Assembly: GCA_016790165.1 (NCBI GenBank)
Contig: JAEUPL010000026.1
Location: 33,325-97,324, forward strand
Reading direction: 5' to 3'
DNA length: 64,000 nucleotides
DNA from: Burkholderiales bacterium
GTDB lineage: Bacteria > Pseudomonadota > Gammaproteobacteria > Burkholderiales > Casimicrobiaceae
Positions 1 through 64,000 of this stretch are shown piece after piece. Numbering within the stretch: position 1 is the first letter of the stretch; each line of letters begins with the position of its first letter. The position numbers and the translations under genes were made by a program. The notes beneath the pieces are model-generated. The model worked only from the letters and a program-made list of their open reading frames with translations. It was not told the origin of the DNA and ran no database searches.

Positions 1-285
1 TTCGTACGTCTTGATGAACGCGGACGCGAAGACGGGCGGCGCCGAGGCGTCGAACACCGAGAGCAGCGTCCACCAGTAGGCGATCGCCTCGCGCTGCTCC
101 CACGTGTACTTGCTCGCGTTGAAGGTGTCCCACGGCAACTTTTTCGGATCCCACACGTCGCGCTGCGACGCGTCCCAAATCTCCTCTAGCTTTTTGGTGT
201 GGGCATGCCACGACAGCGGGTAGACGTTGGGCTGGTCAATCGCGGGTGGCAGCTCCATCCGCTGGGCAAATTTTTCCTTGTTCAT
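1..285 (-). CDS. N-terminal part of an unidentified protein (runs off the left edge)
   Basis: The first 95 codons are present. The start ATG at 285 is preceded by a GGAGGAGC ribosome site at good spacing, so the 5' end is real and the rest lies outside the window. The visible part is soluble, has no signal peptide, and is rich in Trp and Tyr (a WDPKKLPWDTF block, then EQREAIAYWW). That composition resembles ferritin-like di-iron proteins, but no metal ligands can be assigned from this fragment, so the family is a guess. A TetR-type palindrome 57 bases upstream suggests repression by a TetR-family protein, as is common for lipid or xenobiotic metabolism genes. Confidence 0.6.
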   Translation of the reverse strand, partial: MNKEKFAQRMELPPAIDQPNVYPLSWHAHTKKLEEIWDASQRDVWDPKKLPWDTFNASKYTWEQREAIAYWWTLLSVFDASAPPVFASAFIKTYE

Positions 286-341
286 GGCACGGGCTCCTCC
301 AGGTGGTTCATCACGACGCGACCGGACGATGAAACATTACC

Positions 342-357
342 GACTGACCGGTCGGTC
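342..357. promoter_or_regulatory. TetR-type operator palindrome
   Basis: GACTGACCGGTCGGTC is a 16-bp inverted repeat with one mismatched pair around the centre ACCGGT. It lies upstream of the leftward gene starting at 285. The GACCGG-type half-sites resemble operators of TetR-family regulators of fatty-acid and xenobiotic genes. No TetR gene is in the window, so the regulator is unknown. Confidence 0.5.
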
Positions 358-423
358 AGCAAAGAGCCCGAATGACATCAGAAACCACGACGCGGTTTCT
401 TGCGCCAGATCAAGAATCGCCGA

Positions 424-1428
424 TCAGCCGGCGGTCGCGACCACGCCGTCGGCCTGTCGGTCCGCGTGGTACGAGCTGCGCACCATCGCGCCCACGGCGG
501 CGTGCTTGAAGCCCATCGCGTAGGCCTCTCGCTCGAACATCGCGAAGGTGTCGGGATGCACGTAGCGCAGCACCGGCAGGTGATCCTTTGACGGTTGCAG
601 GTACTGCCCGATAGTGAGCATGTCGATCTGATGCTCACGCATGTCGCGCATGACGGCGAGAATTTCTTCATCGGTCTCGCCCAGCCCGACCATCAATCCA
701 CTCTTGGTCGGTACCTGGGGAATCTTCAGCTTGAAGTCGCGCAGCAGCGCCAGTGAGTGCGCGTAGTCCGAGCCCGGCCGTGCCTGTTTGTAGAGGCGCG
801 GCACGGTTTCGAGGTTGTGGTTCATCACGTCCGGCGGTGCGACTTCAAGGATGGCGAGTGCGCGGTCCACGCGACCCCGAAAATCCGGCACCAGCACCTC
901 AATCTGCGTGTGCGGCGACTGCTCGCGCACCTGCCGGATGCACTCGACGAAGTGCCCGGCGCCGCCGTCGCGCAGATCGTCGCGATCCACGCTCGTGATC
1001 ACCACGTACTTGAGTTTCAGTGCCGCGATCGTTTTGGCCAGATTCCTCGGCTCGTCGACATCGAGCGGATTCGGCCGCCCGTGGCCGACATCGCAGAACG
1101 GACAGCGCCGGGTGCAGATGTCGCCCATGATCATGAAGGTCGCGGTGCCCTTGCCGAAACACTCACCGATATTCGGGCAGCTCGCTTCTTCGCACACCGA
1201 ATACAGCTTGTGTTCGCGCAGGATCTTCTTGATCTCGCCAAAGCGTGCCGCGTGCTCGCCAGTCGGCGCCTTCACGCGAATCCATTCCGGTTTGCGCAGC
1301 GTCGGTGCGCTCACCACCTTGATCGGAATGCGCGAGGTCTTGCCTTCGCCTTTGTGTTTAACACCCGCCGCATTGTTGACGGCAGGCGTGTCCGCCGCGT
1401 TTGCCGGAGAGGAAGATTCAGATTGCAT
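424..1428 (-). CDS. lipA: Lipoyl synthase LipA
   Basis: Radical SAM enzyme that inserts two sulfurs into protein-bound octanoyl groups to make the lipoyl cofactor. The 334 aa match the family length. Both iron-sulfur motifs are visible: the auxiliary-cluster [12 protein letters not shown] (C-x4-C-x5-C) and the radical [11 protein letters not shown] (C-x3-C-x2-C). The C-terminal RSSYHA contains the conserved RSSY that ligates the auxiliary cluster. The N-terminal ~45 residues are a low-complexity extension. It lies downstream of lipB in the same direction, separated by 144 bases that hold a dispersed repeat copy. Identification is secure. Confidence 0.97.
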
Positions 1429-1473
1429 GGCGCAATTTTCTCACCGGCCAGATGACCTCGGTTCGCCGCCCGT

Positions 1474-1580
1474 ACAGCTTTTCCGCTCCAGCGACAGCGG
1501 AACGGACGCTAGAACCGTGAAAATAGCAAAGTCAACATCGTCGCAAATCGACCTGCAACGACCGCCGGCCGGTCACGAAG
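1474..1580. repeat. Dispersed ~107-bp intergenic repeat, copy A
   Basis: This copy shares blocks with 8850-8957 and 21355-21461 in the same order and spacing: ACAGCTTTTCCG, AGCGACAGC, GGACG, AACGACCG and a final GCCGGTC-like block. It fills most of the lipB-lipA gap, and its last bases overlap the lipB stop codon. It encodes nothing visible. Function is unknown; a non-autonomous mobile or extragenic repeat family is likely. Confidence 0.6.
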
Positions 1581-2202
1581 CCGCTAAAGCTGTTAGCGAC
1601 AGCGTCAGCGCATCGGCCAATGTTCGAGCCACGGTCGCAGTGTCCGCGCCGGCCGCAAGCGCGGAAAGCTGCGTCACCGCCAGACCGCTGTAGCCGCACG
1701 GATTGATGCAGGCAAACGGCGCCAGATCCATCGCCACGTTGAACGCCACGCCGTGATAGGTGCAGCCATTGCGTACCTTGAGGCCGAGGGACGCAATCTT
1801 GGCCTCGCCCTCGCGACGGCGCACATACACCCCCGGCGCATCGCGTTTGCCATAGCCCTCGACGCCATGCGCTGCGAGCACCGCAATCACCGCGTTCTCG
1901 ATGCGTTGCACCAGTTCGCGCACGCCGTAGCCCGCGCGGCGCAAATCGAGCAGCACGTAGACCATGGCCTGCCCCGGCCCGTGATAGGTGATCTGGCCAC
2001 CGCGGTCGGTTTGCACGACGGGGATCTGCTCCGGATTCAGCAGCAGGTGCTCCGCTTTGCCGGCAATGCCCTGCGTAAACACCGGATCGTGCTCGACGAT
2101 CCAGAGCTCGTCCTCGGTGTCCTTGCTGCGCGCGTCAGTGAACGCACGCATGGCCTCCCACGTCGCCTGATAGTCGACGCGACCGAGGGTGCGGATCAAC
2201 AT
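1573..2202 (-). CDS. lipB: Octanoyltransferase LipB
   Basis: Transfers octanoate from acyl carrier protein to lipoyl domains, providing the LipA substrate. The 209 aa show the family signature [12 protein letters not shown], the lysine-containing segment [10 protein letters not shown], and the active-site cysteine region [13 protein letters not shown]. The start at 2202 lies 4 bases after the ybeD stop, which implies co-transcription and probably translational coupling. It precedes lipA in the same direction, so the two steps of endogenous lipoate synthesis are encoded together. Confidence 0.96.
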
Positions 2203-2206
2203 GGGT

Positions 2207-2509
2207 TCACAACGCCCAGACGATGTCCGGGTGCTCGGTCAGCTCGCGATACAGCGCGTCGAGCTGCGCCTTGGACGTCGCGGTAAAGCTCACCGACACG
2301 GCGAGGTACTTGCCGCCCCTGGACTCGCGCACGGTGACCGTCGTCTCGTCGAAGTCGTGCACGTGACGACGCACGATCTCGATGACTGTACCCTCCAGTG
2401 CGACCGAGCTCTTGCCCGCGATCTTGAGCGGATAGGTGGTCGGAAAGACGAAATTCGTCTCCGGCGCGCTACCGCCAGCGCCCGGTGGCGGCGTGCCGTT
2501 GGCGCTCAT
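2207..2509 (-). CDS. ybeD: YbeD/DUF493 family protein
   Basis: A 100-aa soluble alpha/beta protein of the DUF493 (YbeD) family, which is usually found beside lipB and has an ACT-like fold. The chosen ATG at 2509 overlaps the upstream transaminase stop as ATGA. The longer open frame starts inside that gene and is not needed. The family-typical N-terminus '[14 protein letters not shown]' and C-terminal '[15 protein letters not shown]' support the call. A regulatory role in lipoate metabolism has been proposed from gene context only; biochemical function is not established. Confidence 0.88.
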
Positions 2510-3366
2510 GTCCGCGCACCTTCGCCGTGCATGTCGGCCTGCATCAACGGGAACATCTTCTTGAACATCGGTCCCGGCTTGCCCTTGTGCGCGACGTTGC
2601 CAACCGGTTTGTCGTCTAGGGTAGTGATGGCGAGCACGCCCTTGCTGGACGATGACAACCACATCTCGTCGGCGGCCCACATCTCGGCCTCCGGAATCGG
2701 CCGCACCTCCAGCTTGAAGCCGTGACGCTTCGCCAAATCAAACACACCATCGAGCGTGACGCCGCCAAGGATGTGGTTGTCCTTGGGCGGCGAGACGATG
2801 GTGTCGCCAAACACGCAAAACACATTCGACGCCGAGGCTTCGGTCATGAAGCCGTCGCGAATCATCACCACCTCGACACCACCGTGCTCGGTGGCGTGCT
2901 GCTTGGCAAGCACGTTGCCGAGCAGCGAAATGCTCTTGATGTGGCAACGGTGCCAGCGCGTGTCGGGGAAGGTGTAGCACGGCACGCCATTGTCGATCTG
3001 CTCCGCAGTGAGCTTGGGCAGCGGGTTCGACATCATGAACACCGTCGGCTCCACCTCTTTCGGGAAACTGTGGTCACGCTTGGCCACTCCGCGCGTGATC
3101 TGCCAGTACACGCCCTGATCGCCGGGGCCATTGCGGCGTGCCGCCTCAAGCACGAGCTCAGTCCATCGAGCGTTGCTGTACGGGTTTTTCAGCCCGATTT
3201 CCCTGCACGAATTGTCAAGCCGCGTGAGGTGACCTTCAATCCGATAGGGCTTGCCGTTGACGACGGGCACGTACTCGTAAACGCCATCGCCAAAGATGAA
3301 GCCGCGATCGAGCACGCTGATCTTTGCGTCTTCGACAGGCATCCACTCGCCATTGAGGTAAATCAC
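2506..3366 (-). CDS. dat: D-amino acid aminotransferase (class IV PLP enzyme)
   Basis: PLP-dependent transaminase of fold type IV, 286 aa. The GTG start at 3366 overlaps the dacC-like stop as GTGA and gives VIYLNGEWMPVEDAKISVLDRG, the normal beginning of this family. The PLP lysine lies in SLLGNVLAKQ, and the cofactor-binding stretch FMTEASASNVF is typical of D-alanine transaminases rather than IlvE. The substrate is inferred to be D-alanine/D-glutamate with 2-oxo acids. Sitting between a D-Ala carboxypeptidase and near a D-amino acid dehydrogenase, it fits recycling of wall-derived D-alanine. Confidence 0.9.
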   Translation of the reverse strand: MIYLNGEWMPVEDAKISVLDRGFIFGDGVYEYVPVVNGKPYRIEGHLTRLDNSCREIGLKNPYSNARWTELVLEAARRNGPGDQGVYWQITRGVAKRDHSFPKEVEPTVFMMSNPLPKLTAEQIDNGVPCYTFPDTRWHRCHIKSISLLGNVLAKQHATEHGGVEVVMIRDGFMTEASASNVFCVFGDTIVSPPKDNHILGGVTLDGVFDLAKRHGFKLEVRPIPEAEMWAADEMWLSSSSKGVLAITTLDDKPVGNVAHKGKPGPMFKKMFPLMQADMHGEGART

Positions 3367-4544
3367 TTGAACAATCCTTTCCACCAGAGCACCACGCTGT
3401 GCCACATCCGCTTCCAGATGGGGCCAATCGGCGCCGATTCCATCGCGATCACGTCGCGCTCGTAGAGCATTTGCCCGGCGCGCAGCACCTTGAGTTTTCC
3501 CACCACCTCGCCGGCGACGAGCGGACCCACCCGCGGCTCGGGGAGACTGAGCTCGCTGGTGATCTGCGCGCTGCGGCCTGTCTCAATCACCGCCGTCACG
3601 TCGTCGCGAAAGCCGATGGGCACGCTGTCAACGGACGACTTCCACACGCGCAACTCGCGCATCGGCTTGCCCCCTTGGTACAGGCGCTTGCCCTCAAACT
3701 CGTTGAATGCCCAGTCGATCAACTTTCGCGACTCGGCAATGCGCGCCGCATCATTCGGCGCGCCGAGCAGGACGGTCAGCAATTTGCGTGGCGGACGGTT
3801 GACGGTCGTGATCAGACACCAGCCGGCGGCGTCGGTGTGCCCGGTTTTCAGCCCATCCACGGTCGGGTCGATAAAAAGCAGGCGGTTGCGGTTTTCCTGT
3901 GTGATGCGGTTATGAGTGAAGGTCTTCTCGGCGTAAAACCGTGTGTACTGCGGGAAGTCACGCATCAGCGCGAGCGACAGCACCGCAAGATCGTGCGCCG
4001 TGGAGACGTGCCCCTGCTGGGGCAGGCCGGTCGGATTGAGGAAATGCGTGTCGTTCATGCCGAGGCGCTTCGCTTCGCGATTCATCTGCTCGACGAACTC
4101 ACTCTCGTTGCCCGCCACCGCAACGGCCAGTGCAAGCGCCGCATCGTTGCCGGACTGGATGATGAGCCCGCGCACCAGGTCTTCGGCGGTGACCGGCGCG
4201 CCGGGTTCGATGAACATGCGGGAGCCTTCGGCTTTCCACGCACGCTCCGGAACGCGCAGTCGCTGCGACAGCGTGATGCGCTTTTGATGCAAGGCATCGA
4301 ACACCAGGTAAGCAGTCATCAACTTGGTCAGCGACGCGGGTTCGCGGCGCTGACGGCTGTTGACGTCCGCAAGCACCTGGCCGCTGGTCGCCTCGACCAC
4401 CAGCCATGCAGCGGCATTGACGACCGGAGCGCTCGCGGCTGCGGGCGGTGCCGCAGCAGGCGACTGTGCAGGGCTATTGAGCGCCGCAAGCCAGACCAGG
4501 CTCGCAACAGCGGACAGAAAACGGGTAGCGACTTTCAACGGCAA
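3363..4544 (-). CDS. dacC: D-alanyl-D-alanine carboxypeptidase (PBP5/6 type)
   Basis: Trims the terminal D-Ala from peptidoglycan stem peptides in the periplasm. The 393 aa begin with a signal peptide (roughly residues 1-27). The serine-peptidase motifs are complete: S71-L-T-K74, S131-G-N133 and K233-T-G235. The C-terminal ~90 residues form the PBP5 beta-rich domain, and the end (KRMWHSVVLWWKGLFK) is an amphipathic membrane anchor. It is the first gene of the leftward cluster dacC-dat-ybeD-lipB-lipA. Whether it corresponds to dacA or dacC cannot be told from sequence alone. Confidence 0.93.
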   Translation of the reverse strand: MPLKVATRFLSAVASLVWLAALNSPAQSPAAAPPAAASAPVVNAAAWLVVEATSGQVLADVNSRQRREPASLTKLMTAYLVFDALHQKRITLSQRLRVPERAWKAEGSRMFIEPGAPVTAEDLVRGLIIQSGNDAALALAVAVAGNESEFVEQMNREAKRLGMNDTHFLNPTGLPQQGHVSTAHDLAVLSLALMRDFPQYTRFYAEKTFTHNRITQENRNRLLFIDPTVDGLKTGHTDAAGWCLITTVNRPPRKLLTVLLGAPNDAARIAESRKLIDWAFNEFEGKRLYQGGKPMRELRVWKSSVDSVPIGFRDDVTAVIETGRSAQITSELSLPEPRVGPLVAGEVVGKLKVLRAGQMLYERDVIAMESAPIGPIWKRMWHSVVLWWKGLFK

Positions 4545-4601
4545 ACTTTCAACAGACAGCCCGCAAATTTTACGGTTGCGATCTGCCGGGTCAGTGCGCG
4601 G

Positions 4602-5864
4602 TCACACCGGGAGAAACGCGTAGTCGACTTCGGGGCGCGCACCGGCGATGATGTCGGCCAGCGCCCTCGCCGAACCGGGGCCTTCCGTCCAGCCCAGGGT
4701 GCCGTGCCCGGTGTTGAGGTACAGGTTCTTCAATTTTGATTGCCCGATGATCGGCAGATTGGACGGTGTGGCTGGGCGCAACCCAGTCCAGTACTCCACC
4801 TTGTCCCACTCACACAGATCGGGGAAATGATGCTTTGCGCGCCGCGTGAGCGCTTCGCATCGCACGGTGTTGAGCGACGTATCGAACCCGTTCAGCTCCG
4901 CGGTACCGGCGATACGCAGGCGCGACCCAATCGTCGTGAACACCACTTTCTTTTCATCGTCAGTGATGCTGCCCTTCGGAGCCGACAACGCACTGCCGGC
5001 GCGCAGCGGCAGCGTGGCGCTGTAGCCCTTGGCCGGGTACACCAGCGCATCCACACCCACGCCCGCGAGCAGTGCCGGCGAGTACGAACCGAGCGCGACG
5101 ACATAGGCATCGGCCTTGAGGACTTCCTCGCCGCGCTCGCTGACTACCACGACGCCCGAAACTTCGCCTCCGGCCCGTTCGATGCGCTTGATCGTGGTGC
5201 CGTAGCGAAACTGCACGCCCTGCTTTTCAGCCAGCGTCGCGAGTGCGGCTGTGAATTTGTACGCATCCCCGGACTCATCGTTCGGCGCGTAGATGGCGCC
5301 GGCGAGCGTGGGTGCCGTATGGGCCAGCGCCGGCTCGATCTTCACCGCCTCGGCCACCGACAGCACATCGCGCCGCTCGCCATTGCGGATCAGCAGCTGC
5401 GCCGCCTCGGCGGCGTCGTTGAAGCTCTTCGGATCGGAATGGATCATCATGATCCCGGCTTCCGCGTGGTCATACTGAATGCCGGTCTCGCGGCGCATCA
5501 TCTGCAGCGTGCGGCGGCTGTATTCCGCGAGCCGCATCGCCTGAAGCGTATTGTGCTCGGCGCGGCTTGGCAGGCATTCGTAAAGGAAACGCAGGCCCCA
5601 GCGCCATTGATTGACGTCGGCTTTGAGGCGGAACAACAGGGGCGCATCCTCTTGCCCCAACCATTTGATGATCTTGAATGGCGCATGCGGGCTGGCCCAC
5701 GGATCAGACTGGCTGACCGAGATCTGGCTGCCGTTGGCGAAGCTGGTCTCCAGCGCCGGTCCGGGCTGGCGATCAACCACGGTGACTTCAAAGCCGCGCT
5801 GGCGCAGAAACCACGCGGTGTGCACGCCGAGGATGCCGGCGCCGAGGACGAGTATGCGTTTCAT
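4602..5864 (-). CDS. dadA: D-amino acid dehydrogenase small subunit DadA
   Basis: FAD-dependent oxidation of D-amino acids (mainly D-alanine) to 2-oxo acids and ammonia at the inner membrane. The 420 aa start with the dinucleotide-binding VLGAGILGVHTAWFL (GxGxxG). The C-terminal DAO segment contains YWTGLRPATPSNLPIIG and TGHGTLGWTEGPGSARALAD, both typical of DadA. It lies directly upstream of the dacC-like gene in the same direction with a 57-base gap. D-alanine released by the carboxypeptidase is a plausible substrate. Confidence 0.94.
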   Translation of the reverse strand: MKRILVLGAGILGVHTAWFLRQRGFEVTVVDRQPGPALETSFANGSQISVSQSDPWASPHAPFKIIKWLGQEDAPLLFRLKADVNQWRWGLRFLYECLPSRAEHNTLQAMRLAEYSRRTLQMMRRETGIQYDHAEAGIMMIHSDPKSFNDAAEAAQLLIRNGERRDVLSVAEAVKIEPALAHTAPTLAGAIYAPNDESGDAYKFTAALATLAEKQGVQFRYGTTIKRIERAGGEVSGVVVVSERGEEVLKADAYVVALGSYSPALLAGVGVDALVYPAKGYSATLPLRAGSALSAPKGSITDDEKKVVFTTIGSRLRIAGTAELNGFDTSLNTVRCEALTRRAKHHFPDLCEWDKVEYWTGLRPATPSNLPIIGQSKLKNLYLNTGHGTLGWTEGPGSARALADIIAGARPEVDYAFLPV

Positions 5865-5990
5865 GAACGAAGCCCCATACGCGACGCACCGGAGGGTTGT
5901 GGTGCGGCGCCAACTGCGAAGTCGAGCATGCTAGTTTCCCCGCCAGCGCGGCGCTAGCGGGTATGCGTTTTTCGCATCGGCGCGGCGCGA

Positions 5991-6632
5991 TCAGCCCGCG
6001 CGCAGCCACCACAGAAGGCGCAGCCCAAGCAGCAGCGCAAACACGACGGCATAGATCGCCGGCTGCGTGATGTCCTTTTTCACCAGCCACCAGTAGTGCA
6101 CAACGGCCAGCACGGCGATCAGGTACACCGTACGGTGCAGCTTCTGCCAGCGCGCAGCGCCGACGCGTTTGATGAGGTTGTTGTTTGAAGTGATGGCGAG
6201 GGGAATCAGCAAAACAAACGCGGCGAATCCGATCGTGATGAACGGGCGTTTGACGACGTCGCGCACGATGTCGGGCCAGTCGAAGAAACGGTCAAACCAG
6301 ACGTAGGTGGTGAAGTGCAGGCAGGCGTAGAAAAACGCGAGCAACCCCGCCGTGCGGCGCAGACGCAACAACCAGGGCCAGTTCAGCAGCTTGCGCAATG
6401 GGGTGATCGATAGCGTGATGGCGAGTCCGACCAGCGTCCATGTGCCCGTGGAGCGCGTGACAAATTCAATCGGGTTGGCGCCCAGCCAGCCGAGCGGATG
6501 GCCTGCGACGAGCCGCGCGAGCGGCAGCAGGCCGAGCGCGATGAGCGCCCATTTGCAGCGCTGGACGGTGGCGTTGGCCGGATTGCGCCATGTGTGGTGT
6601 GGCGCGCCAGTCGGGTTCAGTGAAACAGCCAT
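5991..6632 (-). CDS. msrQ: MsrQ heme-binding membrane subunit
   Basis: Inner-membrane b-type heme protein that passes quinol electrons to the periplasmic MsrP reductase. The 213 aa contain about six hydrophobic helices, a ferric-reductase-like core with conserved histidines (FYACLHFTTYVWFD, and KLHRTVYLIAVLAVVHYWW), and the family stretch GLAITLSITPLRKLL. It follows msrP after a 72-base gap in the same direction, the normal msrPQ order. Confidence 0.94.
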   Translation of the reverse strand: MAVSLNPTGAPHHTWRNPANATVQRCKWALIALGLLPLARLVAGHPLGWLGANPIEFVTRSTGTWTLVGLAITLSITPLRKLLNWPWLLRLRRTAGLLAFFYACLHFTTYVWFDRFFDWPDIVRDVVKRPFITIGFAAFVLLIPLAITSNNNLIKRVGAARWQKLHRTVYLIAVLAVVHYWWLVKKDITQPAIYAVVFALLLGLRLLWWLRAG

Positions 6633-6704
6633 ACGTCACGCAAAGGTCCCGACATCAGTGCAAACACACCAGCCGCCGGAGCGCTGCGCCAACCGCAAGC
6701 ATGC

Positions 6705-7664
6705 TCAAAAGAACTTCTTCAGATCCATGCCGCTGTAGAGCGACGACACCTGCTCGCCGTAGCCGTTGAACATCAGCGTTTTCCGTTTGCCAAATTCGCC
6801 GAGTCGCCGTTCACTGCCCTGACTCCAGCGCGGGTGGTCAACCGTTGGGTTCACATTGGAGAAGAAGCCGTATTCACTGGGGCCGGCTTTCATCCACGCG
6901 GTGCGGGGTTCCTTTTCCACGAAGCGGATTTTCACGATCGACTTGGCGCCCTTGAAGCCGTATTTCCATGGAATCACCATGCGTACCGGTGCGCCGTTCT
7001 GATTGGGCAGCATTTCACCGTAGGCGCCCAGGGTCAGCAGCGTGAGCGGATGCATGGCTTCGTCCAAACGCAACGCTTCGTTATAGGGCCAGTCAATCAC
7101 GCTCGAGCGCAGCCCCGGCATCTGCGCCTTGTCCGCGAGCGTGACGAACTCCACGTACTTTGCGTTGCCCTTGGGCTGCACCTGATTGATCAGCGCCGAG
7201 AGCGAATAGCCAACCCACGGCACCACCATGGACCACGCTTCCACGCAACGGAACCGGTACACCCGTTCTTCCAGCGGCGCGAGCTTGAACAAATCGTCAA
7301 TGTCGAACACCTTTGGCTTCAACACCTCGCCTTCGACGGCGACGGTCCATGGTCGCGTTTTCAGGCTCTTGGCGTAAGCCGGCGGGTCGGTCTTGTCGGT
7401 GCCGAACTCGTAGAAGTTGCAATAGCTCTTGAATTCTTCCGCCTTGTTGAGTTTTTCATCCGGCAACTGCCATGCCGGATTCGGCTTCACGCCAGCCAGG
7501 CGCGAGCCTTGTGCCAGTGCGTCCCCGGCGGCGAATGCGGGTAGCCCGGCGATGAGCCCCATCGAAGCGGCCTGCTTGAGCCATTCTCGGCGTTGCAGAT
7601 AAGCGTGCTCGGAAGTGATTTCCGACGGCAAAATATCGGTCGGGCGACGAATCAGCATATTCAA
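6705..7664 (-). CDS. msrP: MsrP, periplasmic protein-methionine-sulfoxide reductase
   Basis: Molybdopterin enzyme that repairs methionine sulfoxide in periplasmic proteins, using electrons from MsrQ. The N-terminus has a Tat signal ([18 protein letters not shown], ending near DALA), as required for export of a folded molybdoenzyme. The Mo-coordinating cysteine lies in [17 protein letters not shown], and [16 protein letters not shown] is the conserved cofactor-binding segment. The 319 aa are normal length. moaC, needed for its cofactor, lies 3 kb to the right on the other strand. Confidence 0.95.
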
Positions 7665-7729
7665 TCCTTACTTGGGGAAACGCTGAACAAGTCGCTCGCG
7701 CACGTCGCATCGTCGGGCTTGGGCGATAC

Positions 7730-7784
7730 GGGAGCCAGAAATTTCTCGCCATAGCCCCGCTATGGCTCCAGATTTCCGACTCCC
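7730..7784. repeat. 55-bp near-palindromic extragenic element
   Basis: Outer arms GGGAGCCAGAAAT and ATTTCCGACTCCC pair with mismatches around a perfect inner stem GCCATAG/CTATGGC. It lies alone in the gap between divergent msrP and the hydrolase-like gene. The structure resembles a REP-type extragenic palindrome. It does not look like a simple terminator, because no T-run follows it. Confidence 0.55.
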
Positions 7785-7892
7785 AGCTCATCCCAATCCG
7801 ACGCGCGACGCATCGCGCAGACTTATTCAACGTTTCCTTGGGAACCTATCCGTAAATCCAATCATCAGTCGTGCCCATAAGGAGAGCCTTAC

Positions 7893-8825
7893 ATGCGTCA
7901 ACCTTCGATGCGCCATTCTCTGCTATTCGTTGCGCTCAGTGTTTTGGTTACAGCGGTTTTTGCCGCAAGCGCACACGCCGAAAAGGCACCGCCCGACAAG
8001 GCGATGATGTTCGACTACGCGAAAGCGGGCGACGCCCCGGCGCAGGCGGGTGGCGTGTTTCACAAGCCACGTTGTTGCAATGTGACGGAATGGAAGCTCA
8101 CCCGGCCCACCGGGGGCGAGGTGGAAGTCACGGTGGTGGCGCCGCCCGGCAAGGCGAAACACCCGACCGTCCTGTGGCTGCATCGCGAAGGCGCCGAGGT
8201 GAAGCGCGCGATGTTCGTGCATGAGGCCGAGGCGCTCGCCGCGGCGGGCATTGCGTCGCTGCTGGTCGAATTGCCGTTCAAGCAGCCCTATGTGCACCGC
8301 GCCAACAACAACGCGGGCGACGCGGACGTGATCCGCAATGCGGTGATCGATGCCCGGCGTGCGATCGATTGGGCGGCCACGCGCCCGGAATTCAACATCG
8401 AACGGCTGGCCGTCGTCGGGCACCGGTTTGGCGCCTGGGCGGGCGCCCTGCTGGCCGCTGTGGACCGGCGCGTGGACGCTGTGCTGCTGATGAGTCCGCC
8501 AGGCAAACCCAGTGGCTGGCTTCAGGTGACCGAGCAGCCAAAAGCCAAAAAATTTCGCGAGACCTTCGACAAGGACGCCTGGGGTACCTACCTCAATTCG
8601 ATTGAGCCGCTCGACCCGGAGAAGTGGGTCATGTACGTGGCGCCGGCCAAGCTGCACTTCCAGTTCGCAAGCAACGACGAGTGGGTGCAAACGCTTGAGC
8701 AGGTGGACCTGTTTCGCGCCGCCTCGCAGCCCAAGTCACGCCAGATGTTCGAATCCGACGAAATGCTCAACGATGACGCCCGCAAAGACCGCCACGCGTG
8801 GCTGCGCCGCGCGCTCGGGCGGTGA
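7893..8825 (+). CDS. Exported alpha/beta-hydrolase-fold protein with an altered nucleophile elbow
   Basis: 310 aa with a signal peptide (residues ~1-28, ending ASAHA) and an alpha/beta-hydrolase core. The elbow reads VVGHRFGAW: in active hydrolases GHSxG carries the catalytic serine, and here the codon gives arginine. TVLWLHREG occupies the oxyanion-strand position and IDWAATRPEFNIERLAVVG the usual helix-strand lead-in. AAGGAG lies 7 bases upstream of the ATG. A catalytic role is therefore doubtful unless another residue substitutes; binding or scaffolding is possible. The substrate is unknown. Confidence 0.8.
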   Translation: MRQPSMRHSLLFVALSVLVTAVFAASAHAEKAPPDKAMMFDYAKAGDAPAQAGGVFHKPRCCNVTEWKLTRPTGGEVEVTVVAPPGKAKHPTVLWLHREGAEVKRAMFVHEAEALAAAGIASLLVELPFKQPYVHRANNNAGDADVIRNAVIDARRAIDWAATRPEFNIERLAVVGHRFGAWAGALLAAVDRRVDAVLLMSPPGKPSGWLQVTEQPKAKKFRETFDKDAWGTYLNSIEPLDPEKWVMYVAPAKLHFQFASNDEWVQTLEQVDLFRAASQPKSRQMFESDEMLNDDARKDRHAWLRRALGR

Positions 8826-8849
8826 TCGGGGCGTCGAACGCGTTAGCTG

Positions 8850-8957
8850 ACGGCTTTTTCGGACGAACGACGGCTGACTGGTCGTTGGCGCCGGTTTTTT
8901 TGATATGTCGACTGTGAGGCAAAATCGCCTGTAACGACCGTCCGCCGGTCGATACCG
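8850..8957. repeat. Dispersed ~107-bp intergenic repeat, copy B
   Basis: Aligns end to end with copies A (1474-1580) and C (21355-21461) on the same strand: ACGGCTTTTTCGG, ACGACGGC, TAACGACCG and GCCGGTCGATA in matching order and spacing. It lies between the convergent hydrolase-like gene and bepA. Confidence 0.6.
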
Positions 8958-8994
8958 GAGAAAAGCTGTAGGCTGAGCGGTGGGCGCTGACCCA

Positions 8995-10488
8995 TCAATC
9001 CGGCGCGTTGCGCCGGCTGCTGCGCTGCGCCTCCTGCACCTCGCGCTTGATTTCGCGCGCGCGCGCTTCGACGTAACTCGCTTCGTAGTAGTCGCCGTCG
9101 GCTGCCTTGGCCGCCAACTCGAACTGGTCAAGCGCGCCACGCAGGTTGCCCATGCGCGCGTACTGCTCACCGAGAAAGCGATGCTGCTTCATTTTCAGGC
9201 CGGATTCCGCGCTGGCCCGGGCGGCGAGATCGAGAAGCTGCACGTCATCAGGGCGTCTGCCGAGGCTCTTCTCCAGCGCCAGAAGCGCACGTTTGGGCTC
9301 CTTTGCGCGCAGCAACACTTCCGGCAGGTCGTAGTGCAGCTGCCAGTGGTTCGGAAAGTCCGCCAGCGCGCGCTCGAAGTGACGCACGGCGGCCGGAATC
9401 TCGTCGTTCTGTATCAGCAGCTGCCCCATCATGGCGGCGATCATCGGATGCTTCACGCGCGCCGCATCCAGCACCGCCAGCTCGCGCTTGCCGCGCTCAA
9501 AATCACGTGTCCGCAACAACGCGGCGGCCAGACCGTAGCGTGTTGCGGCTTCCGATGCGAATTTGCGTTCGGCAAGTGCTGCTTCAAAAAAAGTCACGGC
9601 CGTTCGCGGTTCACCGACGTAGCTGCGCAGCAGCGCCCGCACGTAGTGAAAATCTTCGCTTTCCTTCGCCAGCTTGAACTCTCCGACACCGCTCAGCCGT
9701 GAGCGCGCGTCCGCGATGCGTTCGACAGTCACCGGGTGCGTGCGCATGTAGCCAGGCACCACGCCCGTGTCGGTCAGTGACGTGGAACGTTGCAGGCGCT
9801 CCATGAACGTTCCCATCGCCCCCGGATCGAACTGCGCGCGCGACAGGTACTGGAAGCCGATGCGATCGGCTTCGCGCTCGTTGTCGCGCGAAAAATTAAG
9901 ATAGTTTTGCACCTGTGCTGCCTGCGAACCCAGCAGCACGCCCTGCGCCGCATCCCCCTTGCCGCCCTTGGCTGCAATGACGGCAGCGGCCAGCCCGGCA
10001 ATGCCAATCCACGCGTTCTTGCGCTGGTCGTCCATCATGCGCGCATAGTGCTTTTGCGTCACATGCGCCATTTCGTGCGACAGCACGCTCGCCAGTTCGC
10101 TTTCCGACTGCGTCAGCAACACCAGCCCCATGTTCACGCCAATGTAGCCGCCCGGCATGGCGAAGGCGTTGACGGAGGGATCGCCGAGCGCGAAAAACTC
10201 GAATTTTTCGCGGACGCCGGGGTTGGCGTCCAGGATGCGACGACCCAGGTCATTGAGGTAGCCATTGACTTCCGGGTCGTTCAAATACGCGCCACTCGCG
10301 CGAATTTCGCGCATCGCTTCCTGACCGAGCTTTTTCTCCTGCTGGTCGGTCACCAACGCGCCCGAGCTGTCGCCAAGCTCCGGTAACGGCGATTGCGCGG
10401 CAAGCGGGCCTGCGGCGGCCTGCAGCAATACGAGTGCGACCACCCTCGCCAGCAAGCGGGGTATCGGCGACTTTTTGAGCGTGCGCAT
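8995..10488 (-). CDS. bepA: BepA-like periplasmic M48 metalloprotease with TPR domain
   Basis: Outer-membrane-protein quality-control protease (BepA/YfgC type). The ATG at 10488 gives 497 aa with a signal peptide (residues ~1-31). The zinc-protease motif is [11 protein letters not shown] (HExxH), with the third ligand expected in [10 protein letters not shown]. The C-terminal ~220 residues are helical TPR-like repeats that in E. coli contact the BAM and LPS-assembly machinery. A longer frame begins with TTG six codons upstream and is less likely. It is divergent from moaC. Confidence 0.9.
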
Positions 10489-10569
10489 CTTGCTAAGATA
10501 GCCCAAAACCGCTTCGGGTTCCCGCGCACAGCGTGCGGGCGTGCCGCCCTTCTACCTCTGACTGTCCTT

Positions 10570-11064
10570 ATGAGTGATCCCTTGCAAGCGCTGACCCACT
10601 TCGACGCCGGCGGTCAGGCGCACATGGTCGACGTGGGCAACAAGGCGGAAACAAAACGCGTCGCCCGGGCGACGGGTCGGATCGTCATGCAGGCCGCGAC
10701 ACTCGCATTGATTGTCGCGGGCAATCACAAGAAGGGCGATGTGCTCGGCATTGCGCGTCTGGCGGCGATTCAGGGCGCCAAACGCTGCGCCGATTTGATT
10801 CCGCTGGCGCATCCCATTGCGTTAACCCGCGTCGCCGTCGACTTCGCGATCGACGACGCGGGTGGGGCGGTGGACATTGACGTCACCGCCGAGACCGTCG
10901 GCCGCACGGGCGTGGAGATGGAGGCGCTAACCGCGGCCAGCGTGGGCCTGCTGACCATCTACGACATGTGCAAGGCCGTGGACCGTGGCATGACCATCAC
11001 GGCGGTGCGCCTGCTCGAAAAGCTGGGCGGCAAGAGCGGGCATTGGCAGGCGACGGGCGATTGA
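10570..11064 (+). CDS. moaC: Cyclic pyranopterin monophosphate synthase MoaC
   Basis: Second step of molybdenum cofactor synthesis, converting the MoaA product to cyclic pyranopterin monophosphate. The 164 aa carry the family hallmarks [30 protein letters not shown], and the active-site region [22 protein letters not shown]. The ATG at 10570 matches the conserved N-terminus. The stop overlaps a possible TTG start of comEC. Together with msrP it indicates Mo-enzyme use. Confidence 0.96.
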
Positions 11065-13505
11065 CCGACGCAGCGCGGCCACGTCGCGCCGTGTCGACGC
11101 TGGCCGTACTGGCCGCCTTCGTGGTCGCGGCGGGAGCCGCGCAACTGGTCCCGACCTTGCCTCCACGCATGTGGAGCGCCACGCTGCTCGCAACTTGTGC
11201 GGCGCTCAGTGTCTTTCTGGTTGCGCGGCGGCAACAGACGCCGTGGCTCGTCAGCGTGTTACTGGCCAGCCTGCTCGCCGTGAGCTACGTGTTTTGGCGC
11301 GCTGATCTGCGTCTCGCCGATGAACTGCCAACGGCGTGGGAAGGGCGCGATATCGAACTGATCGGCGTGGTCGATGAGCTGCCGCAGCGTGACGCGCAGG
11401 GCGTTCGTTTCGCGTTCGCGGTCGAACGTGTACTGACGACTGGGGCACCCGTGCCGCCGCGCGTGGCGTTGGGGTGGTACCGCGCCACGGTCAAGGAATT
11501 GCAGGGCGAACCGTTGCCGGACATTCACGCTGGCGAACGCTGGCAGTTGACCGTGCGGCTCAAGCGACCGCATGGCTACGCCAATCCGGCCGGGTTTGAC
11601 GTCGAAGCCTGGCTGCTGGAAAACGGTTTGCGCGCCACCGGCAGCGTGCGCGGCGACGAGCCAAACCGGCGTCTCGCGGCGAACGCAGGGCGCGCAATTG
11701 ACCACATCAACGGCCTGCGCGACCGGCTGCGTGAGCGGATGCAGCGTGCCCTCGCCGACGCGCGCTATGGTGGCGTGCTGATCGCACTCGCGTTGGGCGA
11801 CCAGCGCGCGATCGCTGAGTCCGACTGGGCGCTGTTCAACGCCACCGCCGTGTCGCATCTGCTCTCGATCAGTGGCGCGCACGTCACGCTGTTCGCCGCG
11901 TGGGCCGGCTGGCTGGCCTTCGCGTGGTGGCGTCGCGCGCCAAGCCTGGTGGCGCGCATGCCGGCGCAACAGGCCGCCGCGCTGGTGGCTGCGGTGGTCG
12001 CGCTGGCCTACGCCACACTCGCCGGGTTCGCGGTGCCGGCGCAGCGCACCTGCTACATGCTGCTCACGGCAGCGCTTGCGATGTCGCTGCGGCGAATTCT
12101 CTCGCCGTGGTTGATCCTCGCATGGTCGGCGGTGGTGGTGACGGTGCTTGATCCGTGGGCGGCGCTCTCGGTGGGCTTCTGGTTTTCGTTTGGCGCCGTC
12201 GCGTTTCTGCTGTTCGTCACGGTCGGTCGTGTCGGCGCGCGGCCGTGGTGGCACACTGTGCTGGTGACGCAGGCCGCAGTCACCATCGGGCTCGCGCCGT
12301 TGTCTCTGGCGTTCTTTCAACAGGTGTCGCTGGTGGGGCCACTGGCCAATGCGGTGGCGATTCCGCTGGTGACCATGCTGGTGGTGCCACTGACGTTGCT
12401 GTGGCTGGCGGTGCCCGTCGACGCGCTGCTGCATGCCGCGCACCAGCTCATTCTGTGGCTCGCCCAGGGGCTGCAGGGGCTGCTCACCTTGCCCGCGCCG
12501 CTCTGGGTGCAGCACGCACCGCCCTGGTGGACCGTGGCGCTGGCGATCGCCGGTTCGCTCTGGATGCTTGCGCCACGCGGCTGGCCACACCGCTGGCTCG
12601 GTGCGGCGTGGTGCCTGCCACTGTTGACGGTCACCCCCGCCGCGCCGAACGACGGCGAGTTTCGCTTGACCGTGCTCGACATCGGGCAGGGCACGGCGGC
12701 CGTCGTGCAAACCGCACGGCACACGCTGGTGTATGACACGGGGCCGCGGTGGACCGACAGCACCGATGCTGGCTCGCGCCTCATCGCGCCCTTCCTGCGC
12801 GCGAGCGGTGCCGCGCGCATTCACGGGCTCGTGGTGAGCCATCTCGACATCGACCACAGCGGCGGTGCGCGCTCGCTGCTCGGCGCGCTGCCCGTGGACT
12901 GGATGCTGACTTCGATATTTGCTGGTAACGACATCGTCACCACCGCCGCCAAACGTGGCACGACGCCCTATGCCTGCGTCGCGGGCCAGCGCTGGATATG
13001 GGACGGTGTGCGCTTCGACGTGCTGCACCCCACCGTGGAGGCGTATGGCAATGAGCGAGTCAAAACCAATGATCGCTCCTGTGTGATCAAGGTCAGCACG
13101 AACTCGTTCAGTGTGCTGCTCACGGCCGACATCGAAGCGCTGAGTGAGCGTGACCTCGTCGCGCGCGACGCGGAGCGTTCGCAGGCAGGCCTCGCGTTGC
13201 GCAGCGACGTGCTGCTGATGCCGCACCACGGCAGTTTGACCTCATCCACCCCGGATTTCATCGACGCCGTGGCACCCACGCTGGCGCTGATCAACGCCGG
13301 CTACCGCAACCGCTTCGGCCACCCGCGCGACGCCGTGCTCGCCCGCTACGCCGAGCGCAACATCCCGGTGCTGCGCACCGACTGGCATGGCGCCATCACG
13401 CTCGAATCCACCGATGCGCCGCAATCCGTGCGCAAGATGCGCGACGCGCGGCAGCGCTATTGGACGGACCGCCCTGATCCCAAGGACCGGCGACCGATGG
13501 AGTAA
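11061..13505 (+). CDS. comEC: ComEC/Rec2 DNA-uptake channel protein
   Basis: Inner-membrane channel that carries single-stranded transforming DNA into the cytoplasm. Order: N-terminal hydrophobic region and DUF4131-type soluble domain, the multi-helix Competence domain (with [15 protein letters not shown]), and a C-terminal metallo-beta-lactamase-like domain with [10 protein letters not shown] and [12 protein letters not shown]. The TTG at 11061 overlaps the moaC stop (TTGA) and yields about 814 aa. GTG at 11091 or an ATG further in are alternatives. The competence gene comM at 26431 is broken, so the transformation pathway in this strain may be impaired. Confidence 0.92.
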
Positions 13506-13526
13506 CGCGTTGCCAGAAGCGGCGAA

Positions 13527-13718
13527 CTACGCACCACGCTTCACGTTCTTCGCCAGCGTTTTGAAGCGTTCACCATCCGCCTGCACGACGGTGATCGTGA
13601 CTGCGCCAGTCTTGCTCGTGTTCATGTCGCGAACGACGCCGGACTTACCCTTGTGCGTCCCAGCGATCACCATGCAGGCGTCGCCGTCCTTGATCGGCGC
13701 ATTGGTCTTCGCGGGCAT
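13527..13718 (-). CDS. Small KOW-domain protein
   Basis: 63 aa beginning MPAKTNAPIKDGDACMV. The segment VIAGTHKGKSGVVRDM is a KOW motif like that of ribosomal protein L24 and NusG C-termini, implying RNA or ribosomal-protein binding. The ATG at 13718 is chosen because a GGAG-type site precedes it and the N-terminus is compact. It is much shorter than L24, so it is a stand-alone KOW protein of unknown role. It converges with comEC. Confidence 0.75.
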   Translation of the reverse strand: MPAKTNAPIKDGDACMVIAGTHKGKSGVVRDMNTSKTGAVTITVVQADGERFKTLAKNVKRGA

Positions 13719-13753
13719 GGAATGGCTCCTGATTTGAAGTTGCGAACGAAGGA

Positions 13754-14101
13754 CTATCCCTGCGCCTTTTTCACGAATTCCGACTTCAGCTTCATCGGCC
13801 CGAAGCCCTCGATCTTGCAATCAATGTTGTGATCGCCCTCAACCAGCCGGATGTTGCGCACCTTCGTCCCGGCCTTCAGCGCCGAACTCGCGCCCTTCAC
13901 CTTCAAGTCCTTCGTGATCGTCACCGAATCCCCATCGGCCAGCACGTTCCCCACCGCATCCTGATGCACCACTGCTTCATCCGCAGCAGGCGAAGCATCG
14001 TCAGCGGACCACTCGTGACCGCATTCCGGGCAGACGAACAGCGCGCCGTCCTCGTAGGTCAGACTGGAATTGCAGGTGGGGCAGTCGGGGAGATGGGTCA
14101 T
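13754..14101 (-). CDS. yjdM: YjdM/PhnA family zinc-ribbon protein
   Basis: 115 aa with an N-terminal zinc ribbon ([28 protein letters not shown]: two CxxC pairs) and the conserved C-terminal PhnA domain ([40 protein letters not shown]). The family is widespread. The old link to phosphonate metabolism is not supported, and no phn genes are nearby. Function is unknown; a small cytosolic protein is likely. Confidence 0.9.
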
Positions 14102-14202
14102 GGTTGTATTCGCATGTGCGGCGGTGGTTGAGCGGGTTCAACGTTGGAAGTGAGCGGCGGCGCGCCGCAGGCGCGGAGTCCGTTCGACTTACTGGTTGGG
14201 CG

Positions 14203-14664
14203 TCATTTGTCACCCTTCGCGGAGTTATGACTTCGACAAAGAAAGCGAAGATTGCTTAGTTCATCGGTGCCGCCCTTTGAAAGCGGAACAATGTGGTCAA
14301 TGGTGAGATCGCTAGTGACCTTGCGGTCAGGCTCGGCACACACATATCCGTCGCGCTGTATGAGGGCGAGTTCGATTTCGGGCCGTCGAAGACTGAACTC
14401 GCGCCTACGGATGGCTGATAACTCGCGCTTCTTTAGCACTGAAGCTATTTTCACTTGACCGTCGTCGTATGCCTCAAGAAACTCTTCGATTGAATCGAAG
14501 TTTCTCGTGCCTCCGCAGTGTGTTTCAATCAGGAAAGGGTGACCCGAAAGCACAGTCATTTTCCGAACGGAGTCAAGAACCTTAGCGTCGTCGTGTGTGT
14601 TCACCCATTTCGCTGAAAGAACTACTTCGCCTGGGCCAATTAGACCTTCCTCGCAACTAATCAC
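14203..14664 (-). CDS. HNH endonuclease family protein
   Basis: The C-terminal half holds an HNH nuclease module: YVCAEP, then LTIDHIVPLSKGG, NLRFLCRSHNSAKGDK, with the metal-binding D-H pair, central Asn, and closing Cys-x-x-His. The N-terminal ~90 residues are of unknown type. The GTG at 14664 follows AGGAG at 8 bases; an ATG nine codons upstream lacks a ribosome site. It is AT-richer than its neighbours, suggesting acquisition. It could be a solitary defence or homing-type nuclease; the target is unknown. Confidence 0.78.
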   Translation of the reverse strand: MISCEEGLIGPGEVVLSAKWVNTHDDAKVLDSVRKMTVLSGHPFLIETHCGGTRNFDSIEEFLEAYDDGQVKIASVLKKRELSAIRRREFSLRRPEIELALIQRDGYVCAEPDRKVTSDLTIDHIVPLSKGGTDELSNLRFLCRSHNSAKGDK

Positions 14665-14830
14665 ACTTGAATCTCCTATGACGCCTAACATGATTTATGC
14701 GCGCTCGACGCGTATAGCTTTTTGTTCGCACACTTTGCCATTGGTAGAAAAGCATCGTAACGCGATGAAATTACTCGTGAGCCTCAGTTATATCTCGCGG
14801 ACGCGGGTATAACCAGCCGCACAGTTGCAT

Positions 14831-14854
14831 AGCCCGGATGCTCGCATCCGGGCT
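14831..14854. repeat. Extragenic palindrome
   Basis: AGCCCGGATG and CATCCGGGCT form a perfect 10-bp stem around CTCG. The sequence class 'agcccggatg...catccgggct' is a common proteobacterial REP-like element. It lies in the 622-base gap 14692-15313, in which I see no convincing gene. Confidence 0.6.
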
Positions 14855-15069
14855 CCCGTAGCCCTCATCGCGAAGCGATCTTTTGTCTGGGTTCGACGCC
14901 CCTTCAGCCCGCGCCGATGAGCGCAGTGTTTCGCGGTCCAAGATGCGTTGTCGTCGTGTGCTGGCGATGCGTCAACATCGCGTCCGCACGACGCGAAATC
15001 AAAAACACCGCGCATCCCGCGAAACGCGAGCACCGGAGGAAGCAGCGGGGTGCGGGGCGAGCGCTTTTG

Positions 15070-15099
15070 GTCACTTTTGCCGCGATTGGCGAAAGTGAC
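15070..15099. repeat. Inverted repeat GTCACTTTTGCC / GGCGAAAGTGAC
   Basis: A 12-bp stem with one mismatch and a 6-base loop, in the same long gap. Similar 'tggtcacttttg...aaagtgac' hairpins recur in proteobacterial intergenic DNA. Function is unknown. Confidence 0.5.
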
Positions 15100-15179
15100 T
15101 GGCCCCGCGCGGCCATAGAGCGCGCTGGTAGCTACACGAAACACGTCTGCTCGGAACGCAACCGTCACCCTCTCCCCAA

Positions 15180-15204
15180 CCCCTCTCCCCTCAAGGGAGA
15201 GGGG
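15180..15204. repeat. Inverted repeat CCCCTCTCCC / GGGAGAGGGG
   Basis: A perfect 10-bp stem with loop CTCAA, preceded by the direct echo CCCTCTCCCCAA. This is a frequent extragenic hairpin in Xanthomonas and Burkholderiales-type genomes. It lies about 110 bases past the end of the leftward aspartoacylase-like gene and could also act in termination, although no T-run follows. Confidence 0.5.
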
Positions 15205-15313
15205 CTAGAGAGTGCATTCCTGGTTCGATCCTTCGTCAAGGTCAGGGTCAACACGAACGGACGGGGTTCAGCGCTCCAAGAGGCAGGTTCCCCACTCACT
15301 GAACAACGGCGCC

Positions 15314-16276
15314 TCACCCCTCCCGAAACGCCCCCACCCGCACCGCAGTCTGCCCCACTTTGGGCTGCGGCACCGGCATCACGAGCACCGCATTGGCGTG
15401 CTGCGTGCGCACCTCGCGCTCGCCGTCGATCGCGAGCAGCGTGCCAGCCTCGGCGATCACTTCGAGCCCTTGCGCGTTGTGAATCCAGCGGAATGCGGGG
15501 CTCTGCACGGTGACCACCTGCGTGATGTCGATAACTTTCTGCGCCGTGGTGGGTGGCGTGCCGGGCACACCGCGGGTTGCCAGCCACGCGACGTCGAGCA
15601 TGCCAAAGTGCGCCAGAAAACGCAGCGTCGCCTGCATTGCCACGTCGGCGACTGCGGCCTCCCAGTGCTGGCCGCATTCGACGAGCAATGCGGTCTTTGG
15701 GCTGGCCGGATCGCCGAAACCCGTGTAGTCGCGCAGCCGCTTGCCAGCGGCGTGGCCGGAATCAACCAGTGCGTGCGGTGGCACGCCGACGGCGTTGGCA
15801 AGGGCGAGCCCCTTCGCGGTGTCACCCGCGAGTGCGATCGGCGGCGCGGGCTCGAGCATGGAGTGCAGATCAAGCAGGTGATCCACGGTGTCGTAGAACG
15901 GCCGCAGTTGGCGCGCGCGGCGCAATTCACGCGAGTCGCGCGGGCCGTCTAGCGTGGCGATGTCCCACAGACGATTGAAGTCTTCGTCCACGCAGCGCGA
16001 CTCGAAGGGCTTCGCCGCATCGAACGCGTGATACGCGTCCACGTTGGCGAACGCAATCGAGAGCGTGCCGCGCGCGGGCTGCAGGCCGCTGGACATTTCG
16101 CGCAACAGCGCATCCGCCGCGATGGCGCCACAGACTTCGTTGCCGTGCACCAGCGCATTCACACACACGTGCGGGCCGGCACTCGTGCCGCGGAACGACC
16201 ACACATAGGGCAGACCGGTGTTGCTGTCGCTCCAGCGACGAATATCGGGGAAGGGCGTTTCGATGCGCGCGTTCAT
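15314..16276 (-). CDS. Succinylglutamate desuccinylase/aspartoacylase family zinc hydrolase
   Basis: M14-like zinc hydrolase of the AstE/AspA group, 320 aa. Visible signatures: the zinc-binding NALVHGNEVCG (HxxE), the DEDFNRLWD segment, the third zinc ligand in LLDLHSML, and the catalytic glutamate in LLVECGQH. The ATG at 16276 follows GGAG at 8 bases; a GTG three codons upstream is less likely. The substrate may be an N-acyl amino acid or peptide. It is divergent from a peptide-type solute-binding protein 72 bases away, so peptide-derived amides are a reasonable guess. Confidence 0.85.
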   Translation of the reverse strand: MNARIETPFPDIRRWSDSNTGLPYVWSFRGTSAGPHVCVNALVHGNEVCGAIAADALLREMSSGLQPARGTLSIAFANVDAYHAFDAAKPFESRCVDEDFNRLWDIATLDGPRDSRELRRARQLRPFYDTVDHLLDLHSMLEPAPPIALAGDTAKGLALANAVGVPPHALVDSGHAAGKRLRDYTGFGDPASPKTALLVECGQHWEAAVADVAMQATLRFLAHFGMLDVAWLATRGVPGTPPTTAQKVIDITQVVTVQSPAFRWIHNAQGLEVIAEAGTLLAIDGEREVRTQHANAVLVMPVPQPKVGQTAVRVGAFREG

Positions 16277-16348
16277 GCTGCGCACTCCGACGGTGCCTCG
16301 GGTATTCTGCGGGTTTGATTGTTGCGCGACGCGCTGCTGGGGAAAGTC

Positions 16349-17932
16349 ATGTCAATCAGGAAACATTTCATGCGACCGATTATGGTCTTGTGCATCGCAG
16401 CAGCGGCCAGTACGGCGCTGTTGGCGCAATCCATCACCATCGGGCTCGGCGGCGACATCACTGCGTTCGACCCGCACTATCACAACGTGGGGCCGAACAA
16501 TGCGGCCACGTCGCACGTGTTTGAGCGCCTGGTGGCGATGGATGAACGGCAGCGGCTCACGCCCGGCCTTGCGCTGTCGTGGAAGGCGATTGATGACCTG
16601 AATTGGGAGTTCAAGCTGCGTCGCGGCGTGAAGTGGCACGATGGCAGCGAGTTCACCGCCGAGGATGCACTGTTCTCGTTTGACCGCGTGCCCAAGGTGC
16701 CCAACTCGCCGTCGTCGTTCTCCACGTACGTGCGGCCCATCAAGAGCGCGAAAGCGACCGATCCCTACACGTTGCTGCTGACCACCGAAAAGCCGCATCC
16801 GCTGCTGCCGAATGATTTGAGCACGGTGTCCATCGTGTCAAAAAAGGCGGCGAGCGGCGCGGCCACCGAGGACTTCAACAGCGGCAAGGCGGCGATTGGG
16901 ACCGGGCCGTACAAGTTTGTGCGATTTGCCAAGGGCGACCGGGTGGAGCTCGCGCGCAACGACGCCTGGTGGGGCGGCAAGACGCCTTGGGAAAAGGCGA
17001 CGCTGCGCATTTTGACCAACGACCCAGCGCGCGTGGCAGCGCTGCTCGCGGGCGATGTGCAGGCCATCGAAAACGTGCCGACGGCGGACATGAGTCGCGT
17101 CAAGTCGGACAAGAATCTCTCCGTGGCGCGCGTCGGCTCGAACCGGCTGATCTATCTGCACCTCGACTCCAACCGCGATGTGTCGCCGTTCGTCACCGAC
17201 AAACAGGGCAAACCGCTGGCCAACAATCCGCTCAAGGACCCGCGCGTGCGCAAGGCGATTTCGCTCGCGCTCAATCGCGACGCCATCGTGAGCCGCGTGA
17301 TGGAAAGCGAAGCCGTCGCCGCCGGCCAGCCGTTGCCGGATGGCTATCCGGGCACGTCGAAGAATCTCAAGCCGGACAAGTTTGACGCGGCACAGGCAAA
17401 AAAATTGCTCTCCGAAGCCGGGTATCCCGACGGCTTTGGCATCACTATCCACGCGCCGAACAACCGCTATGTGAACGACGAGCAGATCGCGCAGGCCGTG
17501 GCGCAGATGCTGACGCGCGCGGGCATTGCCACGAAGGTCGATGCGATGCCTTCATCGGTCTATTTCACTCGCGCGACCAAACTGGATTTCAGTTTGATGT
17601 TGCTCGGCTGGTCGGCCGGCTCGGGAGAAATGTCGGACAGCCTGCGCCCGCTGCTGGGCACGTTCGACGCCAAAAAAGGCTGGGGCAACGCCAACCGGGG
17701 CCGCTACTCGAACGGCAAGTTCGACGCCATGCTTGACGACGCACTGGTCACGATCAACGACGCCAAGCGCGAGGCGCTTCTGGCGCGTGCCACGGAGATC
17801 GCGATGGCCGATCAGGGCATCGTGCCGCTGCACTTCCAGATGAATACCTGGGCGACAAGGAAGAACCTGACCTACACACCGCGCACTGACGAGTACACGC
17901 TGGCATGGATGTTCAAACCGGTGGCGAAGTAG
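16349..17932 (+). CDS. ABC transporter solute-binding protein, SBP_bac_5 (peptide/nickel) type
   Basis: Periplasmic binding protein of the DppA/OppA class, 527 aa. The ATG at 16349 gives a signal peptide ending near LLAQS. Family features are WEFKLRRGVKWHDGSEFTAEDALFSFDRV near the N-terminus and LMLLGWSAGSGEMSDSLRPL near the C-terminus. No permease or ATPase genes lie beside it, so it is an orphan binding protein relying on components elsewhere. The ligand is probably an oligopeptide. Confidence 0.9.
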   Translation: MSIRKHFMRPIMVLCIAAAASTALLAQSITIGLGGDITAFDPHYHNVGPNNAATSHVFERLVAMDERQRLTPGLALSWKAIDDLNWEFKLRRGVKWHDGSEFTAEDALFSFDRVPKVPNSPSSFSTYVRPIKSAKATDPYTLLLTTEKPHPLLPNDLSTVSIVSKKAASGAATEDFNSGKAAIGTGPYKFVRFAKGDRVELARNDAWWGGKTPWEKATLRILTNDPARVAALLAGDVQAIENVPTADMSRVKSDKNLSVARVGSNRLIYLHLDSNRDVSPFVTDKQGKPLANNPLKDPRVRKAISLALNRDAIVSRVMESEAVAAGQPLPDGYPGTSKNLKPDKFDAAQAKKLLSEAGYPDGFGITIHAPNNRYVNDEQIAQAVAQMLTRAGIATKVDAMPSSVYFTRATKLDFSLMLLGWSAGSGEMSDSLRPLLGTFDAKKGWGNANRGRYSNGKFDAMLDDALVTINDAKREALLARATEIAMADQGIVPLHFQMNTWATRKNLTYTPRTDEYTLAWMFKPVAK

Positions 17933-17984
17933 CCGCGGACTTCAATCGGGCACGGGCGCCGCAAACGCAGGCAGGACAGGCAGC

Positions 17985-19433
17985 ATGACCACACACGTCA
18001 TCAATAACCGGCGCGTCGCGGGCGCGAGCGGCGAGTGCATCGACGTGCTTGACCCGAGCGACGGTCAGGTGTTCGCGCAGATCGCGCGCGGTACGGCGCA
18101 CGATATTGGCGTGGCCGTCGCGGCGGCGCGCCGTGCGGCCGATGGCGGCGCGTGGAGTCGTCTGGCGCCCGTGGAGCGCGGTCGTTTGCTGCGCAAGTTG
18201 GGCGACGCGATTGCCGCACATCACGACGAGCTGGCCCTGCTCGAACAACGCGATTGCGGCAAACCGGTGAAGCAGGCGCGTGCCGATGCCACCGCCTGCG
18301 CGCGTTACTTTGAGTTCTACAGCGGCGCTTGCGACAAGCTGCACGGCGACACCATTCCGTACACGCCAGGCTTCGCGGTGATGACGTGGTACGAACCGCA
18401 CGGCGTGACGGGCCACATCATCCCGTGGAACTACCCGATGCAAATATTTGGCCGCTCGGTCGGCGGCGCGCTGGCGGCGGGCAATGCCTGCGTGGTGAAG
18501 CCGGCGGAGGATGCCTGCCTGTCGCTCTTGCGCATCGCCGAACTGGCGGCGGAATGCGGCTTTCCGGAGGGCGCGCTTAACATCGTCACGGGCTATGGCC
18601 ACGAGGCCGGGCAGGCGCTCGCCGATGCGCCGGGCATTGATCACATCTCGTTTACCGGCAGCGCACGCGTGGGAACGATCATCGCGCAGAGCGCCGCAAA
18701 GCGGCATGTGCAGGTGACGCTGGAGCTCGGTGGCAAGAGCCCGCACATCGTGTTCGCCGACGCTGATCTTGATGCCGCTCTGCCGGTGATCATCAACGCC
18801 ATTGTGCAAAACGCCGGGCAGACGTGCAGCGCGGGCTCGCGGCTGCTGGTGCAGGCGAGCGTGTATGAGCGCGTGCTCGCGGCTGTGGGTGAGCGCATTG
18901 CCACGTTGCGGGTCGGCCCGGCGGCGATGGATCTGGACGTCGGCCCGCTGATTCGGGCCAGTCAGCTGGAGCGTGTGAGGGCGTTTCTCGCGCCGTACCG
19001 GCAGGGGGGGGCCGCGGGCCGACTCGTGGCGCAGGGCCGCATCGTGCCGGAGGCGCCCGCGGGCGGTTTCTACGCCGCACCGACGTTGATTGCCGACGTG
19101 GCCGCCGATGCACCGCTCGCCTGCGACGAAGTGTTCGGCCCGGTGCTCGCCGCGATGCCGTTCTCTGATGAAGCCGACGCCGTACGCCTGGCCAACGTCA
19201 CCGACTACGGCCTCGTGGCCGGCGTTTGGACTGAAAACGGCGGGCGCGGCCTGCGCATGGCTCGTGCCCTGAAGAGCGGACAAGTATTCGTCAACAACTA
19301 TGGTGCTGGCGGCGGCGTGGAACTGCCGTTCGGCGGCGTGAAATCGTCAGGCTATGGGCGCGAGAAGGGGTTTGAGGCGCTGTATGGATTCAGTGTGATG
19401 AAGACGGTGGTGGTGCGGTATGGGGGGCAATAG
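17985..19433 (+). CDS. NAD(P)-dependent aldehyde dehydrogenase
   Basis: 482 aa, normal for the superfamily. The oxyanion asparagine lies in IIPWNYPMQ, the general-base glutamate in VTLELGGKSPHIVF, and the catalytic cysteine in NAGQTCSAGSRLLV. The C-terminal ELPFGGVKSSGYGREKGFEAL is typical of betaine- or 4-aminobutyraldehyde-type enzymes, but the substrate cannot be fixed. It follows the solute-binding protein after 52 bases in the same direction and may be co-transcribed. Confidence 0.92.
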   Translation: MTTHVINNRRVAGASGECIDVLDPSDGQVFAQIARGTAHDIGVAVAAARRAADGGAWSRLAPVERGRLLRKLGDAIAAHHDELALLEQRDCGKPVKQARADATACARYFEFYSGACDKLHGDTIPYTPGFAVMTWYEPHGVTGHIIPWNYPMQIFGRSVGGALAAGNACVVKPAEDACLSLLRIAELAAECGFPEGALNIVTGYGHEAGQALADAPGIDHISFTGSARVGTIIAQSAAKRHVQVTLELGGKSPHIVFADADLDAALPVIINAIVQNAGQTCSAGSRLLVQASVYERVLAAVGERIATLRVGPAAMDLDVGPLIRASQLERVRAFLAPYRQGGAAGRLVAQGRIVPEAPAGGFYAAPTLIADVAADAPLACDEVFGPVLAAMPFSDEADAVRLANVTDYGLVAGVWTENGGRGLRMARALKSGQVFVNNYGAGGGVELPFGGVKSSGYGREKGFEALYGFSVMKTVVVRYGGQ

Positions 19434-19505
19434 GGAACTGAACTCTGTTTGCTGAAGGCCTGACGGCAGCTGGTGGTGCACATAAGAGAATCCTCATGAG
19501 GCTCT

Positions 19506-20069
19506 ATGGTTGATCGGCTAACTGCGCGAGAAGTCAAGCTTGACGAGCAATGTGAAGTTGTCGCTAAGCTCATACTCTCGATGCGGCAGGTGTACTCCGA
19601 TGCGACTGCACGGCAAAGGGCGCTCCTTGAGACAATCATTGGTGCGAGCCTTTGGTACATCCCAAAGCCTGTCCGGGCGTGGACGGGGAAGATATCGGTG
19701 GGCGCGCTGCAGGCGTTCCACCCGGAGAGTGGTATCGGCAATCCGCGGCTCAGCGAAGAGCACGTGTACCCTCGCAAGATAGCGGCGCGGCTGCTACTGA
19801 CCGACCCGGCGCTCACTGGCCTGTCTCTGGCGCAGCAGTTCCGAGCGACATACGGCAGGGTGCACTTGATCACGCCAGAGGAAAACAAGGCGGTGCAACG
19901 CTACCAGCGCGTGGACGTATTCAGCACACCAGACGCAGCGTACTCTGCCGCCGGCATTAACTTGGTTGAACTGTCGGATCACCTGCTACCGAAGGTGAAG
20001 AAGCGAAATCGCGAGGTCATTGAGTCGATCCTGTCCCGAAGTGTGCCGCCAAACGACGCAGCGCAGTAG
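19506..20069 (+). CDS. Hypothetical protein
   Basis: 187 aa, soluble, no signal peptide or membrane segment, no motif I recognise. Residues ~40-100 (ETIIGASLWYIPKPVRAW, then EEHVYPRKIAARLLL) look folded and basic. AT content is higher than in the flanking genes and codon use differs, so it may be a recent acquisition. A DNA-associated role is only a guess from its basic character. Confidence 0.6.
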   Translation: MVDRLTAREVKLDEQCEVVAKLILSMRQVYSDATARQRALLETIIGASLWYIPKPVRAWTGKISVGALQAFHPESGIGNPRLSEEHVYPRKIAARLLLTDPALTGLSLAQQFRATYGRVHLITPEENKAVQRYQRVDVFSTPDAAYSAAGINLVELSDHLLPKVKKRNREVIESILSRSVPPNDAAQ

Positions 20070-20072
20070 CAC

Positions 20073-20159
20073 GTAGCCTCGATGCAACGAAGTGGAATCG
20101 AGGGTGACGTTGGCTCGATAGACAAATGCCTCGATTCCGCTGCGCTGCATCGCGGCTAC
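20073..20159. repeat. 87-bp imperfect palindromic extragenic element
   Basis: Arms GTAGCCTCGATGCA...GTGGAATCGAG and CTCGATTCCGCTGCGCTGCATCGCGGCTAC pair over about 30 bases. The core 'attccgctgcgctgcatc' is a familiar proteobacterial extragenic repeat. It separates the unknown gene ending at 20069 from the palindrome of the next gene. Confidence 0.6.
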
Positions 20160-20232
20160 GACTGACACTGCCTTCTCGCAGACGCAGCGCGCGTCGCGAC
20201 GCCTGCTTCAGCTCTGCCGATGCCGAAACAAG

Positions 20233-20248
20233 TTGACGTTAACGTCAA
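20233..20248. promoter_or_regulatory. Perfect 16-bp palindrome, probable MerR-family (LiuR-like) operator
   Basis: TTGACGTTAACGTCAA is a perfect inverted repeat 31 bases upstream of the ATG of the metallo-beta-lactamase-fold gene. Symmetric ACGTTAACGT-cored sites are typical of MerR-family regulators of branched-chain amino acid or fatty-acid catabolism such as LiuR. The regulator identity is inference; none is in the window. Confidence 0.6.
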
Positions 20249-20278
20249 TTCGGAAGTGATTCCGTTACCATCGTGGGC

Positions 20279-21355
20279 ATGACTGCTGCCTTGACCTCCA
20301 TGACGTTCCCGCACGCGGCGCCGCCAGCGCCGGGTGAATTCATTGATCTTGCGCCGGGTGTGAAGTGGATTCGCATGCCGCTGCCGTTTGCACTGGATCA
20401 CATCAATCTGTGGTTGATCGAGGAGCCGGCGACGGCGGATGACCCGCGCGATGGCTGGACCGTGGTCGACACCGGCTTCGGCGTCGAGGCCACGCGCGCG
20501 CTGTGGGAGCAGCACTTCGCGCAGACGATGGGCGGCAAGCCGCTGAAGCGCATCATCGTCACGCACTACCACCCCGATCACCTGGGCAACGCGCAATGGC
20601 TGGCCGAGCGCTTCGCCACCAGTGCGGGGCCGATCGTGCCGGAGATGAGTTTGCTCGAGCTGGTCGCCGCGCAGGCCGTGGCGGTCGGCACGGGAGGCTA
20701 CGCGCGCGACGCGCTGGCGAGCTTTTTCCGCTCACACGGGCTGACCGAGGAACAAATCGACATCACGGCCAACCGCGGCAACACCTACACGTTTGGCGTG
20801 CCGACGCGGCCCGTGACCTGCCAGCGCATCGTACCCGGTGATTCCGTGACCCTCGGCGGTCGCGTGTGGTCGGCCATTGTCGGCTACGGCCACACACCGG
20901 AGCATCTGAGCTTTTATTGCGAAGAGTTGCGCGTGCTGATTTCTGGCGACATGCTGCTGCCGAAAATTTCCACCAACGTGAACGTGTGGCCGATCTACGC
21001 GCTGTCGGACCCGGTGTCGGAGTACGTGAACTCACTGCAGGCATTCAAGTACTGCGAGCCCGATACGCTCGTGCTGCCCTCGCACGGGCTGCCATTTCGC
21101 GGCATTCAGCCGCGCGTCGAGGCGCTGGAGACGCATCACGAGGCCCGCATGAACGATCTCTACACGGCGGTGGCCGACGGCGCAAAGACGGCCGCCGAAT
21201 TGATCCCGACCTTGTTCCGCCGCCAGTTGGACAACCACCAGTTGTTCTTCGCCATTGCCGAAGCGGTGGCGCATGTGAACCACGGCTGGCACGTCGGGCG
21301 CCTCACGCGCACGGTCGGCGCGGACGGCCGGATTCGTTTTGCACTGGCGGGTTAA
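20279..21355 (+). CDS. Metallo-beta-lactamase-fold hydrolase
   Basis: 358 aa. The metal-binding motif THYHPDHLGNAQWL (HxHxDH) is complete. Further ligands are expected in VGYGHTPEHLSFY and SGDMLLP, and a C-terminal helical domain ends near NHGWHVGRL. The architecture resembles glyoxalase II-like and thioesterase-like hydrolases found with fatty-acid or branched-chain catabolism. ATG 20279 is used; a GTG two codons upstream is also open. The palindrome at 20233-20248 probably controls it. Confidence 0.88.
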   Translation: MTAALTSMTFPHAAPPAPGEFIDLAPGVKWIRMPLPFALDHINLWLIEEPATADDPRDGWTVVDTGFGVEATRALWEQHFAQTMGGKPLKRIIVTHYHPDHLGNAQWLAERFATSAGPIVPEMSLLELVAAQAVAVGTGGYARDALASFFRSHGLTEEQIDITANRGNTYTFGVPTRPVTCQRIVPGDSVTLGGRVWSAIVGYGHTPEHLSFYCEELRVLISGDMLLPKISTNVNVWPIYALSDPVSEYVNSLQAFKYCEPDTLVLPSHGLPFRGIQPRVEALETHHEARMNDLYTAVADGAKTAAELIPTLFRRQLDNHQLFFAIAEAVAHVNHGWHVGRLTRTVGADGRIRFALAG

Positions 21356-21461
21356 CAGCTTTTCCGTTTGAGCGACAGCTGGATGGACGTTGCAGCCCGA
21401 TTTACGCCTGAGTTGACTTGGTCGAAAATTGGTCGCTAACGACCGTATGGCCGTCGATAGG
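21355..21461. repeat. Dispersed ~107-bp intergenic repeat, copy C
   Basis: Same length and block order as copy A: ACAGCTTTTCCG, AGCGACAGC, GGACG, CTAACGACCG, GCCGTCGATAG. It starts on the last base of the preceding stop codon and fills the gap between two convergent genes. Confidence 0.6.
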
Positions 21462-21473
21462 GCTCAATAGCCA

Positions 21474-22649
21474 TTAACCGGAAACTTCGTTCGCCCGTAC
21501 CGCCCGCGTCAGCATCGCCGCTGCAATGATCGACGTGCTGGCGCTCACGGCGAACGCGGTGGCGGGATTGATGTGCGTCCACAGCCAGCCGAACAGTGCC
21601 GACGCAGGCAGTAGCATCAGGCCGCTGACCAGGTGAAACCAGCCGAAGGCGGTGCCAAGTTGCGCTTGTGGGGCCAGCTCGGCGATCAGCGCTTTCTCGG
21701 CGCCTTCGGTCGCGGCAATAAAGACCGCGTAACCAACGAACAGAGCGATCGTCGTGGCCAGCGTCTGTGGCAACAGGCCGAACGCAGCGAAGAGCAGCGC
21801 GTACACCACCCAGGCCGAGCGCAGCAGACGTCGCCGGTCCACACGATCCGACAGCGCAGAGAGTGGTGTCGAGAGCAGCATCGCCAGCGCCGAAAAGCCC
21901 GCCCACAACAGCGGTATCTGCGCATCGCTGAAACCGGACTCCTTCGCTCGCAGCAGCAGGAACATATTGCTCGCCTGCGACAGCGTGAACACGCCCAGCG
22001 CGAACAAATAGCGCTTGAGCGGCGAGGGTAGCGCGCGCCACTGCCACTCGATTTTGCCGGTCGCCACCGCAACGCCGGGCGGCTCGCGCAGCAGCGCCAC
22101 CAGCAACACGCAGAGCACGCCGGGAACGAGGGTGGAGATGATCACCTCGCGCACGCTCCAGCCGGACGCCAGCAAGCCGGCGGCGAGCAGCGGCCCGGCG
22201 ACGGCACCCGCATGATCCATGCTGCGATGCAGGCCATAGACCAGCCCGCGCCGGTTGGCAGCGACGGTCGCGCCGAGCAGCGCGTCGCGCGGGCTGCTGC
22301 GCAGACCTTTGCCGATACGGTCACCCATGCGCAGCAGCAGAACAACGGGCGCCGATCCGGCCAGCGCTATCAGTGGTCGCGCCAGAGCGGGCAGCGTGTA
22401 GCCGACGACGAGCCAGCCCTTGGCCCGTTTCGAGCGGTCGTAGAAATAGCCCGACACCAGCTTCATCAGCGCAGCGGTGGCGTTCGCGGCACCCTCGATC
22501 ACGCCCAGCGCCTGGGCGCCGACGGCAAAGGTTGCCGCGAAGTAGAGTGGCAGCAGCGGGTAGATCGCGTCGCTCGCGGCATCATTGAGAAAACTCAAGG
22601 CGCCGAGCAGCCACACCGTGCGCGGCAGCTTTAAGACATCGTTAAGCAT
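21474..22649 (-). CDS. Major facilitator superfamily transporter
   Basis: 391-aa inner-membrane protein with about 12 hydrophobic segments. The MFS loop signature appears as GDRIGKGLRSSPRDALLG after helix 2-3, and the half-repeat ALSDRVDRRRLL after helix 8. The N-terminus LGALSFLNDAASDAIYPLLPLYF resembles drug/metabolite antiporters. The substrate is unknown. It is divergent from the GT-C gene with only 20 bases between the starts. Confidence 0.9.
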   Translation of the reverse strand: MLNDVLKLPRTVWLLGALSFLNDAASDAIYPLLPLYFAATFAVGAQALGVIEGAANATAALMKLVSGYFYDRSKRAKGWLVVGYTLPALARPLIALAGSAPVVLLLRMGDRIGKGLRSSPRDALLGATVAANRRGLVYGLHRSMDHAGAVAGPLLAAGLLASGWSVREVIISTLVPGVLCVLLVALLREPPGVAVATGKIEWQWRALPSPLKRYLFALGVFTLSQASNMFLLLRAKESGFSDAQIPLLWAGFSALAMLLSTPLSALSDRVDRRRLLRSAWVVYALLFAAFGLLPQTLATTIALFVGYAVFIAATEGAEKALIAELAPQAQLGTAFGWFHLVSGLMLLPASALFGWLWTHINPATAFAVSASTSIIAAAMLTRAVRANEVSG

Positions 22650-22669
22650 CCTGCCGATAATAGCGGCCC

Positions 22670-24316
22670 ATGCGCCCCCTGTTTCGCTCTGATGCTGGCC
22701 CGCAGCCCATCGCCTGGGTGTGGGTGTTGCTGCTTGCCGCCCTCACCGCGTGGGCGTTTGTGCGCACCGCGGCGGTGACCGAAGACGCATTCATCACCTT
22801 TCGCGTGATCGACAACGCGCTTAACGGCCACGGCTTGACGTGGAACGTCGGTGAGCGGGTGCAACCCTATACCCACCCGCTGTGGGCGTTGCTGCTGCTG
22901 GTGGTCGGCGCGTTCACGCAGGAGCAGTTTCACACCGCGCTCAGCCTCTCGCTGGCGTTGACGATCACGTGTGTGGCGTTGATCGTGCGCCACGCCACCG
23001 GCCGCATCGTCGCGCTGTGGGCGGCCGCTGCGCTGCTGTTCTCGGAAGCGTTCGTCGAGTATTCCGGCGCGGCACTGGAGAACGCGCTGGCGCACGCACT
23101 CGTCGCTGGTCTCGCTGTCGCGTGGTGTCGCTATGCGCACACCGGGAGCGACGACGCGAGTCGCCGACGCGCCGCGTGGATGGCTGCGTTGTGCGCGGGG
23201 TTGCTGGTGATTACGCGGCATGATTTCGCCGTGCTGGTCGCGCCGGTCGCGCTCGCACTGATTCTGCAAACGCGCGGTTCGGTCCGCTGGGGCGCGCTGG
23301 CGCTCGCCGCGCTGCCGCTCACGGTGTGGACGGCGTTTTCGCTCGTGTATTACGGCAGCCCCTGGCCCAACAGTGCGTACGCCAAACTCAATAACGGATT
23401 GTCGTTCGACGAGGCGGTGCGCGCGTCGGAGCCGTATTTCCGCGATCTGATCACGTACGACGCGGTGACCGCGCTCGTGATCGCGGTGGCTGCCTTGCGC
23501 GGCCTGGTGCAAGGGCGCTGGCGCGTGCGGCCACTGGCGCTCGGTCTGGTGCTGTATGTGGCCTATCTCGCCACTGCGGGCGGCGATTACATGGGCGGGC
23601 GGTTGTTCTCGGTGCCGTTCGTGCTCGCCACCACAATGCTCGCGTTGAAGGTGACGCTGCGCTGGTGGATGACTGCTCCGCTGTGGTTCGCAGTGACCAT
23701 CGCCCTGGGTGTGCAGCACGGCTGGCTGGTGCGCGATGTCTACCCGCATGCGGAACCACGATTGATGAGTCAGCACGCCTGGCTGTATCCAGTCACGGGT
23801 TGGCTGTCCCCCTCGCGGCACGCCAGTTTTCACAACTTGCCGTGGGCTGCGCAGGGCCTCCGCGCACGCCAAGAGCAGCACGCAGTGGTGGCGAAGTGCG
23901 CCGTTGGCCTGTATGGCTACAACGCGGGGGCGGGTGTGAAGATTGTCGATCCGCTGGCGATCACCGATGGCTTTCTCGCGCGCCTGCCGTCAAAGAAGCC
24001 GGCGTGGCCGGGGCACTACGAACGCGCCTTGCCGGCCGGATACGTCGAGACCGTGGTGAGCGGGGACAATCGTCTGGTCGACCCAGCGCTACGCGATCTC
24101 TACGCACTCACGCATCGCGTGGCGACTGCACCGCTCTGGGATGAGGCACGCTGGGCGGCGATCTGGCAACTCAACACGGGTGCCGACCGCGAGCGGGTGC
24201 GCCGGGCACGCTACGACCCGAACGCGACCTGGGCGCCAAATCTGGAAAAGACTTCGGACGCACCGTTATCCTGTATGGGCAGGCTCGATCCACAGTTGAC
24301 GGTGCGACTGAAGTAA
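22670..24316 (+). CDS. Polytopic membrane protein, GT-C glycosyltransferase-like
   Basis: 548 aa with roughly ten membrane helices and a large C-terminal periplasmic part. The early segment TEDAFITFRVIDNALNGHG, then VQPYTHPLW, is the extracytoplasmic acidic loop typical of AftB-like and ArnT-like GT-C enzymes using polyprenyl-phosphate sugars; E/D in TEDAF is the likely catalytic site. Acceptor and donor are unknown. The start overlaps the promoter region of the divergent MFS gene, so an internal start is possible. Confidence 0.72.
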   Translation: MRPLFRSDAGPQPIAWVWVLLLAALTAWAFVRTAAVTEDAFITFRVIDNALNGHGLTWNVGERVQPYTHPLWALLLLVVGAFTQEQFHTALSLSLALTITCVALIVRHATGRIVALWAAAALLFSEAFVEYSGAALENALAHALVAGLAVAWCRYAHTGSDDASRRRAAWMAALCAGLLVITRHDFAVLVAPVALALILQTRGSVRWGALALAALPLTVWTAFSLVYYGSPWPNSAYAKLNNGLSFDEAVRASEPYFRDLITYDAVTALVIAVAALRGLVQGRWRVRPLALGLVLYVAYLATAGGDYMGGRLFSVPFVLATTMLALKVTLRWWMTAPLWFAVTIALGVQHGWLVRDVYPHAEPRLMSQHAWLYPVTGWLSPSRHASFHNLPWAAQGLRARQEQHAVVAKCAVGLYGYNAGAGVKIVDPLAITDGFLARLPSKKPAWPGHYERALPAGYVETVVSGDNRLVDPALRDLYALTHRVATAPLWDEARWAAIWQLNTGADRERVRRARYDPNATWAPNLEKTSDAPLSCMGRLDPQLTVRLK

Positions 24317-24326
24317 TTCGCCGCGA

Positions 24327-26264
24327 CTATTGCGGCGAACCCGGCAAGGACGGGCGAAGCTCACGCACAGCGGGCTCATGCCGTTCCGGCGCTGTGGGCC
24401 GCTCGCGTACCGGCGCCTTTTCACTGACCACCGCAGGCGGCGCTGTACGCACCGGCTCAGCCGTGCGCGTGGGCGCGGGCTGCACGATCACCGGTGCGGG
24501 TGCGCTGTGCGGCGTTGCCGCCGGCTGCGTTGCCACGGGCGCCGGGGCATTCGTCGCAGTCAGAGGGCGTGGCGGTGAGCGGTCGTCGCCACGCTCACGC
24601 TCGTAGCGCGGCGCATCGCGTCGTACAGACCATTCCCCCACGCCTTCGCTACGTCCGGCGCTCGGTTTCGGCATGGGCACGGCGTTGTCGCGCATGCCGG
24701 GATTGGACGGCGCAGGCGGTGCCTGCCGCACCGGTGGTTGCAGCACGCTCGGGTTCGGTTGCACCGGCGTGCCGGCGGGCGCGGGTATCACTGGACGCGC
24801 CGGCGGTACGTTGACGGCCGGCGGCAAAACACCTGGGCCGGGTCCGCGCTCACGCACGCTGATCGCACCCGGCGCCGGCGCGCCAGGCGCGCTCACGTTG
24901 GGCCGTATTGCCTCGCCGCGATCCAGCGGCACCACCTCGGCCATGCGTGCCGGCGGCGCGCTGCGCACTGCGGCCTCGGCCAGATTGCGTACATAGTGCT
25001 GCGCGACCGGTCGACCGCCGGTCAATGCGCCGGCAGCCACCGCCGTCACCGCCCCCGGCACCGAGAGATGCGCGTAGGTGTGCGGGCGCCACGGCTCCAC
25101 ATAGCTGTTGATTGCGATTTCACGCACTACCGGGCGGTTGATCTGTCGCCAGTAGGTTGGCGTGTAGGTGTACCACGGGACATACGGCTCGCCCCAGCCC
25201 AGCGGCACCCAGGTGTAGCTCGGGCCAATGATTGGCGAGGCGCTCCAGCCGTCGCCGCCAAAAAAGGTGACCAGCGCAGGAGCGTACACCGGGCGCGCGA
25301 CATACTCGCCGGGGCACCACGCCCAGCGCCCGCCGATGCGAATCCAGCGGCCGTAGTGAAACGGGGCAAAGCCCCACGGTGCGTCGTCCACCCACGTCCA
25401 CCCCCACGGCTGCACCCACGACCAGCGTCCGAAGCGATACGGCGCCCAATTGGCGGCCACTGAACTGGGGAACCACACCCGACCGTAGTCGTTGTAGGTC
25501 ACCCAGTTACCGTAGTCGTCGAGATCACGAGCACCGATCAACCAGGGCGTTGCGCCATAAGCGGCCGAACGTGACAGCCATTGCTCGATGCGGCGATCAC
25601 GGGCCGTGGCCCACGCTTCGAAACTACCGGGTGCAACCGACAAGTAGCGGTCATAGCGAACGCCGATCGCGTCGAGCACGACCGCGTTAGCGGCATGCAC
25701 GGTCTGCCGCACTGAACGTGTCGAGACCTCCGCCAGACCACGGCGAACCGCCAGCGTGACGGGCGCGTAGCCGCCGCTTGCGTCGGGCGCGCTGTAGCCG
25801 GTTGCCGTAGTGTAGAAGCCGGAGCGCGAGAGGTTGATGTCGCCGTGCGCCGTCAGCACGCGCACGAAATCGGCACCACTGCCATCGGCAAATGCCCGCG
25901 TGCGCACCGCCATCGCACCTTGCAGCAAGCGCAGCGTCCAAACCCGATCATCCAGTTGCTCGACGGCGATATGACTGCCGCCAGCAAGCCAGAGCGTGGA
26001 GCCACCGGCATCGAGCTCGGCCCGGCCACCGTCGGCAACCCAGACGCTGTCGCCAGCGGCAATCACGTCGTTGCGACCCACCGGCTGCCAGTCCTGACGA
26101 TCGTTCGCGAGCTGCACATCGCCAACCAGGTCTGACAGCCGTGCAGCGCGACCCGGTGCGTCGGCGAGCGCAGAAGCCGATGCAAACAGCGATGCGACGG
26201 TGACCGCAGCCACTACGAACCAGGCAGGAATGGGCCGCGCAAGGCGTGGCAGCGAAATCGTCAT
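24327..26264 (-). CDS. Exported FecR-domain/DUF6600-like protein
   Basis: 645 aa from the ATG at 26264, which follows GGAG; the longer open frame is unnecessary. A signal peptide (~1-33) is followed by a FecR-like beta domain (residues ~35-180, SDLVGDVQLANDRQDW, GAMAVRTRAF). Next is an aromatic-rich repeat block (FGRWSWVQPWGWTWVDDAPW, FHYGRWIRIGGRWAW), typical of DUF6600. The C-terminal ~200 residues are Pro/Ala-rich and disordered. It is probably a periplasmic or surface protein; no partner sigma factor is adjacent. Confidence 0.8.
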   Translation of the reverse strand: MTISLPRLARPIPAWFVVAAVTVASLFASASALADAPGRAARLSDLVGDVQLANDRQDWQPVGRNDVIAAGDSVWVADGGRAELDAGGSTLWLAGGSHIAVEQLDDRVWTLRLLQGAMAVRTRAFADGSGADFVRVLTAHGDINLSRSGFYTTATGYSAPDASGGYAPVTLAVRRGLAEVSTRSVRQTVHAANAVVLDAIGVRYDRYLSVAPGSFEAWATARDRRIEQWLSRSAAYGATPWLIGARDLDDYGNWVTYNDYGRVWFPSSVAANWAPYRFGRWSWVQPWGWTWVDDAPWGFAPFHYGRWIRIGGRWAWCPGEYVARPVYAPALVTFFGGDGWSASPIIGPSYTWVPLGWGEPYVPWYTYTPTYWRQINRPVVREIAINSYVEPWRPHTYAHLSVPGAVTAVAAGALTGGRPVAQHYVRNLAEAAVRSAPPARMAEVVPLDRGEAIRPNVSAPGAPAPGAISVRERGPGPGVLPPAVNVPPARPVIPAPAGTPVQPNPSVLQPPVRQAPPAPSNPGMRDNAVPMPKPSAGRSEGVGEWSVRRDAPRYERERGDDRSPPRPLTATNAPAPVATQPAATPHSAPAPVIVQPAPTRTAEPVRTAPPAVVSEKAPVRERPTAPERHEPAVRELRPSLPGSPQ

Positions 26265-26430
26265 CTTCAATCTCCGAAGCGCAGCGTCGAGACAAAAACA
26301 TCCGAACAGCCACGCGTGCAATGGTTCAACGGTGAGCTGGTGAACACCGTTGACCCTGTCGCGCCCGGCCCTGCGGCAGCGTTCGGTGGCACACGTCACG
26401 AATACTGTATATTGCAACAGGTAATTGCCC

Positions 26431-27464
26431 ATGTCACTCGCCATCACCTACAGCCGCGCGCTCGCCGGCCTGCACGCCGAACTGGTGACCGTTGAGGTTC
26501 ATCTCGCCAACGGCTTGCCCGCGTTTAACCTCGTCGGCTTGCCGGATGTTGAGGTTCGCGAGTCACGTGATCGCGTGCGTGCGGCGATTCAAACCGCGGG
26601 GTTTGAATTTCCTGCGCGCAAGCTCACGGTCAATCTGGCACCCGCCGATTTCCCGAAGGAATCCGGGCGCTTCGATTTGCCCATCGCCATCGGCATTTTG
26701 GTGGCCAGCGGGCAATTGCCCAGCGAGCGCCTGCGGGGGCTCGAATTTGCCGGGGAACTGGGCCTCAACGGCGACTTGCGGGCGGTGCGTGGCGCGCTGG
26801 CGATGGCACTTGCCGCGTCGCGTGACGGGCACACGTTGATTCTCCCGACCTCCTCTTGCGGGGAGGCCGCGCGCGTGTCGCAGGCCAGTGTGCTCGGCGC
26901 GAGCACCTTGCTTCAGGTGGCGGCGCACATTGCCGAGCGCGATGCGCTGGTGGCGCCCGTGGCTGGCCCGGCAGCCCAGATCGCGGAAGTTGCCGATCTA
27001 CTCGACGTCAAAGGCCAGACGCAAGCGAAGCGCGCATTGGAAATCGCGGCGGCCGGGCGCCACAGCTTGCTGATGATTGGCCCGCCCGGCACCGGCAAGA
27101 GCATGCTGGCGCAGCGCCTGCCGGGCATTTTGCCGCCCATGTCCGAACAGGAGGCCGTCGACAGCGCGGCCCTGTTGTCGCTGGTTGGCAAGTTCAACCC
27201 TGCGGCGTTCGGCCAGCGTCCGATTCGGGCGCCGCATCACACTGCCAGCGCGGTGGCGCTCGTGGGTGGTGGAAGCGACCCGCGACCGGGTGAAATTTCG
27301 CTCGCACACCATGGCGTGTTGTTCCTCGATGAAATTGTGGAGTTTGATCGGCGCGTGCTTGAAGTTTTGCGCGAGCCGCTTGAGACACACGCGATCAATA
27401 TTTCGCGCGCGGCGCGGCAGGTGACTTTTCCTGCGAATTTCCAGTTGATCGCTGCGATGAATCC
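26431..27464 (+). pseudogene. comM: comM, 3'-truncated Mg-chelatase-like AAA ATPase
   Basis: Encodes residues 1-344 of ComM/YifB, a hexameric helicase that extends recombination joints during natural transformation. N-terminal Lon-like domain ([16 protein letters not shown]), Walker A GPPGTGKS (217-224) and Walker B VLFLD (297-301) are intact. After LIAAMN the expected CPCGYLG continuation is replaced by the XRE protein in the same frame. The sensor and arginine-finger C-terminal third (about 150 residues) is missing and does not occur elsewhere in the window. Loss of function is expected. comM is a known insertion hotspot for genomic islands. Confidence 0.93.
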
Positions 27465-27906
27465 ATGGAGATTGTTTGCCTTTTTGCCACACCTACGGGT
27501 ACGGTTGAAAGTTGTCCGGAACCTCGCGTTCTCAAGGAATCCCCAGACTGTCGGTGAGCATCTACGGAAGAAGCGCATTGAACTGGGGCTCCGGCAGATT
27601 GATGTTGCGGAACGAATCGGCGTTGCCGAGTGGACGATCATCAATTGGGAGCGTGGAACCACGACCAAAGTACCTGATCGGTACTTCGCCAAGGTCATTG
27701 AATTTTTGGGCTACAACCCCGAGCCAGAGCCGAGCACTTGGGGTGCGCGTTTGAAGTGGAAGCGCCGATTGCTCGGATTGACGGCCACTGCGTTCGGCAA
27801 GATGATCGGCGTGTCGGTTGACACCATTCAAGCGTGGGAGCGTGGTCAGATGCCCCCGACTTTTGTTGTCCATCGGGAGGCGGTAGCGGGGTTCCTCGCG
27901 ACGTAG
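27457..27906 (+). CDS. Double-HTH XRE-type regulator, fused in frame to truncated ComM
   Basis: 149 aa if translation starts at the comM-derived ATG (27457); otherwise it is the tail of a 491-aa ComM fusion. Two helix-turn-helix units are visible: [19 protein letters not shown]...INWERG and [19 protein letters not shown]...IQAWERG. It is paralogous to the protein at 34747-35232, including the N-terminal [12 protein letters not shown]. No ribosome site precedes the ATG, so the native start may have been lost at the junction. DNA target unknown. Confidence 0.8.
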
Positions 27907-27981
27907 GTCGCTCACCTGCTCGCTAACGTCTGATCCTTTGAGTCAACGTTGATCTGTGTCGTCCGTAGCGCAACGCGGTTG

Positions 27982-28359
27982 CTATTTCCCGAGGCTTTGA
28001 TAATTCGGCAGGCCGTCGGCGCAGTTGTATTCCTTAAGAACATTTCGCGAATCGAACCAAAAGCGGCAGACCTTCAAGCGGCTGTCACCCATGCTGTTCG
28101 TAGAGCGGAAGAGCGAGGTGGCCTGTGCAATCGCATCAACCTTTACTGTCTCATGCTGATACTCGATGTAGCTTGCATCCGAGTTGCGACCAGAACTTGT
28201 CGGCTCGCCGAGGGCTGCGACTATCTCTTGTCGCGTGGTCTTCCCACGCTGAAACGTCGACGCTCTGTTCATGTCGAAGTTGCGCCCTTGCTGAAATTCC
28301 GTTGCACACCCTGTTATCAGCGTGATGGATAGTACGGCGATTGAAATCACTGTCTTCAA
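27982..28359 (-). CDS. Small outer-membrane-type lipoprotein (SmpA/OmlA-like fold)
   Basis: 125 aa from a TTG start at 28359, preceded by GGGAG at 8 bases. The lipobox is LITGC. After it, FQRGKTTRQEIVAALGEPTS resembles the 'kG.t..ev...lG.P' signature of BamE/SmpA-like lipoproteins. It ends with YNCADGLPNYQSLGK. It lies at the left end of the island, leftward, close to an XRE gene on the other strand. Its function is not known and its start is not the only option (a GTG follows). Confidence 0.72.
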   Translation of the reverse strand: MKTVISIAVLSITLITGCATEFQQGRNFDMNRASTFQRGKTTRQEIVAALGEPTSSGRNSDASYIEYQHETVKVDAIAQATSLFRSTNSMGDSRLKVCRFWFDSRNVLKEYNCADGLPNYQSLGK

Positions 28360-28439
28360 AGTCGTCTCCCAATAGGAATACCGCGAACTGCGGTACATGT
28401 CCCGTAGATTAGCACACGCGAGCTGGCAAACATGATCGT

Positions 28440-28682
28440 GTGCCAAACCTATCTCGATTTAGACAAGACCCGAGCCTGCTTGCACTCGGGGCGGTAATCT
28501 GCAAACGCAGAAGCGAGTTGTCGCTCAGCCAAGAGCAACTGGCTTTAGCTGCGGGACTCGACCGCAGTTATGTTGGGCAGATTGAACGGGGCGACAACAA
28601 CGTCACGCTGCTCAACCTGAAGCGCATTGCGGACGCGCTCGGAACAACTGTTGAAAAGCTAATGATGGAAGCGGCGCTATGA
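28440..28682 (+). CDS. XRE-family transcriptional regulator
   Basis: 80 aa from GTG. A single classic HTH: SQEQLALAAGLDRSYVGQIERGDNNVTLLNLKRI, divided as helix 2 (QEQLALAAG) and recognition helix (RSYVGQIERG). Small one-domain regulators of this kind often control mobile elements or restriction systems. It is divergent from the lipoprotein gene with about 80 bases between them. Confidence 0.85.
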   Translation: MPNLSRFRQDPSLLALGAVICKRRSELSLSQEQLALAAGLDRSYVGQIERGDNNVTLLNLKRIADALGTTVEKLMMEAAL

Positions 28683-28876
28683 CAAAGAAAACTGCATGCA
28701 AAACATTGCAGCCGCGTCGATGTGGCGCGCGCACTCGCACTTAGTCAAGATGGGAGGTCGCACAACCGGAATTTTCATGTTGATGGGCATAGCGATATGT
28801 GCGGCCGCCACATTTCTAGTCGAGCGAACCTTGCAAGCCAAACGACCACGTGGCAGCGGCCGATGCTTTGGATGCG

Positions 28877-29887
28877 CTATCCGCCGCCACCGATCGGGCG
28901 CATCGCGCACCAGGCAACGCCTTCGCCACGATAACCAGCTATCTGCTGTAACAGCAAATAGAGCTCGCTATCCAACGTGTATCGATGTGCCAGCACCCGC
29001 GGCTCAAAGAGCTGAAACACCGGGGCTGTGCCAAGCGGGCACATTCCGGAAGCGCTAGGCGGAAGCGCGGCGAAGGGCGCGCTATTGCAGGCCGAGGGGG
29101 ACTGGCCCCACGACTTTGCCAGATCCAAGCACGCTATGGTTGATGTGGTGAAGTATTTTCCTAGCAACGGTGCCGGGTAGTCCAACGCGTACAACGGGAC
29201 CCAAGGCGACGGAGGCGGGGCGCTGCTTGATACGATCGCGTCACGTGCTGCGACGAACATCATGGCGGCCGGAACCGCTGACGTCGCTGGCAACAGCGGC
29301 CGGGCGATTCGTTGGGGAGAACCAAAGGGCAATTGTGCATAGTACCAATCACTATTGAGCTGTATCGGTCCGGCTCCGACATCTGGCGCGCCAGGGGTGT
29401 TCAATTGATCGATGCGCCCCATGGCGAGCGCTCCCTCACCCCAACCTGCGGGATAGCCTACGCTTGTGTTAACCGTGCCAACTTCCTTTTCGTATGTGCG
29501 AGCATAGAACGACGGGCCACCCGTCGTGTCGTCCGCAGTGACGGAAAGGCGGATGGTGTAGGCACCCGGTGGCAGGCCACTTGGCAGCGTCAAGCGCTTT
29601 TCAGCAGAACAAACGTCCTGACGTAGATGCGATAGGACCAAATTGAGCTGACCATTGCGGAGACTAGCTGACGCCAGCAGCGGTGCTGCATCGGACAAAC
29701 AGTATGCCGCCGAAAATCTTGCCACCACGGTGATCGGCTGAAAAGCCAGCGGTTGAGTCGGCTCAATGATGAGCGACGGCATGCTTATCGGGTCGGGTAC
29801 TGCACCTGCTGCAACCACCGAACTGGTTGGAACCAAAACGAGTGTGGCAACCAGCAGCCTCGCAATCGCGTGCTTGATCTTGTTCAT
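28877..29887 (-). CDS. Secreted protein with a C-terminal DUF5648-like repeat
   Basis: 336 aa with a signal peptide (~1-26, ending SVVAA). Residues ~35-130 look like an Ig-like/beta domain (PSLIIEPTQPLAFQPITVVARF). The C-terminus reads PVFQLFEPRVLAHRYTLDSE then IAGYRGEGVAWCA, close to the DUF5648 repeat that ends many secreted hydrolases and adhesins. Four or more cysteines suggest disulfides. Its ATG overlaps the stop of the upstream secreted protein (ATGA), so the two form an operon. Catalytic function unknown. Confidence 0.72.
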   Translation of the reverse strand: MNKIKHAIARLLVATLVLVPTSSVVAAGAVPDPISMPSLIIEPTQPLAFQPITVVARFSAAYCLSDAAPLLASASLRNGQLNLVLSHLRQDVCSAEKRLTLPSGLPPGAYTIRLSVTADDTTGGPSFYARTYEKEVGTVNTSVGYPAGWGEGALAMGRIDQLNTPGAPDVGAGPIQLNSDWYYAQLPFGSPQRIARPLLPATSAVPAAMMFVAARDAIVSSSAPPPSPWVPLYALDYPAPLLGKYFTTSTIACLDLAKSWGQSPSACNSAPFAALPPSASGMCPLGTAPVFQLFEPRVLAHRYTLDSELYLLLQQIAGYRGEGVAWCAMRPIGGGG

Positions 29888-30888
29888 GGTTGAGTCCAGC
29901 TAGACACGTTGGAGAAGCTCAATGTCCAGTTGCCCGGTGCGCCACCCGCTGCAACAAAAAACGTTACGCCGGCGAATCCCGTCGCAAAGTTTGAGGTGTA
30001 ACTATCGACGGTCGGCGTTTGTGTCCACGGCAACCAAGGGCTGATGCGCGTGTAGTAGACCGACTGCTGCCAGCGATTCGCACCGACCAAAAATGAGATC
30101 GTCCCGGAGGTAGGCTGGGCAATACAGGTGTGACCCGGCGCGTCTACTGTTCCAAATGAATCGTTACTAGGGTTATACCCTGCCCAGACCTTCGAACGGC
30201 TGGGGTTGCCGTACCAACCCGAGGTGCCGGGGCCTGGTCCCACCCACGGATAAAAAAACGTTTCCGATATGGAGCCGTAAGTCCCGGAATAGGCTGGTGA
30301 ACCACTACACCATCCGCCGTAAGGACCAAAAATCATACCCTTTCCGTTGTAATCGGTGTCGATATTAGAGTTGCTCGATGCTGTCAGCATGTGAACGAAG
30401 TGTGCCCCATTGGTGGCGGACACAAAGTCTGACGTCGTCAGGTCGAATGCTGTCAAATGCGCATTGTCCGACGACGGCATCGAAGCCGGTACCCAGAAAT
30501 TGCCCACGACCATGGAGAAAAAACCCGGGAAGGTGTATCCCACGATAGAAAACGACGACGGCACGTAAGACTGCACTCCAATCTTGGGTCCAACTGCCGT
30601 ATCGATGTCGTCAGGCGGTGGCATCGACGAAACCGGAATCTGCTTGGCGCACAGTTCCTCCACATGACCGCGCGGCATCACTGCACGAGTGCTTTGGTAG
30701 CGACCATCTGGCAGCTGTCGCACATCCATCCTCAAAAATTGACCGTTCTTGGTCTTGTAGACGTAGACAGGGGGCATTCTTACGCCTCCACCATCACAAA
30801 TGACTTCGAAAGGCACGGCGGCCGATGCTTCAGTCGATATCACCGCACACAACAGCGCGAAGCAAATTGACAAAACACGTGACTTCAC
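29884..30888 (-). CDS. Secreted hypothetical protein
   Basis: 334 aa from GTG 30888, preceded by GGAG at 6 bases; the open frame extends 16 codons further but lacks a site. A signal peptide (KSRVLSICFALLCAVISTEASA) precedes a Gly/Ser/Tyr-rich beta-type body with many aromatic residues (SETFFYPWVGPGPG). No family recognised. It is translationally coupled to the next leftward gene and lies opposite a rightward secreted protein, so both directions from this spacer encode exported products. Confidence 0.68.
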   Translation of the reverse strand: MKSRVLSICFALLCAVISTEASAAVPFEVICDGGGVRMPPVYVYKTKNGQFLRMDVRQLPDGRYQSTRAVMPRGHVEELCAKQIPVSSMPPPDDIDTAVGPKIGVQSYVPSSFSIVGYTFPGFFSMVVGNFWVPASMPSSDNAHLTAFDLTTSDFVSATNGAHFVHMLTASSNSNIDTDYNGKGMIFGPYGGWCSGSPAYSGTYGSISETFFYPWVGPGPGTSGWYGNPSRSKVWAGYNPSNDSFGTVDAPGHTCIAQPTSGTISFLVGANRWQQSVYYTRISPWLPWTQTPTVDSYTSNFATGFAGVTFFVAAGGAPGNWTLSFSNVSSWTQP

Positions 30889-31196
30889 GACGGACTCCAA
30901 TCCGTGACCTAAAAGAAACTGCCATATGGTACCCATTTGTCATGCCTTGACTTGGTCAAATTGCGTTCACTCGTCGGCGGCTTGCGCAAGGTCAACATTC
31001 GTTGCAATTCCTCTCTTGGATCGCCGAGTGGCTCTCTCCAGATGTCCCTGGCTCAATTCGACGATTGGCGCATTCAGCGCGGGTGCTGATTCCAAACGAA
31101 CAAGATTTTGGCACGATGAGTGACGTAGCATGACGTTGTATTATTCGTGCCATCTGGTCTAGAACCCACTACGTACCGCGGAAGGAAGAGGCAACC
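30889..31196. other. Divergent spacer between secreted-protein genes
   Basis: 308 bases without a gene. It holds the start regions of the leftward and rightward secreted-protein genes. A short inverted repeat TTGACTTGGTCAA near 30953 could be an operator. I see no other structure. Confidence 0.4.
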
Positions 31197-33557
31197 ATGA
31201 ATAAGCTGAGTCGAATTGTCACAAACTTGGTCGCCGGAATATGGATGTTGGTCTGTCTTGGCGCGGCGTATGCGGCGTCGGGGTTCCTCGGGTCGAACCA
31301 ACCGTGTACCCTTTCCGGGAGCGCAACCACATGCTCTGTCACGCTCAGCTACACGTTCGATGGAACTCCAAAGGCGTGCATTTGGCTCGCCGGTGGTGCC
31401 ACAGTGGTGACTTGTTCTGGTGCCGGGTCTGGTAACTCGTTTGTTTGGGACTGGGCAAATACATCGGGTACCGCCTTTGAACTCCGTGGCCACTCAGATT
31501 GGCCGACGAATGATCCGCCTGGCTACCAGAGCGGCACCCTGTTAGCCACACACACCGCCTACGCGATCGCACCGCAACCTGCAGCAAGCGGTTCGCTGAG
31601 CGTCCCTGCAAGTTGTCAGTTGCCTGGCCCATACGCTTCTGACCGTTGCAGCGTCACCGTGAATTATTCCTTCACGAACTCCCCGGTCGCTTGCGTTTGG
31701 CTCTCGGGCGGTTCGCTGTTCTCGTGTTCTGGTTCCGGCGTAGGATCCCAGACGTTTGACTGGGTGACTACTTCGAATACGACATTCGAGCTACGCGCGC
31801 ACTCGACATGGCCAGCAAACAACTACGCAGTGTATTCAGCGGCCCCTTTGCTCGCTACAAGCAGCGTGCATGCTCAAGCTCCGGTGGCCCAAATCAAGAG
31901 TTCGCAATTTGTTTCGCAAAGCGTTTCTGCCTCGATGGCGGCAGGACAGTCTTACCCAGTGTCATTGACGTTTTCGAACAACGGAACAAGCACTTGGTCT
32001 GCGTCTACTGGCTACAAGCTTGGTGCACAAAACCCGCAAGACAATATGACCTGGGGCACAAACCGAGTCGTACTTCCGAGCGACGTAGCACCTGGACAGC
32101 AAGTCACGATCTCATTCAGCGTTACGGCGCCAGCAGTTGCTGGCACTTACAATTTTCAGTGGCAACTCATTCAGGAAGGTGTTCAGTGGTTTGGCGCGAC
32201 ATCTACGAACACATCGGTCGTTGTGACAACGGCCGGCACTAACAGCAGCGGCAGCAATTTGATTTCCAACGGTGGCTTTGAAACACCGGTAACAGGGAAC
32301 TACCTCTACAACCCTTCCATCCCGGGCTGGAGTGCTTCCGGAGGTGTAGCGGTGCAACGCAACGGGAGTGACTGGGGTGCTACGACGGCCCCCGAGGGAG
32401 TGCAGACGGCCGTCCTGCAAAACCTTGGCATGCTCTCCACGTCAGTCACCTTGAGCTCAGCGCAACACACGCTCAAATTCAAAGCGGCCGCACGCACCAG
32501 CTGGGGCGGTTTGCAAACCGTCGTTGTCAAGGCCAACGGTTCTCAACTGCTCTCAATCACGCCGCTAGGCGCCGCTTTTGGGCAGTATCAGGCGACCTTT
32601 ACCGCAATCAATGGTGCAAACAACATTTCTTTTGAAGGTACCAACGACAGCGGCGACAACACCGCCTTCATTGACGATGTACAGCTTACATCCAATGCGC
32701 CTGCTGGCTCGAACGATCTCGCGACGTTGCAGTTTTCCGGCGAATCGCATTACGACTACGCGTTGCACTTCAGCAAGTTCGCGGGGTTGGTGGGTAACTC
32801 GTACTACGCGGGGAATCCGAACGGAACTGCATTTGCGTCGAAGCCGGCGGCGGACGGAATACATAGTGAAATTTTCTGGATTCGGTCAACACCACCCTCC
32901 ACGGGAAATTCTCAAGGGATTGACCCAATTCAAAACTGGACTAACGCTGGCATTAGTTATAACGGAGAGGAGTTCGGAAAAGCATTCAATTGCGCAGGAG
33001 GATTACCCTTCTTGTGGCAGTACGCGTTCAATCAATACGACGTCGATCCAATTACGAAGGCAGTGACTAGCTATCGTTATCCATTTAAGGCCGACAAAGT
33101 ATTGTTGGAATTCTCGGGGAAGTCTGTTGACATCACAGCCGGAGGAGCGTGCGGCGCATCTGGAATTCCCTACGCGTTGGCAAACGTCCCAACTGTTCCA
33201 TATACCCTCAAGGTTTGGGCGACGTACCAATTCGGCGGCAAGTTCTATTGGCAGGTACGCTTCGATCCGCCGACAGCCATAACTAATTCCTGTTGGTCTG
33301 GCGCTGGTAACAATACGAGTCCAGCGATCAAACAGAGCGAAGCTTGGTGGGACGGAACGCAGCAAAGCAATGGCGTTTGGAACGGAAATTGGGTGCTTGG
33401 CTCGGGGACGAATGGACCAGATGGATTGCCCACAGGCGCCAACGTCGCTTACGGGTCAACGGGTACGCTTGCAAAGAATAGAGGATGGTTATGGACAGGC
33501 TCTACCGCAGCCCACCCCGATTGGGTACCGTGCTTAAGGAGCACGTGGAGTTGGTAA
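31197..33557 (+). CDS. Large secreted protein with NBR1-type Ig domain and carbohydrate-binding-like domain
   Basis: 786 aa. Signal peptide (~1-27, GAAYA). Two homologous Cys-paired beta modules follow (TTCSVTLSYTFDGTPKACIWL and DRCSVTVNYSFTNSPVACVWL). Next is an NBR1-like Ig domain (~235-335, VSLTFSNNGTSTW, APAVAGTYNFQWQL), then a jelly-roll domain (~350-490, SNGGFETPVTGNYL ... FIDDVQL) of the DUF642/carbohydrate-binding type. A unique C-terminal ~290-residue domain, Trp/Tyr-rich, is unassigned. AGGAAG lies just upstream of the ATG. Likely an adhesin or polymer-acting exoprotein. Confidence 0.8.
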   Translation: MNKLSRIVTNLVAGIWMLVCLGAAYAASGFLGSNQPCTLSGSATTCSVTLSYTFDGTPKACIWLAGGATVVTCSGAGSGNSFVWDWANTSGTAFELRGHSDWPTNDPPGYQSGTLLATHTAYAIAPQPAASGSLSVPASCQLPGPYASDRCSVTVNYSFTNSPVACVWLSGGSLFSCSGSGVGSQTFDWVTTSNTTFELRAHSTWPANNYAVYSAAPLLATSSVHAQAPVAQIKSSQFVSQSVSASMAAGQSYPVSLTFSNNGTSTWSASTGYKLGAQNPQDNMTWGTNRVVLPSDVAPGQQVTISFSVTAPAVAGTYNFQWQLIQEGVQWFGATSTNTSVVVTTAGTNSSGSNLISNGGFETPVTGNYLYNPSIPGWSASGGVAVQRNGSDWGATTAPEGVQTAVLQNLGMLSTSVTLSSAQHTLKFKAAARTSWGGLQTVVVKANGSQLLSITPLGAAFGQYQATFTAINGANNISFEGTNDSGDNTAFIDDVQLTSNAPAGSNDLATLQFSGESHYDYALHFSKFAGLVGNSYYAGNPNGTAFASKPAADGIHSEIFWIRSTPPSTGNSQGIDPIQNWTNAGISYNGEEFGKAFNCAGGLPFLWQYAFNQYDVDPITKAVTSYRYPFKADKVLLEFSGKSVDITAGGACGASGIPYALANVPTVPYTLKVWATYQFGGKFYWQVRFDPPTAITNSCWSGAGNNTSPAIKQSEAWWDGTQQSNGVWNGNWVLGSGTNGPDGLPTGANVAYGSTGTLAKNRGWLWTGSTAAHPDWVPCLRSTWSW

Positions 33558-34354
33558 GGCGAGCCTTTTTCTCGAAGTCCTCGGTTGATTGTCGGCCGGG
33601 GACACTCGCCTACGTTTGCAACGTATGTGGCGCGTCAAATCAATTGGACGCGACGTCGTTTCAGCGTGAGGGTAGCGCTTGCGGCGTCTGTGGCGCCGTG
33701 ATGCGTTTTCGTTCGCTCATGTGTGTGTTGGTCGAGAGATTGTTTGGAGCACCGCTACCTCTCACGGCGCTCAGTCCTCAGAAGCAGTTGTGCGGCATCG
33801 GGATGAGTGATGCACCGGCCTATGCACGCCGTCTGGAGGAGCTTTTTGACTATACCAATACTTTTTTTCACACTCATCCACGCCTCGACATTACTTCCAT
33901 CGACAATTCGTCGCTGGAGCGCTATGACTTTGTGATCACATCGGACGTGTTCGAGCATGTGGCGCCGCCCGTTCAATGCGCCTTCGATAACTTGTTTCGG
34001 ATATTGAAACCCGGCGGCTGGGCAGTGTTTTCCGTTCCGTTCTCTCTCGACGATGAGACGAAGGAACACTACCCTCAGTTGCATGACTTCACAGTCAGTC
34101 AAGGACCGGATGGGCGTTGGCGTCTCTCAAACGTCACTGCCGATGGCCGCCATCAAGATTACGAGAATCTGGTGTTTCATGGAGGTCCGGGCTCGACGCT
34201 AGAGATGCGCCTGTTTAGTTTGTCGGCGCTTCAACGACACTTCTTGCGCGCAGGATTCGAAGACTTCCATGTTCATGGTGAGTCCCGCTTCGCATTCGGT
34301 ATACATTGGTCGGAGCCTTGGAGCATCACGATTTCGGCGCGGCGCCCCCTGTAG
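33491..34354 (+). CDS. SAM-dependent methyltransferase with N-terminal zinc ribbon
   Basis: 287 aa from the ATG at 33491 (GAGG 6 bases upstream), overlapping the secreted protein's 3' end by 67 bases in another frame. The N-terminus has two Cys pairs (CNVCGASNQL and CGVCGAVMRFRS). The class I methyltransferase core follows: LCGIGMSDAPAYA, YDFVITSDVFEHV (motif II, Methyltransf_11 style), LFRILKPGGWAVFSVPF. Such proteins often sit in polysaccharide or glycan loci. Target unknown. The long overlap with the preceding gene means the start may lie further in. Confidence 0.78.
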   Translation: MDRLYRSPPRLGTVLKEHVELVRRAFFSKSSVDCRPGTLAYVCNVCGASNQLDATSFQREGSACGVCGAVMRFRSLMCVLVERLFGAPLPLTALSPQKQLCGIGMSDAPAYARRLEELFDYTNTFFHTHPRLDITSIDNSSLERYDFVITSDVFEHVAPPVQCAFDNLFRILKPGGWAVFSVPFSLDDETKEHYPQLHDFTVSQGPDGRWRLSNVTADGRHQDYENLVFHGGPGSTLEMRLFSLSALQRHFLRAGFEDFHVHGESRFAFGIHWSEPWSITISARRPL

Positions 34355-34436
34355 GCAGAGATTGTGAGATGGCACCGAGTCCACTTACTCGCAGTACGGT
34401 GCCCGGACACCCTCCTGCGTCAGTGATCGCAGGCGA

Positions 34437-34735
34437 CTAGTCGAACCACAGAAGCGGCATATCCGCGTTCATGCCGAGGTTGCGAATGTCACCGAACGCC
34501 TTTGCGACGACCCGAGCCGTACAGCATCCAAACGAAAGCGCGATTGCACCTGTTGCCAAATAGCTCGCACTGACGGATCGAGTGCTTACAGAATCCGGTT
34601 GGTCGCCGAGTTGTTGCACACCAGTCAATCCTACGGGGTTGCCATCGATATTAATTTGCAACAACACAGTACCACCATGATCCGCCGGATCACCTTGAAT
34701 CCGCGACTTGGCGGAGACGAATACAGTCCCGTTAT
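34437..34735 (-). pseudogene. 5'-truncated PAAR-like remnant
   Basis: The frame reads AKSRIQGDPADHGGTVL, then INIDGNPVGLTGVQQLGD, like the GD..HGG...V.I.G.P.A..GD pattern of PAAR tip proteins. It continues through a small Gly/Ala-rich tail to a stop at 34437. No start codon exists: the reading frame runs directly into DNA of the divergent XRE gene. It is probably the 3' remainder of a gene cut when the XRE segment arrived. The PAAR assignment is by eye and tentative. Confidence 0.45.
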
Positions 34736-34746
34736 GCCCGGCCGGT

Positions 34747-35232
34747 ATGCAAACTTGGAGATTGTTCGCACTTTTGCCACACCTCCGGGTACGGTCAAAA
34801 GTTCTCCGGAATCTGGCTTTCTCAAGGAATCCGCGGACCGTTGGGGAGCACCTGCGGAAGAAGCGCATTGAACTGGGGCTCAGGTTGATTGACGTAGCCG
34901 AGCAGTGCGACGTGACCGAGTACACCGTGATCTATTGGGAGCGCGGATCAACCAAGACCATCCCAGCGGGTCGGTGGCCTAAGCTCGTTAAGTTCCTTGG
35001 ATACAACCCGGAGCCGGAACCTGATGAGTTGAAGGCCAAACTTAGGTGGAAACGCCGGCTACTCGGCTTGACTGCTAGCGGCCTGGGCAAGCTGCACGGC
35101 GTGTCGGTAGCAACGATTCAATCGTGGGAGCGTGGAGAAACATCACCCACCATTGGGACGCACCGGGGGGCCGTGGCGGGTTTCTTGGCTTCCTTATTCG
35201 TTGTCGATTTCGTCCAATCTCTTGCCCTCTGA
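34747..35232 (+). CDS. Double-HTH XRE-type regulator, paralogue of the comM-junction copy
   Basis: 161 aa from ATG 34747. It has the same layout as the copy at 27457: [41 protein letters not shown]-like [43 protein letters not shown] similarity between the copies starts at TGGAGATTGTT, two codons after the ATG, and extends through most of the gene. The start may be different, since both copies sit against foreign sequence. Probable regulator of the element that carries it. Confidence 0.8.
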   Translation: MQTWRLFALLPHLRVRSKVLRNLAFSRNPRTVGEHLRKKRIELGLRLIDVAEQCDVTEYTVIYWERGSTKTIPAGRWPKLVKFLGYNPEPEPDELKAKLRWKRRLLGLTASGLGKLHGVSVATIQSWERGETSPTIGTHRGAVAGFLASLFVVDFVQSLAL

Positions 35233-35274
35233 CCGCATAGTCGCCATTCGTCCCCTCCTGAATTGAGAGACAAC

Positions 35275-36528
35275 GTGCCTATTGATCGTGCTGCAGTCCG
35301 CAATCAAATGAGAAGGGCCAAGACGGCACTGTTGGTCGATAGTGGCTCACTTAGCTTGAAGGAATTGATCAACAGAGATCGTGCCGCATTCTCGGGTATG
35401 CGTGTTCTATATGCGTCTGAAGTGGCAGGTGTGCCCATCCAGGAGAAGCTATCAAACGATGGCAATGTGCAGTCAATTTTTACCGGGAAAGGGCTACTCG
35501 CGTTTTCGGATGAGATTGAGGAAGCGATGCGGGGGGGGCAGGCCATGGTGCATATCGGCGTCCGCCCCTTGATTGACACCAATCTATTCTCGGACCTGCC
35601 CAAGTTGCTGACCGGCAAAGAGTTCGATACACGCATGCGCGTCAAGGCGATATTGGATTACTTGGCTACGACATTCGGCCCTGGTCTTCTGGACTGGTCA
35701 TTTGCCTCATTAGAAAACATGCGCGAGGCGGTCAAACCGGACAACGTGTGGCCTGTGTACAAGTCAGCCGCTGCACGCTATTACCTCGACCACGGCTATT
35801 CCAAGTTAACGACCGATGACTTCGCATCGTACATACCCACCGCCAAAGATCAATGGAACACCTGGCTAAAAAGTGATTTGATGTGGCACCAGGTTCGACG
35901 GCGCGACATTGTCTATGCCGTGATGTTGTTCGCGTTCTTGGAAGCGTGGAATGGCGCACACACTGTATCGGCGCTCCGTCGGACGATGAGTTTCTGTCTT
36001 GACCGCCTTGGCTTGCTCCCCCTCAAGGAGCTGTATTTCGCTTGGAAGCTGCTTCGCGGAATTCATCAACCGGAGTTCGCTTTGAAACTTTATGACGAGG
36101 CGGAACTTCGACGGCCAATGGCAACGTCGCTAAACAGGATCGGTGCCGTGGCGTGGGATTTGTTCCTCTTTCGTTGGTGCGAAACGCAGATGACGCAAGC
36201 CCTATCGCCAGAAGAAATCCCCGGCAAGTTCGAATTCTTCGTCCCCGCCGTCACCACCTTGGACAATGGACTGCTGGCAGCGATTCGAGACTGCCCGCTA
36301 AGAGCTTTGCTCATTCACGATGAAGGGCAAGTCGTTGACTCGCTCTTCGCCGACGAACTTGGGTTCCATTCCGATCTGAATGAAGCAATGACCCCTGCCA
36401 TCAATGCGCGCGTCGTCGACCCGATGCGCCAGACCGATGCGGTACGTTTTGATCATCTGGCGGTAGAAGCCGCGATCAAAACTTTGGAGACGCAAGCGCA
36501 AAGTCTGACTGGTCTCAAGGCTTCATAG
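35275..36528 (+). CDS. Hypothetical protein, 417 aa
   Basis: Starts at GTG 35275 after an AGAGA stretch; a TTG four codons upstream is an alternative. The protein is soluble and mixed alpha/beta with no signal peptide. I recognise no catalytic motif. Notable segments are AMRGGQAMVHIGVRPLIDT, a helical centre (RRRDIVYAVMLFAFLEAWNG) and ALLIHDEGQVVDSLFADELG. It stands alone between the XRE paralogue and a convergent terminator hairpin. AT-rich codon use suggests transfer. Confidence 0.7.
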   Translation: MPIDRAAVRNQMRRAKTALLVDSGSLSLKELINRDRAAFSGMRVLYASEVAGVPIQEKLSNDGNVQSIFTGKGLLAFSDEIEEAMRGGQAMVHIGVRPLIDTNLFSDLPKLLTGKEFDTRMRVKAILDYLATTFGPGLLDWSFASLENMREAVKPDNVWPVYKSAAARYYLDHGYSKLTTDDFASYIPTAKDQWNTWLKSDLMWHQVRRRDIVYAVMLFAFLEAWNGAHTVSALRRTMSFCLDRLGLLPLKELYFAWKLLRGIHQPEFALKLYDEAELRRPMATSLNRIGAVAWDLFLFRWCETQMTQALSPEEIPGKFEFFVPAVTTLDNGLLAAIRDCPLRALLIHDEGQVVDSLFADELGFHSDLNEAMTPAINARVVDPMRQTDAVRFDHLAVEAAIKTLETQAQSLTGLKAS

Positions 36529-36532
36529 GCAG

Positions 36533-36566
36533 GCGCTGCCGCCAGCCTGCACTTGTGCGGCAGCGC
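36533..36566. terminator. Strong hairpin between convergent genes
   Basis: GCGCTGCCGC and GCGGCAGCGC form a perfect 10-bp stem with a 14-base loop, 4 bases after the rightward stop and 2 bases before the leftward stop at 36569. There is no T-run, so it may act as a bidirectional or Rho-assisted end point. Confidence 0.55.
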
Positions 36567-36568
36567 AA

Positions 36569-36712
36569 TCAGCCCTTACGCCCACAACCACCGCATCCAC
36601 CCGGCTTGCCCAGCCCTTTGCAAACAGGGCACTGCGACGGAGGACGTGGACCACCCTCCAGCGACGCATACACATTGGCCTTCCGGCCGACAATATACAA
36701 GCGCTTCAACAT
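36569..36712 (-). CDS. 47-aa Cys-rich small protein
   Basis: Begins MLKRLYIVGRKANVYA and ends with two close CxxC pairs (SQCPVCKGLG and GGCGGCGRKG), a zinc-ribbon or DnaJ-zinc-finger-like pattern. The start ATG has a textbook AAGGAG at 7 bases. Another ATG two codons' distance upstream in a different frame is too close to that site. It lies 23 bases downstream of the phospholipase-like gene in the same direction and ends against a hairpin, so it is the last gene of that operon. It is below normal gene-calling length. Function unknown. Confidence 0.68.
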   Translation of the reverse strand: MLKRLYIVGRKANVYASLEGGPRPPSQCPVCKGLGKPGGCGGCGRKG

Positions 36713-36735
36713 TGTCCATCTCCTTACCATTGAAA

Positions 36736-37917
36736 TCAACGTGTTCTGAATTCCTCACCAGGCCCTGACAAAGCGTCCGGGTCCTCCAAATCGAAAACGC
36801 AATCCCGCAAATATTCCTGAACTTGTGCCCAAGGCGCATTGCTGCGATACATAGCAAGCAGCACCTTGCCTACTTCGACGGCACCAGGTGGTGGACTGAG
36901 TAAATGCGCTTCGAGCGCGGCCACGCCGTCCTCTCTGCCATGGAGGCCATCATCCTGATTCGAGTAAGAACGGAAAGCGCGGACTCGCCCCGGCTTATCG
37001 AACTTGGCGCCATAGGACATTTGGCAAGTTTGTCCCGGCGTATCGGACCGCTCGACGTGACCGCGTGCGAAACTGTCCTGAATCACGTGCAGCAGTGATC
37101 CAAATGCTATCCACGAGAAGGCAGGTTGCGCACGAAAGGTATCGTCACCGAGTGTGAACAAGGTGGTGACGGTCCAGCCCTTCTGCCGATCAAACAATTG
37201 AGCGAATGGCTTGTCGCTGACACCGATTCCAGCTGATTCTCGAATTGGCAATTGATAGAGGTACTGCCCACCCGCAAAATCCTTGGTTGCGGTTCGGTAA
37301 GTGAATTCCGCCCAATCCAGTATCGCTTGCTTCGTATCGGCCGCGCGCTCGCCATCACGACGGGCCATCGCGTGAAGAAACTGCATGTCACCGAAATGGC
37401 TGCGTAACAGCAACGCTGAGCGACTGGCGCCATCAAAAAACCTGCCAGGCGATCCATCCGCCTTCGCGGCTGCATCCTTTTTGCCCTGAGAAAAGACGGT
37501 CAGCCAGCAATCCGGTTGCAGGACAGGCAGCTTCACCGTTGTCCCTCGGCAACCTTTAGGTCGCTGATCGTCTTCCAGTTGAAACGGCGGGTTGTCATTC
37601 CACCGCACGCCAACTAGAACAGGCAACGGTGCAAACTGTCCAACATTCGTCGAGGGTGCACAGGCGCGCTGCTCGGCATCGCTTTCACAGCCGAAAATTC
37701 TGTGGGTCAGCTCCTCGTGATTCAGGTCGTGCCAGAAATTATCCAGAACGAAAGTCGCACTACTGCCAAACAGCGAAGACAAACTCCAAACAGATCGCAA
37801 GTTCGCTACGCGTTGTTCTTTGCCTGCTGACTCAACTTTTAGTTTGAAGGCATGGCCAGGGACGGAAATGGCAACCGCCAACGTGAATGCGACCGCGCCC
37901 CGCGTGTTTCGATCCAT
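36736..37917 (-). CDS. Exported zinc-phospholipase C/P1-nuclease-like protein
   Basis: 393 aa with a signal peptide (~1-23, VPGHA). Metal-ligand-like segments match the all-helical phospholipase C/S1-P1 nuclease fold: FWHDLNHEELTHRIFG near residue 65 and SLLHVIQDSFARGHVER near residue 280, the latter being the family's central H-x3-D-x5-H pattern. Several cysteines suggest disulfides. It is probably a periplasmic or secreted zinc hydrolase acting on phosphodiesters. It lies in the leftward exported-protein operon, after the IS-interrupted gene and before the Cys-rich small protein. Confidence 0.7.
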   Translation of the reverse strand: MDRNTRGAVAFTLAVAISVPGHAFKLKVESAGKEQRVANLRSVWSLSSLFGSSATFVLDNFWHDLNHEELTHRIFGCESDAEQRACAPSTNVGQFAPLPVLVGVRWNDNPPFQLEDDQRPKGCRGTTVKLPVLQPDCWLTVFSQGKKDAAAKADGSPGRFFDGASRSALLLRSHFGDMQFLHAMARRDGERAADTKQAILDWAEFTYRTATKDFAGGQYLYQLPIRESAGIGVSDKPFAQLFDRQKGWTVTTLFTLGDDTFRAQPAFSWIAFGSLLHVIQDSFARGHVERSDTPGQTCQMSYGAKFDKPGRVRAFRSYSNQDDGLHGREDGVAALEAHLLSPPPGAVEVGKVLLAMYRSNAPWAQVQEYLRDCVFDLEDPDALSGPGEEFRTR

Positions 37918-37975
37918 TCTGCTGACTCCCGTTAATCCCTGACTATCTTCTATGCGTGATGATCGCCGTAGAAAG

Positions 37976-39044
37976 TCACTGCTTATCTGAATACTTGAAT
38001 CCCAAATAGGTACCGTTACTGATGCCCATCAGTGTGAGGAGCGTAACGGAAAACTCGGGCATGGTGAGCGTTGAAATAACCGTCCAGATGAATACGAGTC
38101 CAAGCACGAGCGTCCAAAGGGCTGACTGGAAACGATGAACGGAAATATTGCCAGCACCGTCAGAAAGAATGTCGGGGAGGAAATGCGATTTGCCCTCACT
38201 CGCTGGCGGTATAAAACCAACCTTGGCAGCAACCAGTGGCTTTGTATCTCCAACGAGAACCGAGCCAAGCCCGGTGGCAGCGCTGATACCGAGTAACACC
38301 AGAACCTGCGGGTTAATCACCTCCATCGTTCCTGTAGACGAATAGATGCCAAGGAAAGATAGCGCGACCACTAACCCCCAGAACGCCATTTGTACCCGAG
38401 CAAGGCTAAACGTGGGCGCTTGCTCCGGTGGCGGCTCCTCCCCCTCCTGGCCGGCAACCCTCTTAGGAGAAGACTGATCATAGAGGCCGCCGAATTTCAC
38501 TAAGCAGCTCCACGCGACGATGAATAGCACAGCTGCCGTGACGAGCATGTACGGGCCACGCTCGCCCAAGGACACTCGAAACTCGACCTTGGCCGCGTTG
38601 CTGACTTCGACGGCTGGCGCATCACCAAGACTGACACTGAGCGATCCTATTTCATGGCGATTCCCAACCTTGTCGATGAATGTGGCCCAAGCGCGACGAT
38701 TGTCAGTATCGGCAGTATCTCGCTTCAAAAGAAACGTTAGCACGTATTTCGTACCGACTGTGGACTCGCCGCAGTCAGAATTCTTGGTTTCCTGAGCCGA
38801 CAACCCGGAACGCTTGTCAAGGCGTTTTGTGACCGGAAGCGAAGGAATCAGGACGCCGGAGAGTTGCAGCTTCAGCGGTTCCTTGTCTTTGGAATCCAGA
38901 ATCGCTTGCGCACACTTCCCGGTAGCAGTGACTTCCGCAAAGCCATTCAGTCGCAAGCCGCCACGGTCGTGGTTTGTCAGTTGCAAATCTTTGGAGTAAC
39001 AGTCCACCCAGGACACACGTGCGACTTGCTGAACGGGTGCGTCG
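37976..39044 (-). pseudogene. Envelope protein gene, 3' part, interrupted by IS21-family element
   Basis: Encodes the C-terminal ~355 residues of a signal-peptide membrane protein. It has a periplasmic beta-type domain (to about LGERGPYM), a membrane helix (LVTAAVLFIVAWSCLVKFGG), a charged linker, then three hydrophobic segments near the C-terminus (AFWGLVVALSFLGIYS, VLVLLGISAATGLGSVL, LVLGLVFIWTVISTL). The 5' part is at 41207-41333. Joining the two, with one CGTCG copy removed, gives an uninterrupted 396-codon frame. A start at the GTG near 39016 could produce a leaderless fragment. Confidence 0.85.
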
Positions 39045-39138
39045 TGTCACGCGCAATCAGAAAATGACACAGTAGCGCGACGGGAAATTGATACACCTCG
39101 GATAAACCGCTGGCTCGGCAAGAACGGGCGAGCTGGCG

Positions 39139-41060
<1,922 letters not shown>

Positions 41061-41206
41061 ACGCCCGTCGCCGGAGCGGGGTTAACCCCGCTCCGGCGAA
41101 ACAAGGCGACAGGCAGTCAAACGCTCAATAACCCCACACAGCGGTGTATCAATTCCTTACTGCGTTTGCGTTCCACTTCTGTATCAATTTGAAACTGCGT
41201 TTGACA

Positions 41207-41333
41207 CGTCGCCAGTCGCCGGTTTTGGGGGCGTTGCGCTAGAAGCGGGTGCGGATTCGGTGGCAGCAAGTGGCGCGCTCGACAAAACCAAGCCGCCCGC
41301 TACAGCCAGAACCTTTACGATGTCACTCAACAT
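41207..41333 (-). pseudogene. Envelope protein gene, 5' part (signal peptide), cut off by IS21-family element
   Basis: Starts at ATG 41333, 9 bases after the lipoprotein stop. It encodes MLSDIVKVLAVAGGLVLSS then APLAATESAPASS: a signal peptide with an AxA-like cleavage site and a Pro/Ser/Thr linker. The frame then enters the IS. Joined with 37976-39039 it continues in frame as GDAPVQQVARVSWVDCYS, so the two pieces were one gene. Confidence 0.85.
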
Positions 41334-41342
41334 GAAGACGCC

Positions 41343-41843
41343 TCAATCAGTAGGCAGCGCGCTGCTGCAATAGACAAGTCTCGTGGGGTTTGGCGACTGA
41401 TTCACCATCTTGACTGTATCTCCGACTGCGTACTCACCAAACGCAAGGTAGTTCTGCGAGACCAGAAAGTCGTAAACGTAGCCGACACAGTAACTTTCCA
41501 TCATCGTGTCTGTTTCCCCGTCACTCCGTCCGATGCACGCTAAACGAGGCCAAAGCGCAGCAAGTTTGGCATGTTCGTCTTCAGTTGTCGATGCGATGAT
41601 CCATCGTCCGCTGTGCATGACGACAATTGGCTGACGCCAAGAAATGTTCGTTAGTTGCGCATTCAGTGCGTTCTGTAACTGTGGTGCATGAATCTGGGCG
41701 AACGCATCAACAGACGGCGCCTCGGAATAGAAGCACACCGGATAAAGCCGAGGCACTGCCGCACAGCCGAAAAGCGCAGCGGCAGCGATACAGAGCATGC
41801 AGCGCCCGCTCCAACGTATCGCGGATCGCCGGATCGTGATCAC
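41343..41843 (-). CDS. Lipoprotein of unknown function
   Basis: 166 aa with a lipoprotein signal (lipobox AALFGC after a basic start). The mature part has a few cysteines and no family I recognise (ISWRQPIVVMHSGRW, YVYDFLVSQNYLAFGEY). The ATG overlaps the stop of the upstream Tat-exported protein (ATGA), and its own stop is 9 bases before the interrupted envelope gene, so the operon is tightly coupled. Confidence 0.75.
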   Translation of the reverse strand: MITIRRSAIRWSGRCMLCIAAAALFGCAAVPRLYPVCFYSEAPSVDAFAQIHAPQLQNALNAQLTNISWRQPIVVMHSGRWIIASTTEDEHAKLAALWPRLACIGRSDGETDTMMESYCVGYVYDFLVSQNYLAFGEYAVGDTVKMVNQSPNPTRLVYCSSALPTD

Positions 41844-43369
41844 TTTACGAACCGACGCTGTTGAAAGTTGATGTAGGACATGGCGCCGGACTTCACCGGA
41901 TCGAGTGAAGTGAGTGGCTTTTTGGACGTGTCTTGCATTGGCTTGATGAATGGTTCGATGCGATAGCCCAGAACCCGAGCTACTTTGGGGCCATCCTTGA
42001 ACGTTACCGACGATCCGTCAGCGCTTACCGTGACCGTACTGTCGGACTGCGAGCTGCTTCCACCGCCTCCAAAGCCAAAACCGAAAATTGAGATACCACC
42101 AGACGCGGCAATCGACTGTTGTGTCCAACTTTGCGTCGCGACCGACGACGAGAACGAGACAGTTAGTGTTAATCCCCGGGCGATGATTGCGGACACAGAC
42201 ACGTACTGCAGTCGGTTGTACGCAGGGAGCGTGCCGATCAGCTTTCTGACATTGGGGTCAATCAACGCTTGGGGGTTGAACCACAGTTGCCGATCAGCCA
42301 GTACTTCTTCCATGTTGGCGAATTCGAACGTAAGCGCGTTGGACTTGCGAATGTCTTGCGCAAAATGAGACGATCCGCCGCCACTGCCTCCTACGCTGAA
42401 GAACATGTATGACGCGCTGCCACTTGCGCCCCAGGCGCTATCGTGTGTGTGTTGATATTGGCTGCTCGACGAAATATCGATGCGGCGAGTGCCCTGATTT
42501 CGCAAGAAAGCCGACAAGTCGGACGTTGGGTAAATGCCCGGCGTCACGTCAAAAAGTGTCGGTGACCGGAAAATCGGTGTACTGAAGTCCAGGTCGGTAA
42601 GCGGTGGACGACCGGCTGCGGCCCAAGAGCGCTCAAAGGTTGGCTGCAACGGCCGCGACTCTGAGCTATCTTCCGAAAGCGCTTCGAATGCGTCAAGTAC
42701 GGCCTGTTCCCAAGGCTTGTAGACGCCGCGACGAATCGCATTCATCTCACTGAGCGTGTCGGAGACCGGGTCGCGGTAGGTCTGCAACTGCGATTCATAT
42801 TGAATGTTGTTCAAGAAGGTGATGTATCCCAACATATAGCGAGCATCAGTTGGCGGAAGGGCGGCCTCTGGCTGTTGGCTCCACTGCTTACGAACGTCCC
42901 CCAAGAATTGCACCAGCTCCTTCCGCTGGACGGTTAGCTCATCACGTTTCTTGCGCAAAGCGACTGCAACTTCCGGATGACTTTGTTCAATCTTGGAGTT
43001 TGCGATGCCGACGAGATCAGAGTACAGAAACGAAAAACGCTCGGCACGACTGGCCGGACCAACCGCGTTCGACGGCTCGCCTGCGAATACCCGGTCGACA
43101 TAGTTGCGAAAGACCCCTTGGCTGTAGTACGGAGTGTCTTCAGCGATGGGGAATGGAGTAATCGTGTTGCAAAGCAAAAGTTTCTGGTCATTCGCCAGTC
43201 CCTGTGGCTGGCAAATTTTCACCAAACTATCGTAGTAAACGTTTAGGGCGTTTGCTAGTGGCGAGTCGGCAACGCTAATCCGATTAGCACTTTGAGCCAG
43301 CACGGAGCGAGGCATTGCCAAAGCTGCCGCTGTTGCAATTGAAGTCCCTAAAAATTGGCGCCGTTCCAT
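41840..43369 (-). CDS. Tat-exported hypothetical protein
   Basis: 509 aa beginning MERRQFLGTSIATAAALAM, a twin-arginine signal ending near SVLAQ. A helical, partly coiled-coil region (~130-190) is followed by two Gly/Ser-rich beta stretches (MFFSVGGSGGGSS and SIFGFGFGGGGSSSQSD), with a basic C-terminus. No family recognised. A Tat substrate implies folding or cofactor loading before export, or co-export with a partner. It is the first gene of the exported-protein operon running left to 36569. Confidence 0.75.
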   Translation of the reverse strand: MERRQFLGTSIATAAALAMPRSVLAQSANRISVADSPLANALNVYYDSLVKICQPQGLANDQKLLLCNTITPFPIAEDTPYYSQGVFRNYVDRVFAGEPSNAVGPASRAERFSFLYSDLVGIANSKIEQSHPEVAVALRKKRDELTVQRKELVQFLGDVRKQWSQQPEAALPPTDARYMLGYITFLNNIQYESQLQTYRDPVSDTLSEMNAIRRGVYKPWEQAVLDAFEALSEDSSESRPLQPTFERSWAAAGRPPLTDLDFSTPIFRSPTLFDVTPGIYPTSDLSAFLRNQGTRRIDISSSSQYQHTHDSAWGASGSASYMFFSVGGSGGGSSHFAQDIRKSNALTFEFANMEEVLADRQLWFNPQALIDPNVRKLIGTLPAYNRLQYVSVSAIIARGLTLTVSFSSSVATQSWTQQSIAASGGISIFGFGFGGGGSSSQSDSTVTVSADGSSVTFKDGPKVARVLGYRIEPFIKPMQDTSKKPLTSLDPVKSGAMSYINFQQRRFVK

Positions 43370-43515
43370 TGCGAAATCCTCCTATTGGCGTGGTGCAAGT
43401 TTGGGCTAGTACGGCACGAACGATACGCGCCAGGGCGTTCATGGCGCACTACCCAAACACGTAGGATCGCCGTTGACCGCGTTGCCGAGCTCCCTCGCGC
43501 GGTCGCACATTCGAT

Positions 43516-46491
43516 CTACCTCACCAACGACTTCGCAATCACCTCCGCGATCACTTCCCGCTTCCCCGCCAGTTCCCGACTGGATACATTCGGGCGATTG
43601 ATCTTCACCCGGTAACCGCGCACGACAGATTCATTCGCAGTCTGTTCGAATGCGTCAAGCGCAAGTACTACCTGTTCAGGTGAGATGTATTCCAGTGCCT
43701 TGCCTGGCGCGGTTTGGTTGATCGCCGCCTTGACCTTTTCCCTTCGCTTCCCATCGGCACACACAAAATACACGTGGCTAAACGAAGCCCGCAAACACTT
43801 CTCGACATTTCCGATTTCATAGTCTGCGGTGTTGGTGACGGAAATCTCGAAGGCCAATGACAGTTCTTTGCGTTCGAGCACGATGTCCACCCGACCATCC
43901 TCCACCGGGTATTCAATGGTTGCTTTGAATCCCCTGTCTTCCCCAAGGCGCTTAATCAGTTGCTGCACATAGCGATGTTCACGACCGCCTTTACCGGCAT
44001 CCTGGGCTGGAGGGGTGTAGGTCAGGACGCGGCCATCGTCGCGAATTGGCGGCGGTACAGGTGCAACAACCGGTACGGCCGCGAGAACCTCAGTCTGCAA
44101 AGGTTCGGCAGCGACGCTTTCAACCATTGGCTGCACCACTTCAACCGGCGACGCATAGTTGGCTCTTGAAAGCGCCTGCAAATCTTGAAGCGGCAGCGAA
44201 TCCGCCTGTGCGGTGCATCGAATCGTCCCGAGCGAAAAGTCTTTCCCTGATTCACCAAAGCGCCCAACAGCTTCACCTCGATCCAGATTCAGCAAATCCC
44301 CTTGAGAAAAGTGGGCAAACCCGCCAGCAAGCTCTTTGGCATCGTTCTCTCCCACCCGGAACACAATGCGGGTAAAGGCACTACCGAGTAGCGCTTCCTT
44401 GAACTCCGGCACCCCGCTTAGCTGCGACAAGTGCTGATGCGCCAGCACCGCTCCGAGTGCGTATTTGCGGGAGCCTGTAAGGAGCGAGGTTAAGGACGGT
44501 GTGACGAAATGATGCGCTTCATCGACGTAGAGGAAGAATGGAGTTCGCTGCTCGCGGTCGATTGCCTGCCTTGCCATCGCCGCTTGCTGTAGTTTGGCGA
44601 TCAGTAGGCTGCCAAGCAGATAACTGTTCTGCCCACCCAAGAGGCCATGAGAGAGCTTCGCCAGCAGTATCTTGCCTTCAGCCAACGCCCGTGCGGGGTT
44701 ATGCCGGGTGCGCCGTACCGCCACAATATTTCGTATCGACCGGGGACGCAAGAAGCTATCTAGGCGCGACAGAATGGGGCCAACGGAGCGCGATCCAATC
44801 GCCCCATATTGCTTCTGCCAGAAAAATTGCACTTCCGGATCACTGAGCTTGGCGACATAGGACTTCCGAAAATCGTCATCCACCAGGAGGCGCCGGATGT
44901 CCAGGAGTGTCCCGCCACCCGGATGCTCGAGTGTCGCCAGCACCGCGTTGGCGAGCACGGTTGTCATGGTGTCGCCCCAACTCGTCGAAAGCCGCTGGAA
45001 AATGCCGGTGATGTCATCCACCAAGGCCATCTTCTCCAGTTCGGTGGAGGCCTCCAGTAGCCCGAGGCCGATGGGGTGATCGATGTCGGACGGATCGAAG
45101 TAAACAACATCCTTGGCGCGGGAGCGCGGAAGCGACCGAGCAATGTCATCGACCAGATCACCCGATGGGTCGAGCACGGCGATACCTCGGCCTGCCAGAA
45201 TGTCCTGCATGGCAAGCGCATGCATCAGCGTCGACTTCCCGACTCCAGTAGCGCCAATGATGTGGGTGTGTGACAAGCGGTCAGTGAGGCTCACCGTCAC
45301 GGGGGCGAGTCGTCCAGTGTGCCTGGTATTGCCAAGTCTCGTGTCACCTACTGCGACGTGTGGCAGCACGCGTGTGCGTTTGCTGTCACGCACCAGCGCT
45401 TCCGACTGAATGATGGCATCGGGCAAATGGACGAGCGCGGCCAGCTCGTCCAGGGACAGAATCATCCCGGAACGAAAAGACTGGCGATTCAGGAAGCTGG
45501 CGATGTGTTCATCATCGGGATAGTCGTCGTTTTCCAGCGGAATCAACTCGTTTGCGCCGGGCCGCTCCAGGGACTTGATGAACGGCATCACCGCGCGCCC
45601 CAGTTCCCGCAGTCGCGGCCGTTCGCGGCTGGCAAGTCCGAGACGCAGGGTCGCTGCAATTAGAGGAGCTCGCGTCTTTTCTTTGGCAAGACTGGCAACG
45701 TAGGGTGCATCGGCATACAGGCAATCCGACTCGGTTTCGCCCACCACCTCACGCACCGTATTCGCCCAGGCATTGCGTGCCCGCTGAAACGTCACTTGCA
45801 AACACGTCACTTCCCCGCGCCCAGCGCAGGCGAGCCCCGGTATCAGCGGCAGAAAACTGTCGCGACTGTGATCGGTAGCCAGCGGAAGAAAGAACTCCTC
45901 CGAAAGTCCGAAGTCAATAACTATCTGCTCATTGGTTTCAGCCCAACTGCTTGCGAGGGCGTCCTCACTTGCTGAAACGACGGCGTCCGGGGCGAAGCTT
46001 TCTATCAAGCGGCGAGTCGCTTCCGCGTCCTCGCTGGCCACTGAAATCTGAATCCGTACCTTCCCGTCGTGGCCGATCAACTCAAAGCTGACCGGATTCA
46101 TCGAGGCGCCAAGCGCAAGGAGGAGTGGCCCGGTCAAATCGTCACTTTGTTTGAAGTCACTGGGGACAGTGACGGAAAAGTGGACAAGGCTGGAAGCGGC
46201 AATGGCCTCACGCGGGAGCGGCTCGACATAGGGCTCGGGGGTAGCGGGTGGGTTGTATGTCAGTGCCTTGATCGGTGCTCGCGCAAAGGAAATGATGGTG
46301 CTGGCTATCGTGGCACGTTTACCTTCGTCGATCACGACGCCATCGGCGACCGCGCCGGGCAAAAGAAAAAAAGGGCGAAAGGGCGGTTCCAATTCGACCG
46401 GATAGTCGGCCAGTTGCCAGCCCCTGCCGCGTATCTCCCAGGCGGCAAAGCTCGCGGCAAGTCGCTCGCCGGGGCTTTGATAGGAAGTCAC
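43516..46491 (-). CDS. VirD4/HerA-like DNA-translocase ATPase with C-terminal nuclease-like domain
   Basis: 991 aa from GTG 46491, overlapping the preceding frame by GTGA. An N-terminal ~390-residue domain of unknown type is followed by a P-loop ATPase: Walker A GATGVGKS (413-420), VLDPSGDLVDD, and Walker B FLYVDEAHHF with GSRKYALGAVLAHQHLSQL after it, as in type IV coupling proteins. The C-terminal ~170 residues (EDGRVDIVLERKELSLAFEI, then NVEKCL) resemble a PD-(D/E)xK restriction-fold domain. No membrane helix is seen. Possibly DNA transfer or defence; no relaxase is nearby. Confidence 0.78.
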   Translation of the reverse strand: MTSYQSPGERLAASFAAWEIRGRGWQLADYPVELEPPFRPFFLLPGAVADGVVIDEGKRATIASTIISFARAPIKALTYNPPATPEPYVEPLPREAIAASSLVHFSVTVPSDFKQSDDLTGPLLLALGASMNPVSFELIGHDGKVRIQISVASEDAEATRRLIESFAPDAVVSASEDALASSWAETNEQIVIDFGLSEEFFLPLATDHSRDSFLPLIPGLACAGRGEVTCLQVTFQRARNAWANTVREVVGETESDCLYADAPYVASLAKEKTRAPLIAATLRLGLASRERPRLRELGRAVMPFIKSLERPGANELIPLENDDYPDDEHIASFLNRQSFRSGMILSLDELAALVHLPDAIIQSEALVRDSKRTRVLPHVAVGDTRLGNTRHTGRLAPVTVSLTDRLSHTHIIGATGVGKSTLMHALAMQDILAGRGIAVLDPSGDLVDDIARSLPRSRAKDVVYFDPSDIDHPIGLGLLEASTELEKMALVDDITGIFQRLSTSWGDTMTTVLANAVLATLEHPGGGTLLDIRRLLVDDDFRKSYVAKLSDPEVQFFWQKQYGAIGSRSVGPILSRLDSFLRPRSIRNIVAVRRTRHNPARALAEGKILLAKLSHGLLGGQNSYLLGSLLIAKLQQAAMARQAIDREQRTPFFLYVDEAHHFVTPSLTSLLTGSRKYALGAVLAHQHLSQLSGVPEFKEALLGSAFTRIVFRVGENDAKELAGGFAHFSQGDLLNLDRGEAVGRFGESGKDFSLGTIRCTAQADSLPLQDLQALSRANYASPVEVVQPMVESVAAEPLQTEVLAAVPVVAPVPPPIRDDGRVLTYTPPAQDAGKGGREHRYVQQLIKRLGEDRGFKATIEYPVEDGRVDIVLERKELSLAFEISVTNTADYEIGNVEKCLRASFSHVYFVCADGKRREKVKAAINQTAPGKALEYISPEQVVLALDAFEQTANESVVRGYRVKINRPNVSSRELAGKREVIAEVIAKSLVR

Positions 46492-46988
46492 GACAGGAAG
46501 TCACGCATCCGGGGTTTACGGGCCTCCGCTGGCAGCGGCTCGATGGCCTGAGCTTGAGTGAACTCGTCGAGAACCAAGAGCACGGAATCATGCACCACTG
46601 ATTGAAACATGATGGCGATATCGACGCGGTAGTAGGTGTCCGGTCCTTCCAGTCAACGGAAGAAGCGGCCGACCAGTGGGATCATGTCAAACAGCTTGGT
46701 GATCCACGGGATGACCTGGCCGCACCACCACGAGACGAAATAGCCATCACCGAAGGGTGCGGCACAGCAATAGAACACGTAGCCGGCGAAATAGACCTCC
46801 AGATACTCGCGCTTTGCCGAGAAAACGCCGTATTCCGAAAGGTCAACGCGACGGGTGCTGAGTCGGTCAACCTTGTGGTGCTGAAGCTCTTTTTCGAGGG
46901 CGGTATAGAACTGGTCGGAAGACAGTTGCAGGCGCGGGATACGCGTTGACCAATTGGCGAAGTTTTCATTCGGTCTACCCCGTGCCAT
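46488..46988 (-). pseudogene. Small conserved membrane protein gene broken by an in-frame TGA
   Basis: Codons 1-111 encode a protein with the pattern YLEVYFAGYVFYCCAAPFG then YFVSWWCGQ, known to me from small proteins next to coupling-type ATPases. It ends at LVGRFFR followed by TGA (46653-46655). The same frame then continues without another stop as LEGPDTYYRVDIAIMFQSVV to KPRMRDFLS at 46488, matching the usual C-terminus. So this is one 167-codon gene with a single nonsense codon. Two separate short proteins (111 and 40 aa) are the alternative. It lies between the two ATPase genes. Confidence 0.72.
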
Positions 46989-47013
46989 GTTCGCCCCCCC
47001 CGCTGATGCTGTG

Positions 47014-48204
47014 TTAGCTCACGGGTCTATTGTTCTCATTCTGATTTGTTTCTGCAACGGGAAGCGTCTTGAAGCTGAAAACCGGCGTCACCTCCCCGTT
47101 GACCAGCAATTGCGCATAGGCATTGCGGGCTGGCAGGTTCAAAAGGTCTTGCGGCGTGATGGGTGAACCGAAGCGAGCGGCGAAGTATTTGGCGTCCTCC
47201 AGGCCCGAGCGGAATGTGATGACACTACCTACCGTACCGAGAATAGTTTCTCTCACGTCCCTACCAAACTGGGTAGTGACTTGATGGGCAAGACAGAGGC
47301 CTACGCCGTACTTGCGCAGCTCGGTCACCATCTCGGCGATGGTCGCGGTGGTGAGGAGGTGGGCTTCGTCCAAATACACCATCACGGTCTTGCGTTGGTT
47401 TTCTGCAACATCGGCGCGGCTGAGCGCGGCCATGGTGACAGCCGTCAGCATCAAGGAGCCAATCAGGGACGAGGAATCAACGCCAAGTCTGCCTTTGGCG
47501 AGATTGATAACGGTCACGCGCTGTTCGTCCATCAGTTTGCGGAAGCGCAGCACATTCCACTTGCGCGTAAGCAGTTGCTGCAAGCGTGGGTCGCACAAGA
47601 TAGCGGAAATCTTGGTCTGTATCGGCAACGACATTTCTGCACGCATTCGAGGATGTATTGACGGGAATTCGTAGCGCCAGTAGCGCTTCACTTCCTCGTT
47701 CTCGATGCGATCAATAACCTCGCGACGATAGTCTGTGTCGTAGAGGATTCGGGTTACGTCTGAAAGTACCCCATCGCCCGCTTCTACGATGGCATAGAGC
47801 GCGGCGCGCAGCGTTCCTTCCATACGCGTGCCCCAGGCATCAGCGAACAAATTGCGCAGTGAATCGATGAGCCCCGAGACCACCAGCGGGATGAAATCGC
47901 GTTTGACACCGCGAACTGGATTGAAACCAACATCGCAGGCGGGATCGGCGATGTCGATGTATCGAAAGGCCGTCATCGTTTCGTAGCGACGATTGAGACG
48001 AGACGCTAGATCGCCGTGAGGGTCGAGCACGATGACACCAAGGCCGCGGGCGATGTCGTCCTGAATCATCATCTCCATGAGGGAGGTTTTGCCGGAACCA
48101 GTAGCGCCGACGATGTATGTGTGTGACAGGCGGTCGGCGTCATACATGCCGAAGACCTGCTGTCTGCGGCCGGTGGTTTCTCCAAGTCTGGTGTGTTGCT
48201 GCAT
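47014..48204 (-). CDS. Compact VirD4/HerA-like ATPase
   Basis: 396 aa with Walker A GATGSGKT (33-40), VIVLDPHGDLASRL, and Walker B VMVYLDEAHLL; then CLAHQVTTQFGRDV and RSGLEDAKYFAARFG as in type IV coupling/DUF87 proteins. It lacks N-terminal membrane anchors and is about the ATPase core only. It is the first gene of a leftward set (this ATPase, the interrupted small membrane protein, the 991-aa ATPase) with short gaps. The pair of unequal ATPases suggests a two-component DNA motor. Confidence 0.82.
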   Translation of the reverse strand: MQQHTRLGETTGRRQQVFGMYDADRLSHTYIVGATGSGKTSLMEMMIQDDIARGLGVIVLDPHGDLASRLNRRYETMTAFRYIDIADPACDVGFNPVRGVKRDFIPLVVSGLIDSLRNLFADAWGTRMEGTLRAALYAIVEAGDGVLSDVTRILYDTDYRREVIDRIENEEVKRYWRYEFPSIHPRMRAEMSLPIQTKISAILCDPRLQQLLTRKWNVLRFRKLMDEQRVTVINLAKGRLGVDSSSLIGSLMLTAVTMAALSRADVAENQRKTVMVYLDEAHLLTTATIAEMVTELRKYGVGLCLAHQVTTQFGRDVRETILGTVGSVITFRSGLEDAKYFAARFGSPITPQDLLNLPARNAYAQLLVNGEVTPVFSFKTLPVAETNQNENNRPVS

Positions 48205-48338
48205 CGCTTGAGACTAGCAAGCGATACCTGTTCGTTTCGAGTGTGCCGAACGTGTCAGGGCGGCACATTGCGCGCTCGTGGCAAGCGAAGCGTTTCGCGG
48301 GAGACTGATTCCAGGTTGAACTTTATCTGGAGACCATC

Positions 48339-48908
48339 ATGTCAAATCCCATTCGTGACTTGCCGACAGCACAGCTCTTGTCCATGATCACCCGTGGACA
48401 CGTCTGCGAAGAAGACTTGCAGCGACCGCTTCTTGAAGTGTTGAAGAAGCCAACGCGTGACAACTACCCGACCACCCTACTGGCAGTCGGAGAACTTGCA
48501 GAACGGGCGCTGGCGGATCAGATGCGAGAGCGTACTGTCATGAACAGCCCGCAATTGGTGCGCGACTATTTGCGTGTCTACTTTGCCGGGTATGAGCATG
48601 AATCATTTGTGCTCATGCACCTGGATGCGCAGCATCGGCTGATTGAAGTCGAGGAGCTATTCCGGGGCACGTTGACGCAGACAAGCGTCTATCCACGCGA
48701 AGTGATCAAAAGCGTGCTGAAGCGAAATTCTTCGTCTCTGATCGTCGCACACAATCACCCATCTGGAGTGTGCAATCCAAGTCAGGCTGACAGGTCGCTC
48801 ACGCGAATGCTCAAAACTGCGCTTGAATGCATTGATGTCCAAATTCTCGATCACATCATCGTTGGTGACTCGTCCTGTCGCAGCATGGCTGAGATAGGGG
48901 ACCTGTGA
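48339..48908 (+). CDS. radC: RadC-like JAB/MPN-domain protein
   Basis: 189 aa of the RadC (DUF2466) family, often carried by mobile elements. The metal-binding JAMM motif is present: E near 105, H138-N-H140-P-S-G, D151. The N-terminal helix-hairpin-helix region is reduced compared with the ~225-aa chromosomal RadC. The role is uncertain; DNA repair involvement of RadC itself is disputed. It is divergent from the compact ATPase. Confidence 0.88.
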   Translation: MSNPIRDLPTAQLLSMITRGHVCEEDLQRPLLEVLKKPTRDNYPTTLLAVGELAERALADQMRERTVMNSPQLVRDYLRVYFAGYEHESFVLMHLDAQHRLIEVEELFRGTLTQTSVYPREVIKSVLKRNSSSLIVAHNHPSGVCNPSQADRSLTRMLKTALECIDVQILDHIIVGDSSCRSMAEIGDL

Positions 48909-48913
48909 CCCCA

Positions 48914-48936
48914 AGACCCCGCCTCGTGTGGGGTCT
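48914..48936 (+). terminator. Hairpin after radC
   Basis: AGACCCC/GGGGTCT, 7-bp stem with a 9-base loop, 6 bases past the radC stop, followed by a weak ACCTATTTCC tail. A plausible but not strong intrinsic terminator. Confidence 0.5.
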
Positions 48937-49127
48937 ACCTATTTCCCGGCAAACGCTACAAGGATCTCTAAAGTCGCAGAACGACAAGTGCACCACGCTT
49001 AAGTGGCGAATCTCCAGTGCCACGGACCTCTCGTCAAACCGAGCAATCGCTGCTTAGACGCATGTTCTCCGGTCAAGAGTGTTCAACTCCGTAGGGTAGG
49101 GCTCACCTCATTCACTCAAACGCCTAC

Positions 49128-49166
49128 TTGACAAGTTTTGTTGTAAATGATTGTATATATATACAG
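49128..49166 (+). promoter_or_regulatory. Sigma-70 promoter overlapped by a LexA-type SOS box
   Basis: TTGACA (49128-49133), a 17-base spacer, then TTGTAT as the -10 hexamer. The -10 is embedded in TTGTATATATATACAG (49151-49166), which differs from the consensus LexA box CTGTATATATATACAG at one base. Repressor bound there would block RNA polymerase. The promoter faces the 99-aa gene at 49292. Confidence 0.72.
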
Positions 49167-49200
49167 TATTACTCTGTGGCATCGCGTGACGCGTTAACAC

Positions 49201-49258
49201 ATTTGTCGGCTCCGCGCGGGGTGGCAGACGCATGGCTCCCCACGCGGAGCCGACAAAT
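49201..49258. repeat. 58-bp inverted repeat with 16-bp perfect arms
   Basis: ATTTGTCGGCTCCGCG and CGCGGAGCCGACAAAT are exact reverse complements, and pairing continues inward through GGGG/CCCC. It lies between the SOS-type promoter and the ATG at 49292, so it would be in the leader transcript. Followed by TTGTGATCGG rather than a T-run, it may be a leader structure, an operator, or a mobile-element feature. Confidence 0.6.
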
Positions 49259-49291
49259 TGTGATCGGCTCCAAAAATAACTGGAGTTGTGT

Positions 49292-49591
49292 ATGAACATG
49301 ATGTGTGATCACGCTCAAAGCGACGCGCTGAGCATTTCGATCGCTGTATTCAAAGTTATCGTGGAGCAGATGCGTTCCGATGCAACCGCCGAAGAAGCAC
49401 TACGTTTTCTCGATTCAATTGCGCGGACAATCCGAGATGAACACTTTGCGCTTGCACCGAGCCACCAACAGGCCGCGACGATAGCTCCCATCGATATTGA
49501 ACGGTTCCGAATGGTGGTACGACGCTTGGGGCCAGAAAACAATGTATATCCCGGGCCTGTGAGAGTAAACATCGTGTTGCCTGACCGCTAG
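49292..49591 (+). CDS. 99-aa protein behind an SOS-type promoter
   Basis: ATG 49292 follows GGAG at 6 bases; a TTG two codons upstream is less likely. The protein is small and helical, starting MNMMCDHAQSDALSISI and ending PGPVRVNIVLPDR, with no recognised domain. A LexA-box promoter and a long hairpin leader precede it, and a good terminator follows. SOS control of a small unknown island gene suggests a toxin, antirepressor or transfer trigger, but the sequence does not show which. Confidence 0.7.
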   Translation: MNMMCDHAQSDALSISIAVFKVIVEQMRSDATAEEALRFLDSIARTIRDEHFALAPSHQQAATIAPIDIERFRMVVRRLGPENNVYPGPVRVNIVLPDR

Positions 49592-49595
49592 GTGT

Positions 49596-49627
49596 GATGC
49601 CTGCTTCTTAGAAGCGGGCATTTCTTA
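49596..49627 (+). terminator. Rho-independent terminator
   Basis: ATGCC-T-GCTTCT and AGAAGC-G-GGCAT form an 11-pair stem with one mismatch, followed by TTTCTT, a few bases after the stop of the 99-aa gene. Confidence 0.75.
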
Positions 49628-49641
49628 TGCCGGCGCTACTC

Positions 49642-49738
49642 GTCCACTGAAACAGAAGAATTGCACCGGATGCTGCGGGAAGCACATGAGGGCGTCCATC
49701 CGTCACGCATGGGGTGCGATCTCATTGTTTCGGTGGAC
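49642..49738. repeat. 97-bp imperfect inverted repeat, MITE-like
   Basis: GTCCACTGAAACA at the left and TGTTTCGGTGGAC at the right pair over 13 bases with one mismatch. The pairing resumes inside (TTGCACCGGATGC against GCATGGGGTGCGA). No gene lies within. It looks like a non-autonomous element or a folded RNA/DNA structure. I could not define a target duplication. Confidence 0.5.
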
Positions 49739-49781
49739 TAGTTCATGACGTCAAATCACGTGCATCAATACGGCTACGCTC

Positions 49782-50801
49782 CTAACGGCTCGCGATGAGC
49801 CCCCCAGAAGAAATCACCAACTTGGGTCGGGCATGTAGAAAACTTGCTGTCACGTGACGTAGACGCGCCAGGCCATGAGATACGTTTGTAGATCTAAGTG
49901 ACGCCCTACAAAATTGCAACGACTGTTCTGCCCCACTCCATTCAGTGCGAGCGATGTAAGCGCGTGCCAAGTTCAGGTCCAAGAACGACTTTCCGCGTGT
50001 GTCGCCCGTTTCAAGAAATAGCGATTGGCCAACAGCAATGGCCTCTTCCGCAGAATCGAGGCGCCCCATCCTGAGATACACATCAGACTCAGCTTTGACC
50101 GCATACGCAAGTGACTGCTTAGCACCACATTGAGAAAAAATGACTTTGGCCTCGCGAATCCTCGTTAGTCCCGCGTTGTGAAAGCCAAGTAGCGAACTGG
50201 TATCGCCTAGGCCACGGAGCGCATAGCCAAGACCGCGAATATCGCTTGCATCCGATGCCAAACGGGCCGAATGCGCGAACAACCGGCGCGCTAGACGAAT
50301 GTCGCCACAGTTTCTGGCAATTTGCGCGAGCCCTTGCATAGCCCAGACTACGGCGCGCACATCGCGCATTGACTGAGCTTCTGAAAGCAATCTTGCGTGA
50401 TAGACGCGAGCGAATTCGAAAGCACCTAGCACCCGATAGGTCTCAGCCTCGCCGGCCCGCGCATAGAAGTGCAGCACCCTATCACCGGAGAGTTTCGCAA
50501 ACCTCGTTGCGGCACGATAGTCAACAATCGCACCACTAAGGTTGCCGGTCTGTCGCCCTAAGTTTCCTTTGGACCAGCACAACCAACCTACATCAAGGAA
50601 GCTGCTCGCTTCGGTCATCGCTTCTCGCAGCAGTTCGCCCGCTGAAGTTGAGTTGCCAGTACGGCGAAATAACTCAGCGTGCCTCAACTTCGATGTTGCG
50701 TTGGACGGATACGTCGCTGACTGCGCGAGATGTAGGGCCCGCACATAATCCTGCTCGGCAGTTTCCGCATCCGCTCCGAATTCCGGAGAAAATGCCTTCA
50801 T
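49782..50801 (-). CDS. TPR-repeat protein
   Basis: 339 aa from the ATG at 50801, which overlaps the upstream stop as ATGA. It is all helical, with about eight TPR-like units (for example GNLGRQTGNLSGAIVDYRAA, GEAETYRVLGAFEFARVYHA, LRGLGDTSSLLGFHNAGLTR, AESDVYLRMGRLDSAEEAI). No catalytic domain. It is co-translated with the nitrilase-TPR protein, so the two probably form a complex or share a pathway. Confidence 0.85.
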   Translation of the reverse strand: MKAFSPEFGADAETAEQDYVRALHLAQSATYPSNATSKLRHAELFRRTGNSTSAGELLREAMTEASSFLDVGWLCWSKGNLGRQTGNLSGAIVDYRAATRFAKLSGDRVLHFYARAGEAETYRVLGAFEFARVYHARLLSEAQSMRDVRAVVWAMQGLAQIARNCGDIRLARRLFAHSARLASDASDIRGLGYALRGLGDTSSLLGFHNAGLTRIREAKVIFSQCGAKQSLAYAVKAESDVYLRMGRLDSAEEAIAVGQSLFLETGDTRGKSFLDLNLARAYIARTEWSGAEQSLQFCRASLRSTNVSHGLARLRHVTASFLHARPKLVISSGGLIASR

Positions 50802-53086
50802 CCCCATAGTTGAAAATTTGGCACAAGGAGCACTTGCTGCCAACGAGTCAATGTGTATGCGCTAATCACTTCTTCCAGTTCTTGGGCCAGCGCGCGCATC
50901 CTCCAGAAATCACTGTCCTTTCCGACTGTGATAAACGGGTCTACTACCTTCGCGAAATCGGAAGCGTCAGTTTGTCCGGTTTCCCACATCTGGCATGAAT
51001 GTCTCATCAAATAGCACAAATCACGAGCGATTGTGTCTGCGGAGGCAGCGTGGCGCATTGAGATCTGGTCGTCCAACAGATTCGCACAATCCAGAACATC
51101 CGCGATATGTTTCTCACCTTGCATATAAGCGAGAATCATCAGCCTAAGTTTCGAAAATGCGTGGTAGAAACCAATGTATGGACTTGAAGGACGCGAAATT
51201 TGTTTTTTCCAGTGGCGCCAATAGCTTACTAACGTTGCGTTCGCGTCTGTTCTGTGGGGCTCTGTAGTCCGAAAGTACCATTCAATCTCGCCAAGACATC
51301 GCAACGCATTTTCTGCCAGGTTGTTGTTGCCTATGTTAATCGCCACATTTAGCACGGCGGTCGACAAATCACGAGCCCTCTCGAAATCACCTCGAGTGCG
51401 CAGCCAGTTTGCATGAATTTGCCTAGAGAACGCGCCTTCGACCACCATTCCACGCTCTTGGCAACCATCGCAAAGCGCAAGGAAGTCGTCTTCTCGTATT
51501 TCTTCCGGCGAGTAGAGGGCTGTACATTGCAGTTGATGTCTACGCAAATTCAATTCCTGCCGATCCAAATCGCTGAGTACCTCTTTGTCACTAGCGGTTG
51601 GAGGTCCTTTTGACAAGATGCTGGACCTCAGCCCATTTGCTCGGATTGCTAACGCTCTCAACTGACCAGAATGTGTAGATAAATGCCCCATCTGCAAATA
51701 CTCTCTGCAATGTTGCATCCGAAACAAAGTCTTGAGCAAACTGATGGCGGTGCGGGGATCTGATGAGTTTTCGCGCCGCCCGTCTCGTTCTATCCCATCT
51801 TGCCGCAATTTCTTATAGAGCTGGCCAAATACTTTATAGGCTTCGTCATATTTTCCGGATCGTTCAAGCAGTATTCCAAGTTCTCGCAATAGCTCCCGGT
51901 TTTCGTCTGACGTTACCGGTCGAGCCAATCGCGTGCGCAGGATATTTTCGGCAGCGACGAACTCCCCCATCGTGCGCAGCCCCTGTGCATAGCTCAGCGG
52001 GCGGGCTGGCGACACCAACTTGATTGACGGGACCGGTTCTATCGCGTAGGCCGTGTCGCGGCTGTTGTCCCAAAAATCTACCAAGGCACTATCCCGTCCG
52101 CCATCGGAACTCGACCGACTTCTAAGGTATGCGTGGGCAACACACTCAAGCACGCCACTACCAGAGTTGATATCTAGTTGGGCGAAGAACAATCCGGGGC
52201 GCCAAGGAAATTCGATACCTCGAGTTTCGGCACCCAAGCCTTTCATTTTGTCTGTCAAAGGGAACATGGAACGCGAGTGGCTGAGTATTCGACCGCCAAC
52301 AGAGTGACGCGTCACGCCACGATAGACAACATTCGTTTGCAATACTCCAATGCAACTGCTTCCGTCACGACAAGAAAAGGCATCATCTAGGCGAGCAACT
52401 ACAACGTCATCGTCAGGTGATCTGGAGAACTGAGGGTTTATTACGAGCGACTTCGGCTGATGTTGCTGAAGAAGGTCAAATGCACTTTGCGTAGCGCCTG
52501 AAAGCGGTAGAAAGACATCGCTGCAAGTCAGTATCGCAAAGGTCAAAGCGTCGTACCGAAAGACTTTCAGTTTTGCCTGCCGTATCGGTAGGGAGCCAAA
52601 CAACTTTTCAACCAACTCCCGTTCCTCTCTGGCGCTTGTCAGTTTCGGTTGCCAGTAGAGATAAACGCCAGTATCTTCCTTCGGCCATTCCGGGCGTTTG
52701 CTGCGTACGAATCCAACAAGACACTCATTCGAAAATGAAGTTTGTTGGCGTTCAATCGCGATGCCAACGATGACGAGCAGATCAAAATGGCAATCGACCC
52801 GCAAATCGTGCAGCCGGCTACGTAGCTCATCTTCGACCGCCTCTCTGCTTCGAGCTCGCATCGTGAGCTCCGGGAAGACCACCAGAATCAATGCGCCACG
52901 AAGTGCCGATGTTGTCGCGTGCTCAATGGCGCTAGCGATAACACACGTGACTTCGTCAATGGTAAAGTTGCCGCTGATGTCTGACGGCTTTACTTCTATC
53001 GCCGCCCCATACGCTGCAACAAGAGTCCTAGATCTACCGGTGGTAGGACGTAGATCAACTTTGTCGATCAATTCGAGATCAAACAT
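50798..53086 (-). CDS. Nitrilase-fold domain fused to TPR-like helical repeats
   Basis: 762 aa from ATG 53086 (AAGG 6 bases upstream; a GTG seven codons further out is possible). The N-terminal ~280 residues show a carbon-nitrogen hydrolase domain with a complete triad: E73 in VVFPELTMR, K148 in YWQPKLTSA, C188 in AILTCSDVF. The remainder is helical with TPR-like units (TMGEFVAAENILRTRLA, LGILLERSGKYDEAYKVFGQ, TRGDFERARDLSTAVLNVA). Amide- or nitrile-bond chemistry is likely; the substrate is unknown. It is divergent from the prenyltransferase-like gene across a 144-base spacer. Confidence 0.78.
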   Translation of the reverse strand: MFDLELIDKVDLRPTTGRSRTLVAAYGAAIEVKPSDISGNFTIDEVTCVIASAIEHATTSALRGALILVVFPELTMRARSREAVEDELRSRLHDLRVDCHFDLLVIVGIAIERQQTSFSNECLVGFVRSKRPEWPKEDTGVYLYWQPKLTSAREERELVEKLFGSLPIRQAKLKVFRYDALTFAILTCSDVFLPLSGATQSAFDLLQQHQPKSLVINPQFSRSPDDDVVVARLDDAFSCRDGSSCIGVLQTNVVYRGVTRHSVGGRILSHSRSMFPLTDKMKGLGAETRGIEFPWRPGLFFAQLDINSGSGVLECVAHAYLRSRSSSDGGRDSALVDFWDNSRDTAYAIEPVPSIKLVSPARPLSYAQGLRTMGEFVAAENILRTRLARPVTSDENRELLRELGILLERSGKYDEAYKVFGQLYKKLRQDGIERDGRRENSSDPRTAISLLKTLFRMQHCREYLQMGHLSTHSGQLRALAIRANGLRSSILSKGPPTASDKEVLSDLDRQELNLRRHQLQCTALYSPEEIREDDFLALCDGCQERGMVVEGAFSRQIHANWLRTRGDFERARDLSTAVLNVAINIGNNNLAENALRCLGEIEWYFRTTEPHRTDANATLVSYWRHWKKQISRPSSPYIGFYHAFSKLRLMILAYMQGEKHIADVLDCANLLDDQISMRHAASADTIARDLCYLMRHSCQMWETGQTDASDFAKVVDPFITVGKDSDFWRMRALAQELEEVISAYTLTRWQQVLLVPNFQLWG

Positions 53087-53230
53087 TTGAGCCTTCGCTT
53101 CCAGCACTCGCGTTCATAGGTGCAGCAAGGATATTTTGACGTTCGCCTCGCCGCAAGGAGCAAGGAACGGACGTTGAAGCGGCGCGGGCTTGAGGGTATA
53201 ACCGTTACCTCCCGATTATGCAGCTAGGGT

Positions 53231-53899
53231 ATGCCTTTGCCGTTGTCTATAGCGATTATCCCGGACGGTGCACGTCGGTGGGCGCGCCTCAGTGGCGTGC
53301 CACTCCGGCACTCCTACGACCTCACATTTAGCAAGCTGTTGGAGATACTGTTGACCTTGAAGTCAGCAGATGTATCAGAAGCGCACGTTTACTTGCTTAG
53401 TACGTTCAACCTAAGCCGCTCGGACGACGACCTGTTGCCCTGCATTGCGTCCGAAATAGCCTTTCTCCGTCAACTGTGTCTTCGCGGAATGCTCGCAGGA
53501 GTACACGGTAACCTCAGCGTTGTGGCCGACAGACTTGACCTCGGGGCAGATTATCAGTCCATCGCCGAACAAGCAACTCATAGCGCGGGCGAACTAGCAG
53601 TTCACACATATGTAGGTTACTCATTTGAGTGGGAATTGACGACGAAGCTTGAAAGACTGTATAGAAAGCACGGTCTATCAGACGTTACCTCGATAGTCCA
53701 ATCACTTGCTCGCGACAAGATAGACTTTCTGTTTAGAAGTGGTGGATCAGATACGCTGAGCGACTTCTTGCCAATTCAGTTGCGATACGCCAGTCTTTTT
53801 TTTACCCCCAGACTGTTTAACGAGCTCAATGGCGCTGACGTCTGCAACGCCGTCGAGGCATTCAAGCGAAGTCGTCCGGAGCGTCGTTACGGTAGGTAG
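53231..53899 (+). CDS. Divergent cis-prenyltransferase (UppS-like) protein
   Basis: 222 aa aligning over its length with undecaprenyl diphosphate synthase: IAIIPDGARRWAR (family IMDGNGRWA; the essential Asp is D12), YLLSTFNLSRS (family FSxENWxR), LFRSGGSDTLSDFLPIQLRYA (family RIGGExRxSNFLLWQxAYAEL), and a final ERRYG (RRFG). Compared with E. coli UppS the pyrophosphate/metal residues E198, R200 and E213 correspond to S173, T175 and S188. So either chemistry or metal use is changed, or the protein only binds isoprenoids. It is not the housekeeping enzyme. Confidence 0.8.
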   Translation: MPLPLSIAIIPDGARRWARLSGVPLRHSYDLTFSKLLEILLTLKSADVSEAHVYLLSTFNLSRSDDDLLPCIASEIAFLRQLCLRGMLAGVHGNLSVVADRLDLGADYQSIAEQATHSAGELAVHTYVGYSFEWELTTKLERLYRKHGLSDVTSIVQSLARDKIDFLFRSGGSDTLSDFLPIQLRYASLFFTPRLFNELNGADVCNAVEAFKRSRPERRYGR

Positions 53900-54449
53900 C
53901 CGTGGCGTACGTGGCGTATTCTGAAATTGGGTCAAGTTGCTGATCGTCACCGGTACAGCACCACCTGCGATGTGCATACGTGAATTCTCGCAGCAGTTGC
54001 CCGTGTCTCATCATGCCAGCGGAATGATTCCCATCGCGTACTCATTTGGCTGAACTATGTGATTTGTCTCCCATAGGGAGACCGCGTTCGGCATCAGGTT
54101 TTCCCGATTACATCAGCAAAGCAGAATTGATTTTTCCAGGCGGCGTTGTACTTGCCGTCACGTCTCCGCTTTTCATCGTGATTCCTGTGGGTTCACAACA
54201 TCGCTTGGTAAGTCTGCCTGGTGGGTGTGGCGCTATCTCCAATCAATGACGACCAGTGTTTAGGGGAGCAGCGATTTCCAGTAACGACGAAAAGCCGTTT
54301 GATTGCCGACAAGATCGGGGTATAGCAACTCAGACCATATCAGCGCCGGTTAAGCTGCTCGTTGGCAGTCCGAGCCGATGTAGAGTGGCAGACCGCGTCA
54401 GGTGATTGATCCCCATCGTCATGCAAATTGGACACCATCCCTGCTATCG

Positions 54450-54667
54450 CGTCACAAACGAATACGCCACCACTATTCCATGTTGTCAATTTCATTGTTC
54501 CCCGCAGCACCGCCACCACCAGCTTATTCGTCACTGGCCTTACATAGTCCCCGACTTTCTCCTGTACTCGATCAGTCACATCACTCACCGCTAGGGCCTT
54601 CGTACCTTGTTCCGGCAGATAAAAGCACGCCTGTCTAGTCACCGCGTCAAGCGACAGTGAGGCCGCC
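54450..54667 (-). pseudogene. Remnant of a primase-type ATPase C-terminus
   Basis: The translated frame (LDAVTRQACFYLPEQGTKAL, RPVTNKLVVAVLRG, TTWNSGGVFV) matches the last ~70 residues of the intact ATPase at 59271-60497 (LEAVTRRSYLELSGQGTKPV, RPVTNKLVGAVLRS, ETWKSGGKYWV). Upstream of about 54667 the match stops, and the 3' end runs into unrelated sequence to a stop at 54340. The rest of the gap 53900-54709 holds no gene I can support. Confidence 0.75.
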
Positions 54668-54709
54668 GACGGTAGACTAAAGTCATATCACCCATTTCCC
54701 TGATAACCG

Positions 54710-57091
54710 ATGAACGCTGATCGCACCGTCTCGATATTCTGCGCTCCGCAACCCCTACATGGTTCGACATTTCAAGGTTGGAGGAAGTGCATCTTAGTGG
54801 CGATCACAAGCGCCGCGAGCATCACCGCAGTCAACGCGCAGATATCTCCCAGCATGCTGATCTTCGGCCGCCAAACCAGCGTCGAAGTAACGGCAGTCGA
54901 GCAGAAGAAAGATGCGGTAGCGACTGCATCCAACGCCTCGCTTTCGATTCAAAGTGCGTCGCCACCAGAAAACAAACTTGTGGCCGCGACTGCATCACAA
55001 CAGCGGCCCATAAACATCTCCCGTCCGCCAGTCGTGCCAGGTGATTCAGATTTAGAGATTGATCGCATTCGAGTCATCGAAAATGGCGTGGGTGTAACGC
55101 AAGATCTTGAGAAGGCCTTCACGCTGTATCAACGAGCCGCTAAGCGAGGCAATCTGCGTGCTCACGTTGATATTGGAAGACTTCTGCTTGACCTCAAGTC
55201 GCCGATTGCAACAGATCAAGCGCTGCGCCACTTTACGACAGCCGCCAAAGGCGGTGATGCGGATGCGCTGGCATGGCAGGGCTGGGCAAACGAGTCGGGG
55301 GTGGTTAGTAGTAGGGGCGGCAAAGCAGCTTTGGAGCTGTATCGCGCGGCGGCAGAGAAAGGCTCGACTTGGGCGGCGTACAAAGTGGGTGTTGCGTATC
55401 AACGCGGTGCTCTGGGGCTGACCGCCAGCGACAGCGACGCAATTTCATGGCACACACGGGCCGCGACTGCGTACTACGCGCCGTCAATTCTTGAGCTTTC
55501 GTGGATATATGACTACACGCCCACCAAGGCTAGGGACAAAGCTAAAGCCGTCGAGATGTTGCGACTCGCGGCCAAACTAGGCAACCCTACCGCGCTCTAC
55601 CTATTGGGACTCAAGTACGCTACCGGTGACGGCGTGGTGAAAGACTACGCGAACGCGAACGAGTATTACGAGCGAGCCGCGAATCTCGGTGAATTCCGCG
55701 CGCAAAATAATCTGGGTGCTCACTACATCGACGGACTAGGTGTTCCGAAGGACTTACCAAAAGGAATCGCTTGGATGCGAAAATCGGCAGTAAACGGAAA
55801 CACGATGGCGATGAACACGCTCGGCACACTCTATGAGTTTGGAAAAGGCGTGGAGCGGAACTATTCCATCGCCTTGGACTGGTATCGTAGTGCAGCGGAA
55901 CTTGGCGAGGCAAGCGCGCAAAAGAGCGTTGGCGTGATGTATGAACTTGGCCGAGGAATCCCCCGCGATGTGGAGGTGGCAAGAGACTGGTACCGTAAGG
56001 CCGTGACTAATGGCTACTCAGATGCGACGTACATGATCGCCAATACCTACTCCGATATGAAAGAAGCTAGCGGATACGCTGAGGCCGCCAAATGGCTTCG
56101 TAAGGGCGTCCAGATGGGCAGTGCTGGTGCAATGAACAACCTGGCTGCGGCGATTCTTCTTGGCAATACGCAGCCAATTGGCGAGGAGAATGCTGTCGAG
56201 CTACTAAAGCGCGCGGCACAGCTTCTCGATGCTGTGGCAATGGGCAATATGGGAACCCGCTATGTCTTGGGTAGAGACGTTGCTCAGGATTACCCAAAGG
56301 GCGTCGCTTTATTGCAGGACGCCGCTGCACGAGGTGATGCGAACGCGACGCGGTTCTTGGCACGACTATACGCGAGCGGTCATGAATCCGTTGGCAACGA
56401 CATTCGGCGCGCTATCAAAATGCTTAGCGACTTGCCTGAGCAAGACGATGAAGCGACGCTGCTGCTGGGCCGTATTGCGCTGTCAGTGCCACAGCTATTC
56501 TCAGCTGATGAGCGAGATCGAGAAATCGTCAGACTCCAACGCGTAGCTAAGTCACCAATCAAAGAAGATTCCACGATTGCTTTGACGCTCCTTGCGTACT
56601 GCACCCAGTTCCCTGACTGGAAAAATATTGACATCGAATCACTTCGCGTTGGTCTACATGCGCTGGCCGACGAAGGCGATGTAAACGCGGCGTTTTCGCT
56701 GATGCAGATTTACGCTCGAAAGTCGTGGAGCCTCATTAGAACTGAACGCGGCATGCAATTGCTCAAGCAGATTGCGTCGGCGGACTATCCGTATGCGTCG
56801 CTCAGTCAGACATTGCTGGATGTAATCAACATTGATCAGGCTGATTCACTGAAGCAAGCCGAATTTTTTGCAAGTCTCGGCAAACGTGTTCTTCAGTCCG
56901 ACTCGACGGCAATGTTGATGGTGGCAGGTCTGGCTGCACCCACTGCGCCCGAACAAGCGGCGGCTATATACCGTGAACTTGTAAAGACGGGTGCTATTGA
57001 CGCTCAGCTCGGTCTTTGTAAGCTCTTGCTCACTTACACAATTTTGCCAAAAGACTCCAAAGAGTTGCAGTCGTGCCGCACTGTGCCATGA
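54710..57091 (+). CDS. Sel1-repeat protein, exported
   Basis: 793 aa. An N-terminal hydrophobic stretch (ILVAITSAASITAVNAQ) after a ~25-residue basic leader acts as a signal or anchor; a start further in would give a cleaner signal. From residue ~115 there are about 13 Sel1-like repeats with the A..LG..Y..G.GV..D...A..W...A pattern (for example LGLKYATGDGVVKDYANANE, LGTLYEFGKGVERNYSIALD, VGVMYELGRGIPRDVEVARD). These mediate protein interactions in the envelope. It converges with a three-gene leftward set. Confidence 0.85.
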   Translation: MNADRTVSIFCAPQPLHGSTFQGWRKCILVAITSAASITAVNAQISPSMLIFGRQTSVEVTAVEQKKDAVATASNASLSIQSASPPENKLVAATASQQRPINISRPPVVPGDSDLEIDRIRVIENGVGVTQDLEKAFTLYQRAAKRGNLRAHVDIGRLLLDLKSPIATDQALRHFTTAAKGGDADALAWQGWANESGVVSSRGGKAALELYRAAAEKGSTWAAYKVGVAYQRGALGLTASDSDAISWHTRAATAYYAPSILELSWIYDYTPTKARDKAKAVEMLRLAAKLGNPTALYLLGLKYATGDGVVKDYANANEYYERAANLGEFRAQNNLGAHYIDGLGVPKDLPKGIAWMRKSAVNGNTMAMNTLGTLYEFGKGVERNYSIALDWYRSAAELGEASAQKSVGVMYELGRGIPRDVEVARDWYRKAVTNGYSDATYMIANTYSDMKEASGYAEAAKWLRKGVQMGSAGAMNNLAAAILLGNTQPIGEENAVELLKRAAQLLDAVAMGNMGTRYVLGRDVAQDYPKGVALLQDAAARGDANATRFLARLYASGHESVGNDIRRAIKMLSDLPEQDDEATLLLGRIALSVPQLFSADERDREIVRLQRVAKSPIKEDSTIALTLLAYCTQFPDWKNIDIESLRVGLHALADEGDVNAAFSLMQIYARKSWSLIRTERGMQLLKQIASADYPYASLSQTLLDVINIDQADSLKQAEFFASLGKRVLQSDSTAMLMVAGLAAPTAPEQAAAIYRELVKTGAIDAQLGLCKLLLTYTILPKDSKELQSCRTVP

Positions 57092-57109
57092 GCACTTTAA
57101 CGACTCCGT

Positions 57110-57976
57110 TTACGGTGCTGTCGGTGTTGTGAAGCCGTAGTTGCGGCTGATGTTCATGCCTTTATCCAGAACAAACATTCGTACTGCGGGAGTCGTTGGG
57201 ACCGTCATATCGAGGACAACGATTGCTTTGTCCGATGAAATTAGGGGGAGTCCAGTCGCCAGTGTTTTCGTTCCATTGTCGACGGAAATCGTGACGCATC
57301 GGTGTTGAGGTTTAACTTGACCCCGTTCGCCAGCGCAACCCTTCTGCACCAGAAACATTTCAACCTCATCGCGTGCGACCTGCGCACCGATTTGATATGC
57401 CGGCAAAACAAACGTCGCCAAGATGAGAACCAACAAGTAAGGAACGCTCGCGAGCAAGAGACCAGCCAGCGAAAGCTGCATCATGGACTTGGTGCTGGGT
57501 TTCGAAAGCGCGGCTGCCATCCCCGCTGACAATTTCTCAACTCGCTGAATTTTGCGTAGCCATTTGGCGATGCCCCATATCGCGAAAGTTGAAATTGCTA
57601 GCAAGACGGTGACCCCCACCACCATGATTGCACCTAAATTCACGTCGGGTAACGATTTCGCGACCAACCACATAAATGGGTCAAAGGCTTTGACGATGTA
57701 AGTGTCCGCGCTGCGCGGGAATAGATCGGCGTCAATACCTAACGTTGCCGTATAGCCCCGCGTATAGAGATACCCAGATAGATACAGATAGGATGGTGGA
57801 AGCCCCAACGTCGCGGCAAGTTGACCCAACGAAATTTTTTCACTTCCTTTGGTCTCATTTGCCATGCTCGACGCAGGTTGCGGTGCGGCTGTCACACTCG
57901 CTACAACTGTCTGAACAGAGGCATTCGAAGTGGCTTTTACTTGAGGCTTAGTCGTTGCTTTCACTCGTTTGGTCAT
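57110..57976 (-). CDS. Inner-membrane protein of unknown function
   Basis: 288 aa. A ~50-residue Ala/Thr/Lys-rich cytoplasmic N-terminus leads to helices near residues 115-140 (AIMVVGVTVLLAISTFAIWGIA) and 168-195 (LAGLLLASVPYLLVLILATF), then a ~90-residue periplasmic domain with two cysteines (KGCAGERG, HRCVTISV). No family recognised. Last gene of the leftward group HNH remnant, 142-aa exported protein, this protein; 26 bases separate it from the preceding stop. Confidence 0.72.
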   Translation of the reverse strand: MTKRVKATTKPQVKATSNASVQTVVASVTAAPQPASSMANETKGSEKISLGQLAATLGLPPSYLYLSGYLYTRGYTATLGIDADLFPRSADTYIVKAFDPFMWLVAKSLPDVNLGAIMVVGVTVLLAISTFAIWGIAKWLRKIQRVEKLSAGMAAALSKPSTKSMMQLSLAGLLLASVPYLLVLILATFVLPAYQIGAQVARDEVEMFLVQKGCAGERGQVKPQHRCVTISVDNGTKTLATGLPLISSDKAIVVLDMTVPTTPAVRMFVLDKGMNISRNYGFTTPTAP

Positions 57977-58002
57977 GTGTCGTCTCGTTCATTTCTTGGG
58001 TA

Positions 58003-58431
58003 CTACTTCCCTCGTGATGCGGCGCCGGGCGCACGTCTCGTGTGTGCCTGAACTACCGTCCCATTGGCCCGCTGATAGCTTCGCACATAAACCCGCTTAT
58101 CGCCTGTACCTGCGGTCGCCCAAGGTGCAATGTCATCCAAGTCTTCACGTTCATCGAGGACGGCGGATGCAGACTTCTTTACGGAGCCAGAAAATGTTTC
58201 TCCAATCGACGTACATGATGCGGAATCTGGTGCAACAATCATGTAGCCGTCAGCATACTTTGCGCGAATGGCGCTGCCATAATGCTGCGACAAATCTACC
58301 GGCGGCACAGTTGAGCGATACACCATAGCGTCACCTGTGCCATATACGGTGTAGCAAGCGGCCGGAGATTCGCTAGGTATCAGAAACGAAGATAACGCGA
58401 TGACAGCAGCAGTGATTGAACTGCGGGTCAT
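58003..58431 (-). CDS. Small exported protein
   Basis: 142 aa with a signal peptide (SSITAAVIALSSFLIPSESPA). The mature part carries two cysteines (AACYTVYGTG, SASCTSIGE) and a beta-type segment (AMVYRSTVPPVDLS), ending in a basic tail. No family recognised. Its ATG overlaps the stop of the HNH-type frame by 4 bases, so it was translated with it. Confidence 0.68.
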   Translation of the reverse strand: MTRSSITAAVIALSSFLIPSESPAACYTVYGTGDAMVYRSTVPPVDLSQHYGSAIRAKYADGYMIVAPDSASCTSIGETFSGSVKKSASAVLDEREDLDDIAPWATAGTGDKRVYVRSYQRANGTVVQAHTRRAPGAASRGK

Positions 58432-59120
58432 GCGTTCTTGCCTTTTGTGCCATGTTCTTCGAACGAATGGAACAGCTTGTGCCCAGCGACTTTCCTGTTT
58501 CGCCCGAGGCGGGTGTTATTGATACGTCCCTGCAAGTAGGTCGCTAACTCTGAAAAACGCTCCACTGGCACGAAGTCCCACTTACAACCAAATTCTTCTC
58601 GAATTCTGGCGTGTATGGCCATGTATTTGTACCTATCTGTTTTGCTAGTGTCTGCCTTCTGACACTCTTGATACCGGTTAATAAGGTACTCAACGTAGCT
58701 ACGCATTGTGAGGTTGTGCGCGACGCTGCCTTCCGTTGGCCCCACCATCACCTGGCTCCCCTTCGATTTCACGTTGACCACGCTTACCTGAACAGCGCCG
58801 GGACTATTGATGGCGACTTGGCCTGAGTTGCCCTCTACGTGGATCTTCGAGTAGTTCTTAAGCAGCCGATCCGCTATTTTCGCGGTTTGCGGAGTAATTT
58901 CGACGAGGCCTCGAAGCGTGTGCCGTTGCTTGAACGATTCGACCATAGCCACCGTGTATTTCGCATGCTCCGCGTCGATTATGGTGTGATGCCTCGGGCA
59001 CATCAAGACTAGATTCGCATACCCATGACGCTCTTGTTCAGATCGTGTTCCGTCCCATCGAGGCCCGAGCTTTTTCGCGGCGCGAATATCGCAAATCTCT
59101 CCAGTCAGAGTACCGCTGTC
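58428..59120 (-). pseudogene. HNH endonuclease-like gene, 5' truncated
   Basis: The frame upstream of the first ATG (59006) carries the first half of a common HNH module: GEICDIRAAKKLGPRWDGTR, then HGYANLVLMCPRHHTIID. The first half lies before any start codon, directly after an in-frame TAA at 59121-59123, so the N-terminus is missing. The 192-aa remainder after the ATG has a ligand-poor module and a unique C-terminal ~170 residues. Probably inactive as a nuclease. Confidence 0.6.
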
Positions 59121-59270
59121 TTAACAAGTGGGGCCACTTCTAAGCGCTTATGGTGCCCTCATTGAATACCTCTATATGCAAAGGTTTGGATGCGGTTACT
59201 GTTCCGAATCCATCCTCGCATTGATGTATTGCGCAATACAGACTACATGATGTGACCGGCATTCGCATTA

Positions 59271-60497
59271 CTATTGACGCGCTACCCAATATTTCCCACC
59301 TGACTTCCACGTCTCCAACCCGAGCGAAGACCTCAACACCGCCCCCACCAGCTTATTCGTCACCGGACGCCCATAGTCGGCAATCCGGTCACGCACTTTG
59401 TCGGCAACGTCCCCCACCGCCACGGGTTTCGTCCCTTGTCCCGACAGTTCAAGGTAAGACCGTCTAGTGACAGCCTCAAGCGAAGCATGACGCATCGCCT
59501 GCAAGCGATCATCGGACTGCGCGGCGAAGCGCAGTATTGCAGCCCTAGCTTCTCCGGACTCAGTAACGCTCAACAGCGGCATCACCATCTGATTGAACCT
59601 GCCCGAGCGTGTACTGACCTCAGTCGTCGTATCGATTTTTGCGTGGTGCAAGTTGCGAATACGAAAACACAGCAGCTTGTTACGGAGTGCCAGCGCTTCT
59701 GCCTCCTGTCCTTTCGGCAGACTGATCGGGACATGGGGACTTGGGGACGTTGTACCCATAACCTCAGTAAGAAAGCGGGATTCAAGGCCGTCGTCGGTGA
59801 AGCGTTTTCGCATCGCGAGTATCTTCGGGCCATAGACACGAAAGGCGCGAGGCTCGAAGTCGCCCTTTTTGCTTTGGACCGATTGTCGCAAGACGGATAG
59901 CGATTTGCCATTGCCGTTGTTGAGTACCTTCACGAACTCATTCGATGCGTCACTCCATCGAAGATCGGCTTCATCGAGTAGCAGTGTCGGTGCGAACTGA
60001 TCCAACGCATAGAAGATCGGTGAAATCGTCGATGCTGCACTGGCGAGGAATGGTTTGTTGGTTATGCCACCGATGACTTTGAGTGCCCTAGTCTTGCCCG
60101 ATCCGAGATCACCGAGGAAGCGGATGTACGGGACTTCCTCGAACACGTCGAAAAGCCAGGTCAGAAGGACGTAGCTGACTGCAGTTATTAGGGCGTCAGG
60201 GCTCAGGGTGACGTAGCGAGCGATGTAGCTGGTGAGGTCATTTCGTAGCTCGTTGATTGAACCGTACTCCGCTGGTTCACTCGGGAGCCGTATCGCGCCA
60301 TGACTGATTAGATTATTTGAATAAGGAATAGGTCGAACACACTCCCCGTTGTCGTGAAGGTATTCCGGCAGGAGTTGCCAGGCGCCGTCCTTGGAGACAC
60401 ACAGCGTCGTCTGATTGCCTTGTGCAACCAACTCAACGATGGTGCCGTCGTCAAAGACTCGGCTGGCAATCTGTGTTCCTTTCTTTTCCTCCTGCAT
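59271..60497 (-). CDS. Primase/helicase-type P-loop ATPase of a mobile element
   Basis: 408 aa. Walker A FLGDLGSGKTRALKV, Walker B TLLLDEADLRW, and a downstream segment KILAMRKRFTDDGLESRFLT resemble the ATPase of DUF927/DUF3631-type replication proteins. The C-terminal ~90 residues form a winged-helix-like region (DVADKVRDRIADYGRPVTNKL). A second, broken copy of that region lies at 54450-54667. It is divergent from a small gene and the serine recombinase, a repeated arrangement in proteobacterial integrative elements. Probably supports element replication. Confidence 0.78.
   Translation of the reverse strand: MQEEKKGTQIASRVFDDGTIVELVAQGNQTTLCVSKDGAWQLLPEYLHDNGECVRPIPYSNNLISHGAIRLPSEPAEYGSINELRNDLTSYIARYVTLSPDALITAVSYVLLTWLFDVFEEVPYIRFLGDLGSGKTRALKVIGGITNKPFLASAASTISPIFYALDQFAPTLLLDEADLRWSDASNEFVKVLNNGNGKSLSVLRQSVQSKKGDFEPRAFRVYGPKILAMRKRFTDDGLESRFLTEVMGTTSPSPHVPISLPKGQEAEALALRNKLLCFRIRNLHHAKIDTTTEVSTRSGRFNQMVMPLLSVTESGEARAAILRFAAQSDDRLQAMRHASLEAVTRRSYLELSGQGTKPVAVGDVADKVRDRIADYGRPVTNKLVGAVLRSSLGLETWKSGGKYWVARQ
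59728..59755. repeat. Repeat copy within the ATPase gene, matches 62398-62424
   Basis: GACATGGGGACTTGGGGACGT lies inside the coding region (protein TTSPSPHVP). The reverse complement, with one mismatch, occurs right after the recombinase at 62398-62424. Both contain a doubled TGGGGAC unit. Possibly a recombinase-related site, possibly chance low-complexity similarity. Confidence 0.4.
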
Positions 60498-60605
60498 CCC
60501 GTTCAGGGTAACAAGCTGAGCAGACTCTTTGAAGTGGCTGCAACGTGCCGTGCCGGCACGTTCCCTGCACTACTTCGCCGGTCTTGCACGCTGTATGTTG
60601 ATCGC

Positions 60606-60794
60606 ATGCAAGACAACCAAACCCAAGATGAATACCTGCGTTCCTTGATGCCGAACGCTACCGAGGCCGAGATCGCCGCTGCCAAAGAAGCGATTGCCGA
60701 CTTCCTTGAACTGATCTGGCAGATCAAGGAAGAACGCGAACAGGCGAAGCGCAAGAACCTGAGTGACCTTGACGGCCAGAAAGGCGCTTGCTAG
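60606..60794 (+). CDS. Small acidic/helical protein upstream of the recombinase
   Basis: 62 aa starting MQDNQTQDEYLRSLMPNATE, then a helical stretch (AIADFLELIWQIKEEREQAK). It ends 15 bases before the recombinase ATG, so the two are likely co-transcribed. Small genes of this kind often sit before large serine recombinases as accessory or directionality factors; that role is inference. The start has a weak ribosome site. Confidence 0.65.
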   Translation: MQDNQTQDEYLRSLMPNATEAEIAAAKEAIADFLELIWQIKEEREQAKRKNLSDLDGQKGAC

Positions 60795-60809
60795 GCTGAA
60801 TTCACCCCT

Positions 60810-62309
60810 ATGGCGAGCAGCAACAAGGTATTTGGATACATCAGGGTATCGACCCAGAAACAAGGCCGGGAAGGCGTGTCGCTGGAAGCGCAGCGAGATG
60901 CTATTTCCCGTTATGCCGCTTCCCGTGGCCTAGAGATTGTCGAGTGGATAGAGGATCAGGAATCCGCAGCGAAGCAAGGCCGCACAGGATTCACCAGGAT
61001 GGTGGGTCTGCTTCGTCGCGGCAAGGCGTCCGGTTTCATTTGCCACAAGCTTGATCGCTCAGTTCGCAACATTTATGACTGGAGTGAATTGAATCGCCTG
61101 GTAGATCAAGGTGCGCAGATTCACTTTGCGCATGAAAGCTTGGACCTCGATTCCTTGTCTGGCAAGCTGTCGGCCGACATACAGGCAGCCATCGCTGCTC
61201 ACTACAGTCGCAATCTACGCGACGAGGTTCGCAAGGGGATGATCGGAAGGCTCAAGCAGGGTTACCTACCATTCACTGCGCCGCGCGGTTATCTCAATTG
61301 CGGCGCAGGTAAACCAAAGGAAATCGACCCGGTTGTTGGTCCCCTGATACGCAAGCTATTCGAGTTGTACGCGACGGGAGACTACGGATTTCAGCAGCTT
61401 CGCGAAGAGATGGCCAAACACGGGCTGACGACAAGCAACGGCAAGATGCTTGCGCTCGACACCTTGACCATCATTCTGAACAACACCTTCTACTACGGTG
61501 TCATCACTGTAAAGCGGACCGGGGAATCTTACGTAGGCAATCACACGCCGCTGATTACCCGTGCCCTGTTTATGAGGTGCCAGGACATTCTCCACAAGCG
61601 CATTCGACGAAGATCAATGCGCTTTGATCACACCTTTCGCCGCCGCATTCGATGCGGCACTTGCGAGCGCCACTTGATTGGTGAAACCCAAAAGGGGCAC
61701 ATCTACTACCGATGCCATTCCTTTGGGTGTAAGGGCGTTTCGCTTCGTGAGGAGACGGTGATTGAAGCTCTACGTCAAGAAATGTGTCGTCTCGCCCCCG
61801 TCACGCAGTTCTCGGACTTCCTCTGCGCGCGATTGGCAGAAAGGAAAGCTGCGACTACGTTGGACTTGGCTGCAAGGCGCAAACAGTTAACTATGCAGAT
61901 AGATGCGATCAACAGTCGGCAGGGTGCGCTAGTGGACATGCACCTGGACGGCATCATCGACAAGGAAACGTTTAAGGCCAAGGCGCAATCATTGGTTGAT
62001 CGAGCAGCCGATTTACGTCGCCTTCTCTCTGAGGCAGGTCTGGCGACTTTGCCGATGAGCGATCCGGCGCGCGTGATTGTCGAACTTAAAGATACCTTGG
62101 AAATGCTGAGGAATTGCGCTACGGCACGCGAGGCACGTCTGTACGTTGATCGGATCGTATCGAACCTATCGGTGCAAGGAAAAAAACCTTACATCACCTA
62201 CGTTTCTCCGCTGCCGTTCGTAGTAGAACAGATCAAGAAGGCGTCTGGTGGAGGTGAACGTGACCAAACTCGAACTTTTGAAGAACTGTGTCGGGTTCTT
62301 GACTTGTAG
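60810..62309 (+). CDS. Large serine recombinase
   Basis: 499 aa. Resolvase domain with the catalytic serine S14 in YIRVSTQKQGREG and LDRSVRN downstream. Recombinase domain (~160-260, PRGYLNCGAGKPKEIDP). Zinc ribbon with CGTCERHLIGETQ and YRCHSFGCKG. A coiled-coil segment (~340-420) of the type that controls synapsis. Complete and apparently functional. It is the only site-specific integrase in the window and the best candidate for mobilising the right part of the island. Confidence 0.93.
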   Translation: MASSNKVFGYIRVSTQKQGREGVSLEAQRDAISRYAASRGLEIVEWIEDQESAAKQGRTGFTRMVGLLRRGKASGFICHKLDRSVRNIYDWSELNRLVDQGAQIHFAHESLDLDSLSGKLSADIQAAIAAHYSRNLRDEVRKGMIGRLKQGYLPFTAPRGYLNCGAGKPKEIDPVVGPLIRKLFELYATGDYGFQQLREEMAKHGLTTSNGKMLALDTLTIILNNTFYYGVITVKRTGESYVGNHTPLITRALFMRCQDILHKRIRRRSMRFDHTFRRRIRCGTCERHLIGETQKGHIYYRCHSFGCKGVSLREETVIEALRQEMCRLAPVTQFSDFLCARLAERKAATTLDLAARRKQLTMQIDAINSRQGALVDMHLDGIIDKETFKAKAQSLVDRAADLRRLLSEAGLATLPMSDPARVIVELKDTLEMLRNCATAREARLYVDRIVSNLSVQGKKPYITYVSPLPFVVEQIKKASGGGERDQTRTFEELCRVLDL

Positions 62310-62397
62310 CGAGGTGGGCTGTCACTTGTATTCAAACTAACACTGCCGAGCTCGTGTGGCAATCGACCTGTCAACAGGCCTACCGGCCGTGCTCAGT

Positions 62398-62424
62398 GGT
62401 ACGTCCCCATGTCCCCATGTCAGG
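62398..62424. repeat. Repeat copy after the recombinase, matches 59728-59755
   Basis: GGTACGTCCCCATGTCCCCATGTC, inverted relative to the copy inside the ATPase gene, with 20 of 21 core bases shared by eye. It lies 89 bases past the recombinase stop, in a 133-base gap with no other feature. A candidate crossover or binding site. Confidence 0.4.
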
Positions 62425-62442
62425 TTTTGTTCGAAAGCTTTA

Positions 62443-63255
62443 CTACTTCTTGCTGTTCGTCACCGCTGAATCATTGACGGCTTCCTGCGTGGATTTTTTG
62501 GGAGAAGTAAGCGAACCCGAATTACCTTGGTCAAGCGCCGATGGAATGGCTTGGGTATTCGTCGGCGAGCCAGGGCCAAAAATTGGATACAAAAATGTCG
62601 CACATGCGGCCGCTGCGGCGAGCACTGCCGCTCTGGTGGCGATCTTGGTTGCCTTGGCGGTCTGCTGAGATGCATCCAATGCACGTTGCGCGACTCGCAA
62701 ATTTTCTTCCTGGGTTTTCAGCTCCCGATCCCGTTTCTCAATCTGAGCTTGAGCTTCAGCTAGTTCTAGTTGATGAGCGTTGACGACTTTGCGCAACTCT
62801 TGACGGGCGACCAACAGTTTTTTATGAATCGGTCGCACAACCACAAGCTGTTGCTCTAGACCATCGCAGTATTTTTCACGATCATCGGAAATGTGTTCAG
62901 CGGCCTCTCTGAGGGTCTGATATTCAGCCGCCCAGTTTAGATAGTCTGGAATGTGATCGAGTAGGTTTATTGAGTCGTATTGCTGCTCAAAATCTACTCG
63001 CTGTTTGCCCAAAAATAAGGCCTCCGCTTGGTAGCAGTCATACTGTGCGCGCTTCAAGTGCTTCAGTGAATTTGCAAAATTCTCGTCACCCTTGCCGTTC
63101 AAGGCGCGCAAAAAATGCTGGAACGCGTAACGGATTTCGTTCAATGCGGGGATATCTATCCCCGGATGATCCGTAGCGAATCCAGCAATCTTGGCCTCCG
63201 TCTTTTGCAGCGCATCTGTGATGTCTTGGAGTTGTTGCGGGTCAATTTGTCGCAC
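62443..63255 (-). CDS. Coiled-coil protein with one C-terminal membrane segment
   Basis: 270 aa from a GTG start. Residues ~135-200 form a coiled coil (LELAEAQAQIEKRDRELKTQ). A single hydrophobic segment follows (AAVLAAAAACATFLYPIFG), then a ~40-residue disordered tail ending VTNSKK. The N-terminal half is helical with aromatic residues (EIRYAFQHFLRALNG). Function unknown. A terminator lies just upstream for the preceding gene, so it has its own promoter. Confidence 0.72.
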   Translation of the reverse strand: MRQIDPQQLQDITDALQKTEAKIAGFATDHPGIDIPALNEIRYAFQHFLRALNGKGDENFANSLKHLKRAQYDCYQAEALFLGKQRVDFEQQYDSINLLDHIPDYLNWAAEYQTLREAAEHISDDREKYCDGLEQQLVVVRPIHKKLLVARQELRKVVNAHQLELAEAQAQIEKRDRELKTQEENLRVAQRALDASQQTAKATKIATRAAVLAAAAACATFLYPIFGPGSPTNTQAIPSALDQGNSGSLTSPKKSTQEAVNDSAVTNSKK

Positions 63256-63275
63256 AATAGACTGAATAAAAAAAA

Positions 63276-63300
63276 CCGCCTGGTGAAGACACTCAGGCGG
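63276..63300 (-). terminator. Rho-independent terminator (leftward)
   Basis: CCGCCTG/CAGGCGG, a 7-bp stem with an 11-base loop, followed on the minus strand by a run of eight or nine T. It ends transcription of the 64-aa gene before the coiled-coil gene begins. Confidence 0.8.
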
Positions 63301-63319
63301 CTAGGATTGAATGGATGAG

Positions 63320-63514
63320 TCAGGAACGCGGTGAATACTTGGACTCGAATCTGGCCAAGAAGGCGATGTCAGCCTCTTTCTGTTCCTTCGTGTGATACTC
63401 ACCAAGCTGCAGGCAAACACTGCCTCGCGACTGCAAGCTGACAACCATTTGAACCGCTTCTGCGTCAAGCTGATCAGGTGTCCGAGGCGGCGTCAATACT
63501 CGTTCTGTCGCCAT
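63320..63514 (-). CDS. 64-aa hypothetical protein
   Basis: The ATG at 63514 has GGAGAAGGAT directly upstream; the longer open frame is not needed. Sequence MATERVLTPPRTPDQLDAEA then QMVVSLQSRGSVCLQLGEYH, helical and charged, ending ESKYSPRS. No family recognised. Monocistronic, with its own terminator at 63276-63300. Confidence 0.7.
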   Translation of the reverse strand: MATERVLTPPRTPDQLDAEAVQMVVSLQSRGSVCLQLGEYHTKEQKEADIAFLARFESKYSPRS

Positions 63515-63871
63515 ATCCTTCTCCAGTTTTTTTGTGTAAAGTTTTTCTTGCCTTGCAATGCGGACGACCGCTGGCTTGCGTGCCGCTGCTACGGGCAGTG
63601 CAAAGTAGGAAAAACCTTGTGCTACTCTAGTTGCGAGTTCCAAAGCAAGACCAATTTTGGTCGGAGCGAACGTCGGTGGAATTGACGCAGATCTACTCAC
63701 GGAACTTCTGCAAAGTTGCGACGACTTTGCATTCTTCCATGGCGATTTCTCTCCTGACTCTGGAATCTGTCTCTAACTCTATCATTTCGGCACTTGAAGT
63801 CGCAAGCGTGACATTGTCATATCTGTGGATAACTCGCGTAATTTTGGGCTTGAGTGTGGAAAAACAACGCT
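63515..63871. other. Spacer before the IS481-like gene
   Basis: 357 bases. It holds the start region of the 64-aa gene and a 15-codon minus-strand frame (63693-63740, MEECKVVATLQKFRE) behind AGGAGA, which may be a leader or the start of a lost gene. I see nothing else. Confidence 0.4.
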
Positions 63872-64000
63872 CTAGCTGTTAAGTTGCAATAGGTTCTTCC
63901 CGCTGAGTCGGGAAGCTGGAGGCTTGTGGCCCAAGGCCGAATGGGGCCTGCGGGCGTTGTAGTAGGCCAGGAAGGACGGCAGCCAAGCGGTGCGCTCGGC
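63872..64000 (-). CDS. C-terminal part of an IS481-like transposase (runs off the right edge)
   Basis: The last 42 codons of a DDE transposase: WLPSFLAYYNARRPHSALGH then KPPASRLSGKN, with the catalytic-domain tail 'YN..RPH..L...P' typical of IS481 and related families. The stop is TAG at 63872. The rest of the element lies outside the window, so intactness is unknown. Confidence 0.85.
   Translation of the reverse strand, partial: AERTAWLPSFLAYYNARRPHSALGHKPPASRLSGKNLLQLNS

Follow-up and report, generated by a model that had tools for sequence, protein, structure and literature searches.

Nitrilase domains are known from phage defence in the reverse transcriptase (RT)-nitrilases of DRT class 3 (DRT1/UG1 and UG5). 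Passages of one report describe the DRT1 nitrilase as required for abortive infection, with the substitution C1116A abolishing immunity, and as activated by oligomer assembly (PMC13275509), and a passage of another lists a UG5 RT-nitrilase as one of the anti-phage systems that P4 satellites carry (PMC9122126). Among cis-prenyltransferases (cis-PTs), Mcl22 and cyclolavandulyl-PP synthase are irregular, head-to-middle synthases, while excerpts of PMC7839719 treat NgBR and Nus1 as non-catalytic cis-PT subunits. Here we consider a locus in which a nitrilase-type domain and a cis-PT-fold protein are found side by side, at positions 49,782 to 53,899 of a 64,000-nt window, the whole stretch of DNA analysed, from a Burkholderiales bacterium of the Casimicrobiaceae (GCA_016790165.1, contig JAEUPL010000026.1, positions 33,325 to 97,324, forward strand). 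The sequence-only reading knew of no described system with this combination, and we found no description of it among the matches listed in the literature searched.

The locus consists of a two-gene operon and a divergent neighbour, and the genes look real. On the minus strand, a nitrilase-TPR protein of 762 aa (50798..53086) starts at an ATG at 53086 closely preceded by AAGG, with an alternative GTG at 53107 giving 769 aa. The ATG of its 339-aa TPR partner (49782..50801, minus strand), at 50801, overlaps the TGA of the nitrilase-TPR gene in an ATGA; a TTG start would extend the partner to 353 aa (49782-50843). Across a 144-nt spacer (53087..53230), an intact plus-strand frame encodes a cis-PT-fold protein of 222 aa (53231..53899), with GC content similar on the two sides (0.52 vs 0.51). 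In 49601-54400, the longest frame between stops runs to 771 codons, whereas none of 300 mononucleotide shuffles gave one longer than 234. These ORF coordinates bear out the anatomy first proposed from the sequence alone, that of 762-aa and 339-aa proteins coupled by ATGA and opposed to a UppS-like gene over 144 nt. The spacer matched neither a sigma-70-type consensus nor, at gathering scores, any Rfam family.

The surroundings of these genes are those of a mobile island, as had been supposed. In 2-kb steps, GC content falls from 0.60-0.69 before 28 kb to 0.51-0.61 after it, and to 0.51-0.55 from 48 kb onward, and the island carries IS21 genes, a serine recombinase (CcrA-like, scoring below the CcrA model's cut-off), two TraD-like ATPases and RadC. 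The stretch 54502-54654 is a 71% copy of part of another gene. A PADLOC scan of 20 island proteins matched no complete defence system; among the partial matches (HerA, mad2, mad3, HNH effectors and others), the strongest were those of the two TraD-like ATPases to mad8 (E 8e-18 and 3e-16). Mad8 is one component of a defence system, though these two proteins may be transfer ATPases. Relatives of the TraD-type ATPases were of no help in mapping the island, and a plasmid collection held no DNA-level match to 49600-54400.

In the nitrilase-TPR protein, E73, K148, E154 and C188 (762-aa numbering) align with the active-site residues of six DRT-type nitrilase domains and one ordinary nitrilase. This confirms the positions of the triad E73/K148/C188 named beforehand, and adds E154, which we take to be the second glutamate of the nitrilase tetrad. 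The sole family match of this part is to the PADLOC RT_UG5-nitrilase model (residues 72-197, E 1.2e-5), and a Pfam scan returned no CN_hydrolase row at E 0.1. With a mean pLDDT of 41, a single-sequence AlphaFold model was not good enough for a fold search; its strand and helix order is compatible with an alpha-beta-beta-alpha fold. Predicted secondary structure, at low confidence, turns helical and TPR-like near residue 318 in 769-aa numbering. Matches to the suggested TPR-like repeats are weak: one row (TPR_14) passes the Pfam cut-off, barely, in the nitrilase-TPR protein, and none does so in the partner.

The protein thus resembles DRT class 3 members in its aligned E, K, E and C and in being a large multi-domain protein, and its gene lies in a mobile island just as UG5 members are reported, in a passage of PMC9122126, from mobile elements. 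Unlike them, it places its nitrilase N-terminally, followed by TPR-like repeats, and its gene has no RT in it or beside it; no RT row was found in the three proteins or the scanned neighbours, and no STAND-type NTPase was matched beside the nitrilase-TPR gene. Sequence similarity to DRT class 3 is marginal. A five-sequence HMM of UG5 nitrilases gives the protein 10.9 bits (E 0.018), above the best of 2000 shuffles (3.1 bits), while an ordinary nitrilase scores 10.7 and a UG1-like domain 43.8, so that the UG5 clade appears to fit this nitrilase no better than an ordinary nitrilase does. Across the whole of the bacterium's own genome, the PADLOC UG5 model did not list the protein at E 0.001, nor did PDLC03780 find a match at that threshold.

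For the nitrilase-TPR protein, searches of genome contigs, taxon samples, plasmids, phages and viral contigs gave no convincing relative, and so no second locus in which to look for the three genes together. In overlapping genome samples, matches were found in 1 of 64 genomes of the family, 3 of 399 of the order (the bacterium's own included, the other two being short TPR-region matches), 1 of 203 of the class, and 3 of 398 of the phylum, again with its own genome included. The other two phylum-level matches were short, at about 20 bits, and were rejected; one of them lies among response-regulator genes. The one locus matched in genome contigs was likewise set aside, as a 47-residue TPR-like segment within an unrelated 1167-aa protein. 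The protein had no match in plasmids (E 10), phages (E 1) or viral contigs, and a scan of viral contigs for the motif WQPKL..REER found none.

Its partner, by alignment, is a member of a real protein family. Two Streptomyces plasmids (NZ_CP081497 and NZ_CP108509) encode relatives with 33-34% identity along the protein, which have in common with it the N-terminal motif K-A-F/L-S/A-P-E-F/Y, and two more relatives, weaker or partial, bring the total to four. The partner had no match in phages, and an alignment of the three TPR proteins had none in viral contigs. The Streptomyces proteins differ in their neighbours: in NZ_CP108509 the relative is ATGA-coupled to a polyprenyl synthetase, while in NZ_CP081497 the adjoining gene is a convergent lipase maturation factor gene. 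No polyprenyl synthetase was matched beside the other three relatives. Neither a nitrilase nor a cis-PT was detected near any of the four (tblastn, E 0.01, flanks of 9-20 kb), which leaves the idea of a single three-gene system unsupported. The proposed link to isoprenoids gains a little from the one coupled synthetase, and the proposed role in conflict a little from the UG5 match together with the part of PMC13275509 that ties the DRT1 nitrilase to abortive infection.

The cis-PT belongs firmly to PF01255 (82.5 bits against a cut-off of 27, residues 10-221 covering profile positions 1-219 of 219). It keeps D12, R16, N60, R63, R169, S177 and R218 and is changed at six conserved positions (A14, Y29, L61, S173, T175 and S188). 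Four of these changes are losses at acceptor and Mg positions (N28A, E198S, R200T and E213S in E. coli numbers), and the other two are at H43 and W75. Among 32 rows that we labelled housekeeping-type in this analysis, N28 is present in 31, with one gap, and E198, R200 and E213 in all 32; we take these four to be conserved positions of chain-elongating cis-PTs. The protein had been called degenerate, a description that fits the acceptor side best, since several donor-site residues and a C-terminal RRYG are kept, which argues against simple decay. Like NgBR and Nus1, it is a cis-PT relative with catalytic residues missing and an R-x-G-type end kept; unlike those subunits, it has several donor-site residues and no catalytic cis-PT partner nearby. 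A second cis-PT in another genome could not be aligned over its C-terminal half and was left out of the residue counts, and no nitrilase or TPR gene was recognised among its neighbours in the ORF list. Cis-PT matches occurred in 39 plasmid records; the four examined among the matches listed (three Streptomyces and one Rhizobium) had biosynthetic or unrelated surroundings and were not taken as orthologues. The motif PDGARRWA had one match, in a phage contig with no cis-PT in its ORF list, which we take as chance.

Our main reading, to which we give a probability of roughly 0.3, sees the three genes as one cargo module of the mobile island: the operon would supply a nitrilase effector under TPR control, and its neighbour a protein that binds a prenyl diphosphate. 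The C-terminal helical repeats and the TPR partner would probably be the regulatory or target-recognition part, keeping the enzyme silent in the absence of a trigger. On its release, the nitrilase could cleave an essential molecule that bears an amide or amine, as proposed for the DRT1 nitrilase. The cis-PT-fold protein may use its preserved donor side to bind an allylic prenyl diphosphate; it would then either inform the TPR proteins about the state of the lipid pool in the cell envelope or transfer the prenyl group to a non-standard acceptor. We infer the nitrilase activity, its gating, trigger and substrate, and any contact between cis-PT and operon. This reading is favoured by the E-K-E-C alignment, the RT_UG5-nitrilase match and the role of the DRT1 nitrilase, and by the mobile island, the mad8 matches, the translational coupling and the TPR relative coupled to a polyprenyl synthetase. 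It is disfavoured by the lack of a conserved association in the absence of a convincing nitrilase-TPR relative, by a UG5 HMM score no better than that of an ordinary nitrilase and no CN_hydrolase row, and by TPR relatives with no nitrilase or cis-PT and a locus with no RT, STAND NTPase or complete defence system. A narrower version seems to us unlikely. In it, the cis-PT would have had its acceptor site rebuilt and would produce or detect a prenyl-diphosphate signal when the envelope is disturbed, and the TPR pair would respond by releasing an RT-free nitrilase effector in defence or conflict.

This reading, a chance adjacency of the cis-PT and a specialised metabolism are about equally likely. 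Under chance adjacency, a credible account though short of an even bet, the nitrilase-TPR and TPR genes would be a two-gene unit, and the cis-PT separate cargo of a mosaic island, either decaying or with a role of its own. The adjacency is known from one place, all four other TPR loci have no detectable cis-PT or nitrilase, the island is a mosaic of IS21 genes, a partial copy and a recombinase, and six conserved cis-PT positions are changed; yet the tight head-to-head spacing, the intact frame of similar GC, the preserved donor side and RRYG, and the one TPR relative coupled to another prenyl diphosphate synthase all speak for more than coincidence. An effector role of the operon is compatible with such an adjacency, and the odds we give are not exclusive.

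It is also possible, if somewhat doubtful, that the locus belongs to a small-molecule pathway, the cis-PT making an irregular or non-IPP prenyl product and the nitrilase acting as an amidase or acyl transferase to yield a prenylated amide. The best-scoring PDB sequences for the cis-PT are Mcl22 (E 5e-17) and cyclolavandulyl-PP synthase (E 1.3e-13), and in a tree it groups with the irregular synthases at 98/94 support. It is of the same fold family and similar size, has a replaced N28 (M in the irregular synthases, A here), an RRYG/RRFG end, and a Y at the H43 position, a non-specific likeness also found in two other rows. The three examined Streptomyces plasmid relatives of irregular synthases lie in aromatic-prenyltransferase/polyketide clusters, and the coupled polyprenyl synthetase would also fit. 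Against this, the protein sits on an end branch of 8.3 changes per column, its highest pairwise identity in the tree (28%) is to an ordinary row, ordinary cis-PTs score nearly as high (57.3 vs 60.6 bits), and its top matches in NCBIfam are models of ordinary isoprenyl transferases, none reaching cut-off. Moreover, all five irregular examples compared keep R200 and E213, where this protein has T and S; its gene neighbourhood differs from theirs, and no other biosynthetic, carrier or export gene was recognised within about 5 kb per side. That the island cis-PT, the single PF01255 match in the assembly, is the genome's only working undecaprenyl-PP synthase is barely conceivable, because this 92% complete assembly also lacks the gene for ribosome recycling factor, which often lies next to uppS, so that a gap explains the absent second gene, and because key acceptor residues are lost.

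The three genes, parts of known kinds in an unusual combination, are a candidate for a joint function. If the effector reading is true, an RT-free nitrilase with TPRs would be a case in which the effector is separated from its trigger, perhaps making the question of its substrate easier to address. If the genes are unrelated, the nitrilase-TPR protein is still an architecture with no convincing relatives in the collections searched. The cis-PT, with several donor residues kept and the usual acceptor residues lost, would be instructive as an example of an isoprenoid enzyme that has been retooled.

The locus consists of a 762-aa nitrilase-TPR protein (50798..53086, minus strand) whose gene is coupled by ATGA to that of a 339-aa TPR partner (49782..50801, minus strand), and, divergent from this operon across a 144-nt spacer (53087..53230), a 222-aa cis-prenyltransferase-fold protein (cis-PT; 53231..53899, plus strand). 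The ORF and junction sequences bear out this anatomy as set out in the sequence-only reading, and within 49601-54400 the longest stop-to-stop frame spans 771 codons, against a maximum of 234 in 300 mononucleotide shuffles. The window forms the terminal part of a 97-kb contig (G000:C2:33325-97324) in a 3.76-Mb, 41-contig assembly that is 92% complete. In 2-kb steps along it, GC content falls from 0.60-0.69 in the first 28 kb to 0.51-0.61 beyond, and the part of lower GC includes istA/istB-type genes of IS21, a pair of TraD-like ATPases, RadC, and a CcrA-like serine recombinase scoring under the CcrA model's cut-off. This low-GC part is a mobile, mosaic island whose distal end lies beyond the contig, and the GC drop and these mobility-type genes uphold the earlier placement of the three genes in an island. 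Two further sequence features lie nearby. An inverted repeat at 49201-49258, whose 26-nt arms are 88% complementary and stand 6 nt apart, follows an AT-rich TATATATATA stretch in the region separating RadC from a small ORF, and is a possible recombination or replication site. Immediately upstream of a Sel1-repeat gene, a 153-nt segment (54502-54654) copies 3' sequence of the ATPase-like gene (59271-60497) at 71% identity, and is perhaps a remnant of earlier rearrangement.

The nitrilase-TPR protein has no convincing relative in overlapping genome samples of the phylum (398), order (399), class (203) and family (64), nor in genome contigs, viral contigs, plasmids or phages. Its Pfam matches are to TPR only, one narrowly over its cut-off, and PHROGs profiles return none. 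The single PADLOC match is to the nitrilase segment of RT_UG5-nitrilase (E 1.2e-5), and when that model is run against the whole genome the protein is absent from the matches at E 0.001. We aligned its N-terminal portion with six DRT-type nitrilase domains from relatives, whose UG1 and UG5 labels (DRT class 3 RT-nitrilase types) we assigned by match pattern to the UG5 model. The previously proposed triad E73, K148 and C188 falls on active-site positions, as does E154, in a column we take to be the second glutamate of the nitrilase active site. Against a UG5 HMM of five sequences, the protein scores 10.9 bits (E 0.018), above the best of 2000 shuffles (3.1 bits) but on a par with the 10.7 bits of an ordinary nitrilase, and much less than the 43.8 bits of a UG1-like domain. 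Thus, the nitrilase part likely belongs to the nitrilase superfamily, while these scores do not show a specific kinship with DRT nitrilases. A single-sequence structure model (mean pLDDT 41) is too low in confidence to decide the fold. In L085 and L086 (genomes G935 and G990), one frame matches the UG5-type RT and a separate, adjacent one the nitrilase, without fusion into one protein, and the G990 RT stretch contains an internal TAG.

Judged by sequence similarity, the TPR partner has genuine relatives on Streptomyces plasmids, namely NZ_CP081497 (33.6% identity, E 3e-30) and NZ_CP108509 (32.6%, E 4e-27), which share with it an N-terminal K-A-F/L-S/A-P-E-F/Y motif. A 795-aa protein on NZ_CP023408 matches more weakly (E 3e-8), in its C-terminal part, and a partial relative of 111 residues on NZ_CP108735 is reached only through the NZ_CP108509 protein, without a direct match to the TPR partner. 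Across 23 genomes of relatives, that of the locus included, three matched: the gene itself and two weak TPR matches (E 1e-4). On NZ_CP108509, the TPR gene and a downstream polyprenyl synthetase gene (PF00348, E 1.2e-56) overlap by ATGA, and the synthetase has no tblastn match in the stretches around the other three relatives. This pair (L095:9016-11123, Streptomyces sp. NBC_01237 plasmid) lacks annotation in the collection used, and may merit its own study. Neither a nitrilase nor a cis-PT was found near any of the four relatives (tblastn, E 0.01; 20-kb flanks for three, 9 kb for NZ_CP108735).

The cis-PT matches PF01255 at 82.5 bits, and among PDB sequences the highest scores go to Mcl22 and cyclolavandulyl-PP synthase, described as head-to-middle enzymes in PMC7839719. 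Its top NCBIfam rows are ordinary isoprenyl transferases, every one under cut-off. We compared residues with 32 housekeeping-type rows, setting L006 and L028 aside, and used numbers and roles that we take to be those of the E. coli positions. D26, R30, N74, R77, R194, S202 and the arginine of the C-terminal RRYG are retained. N28 is replaced by A (N in 31/32 rows, with one gap), W75 by L (W in 31/32), and E198, R200 and E213, invariant in all 32, by S, T and S. H43, likewise invariant, is Y, as in L006, L028 and all five irregular enzymes of the Mcl22/cyclolavandulyl-PP synthase type. A 38-row tree groups the cis-PT with these irregular enzymes (support 98/94), a placement that is unsure because its end branch is 8.3 long and its highest pairwise identity among the tree rows, 28%, is to an ordinary row. 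Near-full-length matches, among those listed, are about 21-33% identical; matches number 5/369 in the class sample at E 1e-13 (its own included), 39 among 72,556 records of plasmids (E 1e-5), and 12 among 50,697 records of phages (E 0.01). The assembly contains no other cis-PT, likely through an assembly gap, since ribosome recycling factor is absent as well.

PADLOC identified no complete defence system among twenty island proteins. The two paralogous TraD/terminase-like ATPases (43516-46491 and 47014-48204; 33% identical) match phrog_5156 strongly (E 4e-53 and 9e-50), the defence-system component mad8 (E 3e-16 and 8e-18), and HerA-type models. A methyltransferase (33485-34354) weakly matches the component mad2 (E 1e-4). 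Weak matches to HNH/CBASS-type effectors (E about 1e-5) come from a frame (58428-59006) that has in-frame stops upstream.

We found no description of the nitrilase-TPR, TPR and cis-PT combination in the literature, judged by titles and abstract openings of the papers listed (20 of 43 and 20 of 192 in two listings, all in the others), mostly outside subscription journals. A role for the locus in specialised metabolism is a close rival to the reading we favor, and so is chance adjacency of the cis-PT. The odds of these readings are not exclusive, since a cis-PT adjacent by chance is compatible with an effector operon. The most economical reading, every functional step of which we infer, would be a nitrilase effector operon under TPR control. 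For at least one cis-PT the acceptor need not be IPP (PMC8131916), and the island cis-PT could act as a sensor of allylic diphosphates or take them as substrates.
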